DNA from: Hyphomicrobiales bacterium
GTDB taxonomy: Bacteria; Pseudomonadota; Alphaproteobacteria; Rhizobiales; Rhizobiaceae
Assembly: GCA_900473915.1 (NCBI GenBank)
Contig: UCNG01000008.1
Coordinates: 1-64,000, forward strand
Reading direction: 5' to 3'
Length of the DNA: 64,000 nt
Both the position numbers and the translations under genes were made by a program. The notes beneath the pieces are model-generated. The model was not told the origin of the DNA, ran no database searches, and saw nothing but the letters and a program-made list of their open reading frames with translations. Within the stretch, counting starts at the first letter, position 1. Each line of letters begins with the position of its first letter. This document shows positions 1 to 64,000 of the stretch, in pieces.

Positions 1-19
1 GGGTTTGTCAGCGGCCTGA

Positions 20-48
20 GCCGCGCATTTTACGTGCGCGGCTTTTTT
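20..48 (+). terminator. Rho-independent terminator
   Basis: A perfect 8-bp stem (20-27 with 35-42) with a 7-base loop is followed by six T on the plus strand. It would end a plus-strand transcript that starts left of the window. There is no T-run on the minus side, so it does not obviously serve the minus-strand gene ending at 66. Confidence 0.75.
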
Positions 49-65
49 GATCTTCTTGCAGGCGG

Positions 66-356
66 TCAGCGAAAAATAGCTTCGCCTTGCTCATCCACGA
101 TCTGCCGTCCCTTGTTCAGCGCAATGCTGGCGGCATCTTCGATACCGGGGCAACGATCGGCGCGGACAAAGCGATATTCCTTCACTTCGCCATCGATTGC
201 CTTGGAAATGACGCCGCAGACCTGATACTGCCCGCCCTCGCTATAGGGCGTGGCAATGATCAGAAAGTCCTTGTGCTCAAGGCGACCAGCCTCTTTCGGC
301 TCCGCTGGCGTTTCGGAGGCGGAGCCTCCACCAAAAAGACGCTTCAAAAAGGACAT
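66..356 (-). CDS. hlyU: HlyU-family protein
   Basis: This 96-residue protein has the HlyU-family pattern: a short basic N-terminus (MSFLKRLFGGG), then one small domain with the segments EHKDFLIIATP, YQVCGVI and DRCPGIEDAASIALNKGRQI. The family is named after a Vibrio transcriptional activator of haemolysin genes. In alphaproteobacteria it is a common small cytoplasmic protein of unproven function, so direct DNA binding should not be assumed. The start is supported by a GGAGG ribosome site about 6 bases upstream. It lies 51 bases downstream of rpoD on the same strand and could be co-transcribed with it. Confidence 0.8.
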   Translation of the reverse strand: MSFLKRLFGGGSASETPAEPKEAGRLEHKDFLIIATPYSEGGQYQVCGVISKAIDGEVKEYRFVRADRCPGIEDAASIALNKGRQIVDEQGEAIFR

Positions 357-382
357 ATCGCCTCCCCTTCCCGTATCGTTTA

Positions 383-421
383 GCTGTCCAGGCCTAGATG
401 TCCAGGCCTAGCTATCCAGGA
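383..421. repeat. Tandem duplication of the rpoD 3' end
   Basis: Read on the minus strand, the last codons of rpoD plus stop (unit CTGGATAGCTAGGC) are followed directly by a near-identical 14-base copy with its own TAG, then by a partial third copy ending CTGGACAGCTAA. The last copy probably represents the ancestral gene end (Leu-Asp-Ser-stop). Duplication left the encoded C-terminus unchanged and added redundant stop codons downstream. Confidence 0.7.
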
Positions 422-2426
422 ACGAACGCAGCTTACGCGAACGGCTCGGATGCTTCAGCTTGCGCAGTGCCTTGGCTTCGATCTGGCGGATACGTTCGCG
501 AGTGACCGAGAACTGCTGGCCGACTTCTTCCAGCGTGTGGTCGGTGTTCATGCCGATACCGAAACGCATGCGCAGAACACGTTCTTCACGCGGGGTCAGC
601 GAAGCCAGAACACGGGTCGTCGTATCGCGCAGATTGGCCTGAATGGCGGCATCGATTGGCAGAAGCGCGTTCTTGTCCTCGATGAAATCGCCCAGATGTG
701 AATCTTCCTCGTCGCCGACCGGCGTTTCGAGCGAGATCGGTTCCTTGGCGATTTTCAGCACCTTGCGCACTTTTTCAAGCGGCATGGCGAGCTTTTCGGC
801 CAGTTCTTCCGGCGTCGGCTCACGACCGATTTCATGCAGCATCTGGCGCGATGTACGAACGATCTTGTTGATCGTTTCGATCATGTGCACCGGAATGCGG
901 ATGGTGCGCGCCTGATCGGCAATCGAGCGGGTGATCGCCTGACGAATCCACCAGGTCGCATAGGTCGAGAACTTGTAGCCGCGGCGATACTCGAACTTGT
1001 CGACAGCCTTCATCAGGCCGATATTGCCTTCCTGAATGAGATCGAGGAACTGCAAGCCACGGTTCGTGTACTTCTTGGCAATCGAGATGACGAGGCGAAG
1101 GTTGGCTTCCACCATTTCCTTCTTGGCGATGGTTGCTTCGCGTTCGCCCTTCTGCACCTGATTGACGATGCGGCGGAATTCACCGATGGAGATCGCGGTT
1201 TCGGTCGCCAGCATCTGGATTTCCGAACGCAAGCGGTCGATGGTGCGTTCTTCCTTGGCCGCGAATTCCTTCCAGCCGCGCGCCGAAAGCGTGCTGACGC
1301 GCTCGACCCATTTCGGGTCCAGTTCGTGGCCCTGATATTCCTTCAGGAACTCCTCGCGGCGCACGCCGAAGGATTCGGCCAGACGCAGCAGCTTGCCTTC
1401 GTTCTGCACCAGACGCTTGTTGATGTCGTAAAGCTGTTCGACAAGCTGTTCGATACGGTTCTGGTTCAGCGACAGCGATTTCACTGCCTTGATGAGCTGA
1501 TCCTTGAGTTCCTTGTAGCGGCGCTCCTGGCTTGACGACAGTTCGCCGGTCGCGGCCAGACGGCCCTCGACCTGCTGGTCCTGCAGCTTGCGCAGCTTCT
1601 TGTAGGTGTCGGCGATGAGATCGAGCGTTTCCATGACCTGCGGACGCAGTTCGGCTTCCATGGCCGCCAGCGACAGGTTGGCTTCGTCCTCGTCTTCTTC
1701 TTCCTCTTCAACCGGCATGTCGCCGCCGACATTGGTAATGTCGTCATCGTCACGCGAGCGGCGCTGAGGCTTGTCATCGCGGGACTTGTCCTCTTCCACG
1801 CGCTCGATCACCGGAGCCTGCTTGGCTTCCGGACCGGCATAGGTGGTTTCAAGGTCAATGATTTCGCGCAGCAGGATGTTGGAGTCATTCAGCTGGTCGC
1901 GCCAGATGATGATCGCCTGGAAGGTCAGCGGGCTTTCGCAAAGCCCGGCGATCATGGTTTCACGACCGGCCTCGATGCGCTTTGCAATCGCGATTTCACC
2001 TTCACGCGACAGAAGCTCGACCGATCCCATTTCGCGCAGATACATGCGCACCGGATCGTCGGTACGGTCGGTCGGCTCTTTCTTGGTAGTGGTCGTGGCA
2101 ACAGCCGTGCCGCCGGATTCGACCAGATCGCCGCCCTCTTCCGAGTCGTCGTCGCTGTTGTCTTCGCGGTCGTTGTCCTGCTCGTCGTCTTCAACGACGT
2201 TGATGCCCATGTCTGACAGCATCGACATCGTGTCTTCGATCTGTTCGGATGTCACTTCCTCGGAAGGCAGCACGGCGTTCAGCTCGTCCATCGTGACGTA
2301 GCCGCGCTTCTTCGCGAGTTTGATCATCTTCTTGACAGCATCGTCAGAAAGGTCGAGAAGCGGACCGTCGGCAGCACCTTCGCGCTCGACTTCGGCTTCT
2401 TCGTTTTCCTTAACCTTCGTTGCCAT
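408..2426 (-). CDS. rpoD: RNA polymerase primary sigma factor RpoD
   Basis: Housekeeping sigma-70 of 672 residues, the usual alphaproteobacterial length. The N-terminal region 1.1 is followed by a very acidic stretch (runs of D and E near residues 78-100 and 225-250) and the non-conserved region. Region 2 reads [27 protein letters not shown] with the -10 recognition segment [13 protein letters not shown]. Region 4 carries the -35 binding helix [17 protein letters not shown]. The ATG at 2426 has GGAGAAG about 6 bases upstream. A CtrA-type box lies about 110 bases upstream. The gene heads a minus-strand unit with the hlyU-like gene and is separated from dnaG by 468 bases. Confidence 0.98.
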
Positions 2427-2894
2427 ATGTTCTTCTCCAGGCGACCCCGGTCGCTTCTAAGATATATAGAGTTCTCGGACAGTTTTGCGAGGCCGCAATC
2501 CGTCAGTTGATTCTGCGAGTAGCCGATTTCCTGTTAATGGCGGATTAACCTTGCCTTCGGTATCGGGCTTCTTCATCTCCGATTTCTTGTGGGCAGATCG
2601 GGCGGTCAACCGGACAATACCGATTTTCCGGGCCGCTTTTTCGGGCCGCTTCCCGGCCCGTACCCAGCTTGCTGCCTTGCAGCCTCGGATATCACCGGTT
2701 TCTGTTCTTTTCCTTGTTCGAACTGTCGTGATTCCGTCATTTACGCCATACGTCAAGAGCGACTCACCTGATTCGCGCTTAAAAAGCGAATCATTTTGTT
2801 GTCACGGCCTTTCCGTCAGCCAGATAGAGCACGATTTTGGGATCGCAACCCCGCATTTCCGGCTGTTCTGGCAAGTCTGATTCGTGAAACCGAA
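2427..2894. other. rpoD-dnaG intergenic region, no gene seen
   Basis: A 468-base gap between two minus-strand genes. No open frame here has a credible ribosome site or protein-like composition. It holds the rpoD upstream region, a CtrA-type dyad (2533-2549), a hairpin at about 2770-2793 (GATTCGC paired with GCGAATC) and a second hairpin at 2877-2902 that overlaps the dnaG stop codon. Neither hairpin has a clean T-run on the minus strand. Confidence 0.6.
2533..2549. promoter_or_regulatory. CtrA-type binding box upstream of rpoD
   Basis: The dyad GTTAATGGCGGATTAAC contains TTAA-N7-TTAA, the full CtrA consensus, in both orientations. It lies about 110 bases upstream of the rpoD start. CtrA is the alphaproteobacterial cell-cycle response regulator. 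From memory, rpoD is among the published CtrA targets in Brucella abortus, which would fit. Function here is inferred from the motif and its position. Confidence 0.6.
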
Positions 2895-4877
2895 TCAGAA
2901 GCCGCCGGGCGGACGTCCCGAAGACAGGCCGAAACCGTCGATCAGGGCTTCTGTCGCGTCAGCTTTCAAAATCTGATTTTGTATATCCCTGAGACGCGCG
3001 AACAACTCGCCCGTTTCATCGGTTTCAAGCGCGGCTTCAACGGCTCGCAGCTCCTTATGTAGTGTGCGCGCCCGCTGATGCAAGTGAAGCGCCTGCCGAA
3101 GCGCTTCCCGCGCATCGTCTTCCGCGGCCAGCGCCGTCGCGGTCCAGAGCTTCGCGCCCTTCACCACAAGTTCGAGCATTTCGATCTGTTCGCCATGTCC
3201 GGCATTGACCAGCGCTCGCCGCATCGCATGGCCATCTTCCATGTGTCCGGCGGCCAGCACATCCAGCATGGCCAGATGCAGCGACTTCAACGCTTCATGC
3301 CCCAGATCGAGCGCTGCCACCGTCTCGAAATCCTCTTCGATCAGACGCGGATGGTTGAGAAGCGTCAGCACGATTGCGGTTTCGCGCAAGGGCGCATGCG
3401 ATCCCGCCCCCGGCCTGCCGCCCTTTACCAGCGTGGAACGCACCAGACTGTCGGAAATCGCAAGACGACCGCTGCCACCGGCCGGTCCGCCGCGCCCGCG
3501 TCCGCCATCGTTCCTGCGGTTGAAAGACGAATTGCGCTGCCCTCCGCCCTGATACCCCTGACGTCCCTGTCCGAAGAAAGCCTGCGCCCGGTCGCGCATA
3601 TCCTGGCTGTAATGGCGGCGAATATCCTCATTGGCGATGCGGCTGGTAATCTCGCGCAGCCGCGCTTCAAGCTCGGCCCGGCGTTCCGGCGTATCGAAGA
3701 CACCGCCCGTCGTTTCCCGCGTCCACACCATGTCGACCAGCGGCTTGGCATCGCGCAGGACCGCATGGAACGCAGCCGGACCTTCCGCCTTGACGAGATC
3801 GTCCGGGTCCTGCCCCTCCGGCAGAAGCGCGAAACGCAGCGACTTGCCGGGCTGCAAGGCGGGCAATCCCAGATCGACGGCGCGATAGGCGGCGCGAAGC
3901 CCCGCCCCGTCGCCATCGAAACACAGAACGGGCTCCGGGCTGATGCGCCAGAGAAGTTCAAGCTGTTCTTCCGTCAGTGCTGTGCCCAGCGGAGCCACCG
4001 CCTGATGGATACCGGCCTGCGCCAGCGCAATCACATCCATATAGCCTTCGACGGCAATAATGGATTTGGCCGGCTCGCCGCCTTGCGGCTGGCAGGCCTT
4101 GCGCGCCCGCAAGCCGTTGTAGAGCACACGGCCCTTGTGAAACAGTTCGGTTTCCGGCGAGTTGAGATATTTGGCAGGCGCATCGGCGGAAAGCGCCCGC
4201 CCGCCAAAAGCAATGATGCGCCCGCGCAGATCCTCGATCGGGAACATGACGCGATCGCGAAAACGGTCATAGGAAACGGCAATGCCCTCGCCGTGCACGA
4301 CAAGACCGCACGCCTCAATCTGCTCGCGCGACACGCCCTTGCCTGCCAGAAACTCCTTCAATGCGTTGCGCGATTCCGGCGCATAACCGATGCGGAACGT
4401 CTGCTGTGTCGCGGTCGAAAGGCCGCGGTCGCGCAGATAGGCGCGCGCCTTGGCGCCGACGGCGCTTTGCAACTGGCTCTCAAAAAACTGTGCCGCCAGT
4501 TCCATGACATCGTAGAGCGTGGCGCGTTGCGCCTCGCGCTTTTCCATTTCCGGGTCCCGCGCGGGCATCGGAACGCCTGCCATGTCGGCAACACGTTCCA
4601 CCGCTTCCGGAAAACTCAGACCTTCAAGATCGGTCAGAAACTTGAAGTGGTCGCCGGTCACACCGCAACCGAAACAATGATAGCGGCCCTTGCGATCTTC
4701 ACAGTGAAAGCTCGGCGTCTTCTCGCCGTGAAACGGACAGCAGGCCCAAAAATCGCCTTTTGGCGGATTGCTCTTCTTGCGGTCGAACGATGCGCGCGTT
4801 CCTATCAGCGTCGAGATCGGGACGCGGTCTCTGATCTCATCGAGAAAGGATGGCGGAAAACGCATTACAGATTTCAC
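2895..4877 (-). CDS. dnaG: DNA primase DnaG
   Basis: Primase of 660 residues that makes RNA primers at the replication fork. The N-terminal CHC2 zinc-binding domain is visible as CCPFHGEKTPSFHC followed by YHCFGCG. The catalytic TOPRIM core is seen in VEGYMDVIALAQAG and CFDGDGAGLRAA. A Gly/Arg-rich, probably unstructured linker (about residues 425-475) precedes the C-terminal helicase-interaction region. An alternative ATG four codons in (4865, MRFPPSF) is possible. Order relative to rpoD is the familiar macromolecular-synthesis arrangement, but without rpsU and on the same strand as rpoD. Confidence 0.97.
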   Translation of the reverse strand: MKSVMRFPPSFLDEIRDRVPISTLIGTRASFDRKKSNPPKGDFWACCPFHGEKTPSFHCEDRKGRYHCFGCGVTGDHFKFLTDLEGLSFPEAVERVADMAGVPMPARDPEMEKREAQRATLYDVMELAAQFFESQLQSAVGAKARAYLRDRGLSTATQQTFRIGYAPESRNALKEFLAGKGVSREQIEACGLVVHGEGIAVSYDRFRDRVMFPIEDLRGRIIAFGGRALSADAPAKYLNSPETELFHKGRVLYNGLRARKACQPQGGEPAKSIIAVEGYMDVIALAQAGIHQAVAPLGTALTEEQLELLWRISPEPVLCFDGDGAGLRAAYRAVDLGLPALQPGKSLRFALLPEGQDPDDLVKAEGPAAFHAVLRDAKPLVDMVWTRETTGGVFDTPERRAELEARLREITSRIANEDIRRHYSQDMRDRAQAFFGQGRQGYQGGGQRNSSFNRRNDGGRGRGGPAGGSGRLAISDSLVRSTLVKGGRPGAGSHAPLRETAIVLTLLNHPRLIEEDFETVAALDLGHEALKSLHLAMLDVLAAGHMEDGHAMRRALVNAGHGEQIEMLELVVKGAKLWTATALAAEDDAREALRQALHLHQRARTLHKELRAVEAALETDETGELFARLRDIQNQILKADATEALIDGFGLSSGRPPGGF

Positions 4878-4997
4878 TTTCGGATCAAGCAGCAGGCAGA
4901 TGATAGTCTATAGCCTATATAGGCTCGCCCGCCTTGACAGTCCATCGCGCCCGCATGTCCCTCCCCGCTAATCACATGTCGCTGCCAAACAAGCGCA

Positions 4998-5026
4998 TTG
5001 TCACAAAACTGTCATATATTCGTCAC
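4998..5026 (+). promoter_or_regulatory. PHO box of three phased units
   Basis: Three 7-base units, TTGTCAC, CTGTCAT and TCGTCAC, are separated by exactly 4 bases each (AAAA, ATAT). This 11-base periodicity is the classical PhoB box architecture. It lies about 150 bases upstream of the Na/Pi cotransporter start, in the 296-base gap after dnaG. PhoB activation under phosphate limitation is inferred from motif plus gene function. Confidence 0.75.
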
Positions 5027-5173
5027 GACACTATAGGAGGAGATTGCAATTTATTGCGAATAAGCCCATATCTCCTGGATATTTGATTAGCCGGAACATA
5101 TTTTTTCTTCATTTGTTGCGTTAGCTCAACCAATGTTGGTTTCACCTCACCTCCAACCCGAAGGGATTTTGCC

Positions 5174-6850
5174 GTGAATGGTTCTTTGGTCCTTTTGCAT
5201 CTGGCCGGTGCAGTTGCTCTTTTGCTTTGGGCGACACGCATGGTTCGGACCGGGGTGGAGCGTGCCTATGGCGACCGGTTGCGCCGACGCCTGCGCAGAC
5301 AGATGCAGAATCCGCTGCTTTCCGTCGCCTTTGGCCTCGCCCTCGCCGTCGCCCTGCAAAGCTCGACAGCGGTCACGCTTCTCGTCGGCTCCTTTGTCGG
5401 TTCAGGCATTGTAGGCGGCATCGCGGGCCTCATGGCCGTGCGCGGCGGCGAGCTTGGCTCCGCCCTCGTCGTCAAGATTTTGAGCTACGATCTCACGCTT
5501 CTGGTGCCGCTCTGCCTTGTCATCGGCACGGGCATCTTCATGACGACCGAGCGCCGCGACTGGCGACAGATCGGGCGCATCGTGGTGGGTGTCGGCCTTC
5601 TCATCATGTCGCTGGAAATGACCGGACAGGCCACAGAACCGTTGCGGCAAAGCGAATTGCTGCCGGTCATCGTCGACTATCTGTCGGGCGACCCGGTCAC
5701 CGCCTATCTGCTCGCGGCCCTGATGACATGGTTGTTTCATTCCAGCGTCGCCGCGGTCATCCTGCTTACCACTTTCGCCTCACGCGGCCTGATTCAGCCG
5801 GAACTGGCGGTGGTGATGGTGCTTGGCGTCAATCTGGGTTCGTCGATCATCGCCCCGATCCTGACCCGCCATGCGCCGCCTGAAACCCGTGTCGTGCCGC
5901 TCGGCAATCTGTTGATGCGCGGCGCGGGATCGCTCATCATGCTGGTGCTTTACCAGACCTTCAAACCGTCGGTCGCCTTCCTCGGCGCCGATCCGGTCTC
6001 GCAGGTGGTCAACGCGCATATCCTGTTCAATGTCGTCGTGATGATTGCCGGCATTCCGCTTTCCAGCCTCGTGTTGCGCACCACCGAAACGCTGGTGCAC
6101 CTCAACGCCGACAAGAATGCATCCGCGCAGCCCCTGGCGGTCGAGGAATATAGCGCGCTCGATACAGCCGTGCTCGACCGTCCTTCACAGGCACTCGCCA
6201 ATGCGACCCGCGAAGTGGTCGGTGTCTGCGACACGATCGAAGTCATGCTGCGCCGCATCATTGAGCTTTATGAAAAGCCCGATCAGGCACGCATTGACGA
6301 ACTGGCAGCACTGGACGACCGGGTGGACAAGAAACACGCCGCGATCAAACTCTATCTCACCAGGCTCGCCACGCAGAACCTGACCGATTTTGAGTCACTG
6401 CGCATGCAGGAATTGCTCGGTGCCTGCGTCAAGCTCGAGCAGGTGGGCGATATCATCGTGCGCAACATGCTGGTGCATGTTCAAAAGAAGATGGATCACA
6501 ACCTCGAATTTACCGAGGAAGGCTGGAAGGAACTCAGCCATTTCCACGCCATGGTTCTGGCCAATGCGCATATGGCGTTCAACGTGATTGTTTCGCGCGA
6601 TGGCCGCACGGCGCGTCAGCTTGTGCAGGAAAAGGACCAGCTGCGCGAACTGGAAAAGCAGACGAGCATGCGCCATTTCACGCGCCTGCGCGAAGGCGCC
6701 ACCCGCAGCATCGAGACAAGCTCAATCCATCTCGACACGATCCGCGACCTCAAGCAGATCAATTCGCTTCTGGCCTCGATGGCCTACCCCGTGCTTGAGG
6801 AACAGGGCCTGCTCAGCGACACGCGCCTCAAGGCCGCCAAGCAGAGCTGA
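5174..6850 (+). CDS. Na+/phosphate cotransporter with PhoU-like tail
   Basis: A 558-residue inner-membrane protein of the NptA/YjbB Na/Pi-cotransporter family. The two inverted repeats carry the family signatures LQSSTAVTLLVGSFVGSG and FHSSVAAVILLTTFASRG, and GVNLGSSI follows. About residues 1-310 form roughly eight or nine membrane segments. The C-terminal ~240 residues are soluble and helical and resemble PhoU repeats (ATREVVGVCDTIEVMLRRII). The start is GTG in the context GCCGTGAATGG; the ATG overlapping it is out of frame. A three-unit PHO box upstream supports induction by phosphate starvation. It is a single-gene unit facing a convergent hydrolase gene. Confidence 0.9.
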   Translation: MNGSLVLLHLAGAVALLLWATRMVRTGVERAYGDRLRRRLRRQMQNPLLSVAFGLALAVALQSSTAVTLLVGSFVGSGIVGGIAGLMAVRGGELGSALVVKILSYDLTLLVPLCLVIGTGIFMTTERRDWRQIGRIVVGVGLLIMSLEMTGQATEPLRQSELLPVIVDYLSGDPVTAYLLAALMTWLFHSSVAAVILLTTFASRGLIQPELAVVMVLGVNLGSSIIAPILTRHAPPETRVVPLGNLLMRGAGSLIMLVLYQTFKPSVAFLGADPVSQVVNAHILFNVVVMIAGIPLSSLVLRTTETLVHLNADKNASAQPLAVEEYSALDTAVLDRPSQALANATREVVGVCDTIEVMLRRIIELYEKPDQARIDELAALDDRVDKKHAAIKLYLTRLATQNLTDFESLRMQELLGACVKLEQVGDIIVRNMLVHVQKKMDHNLEFTEEGWKELSHFHAMVLANAHMAFNVIVSRDGRTARQLVQEKDQLRELEKQTSMRHFTRLREGATRSIETSSIHLDTIRDLKQINSLLASMAYPVLEEQGLLSDTRLKAAKQS

Positions 6851-6903
6851 CAATCGGGTCCAGCGACGGCAGGTCGATACCTGCTGCCGCATGGCGCCAA
6901 ATC

Positions 6904-7461
6904 TTAGAACGAAATATCCGCGGCGGGACGCACCCGCACGCGGGCATTTCCAGCCTTGAAACCATTCAATGTTTCATTGTGATGCGCAACGATATCCGCA
7001 AATTGCAGGCTGGCGGTGTCGCCGGTCGTGTGCGCGTCCCCGATCAACGTGACATCGTAACCAAGAGAAACAGCGCGCCGCACTGTGGTATCGACGCAAT
7101 ATTGCGTCTGGCAGCCACCAATAATGAGGTGCGAGATATTCTGCTGGTCCAGAACGGCTTGCAGGTCCGTTTCATGGAAAGAATCGCAGCTTCGCTTTTC
7201 AACGAGAACGTCACCCGGTTTCAAGGCAAGCTCCTCGCGGATTTCCCATCCTGCTGTGCCTTTTTCCAACTCGTCACCGGGACCGCCGTCATGCTGCACC
7301 ATGATGACCGGAATTCCAGCCTGACGCGCCCTCTCCTGCAAGTCGCGCAGCCGCACAACGATCTCATCAAGGGCCCGGTCGATAGCTGGCTGCCGTTCCG
7401 GCGCACCCATTCCGGCCACGATGTCATTTTGAACGTCTATAACAAGCAAAGCTGTTTTCAT
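6904..7461 (-). CDS. Cysteine hydrolase, isochorismatase-like
   Basis: A 185-residue enzyme of the isochorismatase/nicotinamidase superfamily. The N-terminal ALLVIDVQNDIVAGMG supplies the catalytic Asp. A Lys (LVEKRSCDSF) and the cysteine loop LIIGGCQTQYCVDTTVRRA complete the Asp-Lys-Cys triad pattern. The substrate cannot be deduced; the family cleaves isochorismate, nicotinamide, N-carbamoyl compounds and similar C-N bonds. The ATG at 7461 (MKTALLVID) is preferred over an upstream in-frame start because family proteins begin there and the extra 34 residues are unlike any domain. It lies downstream of yqeY on the same strand, beyond a terminator. Confidence 0.85.
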   Translation of the reverse strand: MKTALLVIDVQNDIVAGMGAPERQPAIDRALDEIVVRLRDLQERARQAGIPVIMVQHDGGPGDELEKGTAGWEIREELALKPGDVLVEKRSCDSFHETDLQAVLDQQNISHLIIGGCQTQYCVDTTVRRAVSLGYDVTLIGDAHTTGDTASLQFADIVAHHNETLNGFKAGNARVRVRPAADISF

Positions 7462-7504
7462 CAGTCCGCATCCGGTGATTGTTGGGCTTTCGCCATGCAT
7501 AGCA

Positions 7505-7534
7505 CAAACAAAAGCCCTCGCCAGGGCGAGGGCT
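7505..7534 (-). terminator. Terminator of the YqeY gene
   Basis: A ten-base perfect inverted repeat (7513-7522 with 7525-7534) is followed on the minus strand by TTTGTTTG. It lies directly after the YqeY stop codon at 7568 and separates that gene from the cysteine hydrolase. Confidence 0.75.
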
Positions 7535-7567
7535 GAACAAAGTCGAAAGCCTTCAGGCCTCACGCTT

Positions 7568-8020
7568 TCACTGCAAAAGCGATTTCACGATGGCGCTGGC
7601 CTTGGTGAAATCCATCTTGCCTGCATGACGCTCTTTCAGAACGGCCATGCATTTTCCCATGTCGCGCAGACCCTGAGCGCCGATTTCGGCAATCACATCA
7701 GCACAGGCCTTCTTGATCTCATCATCAGTCATCTGCTGCGGCAAAAACTCGGAAATGATCGTGATTTCCTCGCGCTCGGCCTCGGCCAGCTCAAGGCGGC
7801 TGCCCTCTTCATAGATACGCGCGGATTCTTCCCGCTGCTTGACCATCTTGCCGAGGATGCCCAGCAATTCTTCGTCCCCGACCGGGTCCTTGCCAGCGGT
7901 GCGGTTGGCGATATCACGGTCCTTGACCGCAGCCAGAACGAGGCGCAGCGTCGACATGCGGCGCTTGTCCTGTGCTTTCAGCGCGGTTGTGAGGGCCTGG
8001 GAAATCTCCTGGCGAAGCAT
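7568..8020 (-). CDS. yqeY: GatB/YqeY domain protein
   Basis: A 150-residue stand-alone YqeY protein, homologous to the C-terminal tail of the GatB subunit of tRNA amidotransferase. Typical features are MLRQEISQALTTALKAQDKRRMSTLRLVLAA at the N-terminus and the C-terminal FLPQQMTDDEIKKA and MGKCMAVLKERHAGKMD segments. Role: probable tRNA-related binding, not an enzyme by itself. The ATG at 8020 is chosen because AGGAGAG lies 6 bases upstream and the domain starts there; an open frame extending to 8188 has no support. It is divergent from carA, a usual arrangement in alphaproteobacteria. Confidence 0.9.
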   Translation of the reverse strand: MLRQEISQALTTALKAQDKRRMSTLRLVLAAVKDRDIANRTAGKDPVGDEELLGILGKMVKQREESARIYEEGSRLELAEAEREEITIISEFLPQQMTDDEIKKACADVIAEIGAQGLRDMGKCMAVLKERHAGKMDFTKASAIVKSLLQ

Positions 8021-8348
8021 AACGTCTCTCCTGACGGTGTTTGTTCTGTGTTGTTCGTTTCCTGCATCTATACAGCAAGCGAATAGATCCGCCGAGCTGT
8101 CCGAACCGCCATCCCGCAAAATAATATTACGACGATTATCGCCATTTTTCAGGAAAGCATGATCCCGGACGATTGACCCGGCCTTCAAGTTTCTCTATTG
8201 CTCAAGGCTTAGCAGGACATCGGCACGTGCTGGCAGTGGGAGGTTTGAAATCCCCGCTGCCTTTTGGCGCATATATGCCCCTTGACGCTTCATCTTTCAA
8301 GCTACCTTACCGGTGGCGGGTTGAAACACGAATGCGTGCCGCATGATG

Positions 8349-8391
8349 CATGCCGCCCAAAAGCGGAAACCGGTTTTGGGACAGCGGCATG
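8349..8391 (+). repeat. Dispersed palindrome, family A, copy 1
   Basis: A 43-base element bounded by CATGCCGC and GCGGCATG with the core GCGGAAACCGGTTTTGGG. It lies 64 bases upstream of the carA start. Related copies are at 15064 (before carB), 33323 and 41202 (before uvrB), all in the same orientation. Confidence 0.75.
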
Positions 8392-8455
8392 CATGAAGAC
8401 TGGTAACGAAATAACAGCACACGCTGGCGTGCGCTAACAAGCAGGAGTGCAGACC

Positions 8456-9679
8456 ATGACAGACACCACACCGAAAACAGCACCCTGGACTGTGGAGAAG
8501 CGAACCGCCATCCTCGTACTTGCCGATGGAACAGTGATCGAAGGCAAGGGCCTCGGCGCAATCGGTGCCATCGAAGCCGAAGTCGTGTTCAACACGGCGC
8601 TGACCGGCTACGAAGAAATCCTGACCGATCCGTCCTATGCCGGGCAGATCGTCACCTTCACCTTCCCGCATATCGGCAATGTCGGCGCCAATGCCGAAGA
8701 CATTGAGGACCTGACGCCGGCCAATCGCCACGGCGCGGTCGGCGCGATCTTCAAGGCCGACATCACGTCGCCGTCGAATTTCCGCGCTACGGAAGATCTG
8801 GACACCTGGCTGAAGCATCGCGGCATCATTGCGCTCGCCGGTATCGATACCCGCGCGCTGACCGCGCTCATCCGCGAACGCGGCGCGCAGAACGCGGTCA
8901 TCGCCCATGATCCGAGCGGCAAGTTCGACCTCGATGCGCTCAAGGCACGCGCCGCCGCATGGAGCGGCCTTGAAAACCTCGATCTCGCCAAGGACGTCAC
9001 CATCGGGCAGAGCCTTACGTGGAAGGAAACGCCGTGGACGCTCGCCAACAGCTATGGCGAACAGGAAGCCCCGGAATATCACGTGGTGGCGCTCGATTTC
9101 GGCGTGAAGCGCAACATCCTGCGCCTGCTCACCGGCCTTGGCGCAAAAGTCACCGTGTTGCCTGCAACGGCGACGGCTGAGGATGTTCTGGCCTACAACC
9201 CGGACGGCATCTTCCTGTCCAACGGCCCCGGCGATCCGGCGGCAACCGGCGAATATGCCGTTCCGACCATCAAGAAGCTTGTCGAAACCGGCCTTCCGGT
9301 GTTCGGCATCTGCCTTGGCCACCAGATGCTGGCGCTGGCGCTCGGCGGACGCACCGAGAAGATGCATCAGGGCCATCACGGCGCCAACCATCCAGTCAAG
9401 GACTACACGACCGGCAAGGTCGAGATCGTGTCGATGAACCACGGCTTCGCGGTAGATTCAGATTCGCTGCCGGAAAACGTCGAGGAAACGCATGTGTCGC
9501 TCTTCGACGGCACCAATTGCGGCCTGCGCGTGGTCGGAAAGCCGGTCTTCTCGGTGCAGCATCACCCGGAAGCATCGCCCGGCCCGCAGGATTCGCACTA
9601 TCTGTTCCGCCGCTTCATCAATCTGATCCGCGAAAGGAAGGGTGAAGCGCTGCTTCCCGAACGCGAACAGGCAGCGTAA
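8456..9679 (+). CDS. carA: Carbamoyl-phosphate synthase small subunit CarA
   Basis: The glutaminase subunit (407 residues) that delivers ammonia to CarB for carbamoyl phosphate, feeding arginine and pyrimidine synthesis. The N-terminal CPSase domain has [13 protein letters not shown] and [22 protein letters not shown]. The C-terminal class I amidotransferase domain has the nucleophile in GICLGHQ (Cys286) and the His-Glu pair in [11 protein letters not shown]. The ATG at 8456 is preferred to a GTG three codons earlier because AGGAG (8443-8447) sits 8 bases before it and overlaps that GTG. carB lies 5.4 kb away, not adjacent. A family A palindrome lies in the leader. Confidence 0.98.
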
Positions 9680-9703
9680 ACCCGCCGCGAGTTATCAAAA
9701 GAA

Positions 9704-9735
9704 AAAGGCCGGAGCGAAAAACTCCGGCCTTTCCG
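9704..9735. terminator. Bidirectional terminator between carA and MFS gene
   Basis: An eleven-base perfect stem (AAAGGCCGGAG, 9704-9714, with 9722-9732) and a 7-base loop have A-runs on one side and T-runs on the other. It can serve both convergent genes. Confidence 0.85.
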
Positions 9736-9747
9736 TTTTCCCATCCA

Positions 9748-10986
9748 TCAAACCTCTGATGGCTTCGCCGCAGGCGCGGGCCGCACCCGCGCCACCACGA
9801 TGACCAGCGCCAGAAAGACCAAGCCTCCCCCGACGGCATAGGGCATGCCTGCAAAGACGAACGGCGCATTCTTGCCGGTGAAAACCGCGAAAAGCTGCGT
9901 GAAGATAAGCGGGCCGATAATGGTGGTAATGCTCGACACGCTGGTCAGCGCGCCCTGCAATTCGCCCTGCGCCGAAGGCGGAACCTTGCCCGCCGCAATG
10001 CTCCGCAGCGGCGGATCGGCCAGACCTTCCAGCGCCGTCAGGAAGATGACGGCATAGACCATCCATCCCTCCCATGCGATGGCGTAGCCGATGAGCCCGA
10101 GACAGGAGAACAACACGCCGGTGATCGCCGTGCGTCTTTCACCAAGTATCGGCAGAACCCGCGGCAGAACCACCGCCATCACGAAGGCCGCACCGACGCC
10201 GAACAGGCCCAGCGACAGGCCGATCTCCGCCTCGCTCCAGTTGTAGCGATAGGCACCCACGAAAGACCAGACCGATGGGTAGACCGCGTGCGCCAGCCAG
10301 AAGAGGAAGAAGACCAGCACGACCCAGCCGATGCCCGGATAGCTCCGCATCTGCTTGAGCGCACCCAGCGGATTGGCCCGGCCGATCTGGAACGCACGCC
10401 GGTTTTCGCGCTTCAACGTTTCCGGCAACAGGAAATAGGCCAGAATGAAGTTGATGAACGACAGGAACGCCGCACCGTAGAACGGAACGCGCGGGCCGAA
10501 CTCACCCAGCAACCCGCCCAGCACCGGGCCAAGCGCAAAGCCGACACCGAAGGCAATGCCGATCAGGCCGAAATTACGCGCACGATTGCTGTCATCGCTG
10601 ACATCGGCAATGTAGGCCGAAGCCGTCGCGAAGCTCGCGCCACTGATACCCGCCAGCACACGACCCACAAAGAGCATCCAGTAGGAAGCTGCGAGCGCGC
10701 AGATCAGATTGTCGAGCGCGAAAGTGAAGATCGAGGCGAGCAGCACCGGGCGCCGCCCGAAACGGTCGCTCAGATTGCCGATCATCGGTGCGAACAGGAA
10801 CTGCATCCCGGCATAAACCAGCAAAAGCCAGCCGCCATCGACGGCAGCGGTGCTGATATCCGCGCCGGTCAGTTCTTCAAGAAAAGTCGGCAGAACCGGC
10901 ATGATGATCGCAATGCCGATAATGTCGAGAAAAAGCGTCATAAAGACGAGTAACAAGCCCCGCCGTACAAACTGGGGATCATGCAT
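9748..10986 (-). CDS. MFS transporter, TetA-like (drug/H+ antiporter)
   Basis: A 412-residue inner-membrane protein with about 12 membrane segments, typical of the DHA1/TCR-Tet family. The start, RRGLLLVFMTLFLDIIGIAIIMPVLP, and the loop 2-3 motif GNLSDRFGRRPVLL match TetA-type exporters. A second cue is GRVLAGISGASFATASAYIAD. It may export tetracycline-like or other compounds, but no nearby TetR-type repressor is present, so it is not evidently a regulated resistance determinant. Start is the ATG at 10986. It is convergent with carA and followed by a shared terminator. Confidence 0.88.
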   Translation of the reverse strand: MHDPQFVRRGLLLVFMTLFLDIIGIAIIMPVLPTFLEELTGADISTAAVDGGWLLLVYAGMQFLFAPMIGNLSDRFGRRPVLLASIFTFALDNLICALAASYWMLFVGRVLAGISGASFATASAYIADVSDDSNRARNFGLIGIAFGVGFALGPVLGGLLGEFGPRVPFYGAAFLSFINFILAYFLLPETLKRENRRAFQIGRANPLGALKQMRSYPGIGWVVLVFFLFWLAHAVYPSVWSFVGAYRYNWSEAEIGLSLGLFGVGAAFVMAVVLPRVLPILGERRTAITGVLFSCLGLIGYAIAWEGWMVYAVIFLTALEGLADPPLRSIAAGKVPPSAQGELQGALTSVSSITTIIGPLIFTQLFAVFTGKNAPFVFAGMPYAVGGGLVFLALVIVVARVRPAPAAKPSEV

Positions 10987-11194
10987 GGGACACCTGAAAT
11001 ATGCTCCACGATGGACACGGTGGAACAGTCATAAATTGTGTTGATTGTAGAACTCGCGCGCCATCGTCGCTCAAAACTGAACGTCACGCTTGTAAATCGG
11101 AAAAAAGGCCGCGCCGGTGCCAAAGCATTTATCTGGAAAATTATTTCACGACAAGACCGTATTGCAGAATGTCAGCAGCAGTCCTGCCAGAATT

Positions 11195-11217
11195 GAAAAA
11201 GGCGGCCGAAGCCGCCT
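11195..11217 (-). terminator. Terminator of the zinc metallopeptidase gene
   Basis: A seven-base stem AGGCGGC/GCCGCCT (11200-11206 with 11211-11217) with a 4-base loop is followed on the minus strand by TTTTTC. It lies 20 bases after the stop codon at 11237. Confidence 0.75.
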
Positions 11218-11236
11218 AATAAGTGGTGAAAAAGGA

Positions 11237-12181
11237 TCAGACGTCGCCGCTGAACGTATCGCAGGATTCCAGCTTTCCACTATCGAAGCCGCGCTGGAAC
11301 CATTTGGCGCGTTGAGCCGAGGTGCCGTGATTGAAGCTTTCCGGCACGACATAACCCTGGCTGCGGCGCTGCAACGTATCATCGCCGATCTGATGCGCGG
11401 CATTCAGCGCTTCCTCAAGGTCGCCCGTTTCCAAAATGCCCTTCTGCTCCGTGTAGTATCCCCACACACCGGCAAAGCAATCGGCCTGCAATTCCACGCG
11501 CACTGACATCTGATTGGCCTGCGCTTCACTCAGTTGCTGACGCATCTGGTTGAATTTGGGCAGGATGCCCAGAAGATTCTGGACATGATGGCCCACCTCA
11601 TGCGCCAGAACATAGGCCTGCGCGAAATCGCCGGAAGCGCCGAAGCGGTTTGCCAGCTCCTTGTAGAAACTCAGGTCGATGTAGAGTTTGCGATCACCGG
11701 GGCAATAAAATGGCCCGGATGCCGCTGAAGCAAAGCCGCAAGCTGAACGGACCTGCCCGGAAAACAGCACCATCGTCGGCGGCGTATAGGTCTGGCCGCG
11801 CGACTGGAAAATGCCTTTCCACACGTCTTCCGTCTCGGCCAGTACCGTGCGGGCAAATTGCGTCGTCTCGTCATTGGAAACAGTGCCGCCCTCGGCAACC
11901 GTGCGTCCGGATTGCCCGGCTTGCTGGGTTACGCTCGGTCCCATGCTGCCATCGCCGAACAGGATCGGCAGTGGATCGATGCCAACGGCGCGCAGCACGA
12001 AGAACATCACCACCAGAATGAGAATACCGGAAATGCCGCCGCCGCGAACGATTCGGAAGCCCGGCCCGCCAAAACCGCCGCCAAGGCCCCCGCTGCGACC
12101 AAAGCCGCCGCCCATACCACCGCCCTGCTCTCCGCGCAGATCTTCAACATTGTCGCTTTGCCTACGGCCTTGCCAGCGCAT
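11237..12181 (-). CDS. Neutral zinc metallopeptidase, YpfJ family
   Basis: A 314-residue membrane-anchored protein. A Gly-rich N-terminal region (about residues 10-45) leads into one membrane segment (GILILVVMFFVLRAVGI), then a periplasmic domain with the zinc motif HEVGHHVQNLLG (HEXXH) and the conserved RVELQADCFAGVWGYYTEQ, whose Glu or Asp likely gives the third ligand. Protease activity is expected by family but its substrate is unknown. The ATG at 12181 (MRWQGRRQSDN) has AGGGGAG 8 bases upstream and matches the family N-terminus; an in-frame start 18 bases earlier is less likely. Confidence 0.88.
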   Translation of the reverse strand: MRWQGRRQSDNVEDLRGEQGGGMGGGFGRSGGLGGGFGGPGFRIVRGGGISGILILVVMFFVLRAVGIDPLPILFGDGSMGPSVTQQAGQSGRTVAEGGTVSNDETTQFARTVLAETEDVWKGIFQSRGQTYTPPTMVLFSGQVRSACGFASAASGPFYCPGDRKLYIDLSFYKELANRFGASGDFAQAYVLAHEVGHHVQNLLGILPKFNQMRQQLSEAQANQMSVRVELQADCFAGVWGYYTEQKGILETGDLEEALNAAHQIGDDTLQRRSQGYVVPESFNHGTSAQRAKWFQRGFDSGKLESCDTFSGDV

Positions 12182-12293
12182 TGACCAACTCCCCTGCACC
12201 GTGCCGCTCCCAAAGAAGCGCCACTAAAAATATACCCGTAATTGTCGCATAAAGAGTTGGCACGGCAACATAAAAAGTAAATGGCAGCGTCAA

Positions 12294-12812
12294 TCACAAA
12301 CGAAGACTCTTTCGCAACAGTTTGGGCACAAGAAAGTTTATCCTGCTTCGATAGACAAAACCGGCCGCCACAAACACCAGCAGAAGGCAGACCGCGAGAA
12401 ATGGCGACCGCCATCCATGGGGAAATGCGATCTCATTCATGATGCGTCCCGGCATGAAGGCGAAGGCCCCCGCCCCGAGAATGCCGCCGAGATAGACACG
12501 CTTGATGATTCTGCGATGAACTCCGATCTCACCGTTTCTGGCTGCCGCGATAGCGCGTGCACATCCCAGCAGCACCAGCATCGAAAGACCATGTATCGGG
12601 CTGAAACCGCCAACAAGATTGATCTGGTGAATGAAGAAACTCGATATCGCGGTGGCGATCATCAGCATCGCCCAAAGCCGCCCAAGCGCCTTGTGCAGTC
12701 TCGTGCCCTTGCGCTGCAAGAAAATGACCAGACCGATAATCGCGGCAGGTATGACGGTCGCAACATGGATTTGAATGGCAAGCGGTGCGTTGAGAAGCGG
12801 TTCGAAGTTCAT
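12294..12812 (-). CDS. DUF2306 membrane protein
   Basis: A 172-residue integral membrane protein with four or five predicted segments. DUF2306-type signatures are HVATVIPAAIIGLVIFLQRKGTRLHKALGRLWA, FIHQINLVGGFSPIHGLS and HRRIIKRVYLGGILGAGAFAFMPGR. Function is unknown. The ATG at 12812 (MNFEPLL) has AGGAA upstream. It is divergent, 70 bases apart, from a membrane-bound LytTR regulator, so the two probably form a regulator-target or partner pair sharing one promoter region. Confidence 0.82.
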   Translation of the reverse strand: MNFEPLLNAPLAIQIHVATVIPAAIIGLVIFLQRKGTRLHKALGRLWAMLMIATAISSFFIHQINLVGGFSPIHGLSMLVLLGCARAIAAARNGEIGVHRRIIKRVYLGGILGAGAFAFMPGRIMNEIAFPHGWRSPFLAVCLLLVFVAAGFVYRSRINFLVPKLLRKSLRL

Positions 12813-12882
12813 GGCAGGGTTCCTGTTGAATTTCACATCGCTTTCAACAAGACTGCTTTCAGCTCAACCGAAACGGCGTCAA

Positions 12883-13683
12883 ATGCGGGAAAATTACGTG
12901 ACCGGAAACTTGCAGCAATTCGCGCTTCGTGAATTGTCGACCATTGTTCGCGCGCCGCGCCTGTGGGCCACATTCCTTATCGTCGTCCTGATCTTCACCA
13001 TCACCGGCCCTTTCGGGACCGATCTGTCGATGCCGGTGGCGGTCCGCTTCTTTTACTGGCTCTCGGTGCAGTTTGCCGGATGGTGCACGGCAATCGTTTT
13101 CTCCGTTCTGGCTGATATTGTGCTCGAACGTTTTACCAAGCATGCCTTCGCCCGCATGATGACCGGTGCGATTGTGGCTGCGCTGCCGATCGGGCTCTGG
13201 ATCGCCTTCATCAACTGGAGCTTTACGGGCAGAACGCCAACGACGAGTGCGGTTCTCGCCAACGCCGCTGTCGCCTTGCCTCTCAGCGCCCTTTTTTGCG
13301 TTCTCGCTTACATGACGTTGCGCCGTGAGCTGGAAACCGTACCGAGAAATGTTCCTGATACGCCGCCGCCATTGCTCGCCCGGTTAAAACTCGGCAATCG
13401 CGGCGCAATTCTGCGCCTTTCCGCGGAGGATCACTATACGCGGATCGTCACTAGTCACGGACAGGAACTCCTTCTTCTCCGCTTTTCCGACGCAGTGAAG
13501 GAAGTCGGCAATACGAGCGGTCTTCGGATTCATCGCTCGCACTGGATCGCCGACGGGCATGTCGCCGCATTGCGCAGAACCAATGGCGGTTTGAGCCTGC
13601 TGACGAAGGACGGCACAATGCTGCCCGTCAGCCGCGCGAGCCAGAAATCAGCCCGTGAACGCTTCGGTTCGTTAAATCTCTAG
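12883..13683 (+). CDS. Membrane-anchored LytTR transcriptional regulator
   Basis: A 266-residue protein with about four N-terminal membrane segments (for example LWATFLIVVLIFTITGPFG and MMTGAIVAALPIGLWIAFI) followed by a C-terminal LytTR DNA-binding domain: ILRLSAEDHYTRIVTSHGQELLLLRFSDAV, then RIHRSHWIADGHV and MLPVSRASQKSAR. There is no receiver domain, so sensing is probably direct through the membrane part. The ATG at 12883 is chosen because upstream in-frame codons read into the divergent gene's promoter; the ribosome site is weak. Likely autoregulated and controlling the DUF2306 gene. Confidence 0.85.
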   Translation: MRENYVTGNLQQFALRELSTIVRAPRLWATFLIVVLIFTITGPFGTDLSMPVAVRFFYWLSVQFAGWCTAIVFSVLADIVLERFTKHAFARMMTGAIVAALPIGLWIAFINWSFTGRTPTTSAVLANAAVALPLSALFCVLAYMTLRRELETVPRNVPDTPPPLLARLKLGNRGAILRLSAEDHYTRIVTSHGQELLLLRFSDAVKEVGNTSGLRIHRSHWIADGHVAALRRTNGGLSLLTKDGTMLPVSRASQKSARERFGSLNL

Positions 13684-13777
13684 GGAACTTATATTAGCTC
13701 CTCCTCAATTTTCACGTTAATAATTGCGGAAATGCACGGCACTCGCTACAGCATATTCGTCAATGGGGGCGTGAGAA

Positions 13778-14860
13778 ATGCAGAACCGAAAGCAACTTTA
13801 CTCGATCCAGATCTTGCGCGGTCTCGCCGCAACTGCCGTCCTGATCGCTCATACGATCGAGCATCCACGCGCTGAAACCAACAATGCCATCACGATGCTG
13901 GGCGTTTTCGGTGTTCAACTGTTTTTCGTCATCAGCGGTTTTATCATCGCCTATGTCAACGCCGATGGCCCGTTCCGGCCCGGCGACTTCCTGACAAGGC
14001 GCATTTTCCGCATCGTACCGCTTTACTGGCTATGCACGATCACGGTTTTCTTCTGCGCGCTCTATCTGCCGTCCCTGTTCAAAACCACGGTCGCGGATGT
14101 CGGCTATTTCATCAAGTCGCTCTTCTTCATTCCTGCCGCCACGCCGGGCGACCCGAGTGACTGGCGCCCGATCTTCAAGCTCGGCTGGTCGCTCAACTAC
14201 GAACTGTTTTTCTATGCGGTCTTCGCCCTGTTCTGGTGGTGCCAAAGCGCCTTGCAGCGCACGGTCCTCCTGACCATAGTCTTCGGTGCCTGCGTTATCG
14301 GAAGCTTCTTTGTCGAGCCGTCGGCAAGTGTCGCCGCGTTCTATCTGCACAAGAACCTGCTGACTTTCATGTGCGGCATGTGGCTGGCGGAAGCGGAAAA
14401 ACATCGCCTGTGGGAAAGGATGTCCCCGGCAACACTGGCGGGAATCGGCATCCTCGCCGCAGCCGCGCTTTACGGCACCTTCTCCACCCCGCTGGCCGCA
14501 TTCAACAATTTCCCGACATATCTCATCATGTGCGGTGCGGCTGCCCTGCTGGTCGCTGGCGCATTGGGCGTGGAGCGCTGGCTTGGCGACCTGCGAGACA
14601 ATTTCTTCGTCGATCTCGGCGCGATTTCCTATTCGCTTTACCTGACGCACATGTTCGTGGTCGGTTTCGGCTGGGCGGTGCTGCGCAAATTGAACCTCGG
14701 CCCTGCTACTGAAATCGCCGGCATGGCAGCCATCGTGGTCGCTGCGATAATCGCGGCAAAGATTTCGTATCGCCTGATTGAACAGCCGTCTAACAGACTC
14801 GGCCAGATGCTCGCCAGACGCAACCAACCATCGCTGAAGGTCGCTCAGGCGGAAGCCTGA
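13778..14860 (+). CDS. Acyltransferase family 3 (OafA/YrhL-like)
   Basis: A 360-residue integral membrane acyltransferase with about ten segments. It starts with the family block YSIQILRGLAATAVLIAHTIEH, where the His is the probable catalytic residue. It continues with GVFGVQLFFVISGFIIAY and RIFRIVPLYWLCTITVF, the Arg-rich second motif. Members acetylate surface polysaccharides, peptidoglycan or lipids; the acceptor here cannot be told. Neighbours give no polysaccharide cluster. Good ATG with a G-rich ribosome site (GGGGGCG) upstream. Confidence 0.88.
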   Translation: MQNRKQLYSIQILRGLAATAVLIAHTIEHPRAETNNAITMLGVFGVQLFFVISGFIIAYVNADGPFRPGDFLTRRIFRIVPLYWLCTITVFFCALYLPSLFKTTVADVGYFIKSLFFIPAATPGDPSDWRPIFKLGWSLNYELFFYAVFALFWWCQSALQRTVLLTIVFGACVIGSFFVEPSASVAAFYLHKNLLTFMCGMWLAEAEKHRLWERMSPATLAGIGILAAAALYGTFSTPLAAFNNFPTYLIMCGAAALLVAGALGVERWLGDLRDNFFVDLGAISYSLYLTHMFVVGFGWAVLRKLNLGPATEIAGMAAIVVAAIIAAKISYRLIEQPSNRLGQMLARRNQPSLKVAQAEA

Positions 14861-14916
14861 ACGGCCCGTAAACGCTTCAGTTCGGTTATAACATCTTTCG
14901 AGAAAGGAGAATTTTC

Positions 14917-14976
14917 GTGAATGCCCCCACTTTCTTTGAAATAAAACGATTTGTGGGGTTCCGCTTATCGAAATGA
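14917..14976 (+). CDS. Possible 19-codon leader peptide upstream of carB
   Basis: A GTG-initiated frame of 19 codons (MNAPTFFEIKRFVGFRLSK) follows a strong AAAGGAGA site with 6-base spacing, between the acyltransferase gene and carB. Downstream come a hairpin with a T-rich tail and then carB. It contains three Arg or Lys clusters and four Phe but no dense arginine run, so it is not a textbook arginine leader. Short frames can arise by chance; the ribosome site is the main support. Confidence 0.35.
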   Translation: MNAPTFFEIKRFVGFRLSK

Positions 14977-15014
14977 TTGCCTATAAGGCCCGCTTAGCCC
15001 ACAGAATTCATACG

Positions 15015-15054
15015 CTGCCAACCCGCCGGAAAACCGTGCGGGCTTTTCTGGCAG
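15015..15054 (+). promoter_or_regulatory. Terminator-like hairpin in the carB leader
   Basis: An inner stem CCCGC/GCGGG (15022-15026 with 15038-15042) is followed by CTTTTCT, and an outer stem CTGCCA/TGGCAG (15015-15020 with 15049-15054) can enclose both. Possible attenuator between the leader ORF and carB. The inner stem is short and the T-run is interrupted, so a plain terminator of the acyltransferase gene is an alternative. Confidence 0.4.
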
Positions 15055-15063
15055 GCTAAGAAG

Positions 15064-15106
15064 CATGTCTCTCGAAAGTGGGAACCGGTTTCGAGACAAG
15101 ATCATG
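15064..15106 (+). repeat. Dispersed palindrome, family A, copy 2
   Basis: The element starts CATGTCTC and ends GATCATG, with the core GTGGGAACCGGTTTCGAGACA. It lies 25 bases before the carB start, in the same orientation as the copy before carA. Confidence 0.7.
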
Positions 15107-15131
15107 CGCGCGAAGAAGATAGGATGAGCTC

Positions 15132-18617
<3,486 letters not shown>

Positions 18618-18642
18618 TCATCTGTCACGATGAGCTTATTGA

Positions 18643-18668
18643 GCCGCCGGTCATTCCGGCGGCTTTTT
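18643..18668 (+). terminator. carB terminator
   Basis: A perfect 8-bp stem (GCCGCCGG, 18643-18650, with 18656-18663), 5-base loop and TTTTT on the plus strand, 25 bases after the carB stop. The tail overlaps the stop codon of the convergent ABC gene. Confidence 0.85.
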
Positions 18669-20539
18669 CATGCCGTCTTCAGCGCCGGTAATTCCAGAGG
18701 CTTGTTGTCGGGATCATCTTCCAGATGAACCTGCTGGGTGAAGAGCCCCTCGTGCAGATGCGGCTTGCCCAGATGAATGACGGCTGCGTCTTTCAGCTCA
18801 CTGTCCAGCATGTCGCGTATCCGCTGATAGGCCTCCGTATCGAGGCCATCGAGCGCGCCATCGATGACGATCCATTTCGGCTGCTGGAGGATAAGGCGGG
18901 CAAAGGCAAGACATTGCCTTTCATCATCGGTCAGCACCCGATCCCATCGCGCGACGTTGTCAAGGCTGGCCGAAAGCCGCCCCAGCCCGGCCCGTTGAAG
19001 AAGCTTTTCCAGCGCTTCGTCGGAAAACTGCTTGATGTCGAGCGGGTAAGCGATGACGCCACGGAGATTTCCCGGCGGGAAATAAGGTGCGCGCGGCATG
19101 AAGGCGACGCCATCACCGACCGGCATGCCGATCCGTCCCTGCCCCCAGGACCACAACCCGCCCAGCGCACGAAACAGCAATGTGCGCTGCGTTTCCGTCC
19201 CGCCAGTGACGAGCACGCGTTCTCCGGCCTTCACGGCGAGGGTCTCGCGTGAAAGCTTCAGGCACTGCTCCGGCGCCGCGATGGAAACGCCGTCGAGCGT
19301 CAGCACATCGCCGTCATTGACGGCAAGATCGATCTGCCGGTCCAGACGGCCAAGCGCATCCATGTGCAGCACCGCCTGACGAAAGCTCGCGACGCGAAGC
19401 AGCGTCGCCCGCCAGTCGGCAATCGCCCCGAAATTATCCACGAACCAGCGCAACGCGTTATGCACCTGCGTGAATGCGCCGACGGCCATCATCAGCCCGC
19501 CGAATGTCAGCCCGCCGCCGAAATAGACCGGAGCCGCCACAAGGATCGGCGCCACGATCGTCAGCCAGCCATAACCGGCCGTCACCCATGTCAGCCGGGT
19601 GGTCGCATAGACGATCTTGCGGATCGCGCCCAGAACCGCATCGATGTCCAGATCGAGGCGGCGTCTTTCATCCCCTTCCCCACGGGACAGGGTAATGGCG
19701 TCGAGGTGCTCGTTGACACGCATCAGCGACGCGCGAAAATCCGCCTCGCGCGCATAGCGATTGGCATTGATATTGACCAGGCTGCGCCCGACGATCCATG
19801 TGAGCCATGACGCGGAGGCCGCATAGATGATGACGGCCCAGACCATGTAGCCGGGGATCGAGAAACTGTAACCCGCGACGTGAAACACGAAGCCGCTCGA
19901 CAGCGACCATAAGACCCCGACGAAACTCACCAGAATAACGGTCGACTGGAGCAGGTTGATCCCCAGATCGCAGGAGGTTTCGGCCAGATGGCGGGCATCT
20001 TCATGCAGGCGCTGGTCCGGGTTGATGCCAATCTCGCCCGCATTGGCCAGCCGAAAGGCACGTCCCGGCACCAGCCATTGCCCCACCAGATCGCGGGCCA
20101 GCCCCTCGCGCATCTTCAGCTTGAACATCTGGTTGAGCCAGGTTTGCGATACGTTGAGCAGCAGAAGAGCGCCTGCGATCCCGAAGAAGACCATCAACTG
20201 ATGGAAGAAAGCCTGTAAGTCCCGGCGGGCAAGTGCATCGTAAAACGGCTCATTCCAGCGATTGATGGCGACCTGCCCGATGGCGATCAGCACGACAAGC
20301 ACGAAAATGCCGGTCCCCAGCGCGATCAGCGTGTTGCGCACTGGCGAAACCAGAAATGCGCCCACCATCATCGAGACCTGTGAAAAAAGATCGGTTCCAT
20401 CGCGTGACGGAGTGCCGCCGATCAGCTTTGCTGAACTTTTGCGCAGGCGTTCCGTGACGCTGCGCCTCACCCTCTTGCGGGGACGGCCTTTTTTGGGTGC
20501 GCCCTGCTTCGTCTTGTCCTTGTCCGGTTCAGACGTCAT
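18668..20539 (-). CDS. SbmA/BacA-like ABC permease-ATPase with degenerate ATPase
   Basis: A 623-residue fusion of an SbmA/BacA-type transmembrane domain (motifs RWNEPFYDALARRDL, NPDQRLHEDARHLAE) and a C-terminal ABC domain, as in YddA and BacA-related proteins. The ABC domain is unusual. The Walker A place reads VTGGTETQRTLLFRALGGLW with no lysine. The signature region is LTDDERQCLAFARLIL, and the Walker B Asp is followed by Gly (IVIDGALDGLD) where a catalytic Glu is expected. ATP hydrolysis may be lost or very altered. The start at 20539 (MTSEPDKDK) has GAGGCA upstream. Basic Lys/Arg-rich N-terminus, cytoplasmic. Convergent with carB. Confidence 0.87.
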   Translation of the reverse strand: MTSEPDKDKTKQGAPKKGRPRKRVRRSVTERLRKSSAKLIGGTPSRDGTDLFSQVSMMVGAFLVSPVRNTLIALGTGIFVLVVLIAIGQVAINRWNEPFYDALARRDLQAFFHQLMVFFGIAGALLLLNVSQTWLNQMFKLKMREGLARDLVGQWLVPGRAFRLANAGEIGINPDQRLHEDARHLAETSCDLGINLLQSTVILVSFVGVLWSLSSGFVFHVAGYSFSIPGYMVWAVIIYAASASWLTWIVGRSLVNINANRYAREADFRASLMRVNEHLDAITLSRGEGDERRRLDLDIDAVLGAIRKIVYATTRLTWVTAGYGWLTIVAPILVAAPVYFGGGLTFGGLMMAVGAFTQVHNALRWFVDNFGAIADWRATLLRVASFRQAVLHMDALGRLDRQIDLAVNDGDVLTLDGVSIAAPEQCLKLSRETLAVKAGERVLVTGGTETQRTLLFRALGGLWSWGQGRIGMPVGDGVAFMPRAPYFPPGNLRGVIAYPLDIKQFSDEALEKLLQRAGLGRLSASLDNVARWDRVLTDDERQCLAFARLILQQPKWIVIDGALDGLDTEAYQRIRDMLDSELKDAAVIHLGKPHLHEGLFTQQVHLEDDPDNKPLELPALKTA

Positions 20540-20743
20540 GTTCTGCCTCGCTGCCCACCCGCCGTTCAATTTTGCAGATATATTCGCAACATGCGCATTA
20601 TGTACGTCACGCGGAAGTCAAAGATAGGAGATCGGCACGCTTTTCGTGCAAACCAGCTGTAGTGACCCACAACAATATGCGGGTTTAGTCGAAAACCGTT
20701 CGATGCAATCATGGCCGGAACACGAAGCTTGCCGGAAAATTCC

Positions 20744-21184
20744 ATGGCCATCACAATCAAGCCTATCGACAAGGTCCTCATTTATGCGACGTGGAACCAC
20801 CGCCTGCTTGTCTTTGAAGAACCGGATTTTCCCGAAACGCCGCTTCAGGTGCCGGGCGGCACGGTCGATGCAGGAGAAGACATTCTCGCCGCCGCCTATC
20901 GCGAATTCGCCGAAGAGACGGGGCTTCTTCACGGCGATGGCATGACCTATCTCGAAACCGTCGATTACGACTATCCGGAAAAAGGCGGCACCGAGCTGCA
21001 CCGTCGCCATTGTTTCCATTTGAAATTGAACGCGGCGATGCCTGAAACCTGGGATCACCATGAAATGTCGCCATGTGACGGAAGCGCTCCGATTCTGTTC
21101 AGGCTGTTCTGGCTCGACCAATGGAGCGCTCAAAACCGTCTGGGACTCGGGATGGCGAAAAGCCTGAGTAAAATCAGTTTCTAG
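20744..21184 (+). CDS. NUDIX hydrolase
   Basis: A 146-residue protein with a complete Nudix box, GGTVDAGEDILAAAYREFAEETGL (G-x5-E-x7-REFAEETGL), which binds metal and hydrolyses nucleoside diphosphates linked to another group. The substrate is not predictable. The start at 20744 (MAITIKPIDK) has a GGA 8 bases upstream; an ATG eleven codons earlier (20711) is also in frame and cannot be excluded. It is divergent from the SbmA-like gene and followed by a cold-shock gene on the same strand. Confidence 0.85.
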   Translation: MAITIKPIDKVLIYATWNHRLLVFEEPDFPETPLQVPGGTVDAGEDILAAAYREFAEETGLLHGDGMTYLETVDYDYPEKGGTELHRRHCFHLKLNAAMPETWDHHEMSPCDGSAPILFRLFWLDQWSAQNRLGLGMAKSLSKISF

Positions 21185-21377
21185 CTCGTATGCGAGCTGT
21201 CTTGTGTTGGTCAACTTTGTCGCATATAGTTAGCGCATCGATTTTTCGGTCGAGTGACTTTGCGACCCGTGCGGCCAGCCGTGCTTCCTGACGATCTCCT
21301 GTCCATAAATTCGATCCACAGGGACGTGTGCGAAGCATACGGACTACTCTACTACTAATGTTACAAAGGAATTTCCC

Positions 21378-21587
21378 ATGGCTACGGGAACAGTTAAGTG
21401 GTTCAACACGACCAAGGGCTTCGGCTTCATCCAGCCTGATCAGGGCGGCACGGACGTTTTCGTTCACATCTCCGCCGTTCAGCGCGCTGGCCTTGCCACG
21501 CTCGACGAAGGTCAGAAGGTTTCTTACGAAATCGTTCAGGACCGCCGTTCGGGCCGTTCGTCTGCCGACAACCTCGTCGCAGCGTAA
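21378..21587 (+). CDS. cspA: Cold-shock protein, CspA family
   Basis: A 69-residue single cold-shock domain with RNP1 KGFGFIQP and RNP2 DVFVHISAV. It binds single-stranded RNA and DNA. Strong site AAAGGAA before ATG. The leader from 21185 to 21377 is long, as usual for csp mRNAs whose translation responds to temperature. A UUCG-capped terminator follows. A second csp gene is at 48197. Confidence 0.95.
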
Positions 21588-21610
21588 TTTTTGCCGCAAG
21601 GCATAGAAAA

Positions 21611-21635
21611 GGCGGGTCTTCGGGCCCGCCTTTTT
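21611..21635 (+). terminator. cspA terminator with TTCG loop
   Basis: The stem GGCGGGTC/GGCCCGCC (21611-21618 with 21623-21630) closes a TTCG tetraloop and is followed by TTTTT. Confidence 0.88.
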
Positions 21636-21702
21636 GTTTGTCCGCTTTTCCCACCGTTTCAGCGCCATCGCGCTTGTGCAAGCATCGGCGCAGGACAGAA
21701 GG

Positions 21703-22314
21703 TTACGGCAGCCAGTCGATCGGCACATGCCCCTTGTCGCTGGCGACACGCTGCAACCATTCGCCCACGGCGGGATATTGCTGCATGTCGAAACCGCCAA
21801 GATGGGCCTCATGCGTGTAGGCATAGAGCGCGATATCGGCCACCGTATAATTGTCTCCGGCGATGAACGGCGTCTTCTTCAGCTGGGTTTCCATCACCGC
21901 CAGCGCCTTTTCGCCGCCAGCCAGCGTGGAAGCCAGACGCTCCGGCGTCGCGTCACGCGACCGCTCCGGATAGACCTTCAACGCACGGCGTACTGCGATG
22001 TAAGGTTCGTGGCTATATTGTTCGAAGAAAAGCCACTGATAGACCAGAGCGCGCTCGTAAGCGTCTTTCGGCAACAGGGGCGTCCCTTCCGCCAGATGCA
22101 GGAGAATGGCGTTCGATTCCGCGAGGAAACGCCCATCTTCCAGTTCCAGCAGCGGAACCTTGCCGTTCGGGTTCTTGGCCAGATATTCCGGCGTGCGCGT
22201 CGATCCATCAAGCGAGGAAACCGCGACGTGGCGAAAGGGCCTGCCGATCTTCGCCAGAAGCAGGCGAGGTTTGTAGCAATTGCCGGAATCGGCTTGTTCA
22301 TAAAGCGTCAGCAT
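21703..22314 (-). CDS. Glutathione S-transferase family protein
   Basis: A 203-residue GST. The thioredoxin-like N-terminal domain has MLTLYEQADSGNCYKPRLLLAKIG, the cis-Pro segment GKVPLLELEDG, and the glutathione-binding ESNAILLHLAEG. The helical C-terminal domain includes YTVADIALYAYTH, the conserved N-capping/hydrophobic staple motif. Probable detoxification role. Start at 22314 is supported by AGGAG 7 bases upstream. It is divergent from aatA. Confidence 0.9.
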   Translation of the reverse strand: MLTLYEQADSGNCYKPRLLLAKIGRPFRHVAVSSLDGSTRTPEYLAKNPNGKVPLLELEDGRFLAESNAILLHLAEGTPLLPKDAYERALVYQWLFFEQYSHEPYIAVRRALKVYPERSRDATPERLASTLAGGEKALAVMETQLKKTPFIAGDNYTVADIALYAYTHEAHLGGFDMQQYPAVGEWLQRVASDKGHVPIDWLP

Positions 22315-22498
22315 GATCGTCTCCTGTTTTGCCGCAATATTCCTGCCCGTCAGCATCCTGTCCAATCAGTTTCTTTGCGTTAATATGTCAGCATTGCTGA
22401 TGGATCTGTTCGTTTTGGCAACACATTTGCGCGAAATCCCGCAATTGCCGACGAATTCCCAATCCTTCTGTTGCGCTTCCCGCGCCGATGGGACATAG

Positions 22499-23767
<1,269 letters not shown>

Positions 23768-23811
23768 GACATTTCCAGCAAAGGCGTGAAATAGCCAGAG
23801 CAAAGAATACC

Positions 23812-23834
23812 AAGGGGCCGAAAGGCCCCTTTTT
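23812..23834 (+). terminator. aatA terminator
   Basis: The stem AAGGGGCC/GGCCCCTT (23812-23819 with 23824-23831) closes a GAAA tetraloop and runs into T residues, 45 bases after the aatA stop. Confidence 0.88.
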
Positions 23835-23961
23835 CATATCTGCAATTTGAGGCATGCCGTGGCTGGTGTGTCCGGCTTCCCGGACCTGTCAAAAGAGACA
23901 GTTGAGCGTGAAAAACATCTGGCTATCGTTGCAATGCGTCGCCCTGCCCGGCGAAAAGCCA

Positions 23962-24075
23962 AAAAAAAAGCCAGACAAATGTCTGGCTTTGAGTTTTGAA
24001 GGTGCCTTCGAGGCAAACCTCCAGAGGGGAACACTCAGCCTGCGCAAATGGGAGGAGGAAACGCAGCGCTGAGAT
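23962..24075 (-). ncRNA. abcR: AbcR-type trans-acting small RNA (alpha-r15 family)
   Basis: On the minus strand a predicted RNA of about 114 nt begins ATCTCAGCGCTGCG and ends in a strong terminator, AAAGCCAGACA/TGTCTGGCTTT followed by nine T (23961-23990). It contains both six-base motifs known from Brucella AbcR RNAs, CUCCCA (24049-24054) and GUUCCC (24027-24032), in single-stranded-looking positions; the first sits in the loop of a hairpin closed by CTCAGC/GCTGAG. These anti-Shine-Dalgarno motifs let AbcR RNAs repress mRNAs of ABC-transporter binding proteins with Hfq. Size and architecture agree. Whether it corresponds to AbcR1 or AbcR2 cannot be told here. Confidence 0.8.
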
Positions 24076-24081
24076 GATCTT

Positions 24082-24110
24082 TATATGCCTGTTGCCCATT
24101 GTTTTTGCAA
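24082..24110 (-). promoter_or_regulatory. Promoter of the AbcR-like RNA
   Basis: On the minus strand TTGCAA (24110-24105) and CATATA (24087-24082) are separated by 17 bases, a good sigma-70 spacing. This predicts transcription from about position 24075, which gives an RNA of the expected AbcR length. Confidence 0.6.
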
Positions 24111-24133
24111 TGCGACTTTAGCGCAATGCAGCT

Positions 24134-24148
24134 ATGCGTTTTACGCAT
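24134..24148. promoter_or_regulatory. LysR-type T-N11-A dyad upstream of abcR
   Basis: The perfect dyad ATGCGTTTTACGCAT has the T-N11-A form bound by LysR-type regulators. Its centre is about 66 bases upstream of the predicted sRNA start, the usual LysR recognition position. The LsrB/VtlR homologue at 29606-30511 is the natural candidate, since that regulator activates abcR genes in Brucella and Agrobacterium. Confidence 0.55.
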
Positions 24149-24311
24149 GACTATGCCAGACATGAAAATCATTTAAAATCATCTGGTTAGGTCGAATAAA
24201 ATTACTTCGTAATATTATAATGAGCAGATCGACCGCCTAAAGCATGGGCATCGATAGCAAAACCATGCCCGCAAATTTGGCAAATCACCCTTTTTGAGTC
24301 GCCCAAGTCAG

Positions 24312-24351
24312 ATGTCACGCAACTGTCACTGCAATGCAGCGGGCCTGTCAC
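24312..24351 (+). promoter_or_regulatory. PHO box cluster of the phosphodiesterase-ABC operon
   Basis: The half-sites ATGTCAC (24312) and CTGTCAC (24323) are separated by 4 bases (GCAA), exactly the PhoB box spacing. A third CTGTCAC (24345) is 22 bases further, in phase with the same 11-base repeat, and a degenerate unit (ATGCAGC, 24334) fills the gap. The cluster ends about 105 bases before the operon's first start codon. Confidence 0.7.
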
Positions 24352-24457
24352 ACAACGCGCCTAAAAGCCCCGGCAAGACGCCGCGCATGATGCGCCCGGC
24401 GCATGTGCGGCGCGTGAAAAGTGCTGCCCACAGACAGACCCGAGAAGGAGCGTACCC

Positions 24458-25303
24458 GTGCGGATCGTTCAGATTACAGACACCCACCTCAGCCCAATCA
24501 AGACGCACTTCAACCGCAACTGGGAGCCGCTCGTTGCCTGGATCGACCAGCAGAAGCCCGATCTCATCATTCACACCGGCGACCTGACGGTCGATGGCGC
24601 CGACGTGGAGGCCGACCTTCTGTTCTGCCGCGCCTGCCTGAACGAACTTCCCGCCCGCGTCCTCACCCTTCCGGGCAATCACGATATTGGTCATCTTCCC
24701 GAAAGCCACCAGCCCGTCAATCCGCAGCGCCTGATGCGCTGGCGCCGTCATATCGGCCCGGACCGCTGGGCGGAAAACTTCGGCGACTGGCGCATTATCG
24801 GCCTCAACAGCCTCGTCATCGGCTCCGGCGAAGCCGAAGAAGCCGAACAGTTCCTGTGGCTCGAAGATGAATTGAAGCACAGCGACGGCAAGCCGGTCGC
24901 CGTCTTCGCACACAAGCCGCTTTTCGTAGACGATCCGGACGAGGGCGACAGCGGTTACTGGGGCATCCGCCCTGCCCCGCGCCAGCGCCTCTATGATCTT
25001 TTCGCGCAGTATAATGTGCAGCTTCACGCCAGCGGCCATCTGCACCGCGCATGGTCGGGCGATGCCTTCGGCACGAACTATGTCTGGGCGCCTGCCGCAG
25101 CCTTCATCGTCGGGCCGATGGAACGCGATCTCCCCGGCGAGAGCATTCTGGGCGCGGTCGTTCACGATCTTGATGAAGTTGCCACTAGCAGCATCGTGCG
25201 CATCGATGCGCTGACGCCCTATGTCATCGATGATGTGGTGCATGAAGTTTATCCGCACCACACCGGCGATGGCGAGAAGGTTATCGAGGAGGCAAGCCAG
25301 TGA
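24458..25303 (+). CDS. Class III metallophosphodiesterase, GpdQ/CpdA-like
   Basis: A 281-residue cytoplasmic phosphodiesterase. All metal-site blocks are present: TDTHL (Asp8, His10), GDLTVDG (Asp42), GNHD (Asn74, His75), FAHKP and GHLHRAW. Relatives include CpdA (cAMP), Rv0805 and GpdQ (glycerophosphodiesters). Because it opens an operon with a full Ugp-type importer behind PHO boxes, cleavage of imported glycerophosphodiesters to glycerol-3-phosphate and an alcohol is the favoured role; cAMP hydrolysis remains possible. Start is GTG with AAGGAG upstream. Its stop overlaps the next gene's GTG by 4 bases. Confidence 0.88.
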   Translation: MRIVQITDTHLSPIKTHFNRNWEPLVAWIDQQKPDLIIHTGDLTVDGADVEADLLFCRACLNELPARVLTLPGNHDIGHLPESHQPVNPQRLMRWRRHIGPDRWAENFGDWRIIGLNSLVIGSGEAEEAEQFLWLEDELKHSDGKPVAVFAHKPLFVDDPDEGDSGYWGIRPAPRQRLYDLFAQYNVQLHASGHLHRAWSGDAFGTNYVWAPAAAFIVGPMERDLPGESILGAVVHDLDEVATSSIVRIDALTPYVIDDVVHEVYPHHTGDGEKVIEEASQ

Positions 25304-26478
25304 GCACGCTCGTCCTCCGCGACATCGGCAAATCCTACGGGGGAAACCGCATTCTCGATGGCATTTCCATCGAAGCCGCGGAAGGCGAATTCATCGCCCT
25401 TGTCGGCCCGTCGGGCTGCGGCAAGAGCACGCTTTTACGCATTCTCGCCGGTCTTGACCATGCGGATGAAGGAAGCGTCGAGCTTGCAGGGCGCAATATA
25501 ACCGGCGCGCACCCTGCCGATCGCAACATCGCCATGGTGTTCCAGTCCTATGCGCTCTATCCCCACCTGACGGCGGCGCAGAACATTGCCGTGCCGCTTG
25601 CGATGCGCGATCTGACCGCCGTGGAACGCCTGCCAATGATCGGCGCTTTCGTTCCGGGCCAGCGCGGCAAACGCGCCGCCATACAGAAACAGGTCAAGGC
25701 AACCGCAACCAGCCTCAAGATCGACCATCTGCTTGACCGCAAGCCGGGCCAGATGTCGGGCGGCCAGCGCCAGCGCGTGGCGCTCGCCCGTGCGCTCGTG
25801 CGCCAGCCGGGCGCATTCCTGATGGATGAGCCGCTGTCGAACCTCGATGCCAATCTGCGCGTTCACACCCGTGCGGAAATCGTCGAACTGCATCGCCGCG
25901 CCGGTGTTCCCACCATCTACGTGACCCACGATCAGGCCGAAGCGCTCAGCATGGCCGACCGCGTTGCGGTGATGATGGGCGGCAAGCTGCTGCAGATCGA
26001 CACGCCGACCGCAATCTATAACGATCCGCGCCATATCGAGGTCGCACAGTTCATCGGCACGCCGCGCATCAATATTCTGGAAGCATTGGTCAGCGATAAC
26101 GGCATGGTGCATTTTGCCGGTCGCGCCATCTTGCAGGATGTCGCTGCCCATTCCGGCACCAATATCCGCATCGGCATTCGTCCCGAACATTTTAAGCTCA
26201 AGCCGCACGACAAGACGGGCATTGCCGGCACGGTCTCGCGGATCGAGTTTCTGGGCTCGGAAGTGCTCGTCTACCTCAAGGCTCCCGGTGCAGCGCAGGA
26301 TCTCACCGTGAAGCTTGCCCCGGAAGAAGCTCGCGACATCGTTGTCGGCCTCCCCGTCGGCCTGCATTTCGATGCCGGCCACGCCTATCTCTTCGGGGAA
26401 GACGGCCTGCGCCTGCGCCAGCCCGCCGGGAATATCGTCAAAACCGCATCGCCGGCAAAGGCCGCCGCTCATGTCTGA
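25300..26478 (+). CDS. ABC transporter ATP-binding protein, UgpC/MalK type
   Basis: A 392-residue ATPase that powers the importer. Walker A is GPSGCGKSTLLRIL, the Q-loop is MVFQSYALYPHLT, the signature is MSGGQRQRVALARAL and Walker B is FLMDEPLSNLD. The C-terminal regulatory TOBE-like domain (GIRPEHFKLKPHD) is typical of carbohydrate and glycerol-3-phosphate ATPases (CUT1 family). Between Q-loop and signature there is an insertion of about 25 residues (LTAVERLPMIGAFVPGQRGK) not found in standard MalK or UgpC. GTG start overlapping the previous stop shows translational coupling. Confidence 0.93.
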   Translation: MSTLVLRDIGKSYGGNRILDGISIEAAEGEFIALVGPSGCGKSTLLRILAGLDHADEGSVELAGRNITGAHPADRNIAMVFQSYALYPHLTAAQNIAVPLAMRDLTAVERLPMIGAFVPGQRGKRAAIQKQVKATATSLKIDHLLDRKPGQMSGGQRQRVALARALVRQPGAFLMDEPLSNLDANLRVHTRAEIVELHRRAGVPTIYVTHDQAEALSMADRVAVMMGGKLLQIDTPTAIYNDPRHIEVAQFIGTPRINILEALVSDNGMVHFAGRAILQDVAAHSGTNIRIGIRPEHFKLKPHDKTGIAGTVSRIEFLGSEVLVYLKAPGAAQDLTVKLAPEEARDIVVGLPVGLHFDAGHAYLFGEDGLRLRQPAGNIVKTASPAKAAAHV

Positions 26479-27403
26479 TATAACGTTACCCGGCTCTGCG
26501 GTCACCGGCGCACGCACAGCGGCGGAGGAAGCCCGCCGCCGCGAGGAACGGCTTGCCTGGAAGCTGGCGGCTCCGGCCATCATCCTGACGGTGCTGCTGA
26601 TTCTTCTTCCGACAGCCGCCGTCATTTTCTGGAGCCTGACCAATTTCGAGCTCGGTTATGACGGTTTCGAATTCATCGGGCTGGAAAACTATGCCGAATT
26701 GTTCAATGACCGCACTTTCCTCGTTTCGCTGAAGAACACCGCCATCTATACCGCCATCGTCGCGCCCGCTTCCGTCTTTCTCGGTCTCGGCGTGGCCCTC
26801 CTTATCGAAGGCGAAGTTCGCGGCAAATCCTTCTTCCGCACGGTTTACTTCCTGCCGGTGGCTTCGCTCCTCGTCGCCATGGCCACAGTCTGGCAATATC
26901 TGCTGCACCCGACCCTTGGCCCCGTCAACGCCATGCTGGGCATGATCGGCATTGCCGGTCCCAACTGGCTCGGCTCCAGCGACACCGTGCTGTTCAGCCT
27001 CGCACTGATCGGCGTCTGGCAGAGTGTCGGCTTCAATATGGTGCTGTTTCTGGCGGGCCTGACAGCCATTCCGCGAGAGCTCTATTCCGCTGCCGAAGTG
27101 GACGGCGTGAAAAACGGCTGGGAGCACTTCCGGCTGGTCACATGGCCCCTGCTCGGCCCGACCACGCTTTTCGTCACGACGATCAGCATCATCAACGCCG
27201 TGAAAGTCTTCGAAACGGTCAAGACGCTGACCGAAGGCGGTCCGAACAAGGCTTCGGAAGTCCTGCTTTGGACCATCTATCAGGAAGGCTTCGTCTATCT
27301 GCGCGTCGGCTATGCCTCGGCAATGACGGTGATCTTTCTCGCGGTTCTCGTGATCCTGATGATGCTGCAATTCCGCGTGCTGGACCGCCGCACCCATTAT
27401 TGA
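26471..27403 (+). CDS. ABC permease, UgpA type
   Basis: A 310-residue CUT1-family permease with a cytoplasmic N-terminus and six membrane segments. The EAA loop is visible as ELYSAAEVDGVKNGWEHFRLVTWPLLGPT, which docks on the ATPase. It starts with an ATG that overlaps the end of the ATPase gene by 8 bases, so the frame beginning at 26471 is preferred to longer in-frame extensions. Partner of the next gene in a heterodimeric channel. Confidence 0.92.
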   Translation: MSDITLPGSAVTGARTAAEEARRREERLAWKLAAPAIILTVLLILLPTAAVIFWSLTNFELGYDGFEFIGLENYAELFNDRTFLVSLKNTAIYTAIVAPASVFLGLGVALLIEGEVRGKSFFRTVYFLPVASLLVAMATVWQYLLHPTLGPVNAMLGMIGIAGPNWLGSSDTVLFSLALIGVWQSVGFNMVLFLAGLTAIPRELYSAAEVDGVKNGWEHFRLVTWPLLGPTTLFVTTISIINAVKVFETVKTLTEGGPNKASEVLLWTIYQEGFVYLRVGYASAMTVIFLAVLVILMMLQFRVLDRRTHY

Positions 27404-27413
27404 GGATACCCGG

Positions 27414-28235
27414 ATGACATTGGCTCGTTCTTTCCGTCTTGGACTTCTGTCGCTGGGTGCCCTGCTTTTCCTCGCGCCCTATATCTTCATGCTGTCGACG
27501 GCAGCAAAATCGCAGCAGGACATATTCTCCTCCTCCCTGTCGCTGATCCCGCACAACTGGGCGCTTTGGGAAAACATCACCAAGGCGATGAGCCGCGTGC
27601 CGATGGGGCTTCTTCTGTTCAACGGCGTGGTCGTCTGCGCGCTCGTCCTGGTCATCCAGGTCGTGGTCGCCATCCCTTGCGCCTACGCCATGGCAAAGCT
27701 CAACTTCCGCGGCCAGCGCATCATGATGATGATGGTCATGCTCGGCCTGCTGGTGCCGATCCATGCCACGGCACTGCCCTTTTATGTCGGCTTCAATCAG
27801 CTCGGCGTGCTCAACAGCTACTTTGCCCTCAGCGCCCCGTTCTTCATCTCGGTCTTCGGCATATTCCTGTTCCTGCAATTCTTCCGCGCCATGCCGGATG
27901 ATCTCATCAGCGCCGCGCGTCTCGATGGCATGTCGGAAGCGGGCATCGTCATGCGGGTGATCGTGCCGAATGCCTGGCCTGCGATTACCGCCTTCTCGAT
28001 CTTTTCGGTCGTCGCGCACTGGAACGACCTGTTCTGGCCGCTGATCGTCGTCAACGGCATGGAACGCGCCACTCCGCCGCTCGGCCTCCTTTATTTCCGC
28101 GCCGCCGAAGCAGGCGACGACTACGGCGCGCTGATGGCGGCAACCCTCATCATCACCCTGCCGCTGTTGCTGGCATTTCTGGCCGCCCAGCGCCGCTTCA
28201 TCGAAGGCATCACCCTCACCGGCCTCAAGGGTTGA
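27414..28235 (+). CDS. ABC permease, UgpE type
   Basis: The second permease, 273 residues, with six membrane segments. The EAA loop is DLISAARLDGMSEAGIVMRVIVPNAWPA. It begins 10 bases after the first permease gene with GAGGATACCC before ATG. Members of this family end in a short hydrophilic tail like the FIEGITLTGLKG seen here, which resembles the MalG C-terminus (GL(T/S)AGGVKG). Confidence 0.92.
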   Translation: MTLARSFRLGLLSLGALLFLAPYIFMLSTAAKSQQDIFSSSLSLIPHNWALWENITKAMSRVPMGLLLFNGVVVCALVLVIQVVVAIPCAYAMAKLNFRGQRIMMMMVMLGLLVPIHATALPFYVGFNQLGVLNSYFALSAPFFISVFGIFLFLQFFRAMPDDLISAARLDGMSEAGIVMRVIVPNAWPAITAFSIFSVVAHWNDLFWPLIVVNGMERATPPLGLLYFRAAEAGDDYGALMAATLIITLPLLLAFLAAQRRFIEGITLTGLKG

Positions 28236-28269
28236 ATTCGTCCCTCCCATCCTCCACAGGAGTTCAAAC

Positions 28270-29535
28270 ATGAAACGCTTTTCCGGCGCCCTTGCTGCTC
28301 TGGCCATGGCAACGGCCTTCGGCTCGCCCGCCCTTGCCGACACGACGCTGAACGTGCACTACCCGATGCCGGGTTTCTTCAAGGATGTCATGGCCGACAT
28401 CTCCAAGAAGTTCATGGAAGAAAATCCGGACATCAAGATCAACTTCGTCAGCCCGTCTGCAACCTACGAAGAAGGCATCCAGACGATCATGCGTCAGGCC
28501 GGAACGTCGGAAATGCCGGATATCACCTTCACCGGCCTGAACCGCCTGCGCGTGCTGGCGGAGCGCAATATCGGCGTCGACATGAAGCCGCTGGTCGAAA
28601 AAGAAACCGACATGGAAGCGCAGGGCTTCACCGATCACCTGCTCAGCCTCGCCCGCGTCGGCGACCGTCAGGTCGGTCTTGCTTTCGCAACCTCCAACCC
28701 GATCATGTATTACAATGCCGATCTCCTGAAGGCGGCAGGTGGCAATCCCGACACGCCTCCGACCACTTGGGACGAAGTGATCGAGCTCGGCGGCAAGATC
28801 AAGGCGCTCGGCAACGGCAATGAGGGCATCGATTTCCGCTGGCAGGGCGACGACTGGATGTTTTCAGCACTTCTGTTCGGCGCGGGCGGCGCCATGCTGA
28901 CCGAAGACGAGAAGAAGGTCGCCTTCAACGGACCGGAGGGGCTTGAAGCCTTCAAGCTCATCGACCGCATGGTGAAGGAAGGCGGCATGCCGGTGCTGAC
29001 CAAGGCGGCTGGCGAGCAGGCTTTTGCTGCTGGCAAGGTCGGCTTCTCGTTCCAGACGACCGGCGCACTGCGCAACACGATCAAGAATGTCGGCGACAAG
29101 TTCGATCTTCGCACGGCGAAAATCCCGCTCATCAATGCTGAAAAGGGTCGCCTGCCAACCGGCGGCAACGCGGTTGTCATCCTGACCGAAGATCAGGCCA
29201 AGCTCGATGCGGCATGGAAATTCGCCAAATTCGCCGCCGGACCTTATGGCGCCTCCGTCGTCGTTCCCGGCACCGGCTACGTGCCGAACAATGAGCTGGC
29301 CGCAAAGTCCGACGAATATCTCGGCAAGTTCTATGAGGAAAATCCGCTCTTCAAGGCCGGTCTGAGCCAGATGTCGCTGATGATCCCGTGGTATGCCTTC
29401 CCCGGTTCCAACGGCGTGAAGGTGACGCAGACCATCGTGGACAATCTTTCGCGCGTCGTTGAGCAGTCCGCCACCCCGGAAGACGCCCTTGCCGATGCCT
29501 CCAGGGAAGTCCAGCGCCTGTTGCCGCGCAAGTAA
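28270..29535 (+). CDS. Extracellular solute-binding protein, family 1 (UgpB-like)
   Basis: A 421-residue periplasmic binding protein. A signal peptide (MKRFSGALAALAMATAFGSPALA, cleavage after ALA) precedes the mature N-terminus DTTLNVHYPMPGFFKDVM. CUT1-type features include NPIMYYNADLLKAAGG and TWDEVIELGGKIKA, and the late VPGTGYVPNN segment resembles UgpB. The ligand is inferred to be glycerol-3-phosphate or a glycerophosphodiester from the operon, not shown by the sequence; a sugar is the alternative. AGGAG precedes the ATG. mRNAs of such proteins are typical AbcR targets. Confidence 0.92.
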   Translation: MKRFSGALAALAMATAFGSPALADTTLNVHYPMPGFFKDVMADISKKFMEENPDIKINFVSPSATYEEGIQTIMRQAGTSEMPDITFTGLNRLRVLAERNIGVDMKPLVEKETDMEAQGFTDHLLSLARVGDRQVGLAFATSNPIMYYNADLLKAAGGNPDTPPTTWDEVIELGGKIKALGNGNEGIDFRWQGDDWMFSALLFGAGGAMLTEDEKKVAFNGPEGLEAFKLIDRMVKEGGMPVLTKAAGEQAFAAGKVGFSFQTTGALRNTIKNVGDKFDLRTAKIPLINAEKGRLPTGGNAVVILTEDQAKLDAAWKFAKFAAGPYGASVVVPGTGYVPNNELAAKSDEYLGKFYEENPLFKAGLSQMSLMIPWYAFPGSNGVKVTQTIVDNLSRVVEQSATPEDALADASREVQRLLPRK

Positions 29536-29554
29536 TCAGCCATAACCAAAAACA

Positions 29555-29589
29555 AAAAGGCCGCGCTGATTGCCAGCGCGGCCTTTTTT
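29555..29589. terminator. Terminator shared by the ABC operon and lsrB
   Basis: A 10-bp perfect stem (29559-29568 with 29574-29583) with a 5-base loop is flanked by A-run and T-run, so it works in both directions between convergent genes. Confidence 0.88.
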
Positions 29590-29605
29590 CAATCACGGCA
29601 TGTGA

Positions 29606-30511
29606 TCAATAGGTCCAGTTACGGGCCTTCGAAAACAGGAAGTCGCGGAAGGCGTGCAGCTTCGCGGAATTCTTCAAGGCTTCCGGATAGCAGAAGAACG
29701 TATCGAAGGACGGTATTTCCTCCAGTTCCGGCAGAAGCTGCACCAGGCCGGATTCCTTGTCCGCCATATAGTCGGGAAGAACCGCGATACCGACGCCCCG
29801 CTGCACGGCGCGGCGGATCGACAGGAGATTGTTGACCTGTAATGCCGGGATGCGCGAGCTGCCATCGGTGCGTCCGGCGATCTCCAGCCAGTTCAGGCCG
29901 GTCAGATAACTCGGCGCCGGTTCACCGAAGGTCACGACGCGGTGCTGGTCGATCTCGTCTATCGAGTTGAGCTTGCCATATTTCGAGACATAACCCGCCG
30001 ACGCATAGACATGCATATGCACCGTGAACAGACGGCGCTGGATCAGGTCGGGCTGCTGCGGCTGCCGCAACCGGATGGCGCAATCCGCATGGCGCATCGT
30101 CAGGTCCAGCTCCTCATTGTCGAGGATCAGCTGAAGCTGGATATCGGGATAAAGCTCGACAAATTCCTGAATGCGCTCGATCAGCCAGCCGGAACCGAGA
30201 CCGACGGTCGTCGTGACGCGCAGGCGGCCCGTTGGCTTTTCCTTGCTCTCGGCCAGTCTCGACCGAACATTTTCAAGCTTCATCAGCACGTCATGTGCGG
30301 TGCGATAGAGCGTTTCGCCCTGCTCGGTCAGGATGAGACCGCGCGCATGACGATGAAACAGCGGGACGCCGACATCCTGCTCCAACGCGCTTACCTGACG
30401 CGAAATAGCCGATTGCGACAGATGCAATGTCTGGGCGGCGTGGGTGAACGACCCAGCCTCAGCCGCCGCATGAAAAATGCGCAGTTTATCCCAGTCGAGC
30501 GGTGCGACCAC
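29606..30511 (-). CDS. lsrB: LysR-type regulator LsrB/VtlR
   Basis: A 301-residue LysR regulator. The N-terminal winged helix reads DWDKLRIFHAAAEAGSFTHAAQTLHLSQSAISRQVSALE; the effector domain follows (residues ~95-300). The identification as LsrB/VtlR rests on the DWDKLR start and on synteny: it lies 15 bases downstream of trxB in the same direction, as lsrB does in rhizobia. Known relatives respond to oxidative stress through cysteines and activate abcR sRNA genes; Cys144 and Cys274 are the visible cysteines. VtlR is required for Brucella virulence. Probably co-transcribed with trxB. Confidence 0.85.
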   Translation of the reverse strand: MVAPLDWDKLRIFHAAAEAGSFTHAAQTLHLSQSAISRQVSALEQDVGVPLFHRHARGLILTEQGETLYRTAHDVLMKLENVRSRLAESKEKPTGRLRVTTTVGLGSGWLIERIQEFVELYPDIQLQLILDNEELDLTMRHADCAIRLRQPQQPDLIQRRLFTVHMHVYASAGYVSKYGKLNSIDEIDQHRVVTFGEPAPSYLTGLNWLEIAGRTDGSSRIPALQVNNLLSIRRAVQRGVGIAVLPDYMADKESGLVQLLPELEEIPSFDTFFCYPEALKNSAKLHAFRDFLFSKARNWTY

Positions 30512-30526
30512 GGTATTCCCCTCTCA

Positions 30527-31501
30527 TTACGCCGCAGCTTCGTGCAGCGGTTCCTGTGCGGCAAGCCAGCGCTCGGCCTCAAGGGCGGCCATGCAGCCCA
30601 TACCGGCAGCAGTCACGGCCTGACGATAGATGTCGTCCGTGACGTCGCCCGCGGCGAAAATGCCCGGAACATCGGTAGCCGTCGAATCGGGCGCGGTCCA
30701 TAGATAACCGTTCGGCTTCTGCTTGAGTTTGCCCTCGAACAAAGAAACCGCAGGCGCGTGGCCGATAGCGACAAAAACGCCATGCGTATCGAGTTCCTGC
30801 GTCTCGCCCGTCACGACATTCTTGAGGCGCACGCCGGTCACGGTCGCGCCCATCGGCGGCTTCGCCTCAGTGCCGAGGATTTCGTCGATCACGCTGTTCC
30901 AGACGACCGAGACGTTCTGGCGCGAAAGCAGGCGATCCTGCATGATCTTCTCTGCGCGGAAACCGTCGCGGCGATGCACGACCGTCACGCTCTTGGCAAG
31001 ATGCGACAGGTAAAGCGCTTCCTCGACAGCGGTATTGCCGCCGCCGACCACGACCACATCCTTGCCGCGATAGAAGAAACCGTCACAGGTCGCGCAGGCG
31101 GAAACGCCGCCGCCCATGAAGGTCTGCTCGCTGTCGAGGCCAAGCCACTTGGCCTGTGCGCCCGTGGCGATAATCAGGGCATCGCAGGTATAGATCGTGC
31201 CGGAATCACCTTTCAGGCGGAAAGGACGCACCGTCGTTTCAACCTCGGTGATGATGTCGTGGACGATTTCAGCGCCGACATTTTGCGCCTGCGTCGCCAT
31301 CTGGTCCATCATCCAGGGTCCCTGCACCGGCTCGGCATAGCCCGGATAGTTTTCCACGTCAGTCGTGATCATCAGCTGTCCGCCCTGCTGCAGCCCGGCA
31401 ATCACGATGGGCTTCAGCATGGCGCGGGCAGCATAAATCGCCGCAGTATAACCAGCAGGACCCGAGCCGATGACAATGACTGGCGCATGACGCTGTGACA
31501 T
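30527..31501 (-). CDS. trxB: Thioredoxin reductase TrxB
   Basis: A 324-residue low-molecular-weight thioredoxin reductase that passes electrons from NADPH to thioredoxin. FAD site VIVIGSGPAGYTAAIYAARA at the N-terminus, redox pair CATC (Cys136, Cys139) in GGGVSACATCDGFFYRGK, NADPH site VVVVGGGNTAVEEALYLS, and the second FAD motif GIFAAGDVTDD. The ATG at 31501 has GGAGAA 7 bases upstream; an earlier in-frame codon lacks a ribosome site. Upstream of lsrB in one unit. Confidence 0.96.
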   Translation of the reverse strand: MSQRHAPVIVIGSGPAGYTAAIYAARAMLKPIVIAGLQQGGQLMITTDVENYPGYAEPVQGPWMMDQMATQAQNVGAEIVHDIITEVETTVRPFRLKGDSGTIYTCDALIIATGAQAKWLGLDSEQTFMGGGVSACATCDGFFYRGKDVVVVGGGNTAVEEALYLSHLAKSVTVVHRRDGFRAEKIMQDRLLSRQNVSVVWNSVIDEILGTEAKPPMGATVTGVRLKNVVTGETQELDTHGVFVAIGHAPAVSLFEGKLKQKPNGYLWTAPDSTATDVPGIFAAGDVTDDIYRQAVTAAGMGCMAALEAERWLAAQEPLHEAAA

Positions 31502-31616
31502 GAAGTTTTCTCCGGTCCCGGAGCGCTTCGGCCTGCTCAAGCCCTGTCAGCGCCCCACATGTTGGCTTTCACGTGCGCCTCAAACCATTCACAATCCGGC
31601 ACACACTAAAATCGAT

Positions 31617-31811
31617 TTAAAGCGGCGGGTTCCAGTCCGCCAGAATCGCTTTCGCATCCTGTTCGGCCAATGCCCCGATATTATGGCCAAGGTAGGTCCG
31701 CCCCTGATGGTTTGCAAGGTTCCACAGGGATTTGCTGCGCTTTAGCCACAGCTTGTGGCCATTTGAGCAAAGCCTTGCGCGCCAGTACGTTGCGGGTGGA
31801 TCGATCTCACG
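31617..31811 (-). pseudogene. Possible frameshifted small gene upstream of trxB
   Basis: On the minus strand a 64-codon open stretch reads like protein at its end (WLKRSKSLWNLANHQGRTYL, then GHNIGALAEQDAKAILADWN) and stops at 31617. It has no ATG or GTG in frame. An ATG at 31762 with an upstream AAGG lies one frame off and hits a stop after six codons; a single-base shift would join it to the open stretch. Either a decayed gene, a sequencing slip, or chance. The rest of the 31502-31908 gap shows no gene. Confidence 0.25.
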
Positions 31812-31908
31812 CTAAACAAGGCTTGATACGTGGAATAATCTGCCAACCCCGGAGCCGACCGCCATTTACAAGACAGTCGCCAATATCTGCGCGCGCTTCG
31901 GCCTCATC

Positions 31909-33309
31909 ATGGCGGCAGCCATGCTTCTGCCCGCGGCAATCGACCTGCGCGACGGAAGCGACGACTGGCTGATCTTCGTGCGCTCGGCTGCGGCGACAGG
32001 CGCTCTTTCTGCGCTGTTTCTGCTGGCCACGCAAAACCAGACAATGCGCTTCACGCCGCGCCTCGGTTTTCTGCTGACAGCCTGCCTGTGGCTCACCGCA
32101 GGCTTTCTCGGCTCGATCCCGCTTTATTTTTCGCATCTGCCGATCAGCTACGCCACGGCGTTCTTCGAGGCCATGTCCGGCGTCACATCCACCGGCGCGA
32201 CCGCCCTCACCGGGCTCGACAACATGCAGCGCGGCATTCTCTTGTGGCGTTCGCTTCTTTGCTGGATCGGCGGCGTCGGCTTCATCGGCCTGGCGCTCCT
32301 GATGCTGCCATCGCTGCGGGCGGGCGGGCTTGCGCTCTTTCATATGGAGAACTCCGACAAATCGGAGAAAATCCTGCCGCGCATGAATCAGATCGCGCTC
32401 GGCATTGTGCTTGCTTATCTCAGCCTGACCGCCGCCTGCATCGTCGCCTATTTTGCCGTCGGCATGAGCGTTTTCGACGCCATCAATCATGGCCTGACCA
32501 CTGTGGCAACGGCGGGCTTCTCCACTCATGACAGCTCAATCGGCTTCTATGCGGGAAACCGCCTGCTGCTGGTCGTGTCCACGATTTTCATGGCGCTTTC
32601 GGCACTGCCCTTCGTGCTTTACATCAAGGCCTTCATGCCGCGCCGCATGGAATCGCTCGCCGATCCGCAGGTAAAACTGTTCTTCACGATCGCGATCGGG
32701 TTCAGCTTTGCGCTCGCCGTGGTGCTGCGGCTCGGCTCCGATGTGCCTTTTGGCGACGCGCTGATTTCCGCCTCGTTTCATTTCGTGTCGGTCATGACCA
32801 CGACAGGCTATGCGACCGAAGACTATTCGCTGTGGGGACCGCCTGCGATTGGAATTTTCTTTCTCGCTTCGTTTCTTGGCGGCTGCGCCGGTTCCACCTC
32901 CGGCGGCGTCAAGATGAACCGCCTTATTATCCTGTGGAACCTCACGCAGGCCAATCTCGCCCGTCTCATCATGCCACATGCCGTCATCAAGATCCGCTAT
33001 GGCAGCTCGGAAATCTCCGGAGAAATCGCGCAAAACGTGCTTTTGTACCTGTTTCTCTATTGCGCATCGCTCGTCATCGGCGCGGTCCTGCTGGCCTCAC
33101 TGGGTCTCGATTTCGTATCGGCCTTCACCGGCGCGCTGACGGCGCTTTCCAATGTCGGCCCCGGTTTTGGCGACACGATTGGTCCCGTCGGCAACTTTTC
33201 CACCATTCACGACCCCGCCTTGTGGGTGCTTTCGTTCCTGATGCTGGTCGGGCGTCTGGAGCTTGTTACAGTGTATATCCTGTTCACTCGCGCGTTTTGG
33301 GTGCGTTGA
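31909..33309 (+). CDS. trkH: Trk-type potassium uptake protein TrkH
   Basis: A 466-residue K+ channel-like subunit of the Trk system. Selectivity-filter loops of the SKT family are seen in MSGVTSTGATAL, GLTTVATAGFSTHD, ASFHFVSVMTTTGYATED and ALSNVGPGFGDTIG, and GGCAGSTSGGVKMNR is the classical TrkH signature. Partner TrkA is not in the window. The first ATG is 31909, but the frame is open upstream to an ATT at 31864 preceded 9 bases away by GGAG, giving 15 more residues (YKTVANICARFGLI) typical of a membrane-protein start. The true start may therefore be ATT. Confidence 0.92.
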   Translation: MAAAMLLPAAIDLRDGSDDWLIFVRSAAATGALSALFLLATQNQTMRFTPRLGFLLTACLWLTAGFLGSIPLYFSHLPISYATAFFEAMSGVTSTGATALTGLDNMQRGILLWRSLLCWIGGVGFIGLALLMLPSLRAGGLALFHMENSDKSEKILPRMNQIALGIVLAYLSLTAACIVAYFAVGMSVFDAINHGLTTVATAGFSTHDSSIGFYAGNRLLLVVSTIFMALSALPFVLYIKAFMPRRMESLADPQVKLFFTIAIGFSFALAVVLRLGSDVPFGDALISASFHFVSVMTTTGYATEDYSLWGPPAIGIFFLASFLGGCAGSTSGGVKMNRLIILWNLTQANLARLIMPHAVIKIRYGSSEISGEIAQNVLLYLFLYCASLVIGAVLLASLGLDFVSAFTGALTALSNVGPGFGDTIGPVGNFSTIHDPALWVLSFLMLVGRLELVTVYILFTRAFWVR

Positions 33310-33322
33310 CGGAGTGTTGATG

Positions 33323-33365
33323 CATGTCTCCCAAAGGTGGGAGCCGGTTTTGGGACAAAGACATG
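33323..33365 (+). repeat. Dispersed palindrome, family A, copy 3
   Basis: The element is bounded by CATGTCTCCC and GGGACAAAGACATG around GGTGGGAGCCGGTTTT. It lies between trkH and the Lrp-type regulator gene. Confidence 0.75.
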
Positions 33366-33537
33366 CATGAAAACAAAACCCAAAGCGTGTCATGTGACTA
33401 CGATAAAACGCGACACGCTTTATGCAGTTTACATCCGCCTGTTTCATTTGATAAGAGCAGGATTAGATTGCGCCACGATGGCGACGAATGTTCTATAATT
33501 ACCCCGGAATGAAATTTCCTTGCGCGCGGAGTTACGC

Positions 33538-34008
33538 ATGCCGATCAAGGCCGATCTGGATGAAATCGATTGGAAAATCCTTCGGGAGCTCCAGAATAAC
33601 GGGCGCATCACCAATGTCGAACTGGCCGAACGCGTCGGCATTTCGGCCCCGCCCTGCCTTCGCCGCGTGCGCAAACTGGAAGAAAGCGGCGTCATCCGCG
33701 GTTATCGCGCCATTTTGAACGGCAATTCGCTCGGACAGGACCTCGTTGCGTTCTGCTCGGTCGGCCTGCATCGTCAGGCGGATGCGGACCTCAAGGCTTT
33801 CGCGGAGAAAACCAAGCAATGGCCGCTGGTACGCCGTGCCTGGATGGTCTCGGGCGAATCCGACTTCCTGCTCCATTGCGTCGCGCGTGATCTCAATACG
33901 TTCCAGACCTTCGTGATCGAGGAACTGACCGCGGCTCCAAATGTGGATTCCGTGCGCACTGCGCTCACCATTCGTCCGGTCAAGGACGAACCGCTGATGA
34001 TTCTCTAG
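33538..34008 (+). CDS. Lrp/AsnC-family transcriptional regulator
   Basis: A 156-residue regulator: N-terminal helix-turn-helix (DLDEIDWKILRELQNNGRITNVELAERVGISAPPCLRRVRKLE) and a C-terminal RAM ligand domain (residues ~70-150). Such proteins sense amino acids as octamers. In several rhizobia an lrp-like gene lies near trxB-lsrB, matching this neighbourhood. The ATG at 33538 has GGAG 6 bases upstream; the ATG-less extension upstream is not supported. Confidence 0.92.
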   Translation: MPIKADLDEIDWKILRELQNNGRITNVELAERVGISAPPCLRRVRKLEESGVIRGYRAILNGNSLGQDLVAFCSVGLHRQADADLKAFAEKTKQWPLVRRAWMVSGESDFLLHCVARDLNTFQTFVIEELTAAPNVDSVRTALTIRPVKDEPLMIL

Positions 34009-34009
34009 A

Positions 34010-34158
34010 GCATTTTCGAGCCAAAAGTGTGAAACGTCTACGCGGGGAAATCAGTTCACTGGGCTGATTTCTTATCCCGCTTCGATGCGTTGGATAATGC
34101 GATAAAACAAATAGTTAGAGCGATTTCGGCGATTCTGTTAGAACAGGAACCGCTCTAA
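34010..34158. repeat. Intergenic palindromic repeat, family C
   Basis: The stretch begins AGAGCATTTTCGAGCCAAAA and contains inverted arms such as TAGAGCG...CGCTCTA with TTCTGTTAGAACAGGAA. Related sequence occurs at 49986-50054 (same AGAGCATTTTCGAGCC start, ending AAATGCTCT) and, inverted, at 55031-55060. Confidence 0.65.
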
Positions 34159-34266
34159 ATGCCTGAAACAAAAAGCGGCATGTGTGTGCGAAAATGGTGA
34201 TTTTCGAGCACCGGAACGCAGAAGCGCCATTTACAGCCATACAGGACGACTTTTGGAACAGGCTCA
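34159..34266. repeat. 108-bp repeat, short form (family B)
   Basis: This copy runs from AATGCCTGAAACAAAAAGCG to TTTGGAACAGGCTC. It matches both ends of the 198-bp elements at 39686 and 46570 but lacks their central 90 bases. Its length equals that reported for RIME1 elements of rhizobia, from memory; identity with that family was not checked. Confidence 0.7.
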
Positions 34267-34269
34267 AGA

Positions 34270-35322
34270 TTATTTCCCGGCGAATACGCGCTCGTAAACA
34301 CCGCTGATCGCAGCCGCTTCCTTTTCGAGCGGAAACGTGGCGCGAACATGCGTGAGCGCATTTTCGCCGTCGCGTTCGGCCAGCGCCGGATCGGCCAGAT
34401 ATGGCTCGATAGCCTTGCGCAGCGCTTCCCCGTCACCAGCCGCAACCGATGTTCCGGTGCCTTCCACGATCATTTCCGCATAGGCGCCCGCATCGCTGGC
34501 AACAACCGCCGTTTGCGATGCCATGGCTTCGAGCGGCGTCAGCCCGAAACCTTCATTGCGCGAAGGCGCGACATAGAGCGTAAGGCGTCGATACCAGACG
34601 CGGATATCGGGCACTTCGCCCAGAATAAGAATGCGATCCTGCAAGCCCGCAGCCGCGATCTTCGCCTTCAATCCGTCTTCAAAAGACTGGTGTTCGGCAG
34701 TCGTGCGCCCGGTAATGATCGCCGTCCATTCCGGATATTTCGGCAGGAGCGCAACCATCGCATCGACAAAAAGGTCCGTTCCCTTGGAAGAACGCACGCG
34801 ACCGAAACAGCCGACTGCATATTTTCCAGGCAGGCCGGACGCCGCGAAACTGTCCTCTTCGCCAACCGGCGGATGAAACCGCTGCAAATCCACGCCATGC
34901 ATGATGACATCGTGCGGCACTTCAAGAAAGCTTCCCGAGCGACCGCTCGTTGCAATCACCGCATTCATGCGGCGGATCAGCCATTTGGTGAAGGGCTTGT
35001 GGTGGCGCTGCGCAGCGGAAGTAAAGATGAGCCTCAGTTTCATGCGCAGCACATCGCGCATGAAAATACCGGCGAGCATTTCGATATTGCGCCGCGCGTG
35101 CCAGATGCGGAACGGCTTCGTTCGCGGCTTCGACCAGAAGGACAGCAATGCGCTCCAGCCAAGATGCGGGAGCGTATCGGGCAGGCCCGGCCCCATCGTC
35201 GCGATGTTCAGCTCCTTTGCGCGCTGCAATGGGATAAGCTGAACGATCGTCGATGTAACCCCGGAGAGGCGGCGCTTGAAATTCGGCGCCACCACCGCGA
35301 CATCCTGAACCGGGACTTTCAT
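34270..35322 (-). CDS. lpcC: Lipopolysaccharide core mannosyltransferase LpcC/LpsB
   Basis: A 350-residue GT4 glycosyltransferase. It matches rhizobial LpsB/LpcC closely in recognisable segments: VVAPNFKRRLSGVTSTIVQLIP, GPGLPDTLP, WHARRNIEMLAGI, LIFTSAAQRHH and RNEGFGLTPLEAMA (the nucleotide-sugar E-x7-E motif). LpcC adds mannose to Kdo of the inner core from GDP-mannose at the cytoplasmic face. It starts 5 bases after the greA stop on the same strand, so the two are co-transcribed, as in Brucella relatives. Confidence 0.9.
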   Translation of the reverse strand: MKVPVQDVAVVAPNFKRRLSGVTSTIVQLIPLQRAKELNIATMGPGLPDTLPHLGWSALLSFWSKPRTKPFRIWHARRNIEMLAGIFMRDVLRMKLRLIFTSAAQRHHKPFTKWLIRRMNAVIATSGRSGSFLEVPHDVIMHGVDLQRFHPPVGEEDSFAASGLPGKYAVGCFGRVRSSKGTDLFVDAMVALLPKYPEWTAIITGRTTAEHQSFEDGLKAKIAAAGLQDRILILGEVPDIRVWYRRLTLYVAPSRNEGFGLTPLEAMASQTAVVASDAGAYAEMIVEGTGTSVAAGDGEALRKAIEPYLADPALAERDGENALTHVRATFPLEKEAAAISGVYERVFAGK

Positions 35323-35327
35323 GGAAA

Positions 35328-35801
35328 TCAGACGAACTTCAAGCCGACGATTTCGTAGGAACGCGAACCGCCGGGTGCGTTGACTTCAATCGTGTCGCCT
35401 TCGCCCTTGCCGATTAGCGCGCGCGCAATCGGTGATGAAATGGAGATGCGGCCCTGCTTCACATCGGCTTCCTGATCGCCGACGATCTGGTAGATTTTCT
35501 CTTCTTCCGTATCTTCGTCGATCATGGTGACGGTCGCGCCGAACTTGATGCGGTCGCCCGACAGCTTGGAAACGTCGATGACTTCCGCGCGCGCAACCAG
35601 ATCTTCCAGCTCGTTGATACGGCCTTCGTTCAGGCTCTGGGCTTCTTTCGCAGCGTGATATTCGGCGTTTTCGGACAGGTCGCCATGCGCACGCGCTTCA
35701 GCAATTGCCTCAATAATCCGAGGGCGCTCCGATTGCTGGCGCCAGCGCAGCTCTTCCTTGAGCTTTTCGAAACCGCCAGGGGTCATAGGGAACTTTTCCA
35801 T
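35328..35801 (-). CDS. greA: Transcription elongation factor GreA
   Basis: A 157-residue GreA that rescues backtracked RNA polymerase by stimulating cleavage of the nascent RNA. The N-terminal coiled coil carries the acidic tip ([20 protein letters not shown]), with Asp and Glu that act in the polymerase secondary channel. The C-terminal FKBP-like domain ends [14 protein letters not shown]. First gene of a greA-lpcC unit. Confidence 0.96.
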
Positions 35802-35940
35802 ACCCAGTCCTTTCCTTCATCCGGCGCTTCGCCTCTCCCCGAGGCCCTGCACGCACCGGCAGTTTGATTTGCCCGCCTCACCTCGCGCAATGCTTGGATA
35901 GTGCGAGGCGCTTTTCGGAGGCTTTCCTGCCTCCGAGACA

Positions 35941-35982
35941 CAAAAAGAAAACGGTCACCGAAACATCCGTTTCGGAACCGTT
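35941..35982 (-). terminator. Terminator of the DUF1176 gene
   Basis: A long interrupted stem, AACGGT-CCGAAAC with GTTTCGG-ACCGTT (35950-35982), is followed on the minus strand by TTTTCTTTTTG. It lies about 100 bases after the stop at 36084. Confidence 0.7.
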
Positions 35983-36083
35983 CGAATAGCCATTCACAGA
36001 ACTATAGCATTTCCATCCACCATTTCACGTGGAAAAATATGTTCCTGTCAACTCTCTGCAAAAGCGACGTTTTCTCGCGCCGG

Positions 36084-37139
36084 TTATTTTGGCTTGACTG
36101 GCCAGTTCGCGGGCCATTTCTCCGGGCCTCCCGCATAATTGCCATCGCAATCGCCTTTTGAGCGCTCCTGCACCAGCACGAAACGCACCCGGCCCTCTCC
36201 GCTGTCTGTGGCTTTCCAGACATCGTAAATGCCGCAGTCACCAAGCCCCCTGCCCTTGAAGAAAGCCGTCAGCGTCAGGGATTTCTGGTTCCAGTCGATG
36301 TTCCATGCCGTGTCGGTCACTGTCGGGCCGTCGTCGGAAATGGTCGGCAGGGAGATCGGCACGATCTTGTTTTCATAGCGGCTATAGAAAGCATAAGGCT
36401 GATTATAGGCGCCCGGCGAGCCGCACGGGAGGCCGACGAGATCGAGACCATCGGCAATCCTTGTCTCGAAGCCGCCCGCATTGCGGAACGTTTCGGGGCT
36501 AGCGCCACCGCAAATCGCGGCTTCATCGGAAAAATCCTTGCGAATTTCAGCCGGTATCTGTTCGACCGTCTCAATCAGCTTGAGCACCGGCGGCACGGGT
36601 GCCGGCTTGCTGCCCTTGACCTGCAACGCCTCGACGGTTCCATCGCGCGATTGTTGCTCATCCACATAGATCAGCCCGCCGACAAGCCCCGAAAGCGAAT
36701 AGGTCGAAGTCTTTCCGGCCAGTTTCAGCTGCAACTTCTGGCCGTTCTTCATCCCTTCAAGCGCTTTGGTAACATCACCCGCATAATCAAGCTGGTCGTC
36801 CTGCGCCTTCAAGGCTGAGACGTCGACGTCAAGCAGCGGCTGGCCGTCGACGGAAATCTCCAGCTTGCCGGTTTTCCGGGATTGATCGACATAGGAAAGC
36901 CGCAAGACCGGCTTCGCCCCCGGCTGGCTGCTGCGAAAGATGCCTAGCCCTATACCGGGTTCGGGCGCTCCATCGCCTGCGACCGGCGTCAGGGTCAATG
37001 TGCAGTTCTGCGCGAAATCGCACAGGACCTGCGTGTCGCGAACCTTCTTGAAAGCCGCCTGCGATTCCCCACCCGCCACAAACAGCATCGCCGCGGCAAT
37101 CGATGTCACTGCAATGGGCTTGTTATTCAAAGAGAGCAT
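36084..37139 (-). CDS. DUF1176 periplasmic protein
   Basis: A 351-residue exported protein. An N-terminal signal-like segment (KPIAVTSIAAAMLFVAGGESQA) precedes a mature region of the DUF1176 family, with eight or so cysteines and conserved ends such as LTLTAFFKGRGLGDCGIYDVWKAT. Function is unknown. The ATG at 37139 has GGAG 8 bases upstream; the longer in-frame extension would bury the signal peptide and is rejected. It is divergent from a DMT transporter gene. Confidence 0.82.
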   Translation of the reverse strand: MLSLNNKPIAVTSIAAAMLFVAGGESQAAFKKVRDTQVLCDFAQNCTLTLTPVAGDGAPEPGIGLGIFRSSQPGAKPVLRLSYVDQSRKTGKLEISVDGQPLLDVDVSALKAQDDQLDYAGDVTKALEGMKNGQKLQLKLAGKTSTYSLSGLVGGLIYVDEQQSRDGTVEALQVKGSKPAPVPPVLKLIETVEQIPAEIRKDFSDEAAICGGASPETFRNAGGFETRIADGLDLVGLPCGSPGAYNQPYAFYSRYENKIVPISLPTISDDGPTVTDTAWNIDWNQKSLTLTAFFKGRGLGDCGIYDVWKATDSGEGRVRFVLVQERSKGDCDGNYAGGPEKWPANWPVKPK

Positions 37140-37274
37140 AAAACACTCCGTCAGCAAGAAATCACCTTCGCAGCGGCCAACACGCAGAAATGTCGCAGAA
37201 TCGGAAGTTCCCTTGCCGCCTGCCTGCAATATTGCCTATAGCATGACGGCTGGAAAGATCGAACCGAGGTAAGA

Positions 37275-38171
37275 ATGACGCGCGTACAGGCCAACATGCT
37301 GCTGCTTCTGGCGGGCGCCATCTGGGGCATGGGCTTCGTCGCGCAATCGACGGCGATGGCCAGCATCGGGCCGTTTGTGTTCATCGGCATCCGCTCGGCA
37401 ATCGCCTCGCTCACCGTCCTGCCATGGGCCGTGGCCGAAGGACGCCGCGCGAAGATCGGCCTCAGCCGGTCGGACTATCTCTTCTTCATGGTTATCGGCC
37501 TGAGCCTGTTCATCGGGCTTGTCCTCCAGCAGATCGGGCTCATCACCACATCCGTCACCAATGCCGGTTTTCTGACCGGGCTTTATGTGGTGATGGTGCC
37601 GGTGCTTGGCGTCATCCTGTTTCGTACATGGCCGCACCCGGTGGTCTGGCCCAGTGCCGCAGCTTGCCTTGCAGGCATCTTCCTGCTCTCCGGCGGCACG
37701 CTGACCGCGCTCAAGCAGGGCGACCTGCTGGTCATCGGCGGCGCTGTGTTCTGGGCATTGCAGGTGGTCCTGATCAGCCGCGCAAACCGCGCCGCACGAC
37801 CGATAACGCTGAGCTGCGTCCAGTTTGCGACCAGCGCCGTCGCCGGTCTTGCCATCGCTTCCATGGTTGAAGACTTCAACTGGACCGCCATCACGCTGAC
37901 CTGGAAGGAAATCCTCTTCACCGGCGTTTTCTCGTCCGGCGTCGCCTTCACCCTGCAAGCCATCGGGCAGCGCTATACCACCTCCGCGCAGGCCGCGATC
38001 TTCCTGGCATCGGAAGCGCTCTTCGCGGCCCTGTTCGGCGCAATCTTCCTCGGCGAACGCGTGACCTTCATCGGCCTCATCGGCTGCGGGCTGATCTTCT
38101 CCGCCATGATGGCCGTCGAACTCATTCCCATGTTCTGGAAACGCAAGCCGGAGCTTGCCGCCGCCGAGTGA
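37275..38171 (+). CDS. DMT-family transporter (EamA)
   Basis: A 298-residue protein with ten membrane segments in two EamA halves. It starts LLLLAGAIWGMGFVAQSTAM (the usual first segment with its WG motif), and the second half repeats it at VIGGAVFWALQVVLISRANRA. Such carriers export amino acids, metabolites or drugs; the substrate is unknown. CGAGG lies before ATG. Convergent with a DUF486 gene 6 bases away. Confidence 0.9.
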   Translation: MTRVQANMLLLLAGAIWGMGFVAQSTAMASIGPFVFIGIRSAIASLTVLPWAVAEGRRAKIGLSRSDYLFFMVIGLSLFIGLVLQQIGLITTSVTNAGFLTGLYVVMVPVLGVILFRTWPHPVVWPSAAACLAGIFLLSGGTLTALKQGDLLVIGGAVFWALQVVLISRANRAARPITLSCVQFATSAVAGLAIASMVEDFNWTAITLTWKEILFTGVFSSGVAFTLQAIGQRYTTSAQAAIFLASEALFAALFGAIFLGERVTFIGLIGCGLIFSAMMAVELIPMFWKRKPELAAAE

Positions 38172-38177
38172 TTTCCA

Positions 38178-38528
38178 TCAGGCCTTGAAGATCAAAGCCG
38201 CGCCGCCTGCAATGAGCGCAAAGCCCAGCAGGTGGTGCCAGGTAAAGGCTTCCTTGAGATAGAAGACCGAGAACAGGCTGAAGATCACCAGCGTGATGAC
38301 CTCCTGAATGGTCTTGAGCTGCGCCGCCGAATAGACCTCATGCCCGATGCGGTTGGCCGGAACTGCGAGACAATATTCGACCAGCGCGATACCCCAGCTG
38401 ATGAAAATGACGGCGACCAGCGGCGTGCTGGTGAATTTCAGATGCCCGTACCAGGCGAATGTCATGAAAACGTTGGAGCCGATGAGGAGCAGGATCGGCA
38501 GGACGCTTGGCGAAATCAGTGCTGACAT
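38178..38528 (-). CDS. DUF486/DMT-like small membrane protein
   Basis: A 116-residue protein with four membrane segments, the normal size for the DUF486 family. Signatures include LLIGSNVFMTFAWYGHLK, FISWGIALVEYCLAVPANRIG and the final TWHHLLGFALIAGGAALIF. Half-size DMT relative, transport role unproven. The ATG at 38528 is selected on family length; the ribosome site is weak and upstream frame is non-homologous in look. Confidence 0.85.
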   Translation of the reverse strand: MSALISPSVLPILLLIGSNVFMTFAWYGHLKFTSTPLVAVIFISWGIALVEYCLAVPANRIGHEVYSAAQLKTIQEVITLVIFSLFSVFYLKEAFTWHHLLGFALIAGGAALIFKA

Positions 38529-38734
38529 GGAAATGACTTCAGGGACCGGGAGGATGTTGACTGCGGCATGGCCCGAAACCGCCGCACGGTGATAGAACAA
38601 CGGCGGCAATTTGCCAATCCTGCACCCTGTTGCCCCCATTACGCCACAGCCCTTAACGCGGGCGCTGACTCTTCCTTTACGCTTGCAGGCTAATATTCAG
38701 GGAACGCCATCGGTCTGGTCTCCTGAAGAAAGGT

Positions 38735-39670
38735 ATGGACATGAGTTCCGCGTTGTCCGCCACCGCTCCAGTCAGCCGCCAGCGCCCCCGGTTGCGAGGT
38801 CTGGCCCCCTCACTGTCTATCGTGTTGCTGGCCATCCTCGCTGGCTGTTCCGGCGAAAGCGCCCCGCGGCCGCAGGCCAGTGTCGGCAATTCCGATGTGA
38901 TGGTCCCCGAGGCCCCGGTGGCGAGAACGGCAGCGGTCGCCCCCCCGCCCGTCATGCAGGAACCGCAGGAAGAACGCGTCGTCGGGCTCGCCGAAGAGGA
39001 AGAAAACCACGTCGCCCAATCCACGCCGCAGAGCCGTCCGCAATATTCGGGCGACTACGGCTTCACGCCCCCCATTCAGAACCCGGTTACGGCTGCCGAA
39101 AACATCTACACGATGTCCAATGCGGAGGCCGCCTGCCGCACGCGCCTCAAACGGCTCGGCGTCGTCTTCAAGGAAAAGCCGACCATCTATCGCAGCAGCT
39201 CCTGCCATATCGAGAACCCGATCGAAGTGTCGGGCTTCAACAGCGGCTCCATCGCGTTCAAGCCGGCGGCGACGCTGAACTGTCAGGTGACGGAGGCCTT
39301 TGCCCGCTGGATCAAGGGCGACCTGCAACCCGCATCGCGTCTGCGCTATCTGTCCGGCGTGAGCACGATCTATAATGCCGGAGGCTATTCCTGCCGCACG
39401 ATGAACCACCGTCGCGGCGCGAAAATGTCGGAACACTCACGCGGCAACGCCATCGACGTCACCAAGATCGTGCTGAACAACGGCAAGAACATCATGGTGC
39501 GCAAGCCGGGCTTCTTCGCGTTCCGCGAAAAGGGCCTGCTCAACAGCGTGCGCTCCGATGCCTGCGGTTATTTCACGACGGTTCTCGGCCCCGGCTACAA
39601 CCCGGAACATGCCGATCACTTCCATTTCGACCTGATGCAGCGCCGCAGCGGCTATCGCGCCTGCAAATAG
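38735..39670 (+). CDS. Extensin-like domain lipoprotein
   Basis: A 311-residue secreted lipoprotein: basic N-terminus, hydrophobic core and lipobox LAGC (about residue 38), then a Pro/Glu-rich linker, then a C-terminal extensin-like domain (about residues 130-310). The domain has a metal-peptidase-like pattern, SEHSRGNAIDVTK and HADHFHFDL, as in VanY/MepA-fold enzymes, so a cell-wall peptidase role is possible. Function in alphaproteobacteria is not settled. It is divergent from the DUF486 gene and followed by a 198-bp repeat. Confidence 0.85.
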   Translation: MDMSSALSATAPVSRQRPRLRGLAPSLSIVLLAILAGCSGESAPRPQASVGNSDVMVPEAPVARTAAVAPPPVMQEPQEERVVGLAEEEENHVAQSTPQSRPQYSGDYGFTPPIQNPVTAAENIYTMSNAEAACRTRLKRLGVVFKEKPTIYRSSSCHIENPIEVSGFNSGSIAFKPAATLNCQVTEAFARWIKGDLQPASRLRYLSGVSTIYNAGGYSCRTMNHRRGAKMSEHSRGNAIDVTKIVLNNGKNIMVRKPGFFAFREKGLLNSVRSDACGYFTTVLGPGYNPEHADHFHFDLMQRRSGYRACK

Positions 39671-39685
39671 AAGAAACCCGGCCTT

Positions 39686-39883
39686 AGAGCCTGAATCAAA
39701 AAGCGGCAGGCCGAGGCGAAAATGGCGATTTTCGAGTACCGGAGCGCAGTGTGCTTCCAAGCATAGTCCCGAAAAGTTGCAGACTTTTCGGATAAGACTA
39801 TGCGTCTGAGACAGCTACATGAGCACCGGAACGCAGAAAATTGCCATTTGCAGACCGGCATGGCGACTTTTGGAACAGGCTCT
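39686..39883. repeat. 198-bp repeat, long form, copy 1 (family B)
   Basis: The element has 8-bp terminal inverted repeats (AGAGCCTG and CAGGCTCT) and an internal hairpin around CCGAAAAGTTGCAGACTTTTCGG. It differs at only about six positions from the copy at 46570. It equals the 108-bp short form plus a 90-base insert flanked by near-identical 16-base direct repeats (GAGTACCGGAGCGCAG and GAGCACCGGAACGCAG). Confidence 0.85.
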
Positions 39884-39923
39884 TACAGGCATGGCCTGCG
39901 CCGGGCTTCCTTTCATCATCGGT

Positions 39924-40313
39924 TCATTCTTCCGGCGGAACCGGCGTCGGCTTGCCGTTCTCGTCCAGCGAAACCATGACAAATTCGGCATGGGTAACGA
40001 GGTCGCGCCGGTCGCTGAGATAGCGCTTCGCCCACGCCTCGACCCGCAGCGTGATCGAGGTGCGGCCTACCCGCGTAATATCCGTATAGACGCAGAGCGT
40101 GTCACCGATCTTCACCGGCCGGGCGAACGCCATTTCGCGCACCGCCGCAGTGACCGTGCGGCCCTTGGCGCGCTCGGCGGAACGGATCCCGGCAGCCATG
40201 TCCATCTGCGCCATCACCCAGCCGCCGAAAATATCATAGGCCGAATTGGCATCCTTGGGCATGGCGGAAACGCGGATGGTCAGCGTGCCGTTCGGCTCAT
40301 TGTCAATAGTCAT
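39924..40313 (-). CDS. Acyl-CoA thioesterase, YciA-type hotdog
   Basis: A 129-residue hotdog-fold thioesterase. Family cues are SAYDIFGGWVMAQMDMAAGI (catalytic Asp in the central helix), MAFARPVKIGDTLCVYTDITRVGRTSI and the C-terminal VTHAEFVMVSLDENGKPTPV. It hydrolyses acyl-CoA in the cytoplasm. The ATG at 40313 (MTIDNEPNG) has AAGGAC upstream. Confidence 0.9.
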   Translation of the reverse strand: MTIDNEPNGTLTIRVSAMPKDANSAYDIFGGWVMAQMDMAAGIRSAERAKGRTVTAAVREMAFARPVKIGDTLCVYTDITRVGRTSITLRVEAWAKRYLSDRRDLVTHAEFVMVSLDENGKPTPVPPEE

Positions 40314-40533
40314 GACTGTCAGTCCTTGAGTGCTTGAGAGAGTCGCCTGCCAATATGAGACATGGCCGCGCCGAAGAAAAGTGCCGCGCAACGCGCTTTA
40401 ACCGTTAAAATCAGGCTGAACCCAAATGGTTGGCAATAATTAATCATGAATTGAAATTGATGATCCGTGATGCATCCATATAATAATCTCCATGCTATAA
40501 GTAATGATGGAAAGTATATTAGAGGAACGATAA

Positions 40534-41088
40534 ATGAACCTATCGGTGAAGGCTTCCATATTTACATTAGCATTCCTTGTTTCAGCAAATGCTTATGCAT
40601 CATCGGCAATCGTCACCTCGACAGTTAATCTGCGCACCGGCCCCGGCACCCAGTATGGAACCATCGGGGCGATCCCCAATGGCGTTGGAGTTACAGTCGC
40701 GGGCTGCACCAGCGGCTATGGCTGGTGTCAGGTGACTTACGGCGGCATGACCGGCTGGGCGGCATCGAGCTATATCGCCATTCAGACGGGCAACGGCTAC
40801 ACGACAAACGACAATTTCGGCTCCACTGCCGCCGCTGTCGGCATACCGCTGATCGCGGGCATGGCCATCGGCGCGGCGGTCGCCAATAGCGGACCCCGCT
40901 ATTACGACCCTTACTATCGCGGCGGCTGGGGTCGCGGCCCAACCATCGTCAATGGCTGCGTTGGCCGCAATTGCCAGTCGAACTGGGGCCCGCCGCGCCC
41001 GCATTGGGTAGACCGTCCGGGCTGGAACGATCATCCGGGCTATCATCACGATTTCGGGCCGGGCCCGCGCCGTTTCGGCAGGCGGTAA
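40534..41088 (+). CDS. Secreted bacterial SH3-domain protein
   Basis: A 184-residue exported protein. The signal peptide ends near AYASS; a bacterial SH3b domain follows (IVTSTVNLRTGPGTQYGTIG...YGWCQVTYGGMTGW). A Gly/Ala-rich hydrophobic stretch (AVGIPLIAGMAIGAAVAN) comes next, then a Gly/Pro/His/Trp/Arg-rich tail. SH3b domains bind peptidoglycan. AGAGGAACG precedes the ATG. The upstream 220 bases are AT-rich and likely hold the promoter. Confidence 0.85.
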   Translation: MNLSVKASIFTLAFLVSANAYASSAIVTSTVNLRTGPGTQYGTIGAIPNGVGVTVAGCTSGYGWCQVTYGGMTGWAASSYIAIQTGNGYTTNDNFGSTAAAVGIPLIAGMAIGAAVANSGPRYYDPYYRGGWGRGPTIVNGCVGRNCQSNWGPPRPHWVDRPGWNDHPGYHHDFGPGPRRFGRR

Positions 41089-41138
41089 AAAGGCCCGCTC
41101 CTGACAGCCTTCTGTCAGGAGCATCGCCGGATATGTTG

Positions 41139-41172
41139 AGGGCGCGAAGGATTTCACCTTCGCGCCCTTTTC
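41139..41172 (+). terminator. Terminator of the SH3 gene
   Basis: A twelve-base perfect stem (41139-41150 with 41157-41168) and 6-base loop lead into TTTTC. A second hairpin (GCTCCTGACAG with CTGTCAGGAGC, 41097-41122) lies just before it. Confidence 0.85.
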
Positions 41173-41201
41173 ATTTGGGCGTTGAAATTCCATATTGGAG
41201 G

Positions 41202-41240
41202 CATGACGCGGAAAGTGGAAACCGGTTCCGCTTAGACATG
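41202..41240 (+). repeat. Dispersed palindrome, family A, copy 4
   Basis: The element runs CATGACGCGGAAAGTGGAAA to CTTAGACATG with the shared core GTGGAAACCGGTT. It ends 18 bases before the uvrB start, and so covers the region where the ribosome site and leader should be. Confidence 0.7.
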
Positions 41241-41258
41241 CGGTAACATTATAGGGTC

Positions 41259-44189
<2,931 letters not shown>

Positions 44190-44221
44190 AGTCTAGTATG
44201 CGAAGGATTTATTGCAACCTC

Positions 44222-44398
44222 TCACTGTGATTTCAACAAACCTTTATTTTGAAGAGATTTTTTAATCTGCTCATATCGCTTTTGTGCTGCGTCATCATTC
44301 ATTTTTGAATTTTGATTAGGGTGCTTCGGTAAACTAGCCGAATGTACAGAGCCTCCTATCGGCAGCAAAAAATTCATTTGCCTCTCGTTTCGAGCCAC
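44222..44398 (-). CDS. Small ORF coupled to the anti-phage deaminase
   Basis: A 58-residue frame starting GTG at 44398, whose first base is the last base of the deaminase stop TAG. Its ribosome site, AAGGAGGTAAGG, is excellent and lies inside the deaminase's last codons, so translation is coupled. The product starts MARNERQMNFLLPIGGSVHS and ends in a Lys/Gln-rich stretch (AAQKRYEQIKKSLQNKGLL) that should be helical. No family recognised. Internal ATGs at codons 8 and 33 are alternatives. Base composition is AT-rich like the deaminase gene, so the two probably arrived together. It is convergent with uvrB. Confidence 0.6.
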   Translation of the reverse strand: MARNERQMNFLLPIGGSVHSASLPKHPNQNSKMNDDAAQKRYEQIKKSLQNKGLLKSQ

Positions 44399-45903
44399 TA
44401 CCTTACCTCCTTCTCAAACACCGACAGCAGAACGAACTGTTCACGTGATACTAATGAGTCTAACGGCGGTGACGCCAAAGGACGCGCCTCTTTAGGAGCA
44501 TTCTTCTTTATCTTACCTGATTCTTTACGTTCAAGCTTTGATCCATAAACCCGGGAGAAACTTGATGGCGAAATCCCCTCATACTGTAGAAACGAAACCT
44601 TTCCCATTTCTTGCGGATTAGTGGTGATAGAATCAGAATGCAAGGTAAGAGCCAAACTCTTGGGATAAGGCTCTATATAGACGACAGACTGTATCCCGGA
44701 AGCGACAATATGACGAGCACAACTATGACAAGGAAACGTTGTCGTGAAAAGCTTGGAACCGATGATGCCGACTTTTCCTTGCCTTGCTACCGAAATGATC
44801 GCCTCCATCTCAGCATGAACCGCTCTTGAAAATTCGATCAGGTTCTTAACGTCAGTTTTCTTTAAATCGTCTTTAATTCGGCCATTCCCGCCGGGGGCAA
44901 GCTTCACTTCTATTTGATCGAACAATTTCTCTTTATAATGATCGTTCCAGCATTGGCATGCTTGCCATTTGTGGCAGCGATGATCGCCACTTCCATCATC
45001 AGCTCTATAAGCTCCACCACCAAACTTGGGCACATCATTCGCTCCCTGGCCAATGATTTCCCCTGCTTCTGATACGATAACAGCCCCCACTTGCCGTGAG
45101 AGGCACGCCGAATTTAGGGAAACCCCAGAAGCAGCCTGCATAGCGTATTCTTCGCGCGTCGGAGTTTGCACTCCGATACCAAAAACCAAGTTCAAGAACC
45201 GCCCCACAGATCCTTCAATTCGATCCACGTTATCGTCATCGTTTCGAAAGAAAATATCCGCATAATTCATCGTCTTTCGAACAGACTGACCCGAATTAGA
45301 ACCTTCGTCATAGTCAGCATCTTTAATTTTAGCCAAATAAGCAGAGCTCGATATTTGCTTCTCTAGCCGTGCTATCCTTTTATGCTCCGGAGAAAAAACC
45401 CCCACCAGCCAAAACAAATCTCCGTATACCTTTCGAAGTATAGAAACTTCCTCTGGATTTTTTAGCGAATCTATAATTGTACAGAATCTACGATCTTCTC
45501 CATTCTCCGAATTTTTTCGAGAACTATTTATTTTATCTATACTGAAAACAGCCAAAACATTATTCGAGTGTTTTTCTCGGAGTTTATTTCCCAAGCTTTG
45601 AAGCCGCTCAACACGATCAGAGGCTTTAGAATCGATCGCATGCTCACCGATACTTTGCGCTCGCTCATTAATAATATCACTAACTTTAATGATATCCGCT
45701 TGATAGCCAAAATTCTCTTCGATCTTCTGCTTTAGAATTTTCGCTACAGTCGTAGCTCCAGAGCCAATCGGGGCAACAATGCCGAAAACCAACTCTTGGG
45801 TGAAGCGTAATTCAGCCGGCGCCACCTCTTCACCGCCCTGCGCCTCGACCTCATTATTTTCGCTGGACACGCTATCAGCGTGCGTTATTAATTTCGCTCC
45901 CAC
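44398..45903 (-). CDS. Anti-phage dCTP deaminase (AvcD/DCD type)
   Basis: A 501-residue two-domain protein. The N-terminal half (residues ~35-240) is a P-loop nucleotide-kinase-like domain, ELVFGIVAPIGSGATTV at about 37-53, where Ala replaces the Walker A lysine. The C-terminal half is a cytidine/dCMP-deaminase domain: HAE at 363-365, PCHSC at 391-395, plus an extra Cys/His cluster HRCHKWQACQC near 308-318. This architecture is that of phage-defence enzymes that deaminate dCTP/dCMP and starve phage replication. Start GTG at 45903 has a strong GAGGGGG site; a GTG 18 codons upstream has none. AT-rich composition against a GC-rich background indicates transfer. Confidence 0.88.
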   Translation of the reverse strand: MGAKLITHADSVSSENNEVEAQGGEEVAPAELRFTQELVFGIVAPIGSGATTVAKILKQKIEENFGYQADIIKVSDIINERAQSIGEHAIDSKASDRVERLQSLGNKLREKHSNNVLAVFSIDKINSSRKNSENGEDRRFCTIIDSLKNPEEVSILRKVYGDLFWLVGVFSPEHKRIARLEKQISSSAYLAKIKDADYDEGSNSGQSVRKTMNYADIFFRNDDDNVDRIEGSVGRFLNLVFGIGVQTPTREEYAMQAASGVSLNSACLSRQVGAVIVSEAGEIIGQGANDVPKFGGGAYRADDGSGDHRCHKWQACQCWNDHYKEKLFDQIEVKLAPGGNGRIKDDLKKTDVKNLIEFSRAVHAEMEAIISVARQGKVGIIGSKLFTTTFPCHSCARHIVASGIQSVVYIEPYPKSLALTLHSDSITTNPQEMGKVSFLQYEGISPSSFSRVYGSKLERKESGKIKKNAPKEARPLASPPLDSLVSREQFVLLSVFEKEVR

Positions 45904-45986
45904 TTTATCCCCCTCGAAGAATCGCAGCTGCTTCTGGCAGTATAAATCACCATGCACTATGCAAAATCAGCTGCAAAATTTATTTT

Positions 45987-46033
45987 ACATTTCGGCTCTT
46001 ACAACCTTTGCGTGACAGCACGAGCCGAAATGT
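45987..46033. promoter_or_regulatory. 12-bp perfect inverted repeat upstream of the deaminase
   Basis: ACATTTCGGCTC (45987-45998) and GAGCCGAAATGT (46022-46033) are perfectly complementary with a 23-base loop, 84 bases before the deaminase start. As RNA it makes a strong hairpin. AvcD in Vibrio is inhibited by a small RNA (AvcI) encoded just upstream of avcD, so this may be the equivalent RNA element. An operator dyad or promoter-distal terminator are alternatives; no T-run follows on the minus strand. Confidence 0.45.
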
Positions 46034-46087
46034 CCAATTCGATTCCTATAAACGCATACCAAAAAGTTCATATCATTAAATGGGCCT

Positions 46088-46543
46088 TCACCGGCACTGC
46101 CCGCCGTTCATGATTCGATAGCCTGCACGGTCGGCTTCGCAACGGTTGGGGAAAGTACGCCTGTCATTGCCGCGTCGCGCGCAAACCGGCATATATTCGC
46201 GGGTGCAAGCGCCTGCGCCCGGTCTGCCGGGCCTGTTGCCCTGATGCGGCGGGCGTACCGGACCGACACTCGGTCCGCCCCAGCCGGAGCCAGGCCGCGA
46301 CGAGCATTCACCGCTTGAAACGACCCGGTAACCCTCTGCCCTCGCCTGGCATGAATTGCCGAAGGTCTTGCGCGAAGAGCCCCGCGTAGCGCAGACAGGC
46401 GCGTAGATCATCGGGCACATTTGCGGCTGCGACGGTCCGGGCCTCAGCGGTGGACGATGATCCACCCCGCCTTCCGCAACGCAACCGGCAAGAAGCAGCG
46501 CGCCCGCAAGCACGGCCAATTGTTTAAAACGATGAAATTGCAT
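46088..46543 (-). CDS. Lipoprotein with two Kazal-type inhibitor domains
   Basis: A 151-residue lipoprotein. A signal peptide with lipobox LLAGC (Cys21) is followed by two Kazal-like repeats: cysteines 43, 51, 65, 80 and 113, 121, 135, 150, with matching CPMIYAPVCATRG and CTREYMPVCARRG starts, linked by a Gly/Pro/Arg-rich stretch. Kazal domains inhibit serine proteases; each repeat here has four cysteines, a reduced form seen in bacteria. The ATG at 46543 has GGAGAGGAAA directly upstream and is preferred to an ATG four codons earlier. Confidence 0.87.
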   Translation of the reverse strand: MQFHRFKQLAVLAGALLLAGCVAEGGVDHRPPLRPGPSQPQMCPMIYAPVCATRGSSRKTFGNSCQARAEGYRVVSSGECSSRPGSGWGGPSVGPVRPPHQGNRPGRPGAGACTREYMPVCARRGNDRRTFPNRCEADRAGYRIMNGGQCR

Positions 46544-46569
46544 TTTCCTCTCCATTTGTCCCGAAACTT

Positions 46570-46767
46570 AGGGCCTGAATCAAAAAGCGGCAGGCCGAGG
46601 CGAAAACGGCGATTTCCGAGTACCGGAGCGCAGTGTGCTTCCAAGCATAGTCCCGAAAAGTTGCAGACTTTTCGGATAAGACTATGCGTCTGAGAAAGCT
46701 ACATGAGCACCGGAACGCAGAAAATTGCCATTTACAGACCGGCATGGCGACTTTTGGAACAGGCTCT
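46570..46767. repeat. 198-bp repeat, long form, copy 2 (family B)
   Basis: Same length, orientation and internal organisation as the element at 39686, with differences at about six positions (for example AAAACGGCGATTTCC for AAAATGGCGATTTTC). The 5' terminal repeat is AGGGCCTG here. Confidence 0.85.
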
Positions 46768-46889
46768 TTAAATGGCGCAGCCTTCAATAAGGGCAAGTCC
46801 TTTCGCAAAAGTGCAAAACCTCGCGCACCATATCGACAACCCGCCCATATAGGTTACCTTGGCCGAAGTTGAGGGGCGGAACAGGCAGC

Positions 46890-47789
46890 ATGAATCGTTA
46901 CAGGCACAGCATAGCGGTTATCCTTGTTTCGCAGCTTTTCAGCCTGCCTTTCGGCGTCGCGGCATCCTATGCGGCGAGCGAACCCACCCCGCCGGTCTAT
47001 GCGCCACCCTTGCCGCCGGAGAAAAAGACGCCGACCGTCGGGCGCATCTGCCAGCTTATTGGCGCCAATGCCGATGCGCACGGCATTCCGCGTGATTTCT
47101 TCGCCCGATTGATCTGGAAGGAAAGCCGGTTCGACCACAAGGCGGTGAGCCCGGTCGGGGCCGAAGGCATTGCGCAATTCATGCCCTACACCGCGAAGGA
47201 ACGCGGGCTGGCCGATCCCTTCGATATCGAGCAGGCCATTCCCGCCTCGGCGAGTTTCCTGCGCGACCTGAAAGGCGCTTTCGGCAATTGGGGCCTTGCA
47301 GCCGCCGCCTATAATGCAGGCGCGGGGCGCGTTTCCAGCTGGATGCGGTCGGGCGGTTTTCTGCCGCTTGAGACCGAAAATTATGTACTGGATATTACTG
47401 GCGCGCCTGCCGACGACTTCGCGGCTGGCAAGGAGATCGTGAACCGTCCGCTCGATCCCAAGCTCGCCTTTGATGATGCCTGCAAGCGCCTGCCGATCAT
47501 CCGCAGCGCCACCATTCCGATGTCGCGCGTCAAGCCGAAGCCTTGGGGCATACAGGTTGCGGGCAATTTCCGCCGCAGCGCTGCCGTCAATCAATGGGCG
47601 CGCCTGCGCAGGCAATTCAGCGCCGTGCTTGCAGGCCATGATCCCGTCGTCAGCCGGATACGCACGCCAATGGGACGCCGCGGCATCTATGCGGTGCGCA
47701 TCGGCGCCGACAGCCGCGGAGAGGCCGACGGCATCTGTGCGAAGCTGCGCGCAGCAGGCGGCGCATGCATAGTTTTACGCAACCGGTGA
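46890..47789 (+). CDS. Lytic transglycosylase (SLT) with SPOR-like tail
   Basis: A 299-residue periplasmic peptidoglycan lytic transglycosylase. After a signal peptide (cleavage near SYAA) comes a Pro-rich segment and the SLT domain: catalytic Glu in LIWKESRFDHKAVSPVGAEGIAQFMP and AAAAYNAGAGRVSSW. The C-terminal ~70 residues (RIRTPMGRRGIYAVRIGADS...LRAAGGACIVLR) resemble a SPOR glycan-binding domain. The ATG at 46890 is chosen as it begins the signal peptide. Confidence 0.9.
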   Translation: MNRYRHSIAVILVSQLFSLPFGVAASYAASEPTPPVYAPPLPPEKKTPTVGRICQLIGANADAHGIPRDFFARLIWKESRFDHKAVSPVGAEGIAQFMPYTAKERGLADPFDIEQAIPASASFLRDLKGAFGNWGLAAAAYNAGAGRVSSWMRSGGFLPLETENYVLDITGAPADDFAAGKEIVNRPLDPKLAFDDACKRLPIIRSATIPMSRVKPKPWGIQVAGNFRRSAAVNQWARLRRQFSAVLAGHDPVVSRIRTPMGRRGIYAVRIGADSRGEADGICAKLRAAGGACIVLRNR

Positions 47790-47921
47790 GAAAAACACGG
47801 TCAGTACCTGCTAAAACAGCGATATATTAGGGATAGCCTGTTCTGTTTTGGGATTGAGGTGATGATTTTCTTGAAACAATCGTAAAAAAATTGAACGATA
47901 CCGGTTCGAAGATAACCAATC

Positions 47922-48038
47922 ATGTCGATCCCAAAGAATTTGCTTGCCAAATACCGCTTCATAGATCAGTCTCCATCTGTTCGGGCATTTAGCGAACAAA
48001 TGGAAGACTGGAAGAACGGCGTGCCGGGGCCGCTATAA
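47922..48038 (+). CDS. Possible 38-residue protein
   Basis: In the 406-base gap before the second cold-shock gene, an ATG frame of 38 codons reads MSIPKNLLAKYRFIDQSPSV, then FSEQMEDWKNGVPGPL. The composition is protein-like, but the ribosome site is weak (GAAGATA). No family recognised. It may be a small gene or the remnant of a larger one. The rest of the gap is the csp leader. Confidence 0.35.
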   Translation: MSIPKNLLAKYRFIDQSPSVRAFSEQMEDWKNGVPGPL

Positions 48039-48196
48039 GTTCCGGGTCGAAGGCTCCCCTTCGGCAATGATCGGTTCCTTCCCAATGTCGAGAACTGCCT
48101 GCATAACCCTCTGCCGGGTGTGTGGTGCGCTTGGCAGAATTTGTAATACCACCGTCTCCACAAGAGCGGTGGCGCCAAGGAAAAGGAACGGATCCC

Positions 48197-48412
48197 ATGG
48201 CACAGACCGGACAGGTCAAATTCTTCAATACCGAAAAAGGCTTCGGTTTCATCAAGCCGGACGATGGTGGCGCAGATATCTTCGTACACATCTCCGCAGT
48301 ACAGGCTTCTGGCCTCACTGGCCTCGCAGACAATCAGAAGGTTTCCTACGAGACGGAACCGGATCGTCGCGGCAAGGGCCCGAAGGCCGTGAACATCACC
48401 GTTACCGGCTGA
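48197..48412 (+). CDS. Cold-shock protein, second copy
   Basis: A 71-residue cold-shock domain protein with RNP1 KGFGFIKP and RNP2 DIFVHISAV. It differs from the copy at 21378 (TGQVKFFNTEKG against [24 protein letters not shown] at the end). AAAAGGA lies 10 bases before ATG. A hairpin, CCACCG with CGGTGG (48149-48172), sits just ahead of the ribosome site and could modulate translation. The longer in-frame extension is untranslated leader. Confidence 0.95.
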   Translation: MAQTGQVKFFNTEKGFGFIKPDDGGADIFVHISAVQASGLTGLADNQKVSYETEPDRRGKGPKAVNITVTG

Positions 48413-48438
48413 TCGTTCATAAAAGAACCTACCACTTG

Positions 48439-48462
48439 CCCCGGCTTCTGCCGGGGTTTTTT
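48439..48462 (+). terminator. Terminator of the second csp gene
   Basis: The stem CCCCGGC/GCCGGGG (48439-48445 with 48450-48456) with loop TTCT is followed by six T. Confidence 0.88.
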
Positions 48463-48689
48463 ATTGCCTTTCGGCGCTCGATCCCCTTGGTTGCCAGCAC
48501 GTCTCCAAGCGCGAAATATTACAGATACTGCGCGTATTTTACCGGGAACTGGCCGCTTTCCGCCGCCTTTCACCATTGTTCAGCCTCCATTCATGTCGAA
48601 AGAGTTAATCACTTATTCACAAACGATACGTGCCCCTTTTCGGCCAACGTATCGGAGACATTGCAGTCGAGCTTCTGAAGGAGCGAACA

Positions 48690-49160
48690 ATGAACCGATT
48701 TGCGAAAATAGCCATTATGGCAGCGGCATCCCTCGCGGCAGTTGCCGCGCCGCTTGCAACGGCATCCGCAGATTCCTGGGGTCGCCATGGTTGGGATCGC
48801 GGGGGTTGGAATCGCGGCGGCTGGGACCGTCCTTACTACCGCGAGCGGCATCGCGACCATAGCGACGCTGTCGCCGCCGGTGTGATCGGCCTCGCCGCAG
48901 GCGCCCTCCTTGGCAGCGCACTCAGCCAGCCATCGCAGCCGACCTATGTGCAGCCTGCTCCGGTCTATGCGCCGCCTCCGCCGCCGCCAGCCTATTATCC
49001 GGCTGCCCCGGCGCGTCAGGTAACCTATTACCGCGCAAGCTATGAGCCATGGAGCCGTGGCTGGTATCAGTATTGTTCCGACCGCTACCGGTCATTCAAT
49101 CCGAATACCGGCACCTATCGCGGTTATGACGGGCGCGACCACTTCTGCTCCGCCAACTGA
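48690..49160 (+). CDS. BA14K-family exported protein
   Basis: A 156-residue protein of the family of the Brucella 14-kDa immunoreactive protein. Signal peptide MNRFAKIAIMAAASLAAVAAPLATASA; Arg/Trp/Gly-rich repeats (RGGWNRGGWDR); a membrane-like Gly/Ala segment (AAGVIGLAAGALLGSAL); a Pro-rich run; and the C-terminal BA14K motif YCSDRYRSFNPNTGTYRGYD with paired cysteines. Lectin-like activity was reported for the Brucella protein. GAAGGAG precedes the ATG. Confidence 0.88.
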   Translation: MNRFAKIAIMAAASLAAVAAPLATASADSWGRHGWDRGGWNRGGWDRPYYRERHRDHSDAVAAGVIGLAAGALLGSALSQPSQPTYVQPAPVYAPPPPPPAYYPAAPARQVTYYRASYEPWSRGWYQYCSDRYRSFNPNTGTYRGYDGRDHFCSAN

Positions 49161-49224
49161 AATAGCAGAAAAACAGATAGATAGAGCGGTTCCGTTTTAA
49201 CCGGAACCGCTCAAGGCACTCAGC

Positions 49225-49252
49225 AAAAAGCCGCCCTTCCGGCGGCTTTTTC
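49225..49252. terminator. Bidirectional terminator after BA14K gene
   Basis: AGCCGCC/GGCGGCT (49229-49235 with 49241-49247) is flanked by A and T runs between convergent genes. A separate hairpin GAGCGGTTCCG with CGGAACCGCTC lies at 49183-49211. Confidence 0.8.
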
Positions 49253-49255
49253 TAT

Positions 49256-49912
49256 TCATGCATATCCGATATCGTTCAAAAACGGATTGGAGCGCCGCTC
49301 CTCCCCGAACCGCCCGCCGGGACCATGCCCGCAGATGAAGCCGATATCGTCGCCGAGCGGCAGCAGCTTTTCCTTGATGGAGCGAATCAGCGCCGCATGA
49401 TCGCCGCCCGGCAGGTCGGTGCGCCCGACCGAGCCGTTGAACAGCACGTCACCCACAATCGCGAATCGCGCCTCCGGGTTGAAGAACACGACATGCCCCG
49501 GCGCGTGGCCCGGCGTGTGGAAGACCTCGAATTCGTGACCGGCAACGGAAACCTTGTCGCCCTCGTTCAGCCAGCGGTCCGGCGTCACGTTGCGCACGCC
49601 TTCGGTGAGGCCGTATTTCAGGCCGGTCGTTGCCAGATTGTCGAGCAGGAACTTGTCATCCTTGTGCGGGCCGATGATATCCACGTCCAGCGCTTCCTTG
49701 AGGTCGAGCGCCGCCGCAGCATGATCGATATGGCCATGCGTGATCCAGATTGCCTCGACCTCGACCCCTTGGGATCCAATCGCATCCAGAATGCGGTCGA
49801 GGTCGCCGCCCGGATCGATCACCACGCCCTTCTTGCTCTCGCTATCGAACAGAATGGTGCAATTCTGCTGGAAAGGCGTGACGGGAACGATAATGGCCTG
49901 CAATTGCCCCAT
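49256..49912 (-). CDS. MBL-fold hydrolase, glyoxalase II-like
   Basis: A 218-residue metallo-beta-lactamase-fold enzyme. Metal motif THGHIDH, followed by HTPGHAPGHVVFF, GDVLFNGSVGRTDLPGG and the last His in GHGPGGRFGEERRSNPF. It belongs to the short hydroxyacylglutathione-hydrolase-like group (YcbL type) without the long C-terminal domain of GloB. The ATG at 49912 (MGQLQAII) has GGAG 8 bases upstream. Confidence 0.9.
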   Translation of the reverse strand: MGQLQAIIVPVTPFQQNCTILFDSESKKGVVIDPGGDLDRILDAIGSQGVEVEAIWITHGHIDHAAAALDLKEALDVDIIGPHKDDKFLLDNLATTGLKYGLTEGVRNVTPDRWLNEGDKVSVAGHEFEVFHTPGHAPGHVVFFNPEARFAIVGDVLFNGSVGRTDLPGGDHAALIRSIKEKLLPLGDDIGFICGHGPGGRFGEERRSNPFLNDIGYA

Positions 49913-49985
49913 GGTGTTACTCCACTCAAAATAAACAGCAGCGCTTCTGCCACACAGATAGTGTGCCCGGCCCCTCACGTGAAGC

Positions 49986-50054
49986 TCTAAAGCATTTTCG
50001 AGCCAAAAGTGCGAAGCGCCTTCCAACGATTCAACTTAATCTGGAAATGCTCTA
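49986..50054. repeat. Intergenic palindromic repeat, family C, copy 2
   Basis: The element starts TAAAGCATTTTCGAGCCAAA and ends GGAAATGCTCT, giving near-complementary ends. The first 28 bases match the start of the element at 34010 with few changes. Confidence 0.65.
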
Positions 50055-50161
50055 AATAGAAACGGGCGGCTGGACGCCGCCCGTTTTCCCTCTCCGGAAT
50101 GTCCAGACCGCCCCTCCGAAAACCGCTTCACGGTTTTCGGGTTGCGCCCCGACAGTTCGTC

Positions 50162-50265
50162 TAGAGCGCCGTGCGTCCTTACGGACGCACACAGGTCGCT
50201 CTACCTATTGAATCTAGGCCTCGTGCTTTCCGAAAATCGATTCCGATTTTCGGGCCGATGCTCTA
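50162..50265. repeat. 104-bp palindrome-rich repeat, family D, copy 1
   Basis: It begins TAGAGCGCCGTGCGTCC (paired with GGACGCAC) and ends ATCGATTCCGATTTTCGGGC then CGATGCTCTA. Terminal TAGAG/CTCTA repeats. About 85-90 percent like the copy at 52699. Length is close to the published Bru-RS elements (103-105 bp); that identity is a suggestion from memory. No gene is seen in the 389-base gap 49913-50301. Confidence 0.75.
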
Positions 50266-50301
50266 GCCGGTTGTCCCCACAACCTTACGTTCTGCGATGC
50301 A

Positions 50302-50583
50302 TCAGGCCTTGGCGGCCATCGCGTTCTTGATCAGGCCGACAATGGCCGTGAGTACGATACCGCCAACGCCGCCGCCAGCCAGCTGCCCGACAACGCCGTT
50401 GAGCACGGAATCGAGGCCGCCGCCGGATAGCATCGGGAGCAGCTGACCGAGGATGACACCACCGATGCCGCCCGCCACCGTGTTACCCGTGGTTCCCAGA
50501 CTGATATTCTTGACCGCTCCTGCGATGTTGCCGCCAACGGCACCAGCGACCAGCTGAAGAATGAGAGGTAGTAGAGCTTCCAT
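50302..50583 (-). CDS. Small Gly-rich membrane protein
   Basis: A 93-residue hydrophobic protein made of repeated glycine-rich stretches (LQLVAGAVGGNIAGAV, GNTVAGGIGGVILGQLLPML, GQLAGGGVGGIVLTAIVGLI), which suggest glycine-zipper helices packing in a membrane. No characterised family recognised. The ATG at 50583 has GGGGTGA 7 bases upstream; a GTG nine bases earlier is less likely. Confidence 0.75.
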   Translation of the reverse strand: MEALLPLILQLVAGAVGGNIAGAVKNISLGTTGNTVAGGIGGVILGQLLPMLSGGGLDSVLNGVVGQLAGGGVGGIVLTAIVGLIKNAMAAKA

Positions 50584-50683
50584 AATCGTCACCCCATCTG
50601 AGTTTTAAACCGGAATAGCGCGACTCCGGCAAAAAAATCATGTGCCGAAACTTGGCAATGTCAAACAATAAGCGACGAAAAAA

Positions 50684-50707
50684 CAAAAAAGCGGCCCGAA
50701 GACCGCT
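50684..50707 (-). terminator. ilvE terminator
   Basis: On the minus strand AGCGGTC-TTCG-GGCCGCT (50690-50707, one G-T pair) is followed by TTTTTTGTTTTTT. Confidence 0.85.
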
Positions 50708-50728
50708 CTTTTTCTGTTTAAAACCCAG

Positions 50729-51619
50729 TTACTCCGCCGCAGCGCGCTTGGGCTGAACTTCTGCAAAATAGTCATTCATCAGAAGATTTGTAATTTCGGA
50801 AGGCTTGAACCGGTATTGACCGATCTCGGAAACCGGCGTCACTTCCGCTGCCGTGCCGCACAGGAAGCATTCGGAGAAACCGGCAAGTTCTTCCGGCACG
50901 ATTGCCCGCTCAATGACTTCAATGCCCCGGCGCTTGGCAAGATCAATGACCGTGCGGCGCGTAATACCGTCGAGGAAGCAGTCGGGCTTCGGCGTGTGCA
51001 GCGCCCCATCCTTCACGAAGAATACATTGGCGCCGGTTGCTTCCGCAACCTGCCCGCGCCAGTCGAGCATGAGCGCATCCGCGTAGCCCTTGGCTTCGGC
51101 GGCATGTTTGGAAATCGTGCAGATCATGTAGAGACCGGACGCTTTCGAGCGCGACGGAGCGGTGCGCGGGTCCGGGCGGCAATATTCGGCAATATCGAGC
51201 CGGATGCCCTTCATTTTTTCTTCCGGCGAGAAATAGCTCGGCCACTGCCAGATGGCGATGGCCAGATGAATGCGGTTGTTCTGCGCCGACACGCCCAGCG
51301 AATCCGAGCCGCGCCAGGCGATCGGGCGCACATAGGCGTCCTCAAATCCCTGCTTCTTGAGCAGCTCCCGGCAGGCATCGTTGATCTCTTCAACGCTGAA
51401 AGGAATCTCGAAACCGAGAATGCGCGCAGATTCGTGCAGGCGTTCGGTATGCTCATTGAGCTTGAATATCTCGCCGCCATAGGCGCGCTCGCCTTCAAAC
51501 ACGGCGCTCGCATAATGCAGGCCATGGGTCAGCACATGAATTTTCGCATCCTTCCAGTCGACGAATTTCCCGTCCAGCCAGATAGATCCGTCCCGTTGAT
51601 CGAATGGAATCGCAGCCAT
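50729..51619 (-). CDS. ilvE: Branched-chain amino acid aminotransferase IlvE
   Basis: A 296-residue fold-type IV PLP enzyme for the last step of valine, leucine and isoleucine synthesis. Cues: IWLDGKFVDWKDAKIHVLTHGLHYASAVFEGERAY at the N-terminus, PSRSKASGLYMICTISKHAA with the PLP-linked lysine region, LDWRGQVAEATGANVFFVKDG and LDGITRRTVIDLAKRRGI. GGAG lies 8 bases before ATG. It is divergent from the MarR regulator, with 441 bases between. Confidence 0.96.
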   Translation of the reverse strand: MAAIPFDQRDGSIWLDGKFVDWKDAKIHVLTHGLHYASAVFEGERAYGGEIFKLNEHTERLHESARILGFEIPFSVEEINDACRELLKKQGFEDAYVRPIAWRGSDSLGVSAQNNRIHLAIAIWQWPSYFSPEEKMKGIRLDIAEYCRPDPRTAPSRSKASGLYMICTISKHAAEAKGYADALMLDWRGQVAEATGANVFFVKDGALHTPKPDCFLDGITRRTVIDLAKRRGIEVIERAIVPEELAGFSECFLCGTAAEVTPVSEIGQYRFKPSEITNLLMNDYFAEVQPKRAAAE

Positions 51620-52060
51620 TTTCTTGCTCCTTGACTTTCCTCGCGGCGCTGTCTCGACACGGTTTCAGGCCGATTTCAGACCGGACAAACTTCTCCGCGA
51701 CCCGTCTTCCCCATTTAAATCGATATAAATGGTGAGACGGCCACCTTTTTCTGCGTAATTGCTGGCCTTTTTGTTCAAAATGCTTTGAGGTCGCGCAAAC
51801 ATATTGCGCGAAATCCAGCCGGAGCATGCATGACAAGAAAATAAATCCTCCACAGGGATCGAATATTGCGGCAACCATTTCCACCATCCGCATTCAACAG
51901 ACGCGGCGAAAACGGGTCAGCGCAATTATTCCTCCTCCATGCATGCGTCAGCGCAAACATTATTCCAAAAAAGCCAGCTCACGCTTATCGAAAATTATCT
52001 GGGCGATTGAATTATGTCAATAATGCTGACATATTTAGCGCAACAGAACGGAGCACCGAT
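51620..52060. other. ilvE-MarR divergent intergenic region
   Basis: A 441-base gap. Open frames here have no convincing start. The region is AT-rich towards the right end, contains ATTTAAATCGATATAAAT near 51711-51728, and holds the inverted repeat listed at 52013. It should contain the divergent promoters of both genes. Confidence 0.5.
52013..52033. promoter_or_regulatory. Candidate operator upstream of the MarR gene
   Basis: TATGTCA (52013-52019) and TGACATA (52027-52033) form a perfect inverted repeat with a 7-base spacer, 27 bases before the MarR start. MarR regulators commonly bind such dyads over their own promoters. Confidence 0.5.
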
Positions 52061-52573
52061 GTGAATTCGACGAACGATCTGAATTATATAAGCAATCCGT
52101 TGACGGCTGAGGAGGCGGCCGACCTCAACGTGATCGAACTTCTGTTTTTTTCCTATCGCGATTTCACCGCCGACCCTGATCTCATTCTGGAAAAGATCGG
52201 ATTCGGCCGGGCGCATCACCGCGTCCTCTACTTCATCAACCGCAAGCCCGGCATGACGGTTGCGGAGCTGCTGGAGGTTCTGCGCATAACGAAGCAAAGC
52301 CTGTCGCGTGTGCTCAAGCAGCTCATCGATACCGGCCATGTCGTTCAGGCCACCGGCCTGCATGACCGCCGCCACCGCAAGCTTTATCCGACCCGGAGCG
52401 GCCGTGAGCTGACGCTTGCGCTTGCCCTTCCGCAGTCGCGGCGCATCGCGCGCGCCTTGGAGGATTGTGGCCCACAGGACCGCGCGGTGATCGAGCGCTT
52501 CCTCTATAATATGGTCAACCCCGAACGGCGGGCCCAGATCGACGAATTTTCCGCCGACGACCCCTCCGGCTGA
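52061..52573 (+). CDS. MarR-family regulator (PetP-like)
   Basis: A 170-residue MarR regulator. The winged helix spans about residues 45-120: GRAHHRVLYFINRKPGMTVAELLEVLRITKQSLSRVLKQLIDTG and a wing LHDRRHRKLYPT. GTG start with GGAG 7 bases upstream; earlier in-frame codons run into AT-rich promoter DNA. A MarR gene directly before an OmpR-type response regulator recalls petP-petR of Rhodobacter, where both are essential. A perfect dyad just upstream may be its operator. Confidence 0.88.
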   Translation: MNSTNDLNYISNPLTAEEAADLNVIELLFFSYRDFTADPDLILEKIGFGRAHHRVLYFINRKPGMTVAELLEVLRITKQSLSRVLKQLIDTGHVVQATGLHDRRHRKLYPTRSGRELTLALALPQSRRIARALEDCGPQDRAVIERFLYNMVNPERRAQIDEFSADDPSG

Positions 52574-52698
52574 CAGGGTCAAGATGAAGTGTTACGCAAG
52601 GTTGCACTAAGTGCTTGTATAAAAATGCGCCCCTTCAGGCAGTGAATGGACGTGCCGCATTCCAATGAGTATTATGTCGGGCGACGCATGTTGCGTCA

Positions 52699-52801
52699 TA
52701 GAGCGCCGTGCGTCCATTCGGACGCACAAAGGTCGGTCTAACTTATTGAATCTACGCATCGTGCTTTCCAGAAGATCGATTCCGATTTTTGGGCCGATGT
52801 A
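52699..52801. repeat. 104-bp palindrome-rich repeat, family D, copy 2
   Basis: It begins TAGAGCGCCGTGCGTCCATT and ends CGATTCCGATTTTTGGGCCG, parallel to the copy at 50162. It lies between the MarR gene and the response regulator, just before the latter's start, so any operon transcript carries it as structured RNA. Confidence 0.75.
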
Positions 52802-52835
52802 GTCGAATTGGAACGGAACGGGATCGAAAGACGCC

Positions 52836-53543
52836 ATGGCAGCAGAAGAAGAAAAGACGCTCTCGGATGACGCCCCGCATCTCCTCGTCGTTGACGACGA
52901 TACGCGCATCCGCAGCCTTCTTTCACAATATCTGACCAATAGCGGATTCCGTGTCACCATGGCCGGCAGCGCCGCTGAGGCGCGCCGCAAGCTGGAAGGC
53001 ATCGACTTCGACCTGCTGATCCTGGACGTCATGATGCCGGGCGAAACCGGCGTTTCGCTGACGCGCTCGCTGCGCGAGCAGAAGAATGTCCCCATTCTCA
53101 TGCTGACGGCATTGTCGGAAACCGACAACCGCATCGACGGGCTCGCCGCTGGCGCCGACGATTATCTGCCAAAGCCCTTCGATCCCCGCGAGCTGACGCT
53201 TCGCATCAACAATATCCTGCGGCGCGGCGCGCCTCCGGCGCAGCCCAAGATCGAACAGATCGTGTTCGGCCCCTATACGTTCTTCATCCCGCGTCGCGAG
53301 CTGAAAAAGGGTTCCGAAACGATCAAGCTGACCGATCGCGAGCAGGACATCATGGCGATCTTCGCCGAGCGCGCCGGTGAAACGATCCCGCGTCACGAGC
53401 TGACCGGTCAGGACGGCGATGTCGGCGAGCGCACGATTGACGTCCAGATCAATCGCCTTCGCCGCAAGATCGAGCAGGACCCGGCCAATCCGGTCTGGCT
53501 CCAGACCGTGCGCGGCATCGGCTACAAGCTGAGCATCGAATAG
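52836..53543 (+). CDS. OmpR-family response regulator (PetR-like)
   Basis: A 235-residue two-component regulator. The receiver domain has acidic pocket VVDDDT, phospho-acceptor Asp64 in DLLILDVMMPGE, Thr in ILMLTALSE and Lys in YLPKPFDPRE. The C-terminal winged helix reads KLTDREQDIMAIFAE...RTIDVQINRLRRKIEQDPANPVWLQTVRGIGYKL. The cognate kinase follows 145 bases downstream. Together with the MarR gene it resembles the petPR arrangement. Confidence 0.95.
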   Translation: MAAEEEKTLSDDAPHLLVVDDDTRIRSLLSQYLTNSGFRVTMAGSAAEARRKLEGIDFDLLILDVMMPGETGVSLTRSLREQKNVPILMLTALSETDNRIDGLAAGADDYLPKPFDPRELTLRINNILRRGAPPAQPKIEQIVFGPYTFFIPRRELKKGSETIKLTDREQDIMAIFAERAGETIPRHELTGQDGDVGERTIDVQINRLRRKIEQDPANPVWLQTVRGIGYKLSIE

Positions 53544-53688
53544 CAACAACCGGCAACCAGAAAATGGTGTTTTCTCATAACGCGAAGCGCGGTGCACAAA
53601 AGCTGCACCAGCGATGGCGGGCGTGGGAAACACCTTTCGCAAACCGCGAATATCGTTCTTGCAGCGAAGCTGGTGTGGGCCTGACACG

Positions 53689-55032
53689 ATGAAATCGCCC
53701 TTGAGAAAATTCTCCCGCTGGTTGGCCCGCATCATGCCGAAGGGGCTTTATGCGCGGTCGCTCATCATCATCATCGCGCCGATGGTGCTGCTGCAATCCG
53801 TGATCGCCTATGTGTTCATGGAGCGTCACTGGCAGATGGTGACCGAACGGCTGTCGACTGCGGTCGTGCGCGATATTGCGGGCATTATCGATATTCTAGA
53901 AACCTACCCGCAGGAACCGGGCTACGACAATCTGATCCGCATCTCGCAGCAGCGGCTGGCGCTGAATATCTCGATTCTGCCGCCCGATCCGCTGCCGCCG
54001 CCCGGACCGAAGCCGTTCTTCGCCATTCTCGATTACTTCCTCAGCGAAGAAATCACCCGCCAGATCAACCGGCCTTTCTGGGTGGATACGGTGGGCGATT
54101 CCGATCTCATCGAAATCCGCATCAAGCTTGAGGACAAGGTGTTGCGCGTCTTCGCGCGGCGCAGTCAGGCCTATGCGTCCAATACGGGCATCTTCCTGAC
54201 CTGGATGGTGGGCACCGCCCTCGTTCTGCTGATTATCGCCATCGCCTTCCTGCGCAACCAGATCAAGCCGATCCAGCAGCTTGCCGAGGCGGCGGAAAGT
54301 TTCGGCAAGGGGCGCCCCATGCCGGAAGGTTTTCACCCGCGCGGCGCGGAGGAAGTGCGGCGCGCCGGCATCGCCTTCATCCAGATGCGCTCGCGCATCG
54401 AGCGCCAGATCGAGCAGCGCACGGCCATGCTGTCGGGCGTCAGCCACGACCTGCGCACCATCCTCACCCGCTTCAAGCTGCAGCTGGCGCTGGCTGGCCA
54501 TTCCATCGACACCGAGCCGCTCAATCAGGACATCGCCGACATGCAGACCATGCTGGAAGGCTATCTCGCCTTCGCGCGCGGCGAAGGTTCGGAAGAAACG
54601 GCAAGCTATGATGTCACCAGACTGTGCGAGAAGCTGGAGAGCGAGGCGCGCCTGCGCGAACGCGGCTTCAAATACCGCATCGAAGGCGACAGCGAGGTCC
54701 ATGTGCGTCCCAACGCCTTCTCGCGTCTGGTCAGCAATCTGGTTTCAAACGCCTTCCGTCATGCGCAAAATGTCGAGCTGTCGATCTCGCATGTTGAAGG
54801 CTGGCTGAAAGTCGTCGTGGACGATGACGGGCCAGGCATCCCGGAAGACCGGCGGGAAGATGTGTTCAAGCCATTCGTCCGGCTGGATGAGGCGCGAACG
54901 CAGGATTCCGGCGGCACAGGGGGGCTGGGACTTGCCATTGCGCGCGACATCGCGCGCAGCCATGGCGGCGACATTTCGCTGGAAGATTCACCGCTGGGTG
55001 GCCTCCGCGCCATCATCCATATTCCGGCTTAG
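53689..55032 (+). CDS. Sensor histidine kinase, EnvZ-like
   Basis: A 447-residue membrane kinase. First membrane segment SLIIIIAPMVLLQSVIAYVF, a periplasmic domain of about 125 residues, second segment FLTWMVGTALVLLIIAIAFL, then a HAMP linker. The H-box is MLSGVSHDLRTILTRFKLQ (His253), with Ile where most kinases have Pro. The ATPase domain carries NLVSNAFRHA (N-box), DDDGPGIPED (G1) and GGTGGLGLAIARDIARSHGG (G2). Start at 53689 (MKSPLRKF) is a judgement; an ATG 25 codons upstream is also open. Confidence 0.93.
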   Translation: MKSPLRKFSRWLARIMPKGLYARSLIIIIAPMVLLQSVIAYVFMERHWQMVTERLSTAVVRDIAGIIDILETYPQEPGYDNLIRISQQRLALNISILPPDPLPPPGPKPFFAILDYFLSEEITRQINRPFWVDTVGDSDLIEIRIKLEDKVLRVFARRSQAYASNTGIFLTWMVGTALVLLIIAIAFLRNQIKPIQQLAEAAESFGKGRPMPEGFHPRGAEEVRRAGIAFIQMRSRIERQIEQRTAMLSGVSHDLRTILTRFKLQLALAGHSIDTEPLNQDIADMQTMLEGYLAFARGEGSEETASYDVTRLCEKLESEARLRERGFKYRIEGDSEVHVRPNAFSRLVSNLVSNAFRHAQNVELSISHVEGWLKVVVDDDGPGIPEDRREDVFKPFVRLDEARTQDSGGTGGLGLAIARDIARSHGGDISLEDSPLGGLRAIIHIPA

Positions 55033-55338
55033 AGCGGTTCCTGTTCTAACAGAAAAACCGTTTCACACTTTTGCTGAAAATTCTCCAGGCGTTCTGGCTT
55101 GGGGCTGGGGAAATAAACTTCAGAGCAGAGCAATAAGCAGGAGTTTTCACGCTTCTTTTCCCTCATCCTGAGGAGCCGTTGAAAACGGCGCATCATCCTG
55201 AGCTTGTCGAAGGATCGAAGGGCGGAGGGAAAACGCCCAATACCTGCCCTCGTCCTTCGAGACGGCTCCTTCGCAAGCTCAGAAGCCTCCTCAGGATGAG
55301 GGGTCGACGCGGTTGCTCAACGCGAAATCATCATGCTC
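55033..55338. other. Repeat-filled gap after the kinase gene
   Basis: A 306-base gap without a gene. It starts with an inverted piece of family C (TAGAGCGGTTCCTGTTCTAA, 55031-55050) and is then largely taken up by the long inverted-repeat element at 55160-55302. Confidence 0.6.
55160..55302. repeat. 143-bp element with 15-bp terminal inverted repeats
   Basis: CCCTCATCCTGAGGA at the left end and TCCTCAGGATGAGGG at the right end are perfect inverted repeats. The interior has further arms (GAGCTTGTCGAAGGA, TCCTTCGAGACGGCTCCTTC). Similar CATCCTGAGGAGC elements are widespread in alphaproteobacterial genomes. Confidence 0.8.
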
Positions 55339-55686
55339 TCAATAAAGCTTGCCGCCGTTCGGCACCGGTTTGTCGATGGCCGCGAGAACCACTTCACCAT
55401 TTTCATCCGGCATGCCGAGCGTCAGCACTTCCGACATGAAGGGGCCGATCTGGCGAGGCGGAAAATTCACCACAGCCATGACCTGCTTGCCGACCAGTTC
55501 TTCCGCCGTATAGCGCTTGGTGATCTGTGCCGACGATTTCTTGATGCCGATCTTTTCGCCGAAATCGATCTTCAGCTTGTAGGCGGGCTTGCGCGCTTCC
55601 GGAAATGGCACGGCTTCCACGATGGTTCCGCTACGGATATCGACCTTTTCGAAATCCGCCCAGCTTATGGTGGTTGCTTCGCTCAT
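55339..55686 (-). CDS. csaA: tRNA-binding domain protein, CsaA-like
   Basis: A 115-residue stand-alone OB-fold tRNA-binding domain (as in CsaA and the C-terminus of methionyl-tRNA synthetase). Diagnostic blocks: FEKVDIRSGTIVEAVPFPEARKPAYKLKIDFG, SSAQITKRYTAEELVGKQVMAVVNFPPRQIG and SEVLTLGMPDENG. It may act as a chaperone or tRNA-binding factor. GGAG lies 8 bases before the ATG at 55686. Confidence 0.92.
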   Translation of the reverse strand: MSEATTISWADFEKVDIRSGTIVEAVPFPEARKPAYKLKIDFGEKIGIKKSSAQITKRYTAEELVGKQVMAVVNFPPRQIGPFMSEVLTLGMPDENGEVVLAAIDKPVPNGGKLY

Positions 55687-55752
55687 TTTCTTACTCCCCG
55701 CCTCGCAGAAAACCCGGCGTGAACGCCGGGTCAAAACTCAGTTATTGAATAG

Positions 55753-56253
55753 TCAGGCGCGACCGACTGTCTCGAACACCACACATTCCAGCGCCTCGCG
55801 CGCCGTGACGCCCGACCAGACCACGAACTGGAAAGCCTGGAAATAGGCTTCGCAAGCTTCGAGCGCCGCCGAAAGCAGCACTTCCACCTGACGGCTCGTC
55901 GGTTCCGCGCCGCCTGCCAGCAGCAGCGACTGGCGATACATGATCGCGCCTTCCTGCTGCCAGAGATCGAAATGGCCCATCAGCAGTTTTTCGTTGATGA
56001 GCGAAAGCAGGCGCATCACTTCGTTGACGCGCGGCTCGGCCACCTTGATGTCGAACGCACAGGCCAGATGCAGTGCCTCGAAATCCTCCATCCAGGAAAA
56101 CGAGATGTGATAGTCAGTCCAGTTGCCCGCAACCGAGATTGCGATTTCGTCGTCGCCAGTCCGCTCGAACGTCCAGTCGTTTGAATGCGCGACCTGTTCG
56201 ATCACATCCACCGGATGCGCCTCACGTGCGAATTCAAGCTCAAGAAGGCTCAT
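55753..56253 (-). CDS. YbjN-domain protein
   Basis: A 166-residue protein of the YbjN family (type III secretion chaperone-like fold). Segments: DVIEQVAHSNDWTFERTGDDEIAISVAGNW, EALHLACAFDIKV and the long helical end with RVNEVMRLLSLINEKLLMGHFDLW. In E. coli YbjN affects motility and stress resistance; in alphaproteobacteria the role is unknown. AGGAAA precedes the ATG. Confidence 0.85.
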   Translation of the reverse strand: MSLLELEFAREAHPVDVIEQVAHSNDWTFERTGDDEIAISVAGNWTDYHISFSWMEDFEALHLACAFDIKVAEPRVNEVMRLLSLINEKLLMGHFDLWQQEGAIMYRQSLLLAGGAEPTSRQVEVLLSAALEACEAYFQAFQFVVWSGVTAREALECVVFETVGRA

Positions 56254-56682
56254 GTCCGTTTCCTGTTCTGGGAACCATCTGCCCCCAGATGTTTCCTAAT
56301 TCCCGGCGCGCAGCTAACTGCCCGCCCGCGCCCGCCACCGCGCAAGAACAAGCGCAGGAAAACAGGCACGAATTGATCGGTCGAGGAACCGGCATGCACG
56401 ACGGCATGCAAGCGCCCCAATGGCACACGCACATACGCAACTGATACTGGAAAGCAGCCTGAAAGACGCGAAACCTGACACTCAGCCCCTCGCCGCCGCC
56501 TACATGACCGCGTTACGAATCATGTAGTGTTTTCAGTCTATTGATGCTGAATCTGAACGCCAGCCCCTTTTCAAAAAAGAGACATGAAAGCATGTGGAAA
56601 TATACGGGGGGCGGGCCGCGACCCTTGCCTTAACCGACTCTAAGACAAGGGTTTTTGCCACTTGCGGCCTGTTAATAAATAT
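56254..56682. other. Gene-free gap with an orphan terminator
   Basis: A 429-base gap between two minus-strand genes. No credible protein frame. At 56621-56656 the stem ACCCTTG/CAAGGGT with a long loop is followed by TTTTT on the plus strand, where no gene precedes it. The stretch from about 56500 could thus encode a plus-strand small RNA. Confidence 0.35.
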
Positions 56683-57003
56683 TCAGGGATTATTTTTGGA
56701 TTTAGCCGAAGTTGAAGCCGATTTTGCCGTTTTGGCATCAGAATCGACTTCGAATTTCGCAAGACGTGCTTCGAGTGCTTCGATTCTTGCCAGCAAGGCG
56801 CTGTTTTCCGCACGCGCCTTGATCGCCATTTCGCGAACGGCTTCGAAGTCTTCGCGCTGCACGACATCGAGCGTGTTCAGCACGCGTTCGCCCTGCGAAC
56901 GCAGCGCCGTTTCCACTTCGCGGCGCACGCCCTGCGCAGCGCCTGCCGCATCCGTCACAAGCTTGGCGAGTTCATCGAGAACCCGGTTCTGTCCGCTGGT
57001 CAT
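56683..57003 (-). CDS. BMFP/UbiK-family accessory protein
   Basis: A 106-residue protein of the BMFP family (UbiK/YqiC). An amphipathic N-terminal half (NRVLDELAKLVTDAAGAAQGVRREVETALRSQ) precedes a coiled coil (REDFEAVREMAIKARAENSALLARIEALEARLAKFE) and a Lys/Ser-rich tail. UbiK assists ubiquinone synthesis; a Brucella member was described as membrane fusogenic. The ATG at 57003 matches the family start although its AAGGAA site is 11 bases away. It is divergent from lgt. Confidence 0.88.
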   Translation of the reverse strand: MTSGQNRVLDELAKLVTDAAGAAQGVRREVETALRSQGERVLNTLDVVQREDFEAVREMAIKARAENSALLARIEALEARLAKFEVDSDAKTAKSASTSAKSKNNP

Positions 57004-57275
57004 GGCAATCATTCCTTTTTTCCAGGAGAGACCTGTTGAAAACATAAATTTGAAATAGGGCCGTCTCGGGTCCGATGCAAGCTTGGCTATAGAAAGTGAT
57101 CGCGCCCGGCGTAAGCAAAAACCATAAGCTCCTGAGGAACAAGGCGAATGTACTTAAGGATACCTTAAGCGTACACAAGCACCGGAAGCGCATAAAACGC
57201 CATTCGCGGCAGACGGGAACCGCTTGACCATCAAGGGTTGGTCCAGCATGTTCCCTCACAAAACGGAGTGATTTC

Positions 57276-58121
57276 ATGATTGAGACGTTGCTGCCCGTAT
57301 CGGCGCTCGCCTTCCCCAATATCGATCCGGTGATTTTCAGGATCGGGCCGCTGGCAGTGCACTGGTACGGCCTCGGCTATGTCGTCGGCATCATGTTCGC
57401 CTGGTGGTATGGCAAGAAGCTCCTGCGAAGCCACCGCCTGTGGGCGAACAACCAGCCGCCGATGGCGCCGGAAGCGCTTGACGATTTCGTCATCTGGGCC
57501 GCGCTCGGCGTCGTGCTGGGCGGGCGCATCGGCTACGTGCTCTTCTATAATTTCTCCTATTATATCTCCAACCCGCTCGCCATTCCGGCAGTGTGGGATG
57601 GCGGCATGTCGTTCCACGGCGGCATTCTGGGCACGACGCTCGCCATGTTCCTGTTTGCCCGCTCACGCGGCATCAGGGTCTGGAGCATGTTCGACACGAT
57701 CGCCGCCGGTGTTCCGGTCGGGCTTGGCGTGGTGCGCGTCGCCAATTTCATCAATTCGGAACTCTGGGGCCGCGTCAGCGATATGCCGTGGGCGGTCTAT
57801 TTCCCCAATGGCGGTCCGCTGCCGCGCCATCCGAGCCAGATTTACGAAGCCTTCCTTGAAGGGCTTGTGCTGTTCTTCGTGCTGTTCCTGCTCGTCTGGA
57901 TCGGGCGAAAGCTGAAAAAACCCGGCTTCATCGCGGGCGCATTCGTCACCGGCTACGGCCTCAGCCGCATCGTGGTCGAATTCTTCCGCGAGCCGGATGC
58001 ACAGCTCGGCTATCTCCTCGGCGGCTGGCTCACCATGGGCATGGTGCTTTCGGTGCCGATGGTGCTGATCGGGCTTTGGGCCATGTGGCGCGCAAACCGG
58101 GCCGCGGCAAAGGATGCCTGA
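57276..58121 (+). CDS. lgt: Prolipoprotein diacylglyceryl transferase Lgt
   Basis: A 281-residue inner-membrane enzyme that transfers diacylglycerol from phosphatidylglycerol to the lipobox cysteine. Hallmarks are [19 protein letters not shown], the essential [20 protein letters not shown], and the signature [14 protein letters not shown]-like stretch [16 protein letters not shown]. Seven membrane segments. CGGAG before ATG. It supplies lipidation for the lipoproteins in the window. Its end overlaps the next gene by 8 bases. Confidence 0.97.
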
Positions 58122-59199
58122 TCTCTCGCTGAAAGACCGGCTGAAACGCCTGATCGCCGCCTCCGGGCCGATCAGCGTTGCCGATTACATGGCCGCCTGC
58201 CTCGGCGACCGCGAGGCTGGCTATTACACCACGCGCGAGCCTTTCGGACGCGACGGCGATTTCATCACCGCGCCGGAAGTGAGCCAGATGTTCGGCGAAC
58301 TGATCGGCATCTGGTGCGTCAGCGAATGGGATGCGCTGGGACGCCCGGATAATGCGGTGCTGTGCGAGATCGGCCCCGGTCGCGGCACGCTGATGAGCGA
58401 CATGCTGCGCACCATCGGCAGGCTTGCCCCGCAAATGCTTGGCGCTGCCCGCATCGCCATGGTCGAAACCAGCCCGCGCCTTGTCGAAAGACAGAAGGAA
58501 AAGCTGGCCGATGCAGGCGCGAAGATCGACTGGTTCGAACGTTTCGCCGACATTCCCAACGGCCCCTTGATCCTCGTTACCAATGAGCTGTTCGATGCCA
58601 TCCCGTTCCGGCAATTCGTCAAGGTCAATGGCCGCTTTGTCGAACGGATGGTTGCACTTGATGAAAAGGATGCGTTCCATTTCGTCAGCGGTCTGGGCGG
58701 CATCGATCCGGCTCTCCTGCCGCAAGGTCACGCAGACGCAGAAGAAGGGGCTATCTTTGAAGCAGCCCCGGCGCGCACGGCCTTGATGCAGGAAATCGCC
58801 AGCCGTATCGCGACAGCGCGCGGCGCTGCGCTCAACATCGATTACGGCCATCTGGAATCCGGCTTTGGCGACACGCTGCAAGCCATGCTGAAACACAGCT
58901 TTGACGATGTGTTCGCCCATCCGGGTGAAGCCGATCTCACCAGCCATGTCGATTTCGATAGTCTGGAGAAGACCGCAAAAGCCTGCGGCTGCAAGACCGG
59001 AACCATGACGCAGGGCGAGTTTTTGCTTGCAATGGGCTTAGCTGATCGCGCCGGGCGGCTCGGCGCGGGCAAGGATGCGGCGTTTCAGGAGAAAATCCGG
59101 CAGGACGTTGAAAGACTGGCCGCGCCCGATCAAATGGGAACCTTGTTCAAGGTTCTCGCATTGAGCGACAGGCAGACACGTCTTTTGCCTTTTGAATGA
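58114..59199 (+). CDS. SAM-dependent methyltransferase, MidA/NDUFAF7 family
   Basis: A 361-residue methyltransferase. SAM-binding motif [18 protein letters not shown]-terminal signature [50 protein letters not shown], which is diagnostic of the family. The eukaryotic member methylates an arginine of a complex I subunit; the bacterial target is probably similar. It overlaps lgt by 8 bases, a conserved pairing in alphaproteobacteria. Confidence 0.93.
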
Positions 59200-59287
59200 A
59201 ATCTACCAGATCACGCTCTTTTAGAAAGCCGCGATTGACAAGCCGTCCGAGCTCCCCCACCATCCCGCCGTTTGAAACGAGATTGCC

Positions 59288-60085
59288 ATGACAGACACCC
59301 CGCAACCGCTCCGTTCGCCTCTCCTTGAAAAGCCCGTGGCACAGAACGGGAAGCGGATCGCGCACGGCTTCTTCACCCGCAAGGGCGGCGTTTCCGATGG
59401 CATCTATACGGGCCTGAATGTCGGCAGCGGCTCAAACGATGTGCCGGAAAAGGTCATTGAGAATCGCCGCCGTGTGGCGGAAAGCCTCGGCGTTGCGCCC
59501 GATCATCTCATGACCGTGCATCAGGTCCATTCGCCCGATGTTGTCCACGTCACCGAACCTTTCGGCAGCCCGCGCCCCAAGGCCGACGCCATGGTGACCA
59601 ATGTTCCCGGCATCGCCATCGGCGCGCTTTCCGCCGATTGCGGCCCGGTGCTTTTTGCCGATCACGAAGCGGGAATCATCGGCTCCGCCCATGCCGGATG
59701 GCGCGGCGCCTTTGGCGGCGTTCTTGAAAACACTATAGACGCCATGATCGGGCTTGGCGCGAAGCGCGAAAATATCGTCGCTGTTCTGGGACCGACCATC
59801 GGGCCGGAAAACTATGAGGTCGGACCGGAATTCTATGCCGAGTTCATCGGCAGGGACCCGGCTTACACCGCCTATTTCCGTCCATCAGACAAGGCGGACC
59901 ACAAGCTGTTCGACCTGTGGACATTCATCACCGACCGTCTGACGAAGGCTGGCGTAAAGGCCGAATCCCTGCGCCAGTGCACCTATGCCGATGAGGAACA
60001 GTTCTATTCCTACCGGCGCACCACCCATCGCAACGAACCCGATTACGGGCGTCAGATTGCAGCGATCGCCATCATAGAAGATTAG
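59288..60085 (+). CDS. pgeF: Peptidoglycan editing factor PgeF (DUF152/YfiH)
   Basis: A 265-residue multicopper-laccase-like protein. Conserved: HGFFTRKGGVSDGIYTGLNVG, HQVHSPDVVHV (metal His), ADCGPVLFAD (metal Cys) and GSAHAGWRGAFGGV (metal His). In E. coli PgeF removes wrongly placed L-serine from peptidoglycan precursors; other members show purine nucleosidase or phenol oxidase activity. It follows MidA in the same direction. Confidence 0.93.
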   Translation: MTDTPQPLRSPLLEKPVAQNGKRIAHGFFTRKGGVSDGIYTGLNVGSGSNDVPEKVIENRRRVAESLGVAPDHLMTVHQVHSPDVVHVTEPFGSPRPKADAMVTNVPGIAIGALSADCGPVLFADHEAGIIGSAHAGWRGAFGGVLENTIDAMIGLGAKRENIVAVLGPTIGPENYEVGPEFYAEFIGRDPAYTAYFRPSDKADHKLFDLWTFITDRLTKAGVKAESLRQCTYADEEQFYSYRRTTHRNEPDYGRQIAAIAIIED

Positions 60086-60094
60086 GAGAACCGC

Positions 60095-61246
60095 ATGGCC
60101 CTTCACTTCGAGCCGGAAGAATTCGCCGCACGTCGCGACCGACTGATCTTGAAGATGGAGGAGGAGAAGCTGGATGCACTTCTGCTGTTCGCGCAGGAGA
60201 GCATGTACTGGCTGACCGGCTATGACACATTCGGCTTCTGCTTTTTCCAGTGCCTCGTGGTGAAGGCCGACGGATCGATGGTGCTGATGACGCGCTCCGC
60301 CGATCTTCGGCAGGCGCGCCATACGTCGAATATCGAGAACATCGTCGTCTGGACCGACCGCGACAATGCCAATCCGGCCGCGGACCTGCGCAATATCCTG
60401 ACGGACCTTGACCTGCTCGGCACGCGGATCGGCATCGAATACCAGACGCATGGCCTCACCGGCGCCAATGCGCGCAAGCTCGACGAGCAATTGCAGAGCT
60501 TCGCCAAGCTTTACGATGCGTCCGGCATGGTGGACCGCCTGCGCCTTCTCAAAAGCCCCGCCGAAATCGCCTATGCCAAGCGCGCTGCGGAACTGAGCGA
60601 CGACGCGCTGGATGCGGCGATCAAGCTGACCAAGGGCGGCGCGAGCGAAGCCGATATTCTGGCTGCGATGATGAGCGCCAATTTCGCAGGCGACGGCGAC
60701 TATCCGGCGAACGAATATATCATCGGCTCGGGCGACGACGCCCTGCTCTGCCGCTATAAATCCGGCCGGCGCAAGCTGAACAAGAACGACCAGCTCACGC
60801 TCGAATGGTCGGGCGTGTTCCGGCATTATCATGCGCCGATGATGCGCACGCTGATCGTCGGCAAGCCGACCGCGCATCATCTGGAGCTTTATGCCGCCGC
60901 GCGCGAGGCGCTGGAAGCCGTGGAAGCGGCGATGACCCCCGCCTCGACATTCGGCGACGTGTTCGACGCCCATGCGCGGACCATGGAAGCGCACGGCCTC
61001 ACCCGCCACCGGCTCAATGCCTGCGGTTATTCGGTGGGCGCGCGCTTCACGCCATCATGGATGGACCCGCAGATGTTCTATGCCGGAAACCCGGAAAGCA
61101 TTCAGCCAGACATGACGCTTTTCGCCCATATGATCATCATGGATTCCGACACGCAGACCGCCATGACCCTTGGCCAGACATATCTCACAACAAATGGCGC
61201 GGCAGAGCCATTATCCCGCCATTCTCTTGATATGATTGTCAAATGA
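60095..61246 (+). CDS. M24 pita-bread-fold protein, creatinase-like
   Basis: A 383-residue protein with the creatinase N-terminal domain (ARRDRLILKMEEEKLDALLLFAQESMYWLTGYDTFGFCFFQCLVV) and an M24 C-terminal domain. Several metal-ligand positions of aminopeptidase P are changed: the first Asp reads LTLEWSG (Glu), the second Asp region reads YHAPMMRTLIVG, and GHGIG reads GYSVG. Only the later Glu-type positions look possible. It may be a metal-independent hydrolase like creatinase, or have altered metal use. Starts 9 bases after pgeF with AGGAGA, so same operon. Confidence 0.85.
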   Translation: MALHFEPEEFAARRDRLILKMEEEKLDALLLFAQESMYWLTGYDTFGFCFFQCLVVKADGSMVLMTRSADLRQARHTSNIENIVVWTDRDNANPAADLRNILTDLDLLGTRIGIEYQTHGLTGANARKLDEQLQSFAKLYDASGMVDRLRLLKSPAEIAYAKRAAELSDDALDAAIKLTKGGASEADILAAMMSANFAGDGDYPANEYIIGSGDDALLCRYKSGRRKLNKNDQLTLEWSGVFRHYHAPMMRTLIVGKPTAHHLELYAAAREALEAVEAAMTPASTFGDVFDAHARTMEAHGLTRHRLNACGYSVGARFTPSWMDPQMFYAGNPESIQPDMTLFAHMIIMDSDTQTAMTLGQTYLTTNGAAEPLSRHSLDMIVK

Positions 61247-61336
61247 GGCGTAATCGGCGATAAAACGGCACGTCGGCAAAAGTCGACACAATGAACTGTA
61301 AATGCCCTATCGCAGAGAACCTGCGCCTTCAGGAGC

Positions 61337-61933
61337 ATGAAGCCGAACATGAACAAGGCACATCTTTCGTCGCTGCTGTTGCTTACCGGGTTACTTGCCG
61401 CCTGCAACAGCACTGAATCCGCTTTGAACGTACAGGGCAGCAATCAGACTGCCGGTCAGCCAACCACGGCGGCACCCGCCACTCCGGCTGCGACCACGCC
61501 AGCAGCCCCCACAGCGACCACGCCAGCAGCCGCACCGGCGGCCCCGCAGCGCAGCGCGGCGCTGAAGCCCGGCAAGCTGCATATTGCGCCCATCGTCGGC
61601 GCGCCGGTCAATGTAGTGACCCCGCTCACGCATCGCATCAACGATGACGCCAAGGCGAAGGGCATCGAGCTTGCAGGCAATAACGACCCGAGTGCCGCCT
61701 ATGTCATGAAGGGGTATTTCTCCGTTCTTGCCGAAGATAACCAGACGACGGTTCTCTATGTCTGGGACGTGCTGGATGCGTCCGGCAATCGTCTTCACCG
61801 GATACAGGGCCAGGAGAAAGTTCAGGGCGCAGCCGCAGACTCATGGAGCGTCGTTCCGGCTTCCGCCATGCAGGCAATCGCCGACCGCACCATGCAGGAA
61901 TACTCCACCTGGCTTGCGGCAAATCGCGCATGA
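61337..61933 (+). CDS. Exported lipoprotein of unknown function
   Basis: A 198-residue lipoprotein. Signal peptide with lipobox LLAACN (Cys23), a Pro/Thr/Ala repeat linker (residues ~45-70: AAPATPAATTPAAPTATTPA), then a conserved domain with GKLHIAPIVGAPVNVVTPLTHRIN and YVMKGYFSVLAEDNQTTVLYVWDVLDA. The domain resembles envelope proteins seen across Rhizobiales, function unknown. AGGAG is adjacent to the first ATG (1 base) and 13 bases from a second ATG at 61349, so the start is uncertain. Confidence 0.78.
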   Translation: MKPNMNKAHLSSLLLLTGLLAACNSTESALNVQGSNQTAGQPTTAAPATPAATTPAAPTATTPAAAPAAPQRSAALKPGKLHIAPIVGAPVNVVTPLTHRINDDAKAKGIELAGNNDPSAAYVMKGYFSVLAEDNQTTVLYVWDVLDASGNRLHRIQGQEKVQGAAADSWSVVPASAMQAIADRTMQEYSTWLAANRA

Positions 61934-62219
61934 AGCGGGCCTTTTGCGGCAAAAGGCTGAAATCTTTTGCTGAATCGGTTTTGCACATTGTGGGAAAGCC
62001 GCAATACTGGCCTTTTTGCAGCAATTGTGTCCCTTCGGGCCTTGCAATAACTGTGACTCTTTGCAATAGCCCCGGCATCCGAAAGAACCTTGCAAGCTGC
62101 TGTACTTGATCCCGTCAGATAAGTACGCAGCTTTAAAATTTTTGAGATTGTCCGTTCCGGCGGACTTTTGCGACAACCAGACTGCAAACCGCGACCGCAT
62201 CGGCGTCAGAGGCAAAAGA
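61934..62219 (+). promoter_or_regulatory. prs upstream region with repeated TTGCA
   Basis: This 286-base leader contains five TTGCA copies (61981, 62016, 62042, 62061, 62090) in 114 bases. An AT-rich segment (TTTAAAATTTTTGAG, about 62131) lies nearer the gene. No protein frame is supported. The meaning of the repeated TTGCA is unknown. Confidence 0.35.
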
Positions 62220-63152
62220 ATGAAACTTTTCGCAGGCAACTCCAACCGGGTTCTTGCCGAATCCGTTGCTCAATATCTCAACATTCCACTTGGCAAGGCC
62301 AGCGTGCGCCGCTTCGCCGATCAGGAAATCTTCGTAGAGATTCAGGAAAACGTGCGCGGCGAAGACGTATTCGTTCTGCAATCGACCTCCTATCCGGCAA
62401 ACGATCACCTGATGGAACTGCTCATCATGATCGACGCCTTCCGCCGTTCCTCGGCCCGTCGCATCACCGCCGTCCTGCCCTATTTCGGCTATGCCCGTCA
62501 GGACCGCAAGCCCGGCCCGCGCACGCCGATCTCGGCCAAGCTCGTCGCCAACCTCATCACCGAAGCCGGTGCCAACCGCGTTCTGACGCTTGACCTTCAC
62601 GCCGGTCAGATCCAGGGCTTCTTCGATATCCCGACCGACAATCTCTATGCTGTTCCGGTCATCGCCCGCGACGTGAAGGCCAACTATGCCACCGGCAATT
62701 GCATGGTCGTCTCGCCGGACGTCGGCGGCGTGGTGCGCGCCCGCTCGCTGGCAAAGCGCATCGATGCGCAGCTCGCCATCGTCGACAAGCGCCGCGAACG
62801 TCCAGGTGAATCGGAAGTCATGAACGTCATCGGCGATGTTTCCGGCAAGGACTGCCTGCTGTTCGACGATATCGTCGATTCCGGCGGCACGCTCTGCAAC
62901 GCAGCCGAAGCCCTGCTCAACAAGGGCGCGAATAGCGTCACCGCCTATATCACGCATGGCGTTCTGTCCGGCGGCGCGGTTGCCCGTATCGCCTCGTCCA
63001 AGCTGAAGGAACTGGTCATCACCGATTCCATCCAGCCGACCACCGCCATCAACGATGCGCCGAATATCCGCGTGCTGTCGATCTCGGACCTCATCGGCGA
63101 AGCCATCGCCCGCACGGCAGCGGAAGAATCCGTTTCGAGCCTGTTCGACTAA
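62220..63152 (+). CDS. prs: Ribose-phosphate pyrophosphokinase Prs
   Basis: A 310-residue PRPP synthase making the ribose donor for nucleotides, histidine and tryptophan. [20 protein letters not shown] at the N-terminus; ATP and Mg site [24 protein letters not shown] motif [18 protein letters not shown]. The ATG at 62220 fits the family start; the frame is open 38 codons upstream but without homology. It complements carAB by feeding pyrimidine synthesis. Its stop overlaps that of the convergent chromate transporter gene. Confidence 0.97.
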
Positions 63153-64000
63153 AACAACAGTCGAAAGAAAATCCCGAAACATGCCGCCAGCAACAGCACG
63201 AGCGGCATGTTCATTCTGAAGACGACAAGCAACAATGCCGCCGCGCTTGCGATCAGGACGGCGGCATTGTCTATTGTGCTCCAGACCGGCAGCGGCAATG
63301 TGAAAGGCCCGACGGCCTTCTCCACCACCTGCGCAAACAGGACATGCAGCGAGAACCACAGCGCGAGATTGGCGATAACGCCGACGACCGCAGCCGTAAT
63401 CCCGCCCAGCATCGCCGACAGCCAGCGCACCTGACGCAGCCGCTCCACGAAAGGCGCCCCCGCCAGTATCCAGAGGAAACACGGCACGAAGGTAAACCAC
63501 AGCGCGATCACCCCGCCGAAAAAGCCGCCCAGAAGCGGCGGCAGGCCGGACAGGTTCGCAGCCCCCACAAAGCCGACAAAGACCAGCACGAGGATCAGCG
63601 GTCCCGGCGTGGTTTCCGCCAGCCCGAGCCCGGTCAGCATTTCTCCCGGCTTCATCCAGCCGAAATGCTCGACCGCCTGCTGCGCCGTATAGGAAAGCGC
63701 TGCATAGGCACCGCCAAATGTCACTGCGGCAAGCTTTGAGAAGAAAGCCGCTTCCTGCACGAAGACATGCGTGCCGCCAAAAGCCAAGAACAGCCCAAGC
63801 AAAGGCAAAAGCCACAGCCCGCCCCAGATCAGCGCCTGCTGCGTAAATTCGCGCAAGGCACCGGGCGTCGCCTCGCCCAGAACTGTTGCTGCACCATTCC
63901 CCTGAACCACGTGTCGCAGGCCACCGGCAACAGCCGCCAGCAGAACGACAAGCGGAAACGGCAATTTCAAAAGCGCTATCGCAATGAATGCCGCAACGGC
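63149..64000 (-). CDS. chrA: Chromate transporter ChrA, partial
   Basis: The C-terminal 283 residues of a CHR-family chromate efflux protein; the frame is still open at the window edge ([10 protein letters not shown] before LKLPFPL). Several membrane segments and the family motif [19 protein letters not shown], with [22 protein letters not shown] before it, mark the second CHR domain. The TTG at 63970 should not be read as a start. Its stop codon overlaps the prs stop (63149-63152), and no terminator lies between the two genes. Confidence 0.88.

What the first reader, a model, noticed from the sequence alone, without database searches (positions are those of the whole stretch)
44222..46087. 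AT-rich defence island with an anti-phage dCTP deaminase
Between uvrB and a Kazal lipoprotein gene lies a two-gene unit whose composition differs sharply from its surroundings: the 60-base lines at 45241 and 45481 hold 23 and 18 G+C, against 39 in the uvrB line at 43261. The large gene has the kinase-like plus deaminase architecture of AvcD/DCD phage-defence enzymes, which deplete dCTP during infection. No integrase, tRNA or IS flanks it, so it appears as a small insertion at an otherwise conserved position. It is the best candidate for a poorly described system in the window.
Basis: partly seen in the sequence, partly recalled or inferred. Interest (0 to 1): 0.85.

Follow-up and report, generated by a model that had tools for sequence, protein, structure and literature searches.

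The report
Phage-defence deaminase with unnoticed small partner
A bacterium of the Brucella/Ochrobactrum group carries a known kind of anti-virus enzyme (one that destroys a DNA building block) at a site where related bacteria carry other cargo or nothing, and next to it sits a tiny conserved gene whose product looks made to grip the cell's DNA-copying machinery, a link that has not been tested.

Summary
Between uvrB and the Kazal gene lies a 1.9-kb insert with GC 0.44 (rest of window 0.59, z -7.8). It encodes an anti-phage dCTP deaminase (DCD/AvcD; NF041025, 475 bits, cut-off 400) and, overlapping its stop codon, a 58-aa ORF.
Of 35 genus genomes one (B. daejeonensis) has DCD over the cut-off, at the same site. 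The site is variable: 8 nearly empty, 14 with an oxidoreductase gene, 2 with a DRT2-like reverse transcriptase, 10 others.
The new part is the small gene. I find it behind DCD in all 25 rows of one DCD clade (one copy fused) and in none of the 63 other tree rows. It is under purifying selection and matches no family model. Its N-terminal Q-[LMI]-x-[LFM]-x-[LF] resembles the beta-clamp-binding hexapeptide and the HdaA N-termini of 12 of 12 genomes checked. A second DCD clade has an unrelated downstream protein; four of 14 carry the canonical QL[SD]LF, which 0 of 2825 other nearby ORFs have.
I conclude: a genuine DCD module of a two-gene variant, whose partner is probably a regulator or adaptor, possibly tying the deaminase to the replication clamp. 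Function is untested.

The parts
44190..46087 (.). AT-rich insert between the uvrB stop codon and the Kazal gene; in G010 and G003 the same interval is 77 and 83 bp of other spacer
44398..45957 (-). anti-phage dCTP deaminase (DCD/AvcD family), 519 aa from the upstream GTG
   Evidence: NF041025 475.4 bits (cut-off 400); PADLOC dCTPase E 2.7e-164; Pfam dCMP_cyt_deam_1 64 bits
44398..45903 (-). the same gene from the likelier GTG start, 501 aa, SD-like GAGGGGG at 45909-45915
   Evidence: sequence; L015 has a run of G before the same GTG
44222..44398 (-). small partner gene, 58 aa, overlaps the DCD stop by one base; SD AAGGAGG at 44406-44412
44363..44380 (-). clamp-binding-like hexapeptide QMNFLL, residues 7-12 of the small protein
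   Evidence: consensus from a passage of PMC4564189
44246..44308 (-). predicted helix of the small protein, residues 31-51 (block means of pLDDT 76, 95 and 86 from residue 31 on)
45987..46033 (-). 12-bp hairpin upstream of DCD; three stem substitutions in B. daejeonensis all keep pairing (one compensatory pair, one G-U); no similar hairpin seen in the other 23 clade members (best stem per locus only)
46088..46555 (-).

Best explanation
The insert is a two-gene anti-phage module. DCD is a nucleotide-depleting deaminase that, as in AvcD, turns dCTP/dCMP into dUTP/dUMP during infection (inferred from family membership; the zinc motifs HAE and PCHSC are intact). The small downstream gene is a real, co-inherited second component: coding, coupled by overlap and Shine-Dalgarno, and confined to one DCD clade (shown by comparison). 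Its product is predicted as a poorly ordered N-terminus carrying one conserved hexapeptide plus a single helix. I infer that it is DCD's dedicated regulator or adaptor: the helix contacts DCD and the peptide contacts another partner, most likely the beta sliding clamp. It would hold DCD at, or release it from, the replisome so that dCTP is removed where phage DNA is copied. The module occupies a variable site behind uvrB that carries different cargoes in different species.
For: Family. Small gene: an HMM from 4 copies finds 7 non-seed hits with E<1 among 3789 ORFs, all directly behind DCD (three with E<0.001, four at 0.07-0.83). With one and the same motif filter on downstream ORFs, 24 of 25 clade loci against 2 of 71 other loci match, 22 against 1 if the motif must lie in the first 35 residues; the 25th clade copy is fused in frame to DCD. 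Purifying selection in 6 of 6 pairs tested, pN/pS 0.21-0.60, p 5e-4 to 8e-12. Motif: strict form 20 of 25, loose form 25 of 25, against 1.2% and 2.3% in shuffles; 18 of 24 partner ORFs against 62 of 2825 others. HdaA homologues in 12 of 12 genomes begin with the same kind of peptide, e.g. RQIPLNL in G004 and NQMPLQL in G210. Support from elsewhere: the downstream protein of a second DCD clade has canonical QLSLF/QLDLF in 4 of 14, against 0 of 2825 other ORFs, p 4e-10. Site.
Against: No binding, enzyme activity or phage protection was measured. The HMM reaches only part of the clade: about half of the 25 copies were assigned by place, size and motif by eye, so the motif count is partly circular. 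Five of 25 have K/R at motif position 2, which departs from QLxLxL. Seven of 14 second-clade proteins match none of my motif patterns, and 2 of 16 second-clade loci lack the gene. Short motifs also arise as strands for other contacts. Clade support is modest: SH-aLRT 82 for 25 rows, 93 for 23, 95 for 20 (quick tree, no bootstrap). Studied AvcD systems use an RNA inhibitor (PMC10511110), so an RNA may also exist here.
Confidence: 0.52

Rival explanations
1. The small protein is a plain protein antitoxin: it binds and inhibits DCD and is lost on infection. The N-terminal peptide adds a strand to DCD and has nothing to do with the clamp.
For: Overlap with the DCD stop, a strong SD and clade-restricted co-inheritance fit a toxin-antitoxin pair. 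Overproduced AvcD harms cells when its inhibitor is missing: filamentation and toxicity (PMC9455884, passage), impaired genome replication but no cell death (PMC10511110, passage). One copy is fused in frame to DCD (L138).
Against: Does not explain why the peptide resembles HdaA's N-terminal peptide, nor why a different partner in another DCD clade carries canonical QL[SD]LF.
Confidence: 0.28
2. A standard AvcID type III system: an RNA upstream of DCD is the antitoxin, and the small ORF is incidental.
For: Known AvcD is controlled by the RNA AvcI, encoded upstream (PMC9455884, passage; PMC10511110, abstract and passages). A 12-bp hairpin with a compensatory change lies upstream of DCD in the window and B. 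daejeonensis.
Against: No similar hairpin in the other 23 clade members. The upstream 184 nt fold little better than shuffles (z -1.47, 21 of 200 shuffles as good). No Rfam match above chance. The small ORF is clearly coding.
Confidence: 0.12
3. A housekeeping dCMP deaminase or another metabolic enzyme, not a defence gene.
For: The deaminase domain is shared with dCMP deaminases.
Against: Passes the anti-phage equivalog cut-off; over the cut-off in 1 of 35 genus genomes; another cargo at the same site is a DRT2-like defence reverse transcriptase.
Confidence: 0.02
4. On history only: the locus is ancestral and vertically inherited in the uvrB-linked clade (Brucella, Neorhizobium, Rhizobium, Aureimonas), with repeated loss or replacement, rather than inserted separately in each lineage.
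For: DCD dS between window and B. daejeonensis (0.59) lies within the range of the flanks. Five uvrB-linked DCDs form one clade. DRT2 in G034/G015 also diverges about like its flanks.
Against: Only G004 of 35 genus genomes, and the window, keep it, which needs many losses. DCDs of other clades also lie at uvrB (L024, L111, L150, L151). Does not exclude the best explanation.
Confidence: 0.45

Closest known systems
AvcID / DCD anti-phage dCTP deaminase (Vibrio, E. coli)
   Same: Deaminase family (NF041025), HAE and PCxxC motifs, degenerate P-loop without Walker-A lysine
   Different: Conserved protein-coding gene downstream, where AvcID has the RNA AvcI upstream; 34-38% identity to the enteric and Vibrio plasmid DCDs that cover at least 80% of the query
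HdaA N-terminal clamp-binding peptide
   Same: Q[LIM]x[LF]x[LF] near the N-terminus, seen in 12 of 12 HdaA homologues checked in related genomes
   Different: HdaA is a whole ATPase; the small protein has nothing predicted beyond one helix; its clamp binding is untested
SocAB toxin-antitoxin system of Caulobacter
   Same: An alphaproteobacterial toxin-antitoxin system involving a clamp-binding motif (PMC9690074, passage)
   Different: SocB itself is the clamp-binding toxin; here the motif is on the partner of a nucleotide-depleting enzyme
DRT2 defence reverse transcriptase at the same site (G015; the G034 copy is 77% identical)
   Same: AT-rich single-gene defence cargo, same position and orientation relative to uvrB
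   Different: Unrelated enzyme

Membership tests
Anti-phage dCTP deaminase (DCD/AvcD, NF041025) | Full-length equivalog match above curated cut-off | tested here: met
   475.4 bits against 400, profile 1-437 of 437; PADLOC dCTPase 546 bits
Anti-phage dCTP deaminase (DCD/AvcD, NF041025) | Zinc-dependent deaminase motifs HAE and PCxxC | tested here: met
   HAEME and PCHSC; H, A, E and P, C, H, C invariant in the alignment of 15 proteins
Anti-phage dCTP deaminase (DCD/AvcD, NF041025) | N-terminal P-loop kinase-like domain | tested here: inconclusive
   AAA_18 E 0.0022, 18.9 bits, below its cut-off of 29.4; GIVAPIGSGATT without Walker-A lysine, as in all 96 frames; the structure job never ran
Anti-phage dCTP deaminase (DCD/AvcD, NF041025) | dCTP/dCMP deamination and phage protection | not testable with these tools
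   No assay available
AvcID type III toxin-antitoxin system | Upstream RNA antitoxin AvcI | tested here: inconclusive
   Rfam none above chance (whether Rfam holds an AvcI model was not checked); fold z -1.47; hairpin only in window and L015
Beta-clamp-binding proteins | QLxLF or QLxLxL-type peptide | tested here: met
   QMNFLL, a conservative variant, not the exact consensus; 20 of 25 strict and 25 of 25 loose across the clade; consensus from a passage of PMC4564189
Beta-clamp-binding proteins | Binding to DnaN through the peptide | not testable with these tools
   No complex prediction or assay available

The most novel reading that the evidence does not exclude
Alphaproteobacterial anti-phage dCTP deaminases are physically coupled to the replication clamp. 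Two different downstream partner proteins, in two DCD clades, each carry a beta-clamp-binding peptide. The deaminase would be parked on, or recruited to, DnaN and strip dCTP at replication forks, or be unleashed when a phage takes over or dismantles the host replisome, replacing the RNA switch of AvcID.
Probability: 0.33. Interest if true: 0.86.

Novelty: new variant of a known kind. Interest (0 to 1): 0.62.

Why it matters
What switches DCD enzymes on is described, in the papers I saw, for the RNA-controlled AvcID type. A clade with a conserved protein partner, bearing a replisome-binding signature, would give a second and directly testable way to switch or target nucleotide depletion, and would join toxin-antitoxin logic to the replication clamp. 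The uvrB 3' end as a recurring site for small defence genes is a handle for finding further systems.

Tried and rejected
AvcI-like RNA upstream: no Rfam match above chance, fold not significant, hairpin seen in two genomes only. A shuffled-folding survey of the upstream regions timed out with no output and was not repeated; a simple stem scan replaced it.

Common origin of the downstream small protein and the small ORF upstream of gammaproteobacterial DCDs: similar layout by eye, but hhalign probability 14% and weak HMM scores. Left open. A gammaproteobacterial search added L179-L181; no such upstream ORF was evident in them, and they were not put in the tree.

Transposition or att repeats at the window insert: no shared direct stretch of 11 nt or inverted stretch of 9 nt between its two ends. 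G001 and G029 do show a duplicated uvrB 3' end.

Recent transfer between window and B. daejeonensis: disfavoured, since DCD dS is like the flanks.

Viral source: three pattern hits in viral contigs, none a relative. In phage records 2 of 523 matches cover 80% or more of the query (39% identity); the other 18 of the 20 rows listed cover only the deaminase domain.

DCD structure model: never ran.

Rows dropped: 4 of 99 fetched DCD-family loci had no DCD frame by my rule (L131, L132, L133, L177); 8 frames under 440 aa were left out of the tree (L028, L117, L118, L130, L154, L161, L176, L178).

Literature: the 2022 papers that first described AvcID and DCD are recalled, not read (not held). Papers cited here were seen as abstract, outline or passages only. 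Searches for uvrB as a defence hotspot, DCD in Brucella, DCD with a protein partner, and a clamp link showed no such paper in what was listed: 2 of 2, 15 of 85, 0 found, 8 of 4183, 10 of 187, 10 of 15. One open-access library only; not proof of absence.

Full report
WHAT IS THERE. The insert 44190-46087 lies between the uvrB stop codon and the Kazal gene. It holds two minus-strand ORFs: 44398-45957 (519 aa; the GTG at 45903 is a better start) and 44222-44398 (58 aa). The window has no tRNA; no integrase or IS was noticed in the ORF list of 40-50 kb, but none was searched for specifically.

THE LARGE GENE. It matches NF041025 'anti-phage dCTP deaminase' over the whole profile at 475 bits (cut-off 400) and PADLOC dCTPase at E 2.7e-164. 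ComEB scores 53 bits against a cut-off of 219. HAEME and PCHSC are intact. The N-terminal 'kinase-like' part is recognised only weakly (AAA_18 18.9 bits, cut-off 29.4). Its P-loop-like GSGATT lacks the Walker-A lysine; none of 96 DCD frames has GxxxxGK[ST] in its first 160 residues.

THE SITE. In 35 genomes of the genus, 11 have some match and one a match over the cut-off, G004. Its DCD is at the same place and convergent with uvrB. My reading for the 35 genomes: DCD 1; nearly empty (23-199 bp) 8; a 337-346-aa ORF containing MKAVAYQ with an HxlR-like ORF (names by eye) 14; a 491-aa ORF 2; a 561/567-aa ORF 2; a 164-aa ORF 1; a block of short-chain dehydrogenase, aldo-keto reductase, cupin and LysR-like genes (names by eye) 4; partial or extended forms of that block 2 (G024, G029); rearranged 1 (G018, where the right flank was not found). 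Of the 26 measurable gaps over 500 bp, 6 have GC below 0.45. The 491-aa ORF of G015 is DRT2-like (PADLOC Drt2 433 bits; RVT_1 over its cut-off); the G034 copy was not scanned but is 77% identical to it. G001 and G029 show a second copy of the uvrB 3' end beyond an inserted ORF, a sign of integration at that end; the window insert shows no such repeat.

AGE. Window against G004: dS 0.59 for DCD, 0.36 for the small gene, 0.40-0.99 for five flanking genes; dN/dS 0.08 for DCD. So DCD looks as old in these two lineages as their flanks. DRT2 in G034/G015 behaves alike, with dS near saturation; the 561/567-aa pair is far more diverged (41% identity).

uvrB LINKAGE ELSEWHERE. Of 99 fetched DCD-family loci (flanks 1.5 kb for most, up to 6 kb for some), 9 show uvrB near the DCD 3' end, always convergent: L015, L016, L017, L018, L024, L111, L150, L151, L154; the gap is about 1.4 kb in L017 and 0.7 kb in L024. 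On the 88-row tree (L154 left out as a fragment) the label needs 4 changes, at least 3 forced by well-supported branches. The window, L015, L016, L017 and L018 form one clade, so descent may explain those five; L024, L111 and L150/L151 are separate.

THE SMALL GENE. An HMM from four copies (window, L015, L016, L017), searched against 3789 ORFs around the DCD loci, gives 7 non-seed hits with E<1, all on the DCD strand directly behind DCD: L095, L140 and L018 with E<0.001; L020, L165, L026 and L023 at 0.07-0.83. Iteration brings 10 members; the rest of the clade I assigned by place, size and N-terminal motif, which makes the motif count partly circular. To hold clade and non-clade to one rule I applied one motif filter to the downstream ORFs of all 96 loci: 24 of 25 clade loci against 2 of 71 others (motif in the first 60 residues), 22 against 1 (first 35). 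The two outsiders are L129, a 39-aa ORF unlike the family, and L145, not inspected. The 25th clade copy, L138, is fused in frame to DCD. Clade support is SH-aLRT 82 for 25 rows, 93 for 23 and 95 for 20 (quick tree). All 6 pairs tested show purifying selection. The window copy starts at a GTG overlapping the DCD stop behind a perfect AAGGAGG. No Pfam or PADLOC family reaches a cut-off. AlphaFold2 on 13 copies gives a low-confidence N-terminal half and one helix, residues 31-51; mean pLDDT 74, pTM 0.36.

THE PEPTIDE. The N-terminal peptide is Q-[LMIVF]-x-[LMIF]-x-[LFMIVY] in 20 of 25; allowing K/R at position 2 it is 25 of 25; shuffled copies 1.2% and 2.3%. Among ORFs near DCDs, 18 of 24 partner ORFs have it in the first 60 residues against 62 of 2825 others, p 2e-24 (homologous copies are not independent, so this p overstates). 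The same form is stated for clamp-binding peptides, QLxLF or QLxLxL (PMC4564189, passage; QL(S/D)LF in PMC9690074, passage). HdaA homologues of 12 of 12 genomes start with it; they were taken from Hda-family hits below that family's cut-off, and in two genomes I passed over a longer, DnaA-sized top hit for the Hda-sized one. The sharpest check came from elsewhere: a second DCD clade (15 rows, support 99, plus fragment L130) has a different downstream gene of 163-217 aa in 14 of 16 loci. Four of the 14 carry exact QLSLF or QLDLF, three more the hexapeptide, seven neither. None of 2825 other ORFs carries the exact pentapeptide in its first 100 residues, p 4e-10. Pfam has no family over cut-off for the four of these proteins scanned.

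MECHANISM. Shown: family, intact zinc motifs, second gene, its coding nature, its clade-wide linkage and its peptide. Inferred from AvcID work (PMC10511110, abstract and passages): deamination of dC nucleotides on infection. Inferred without direct evidence: that the small protein binds DCD, that it binds DnaN, and that this places or releases the deaminase. Known AvcD is held by the RNA AvcI, which is lost when host transcription stops (PMC10511110). I found no convincing RNA here: Rfam none above chance, fold z -1.47, a hairpin with a covarying stem in the window and L015 only. An RNA is not excluded.

VERDICT. What it did not see is the variable site and, above all, what the second gene may be. 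DCD itself is a known kind; the two-gene variant with a clamp-peptide partner is what is new, and it is a hypothesis until tested.

Noticed in passing
L087:528-2003 (-) in G015; L064 in G034: DRT2-like reverse transcriptase (PADLOC 433 bits for the G015 copy) is another AT-rich cargo at the uvrB site; the two copies diverge about as much as their flanks
   Followed up: partly
L091:654-2357 (+) in G033; L094:15563-17248 (-) in G011: AT-rich 567- and 561-aa ORFs (41% identical to each other) at the same site, no Pfam or PADLOC family; candidates for an undescribed system
   Followed up: partly
L060 (G001) and L073 (G029), behind uvrB: Inserts followed by a second copy of the uvrB 3' end (aligned over 28 and 83 bp), one with a 164-aa ORF and one with a uracil-DNA-glycosylase-like 214-aa ORF; suggests site-specific integration at the uvrB 3' end
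   Followed up: partly
L114, L148, L160, L167 and 10 more loci, directly downstream of DCD: A second DCD clade has a conserved 163-217-aa downstream protein, no Pfam family in the four scanned, four copies with canonical QL[SD]LF
   Followed up: partly
L119-L121 and L134-L137, upstream of DCD: Seven gammaproteobacterial DCD loci have a small upstream ORF, on the side where AvcI lies in known systems; six of the seven products end in K-[LI]-x-W. Not evident in L179 or L180. It may be coding as well as RNA
   Followed up: partly
L138: The DCD 3' end is out of frame and runs into the small gene, giving a DCD-small-protein fusion; could be real or a sequencing error
   Followed up: no
window 45987-46033: Hairpin upstream of DCD shared with B. 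daejeonensis with one compensatory pair; no similar one in the rest of the clade
   Followed up: partly
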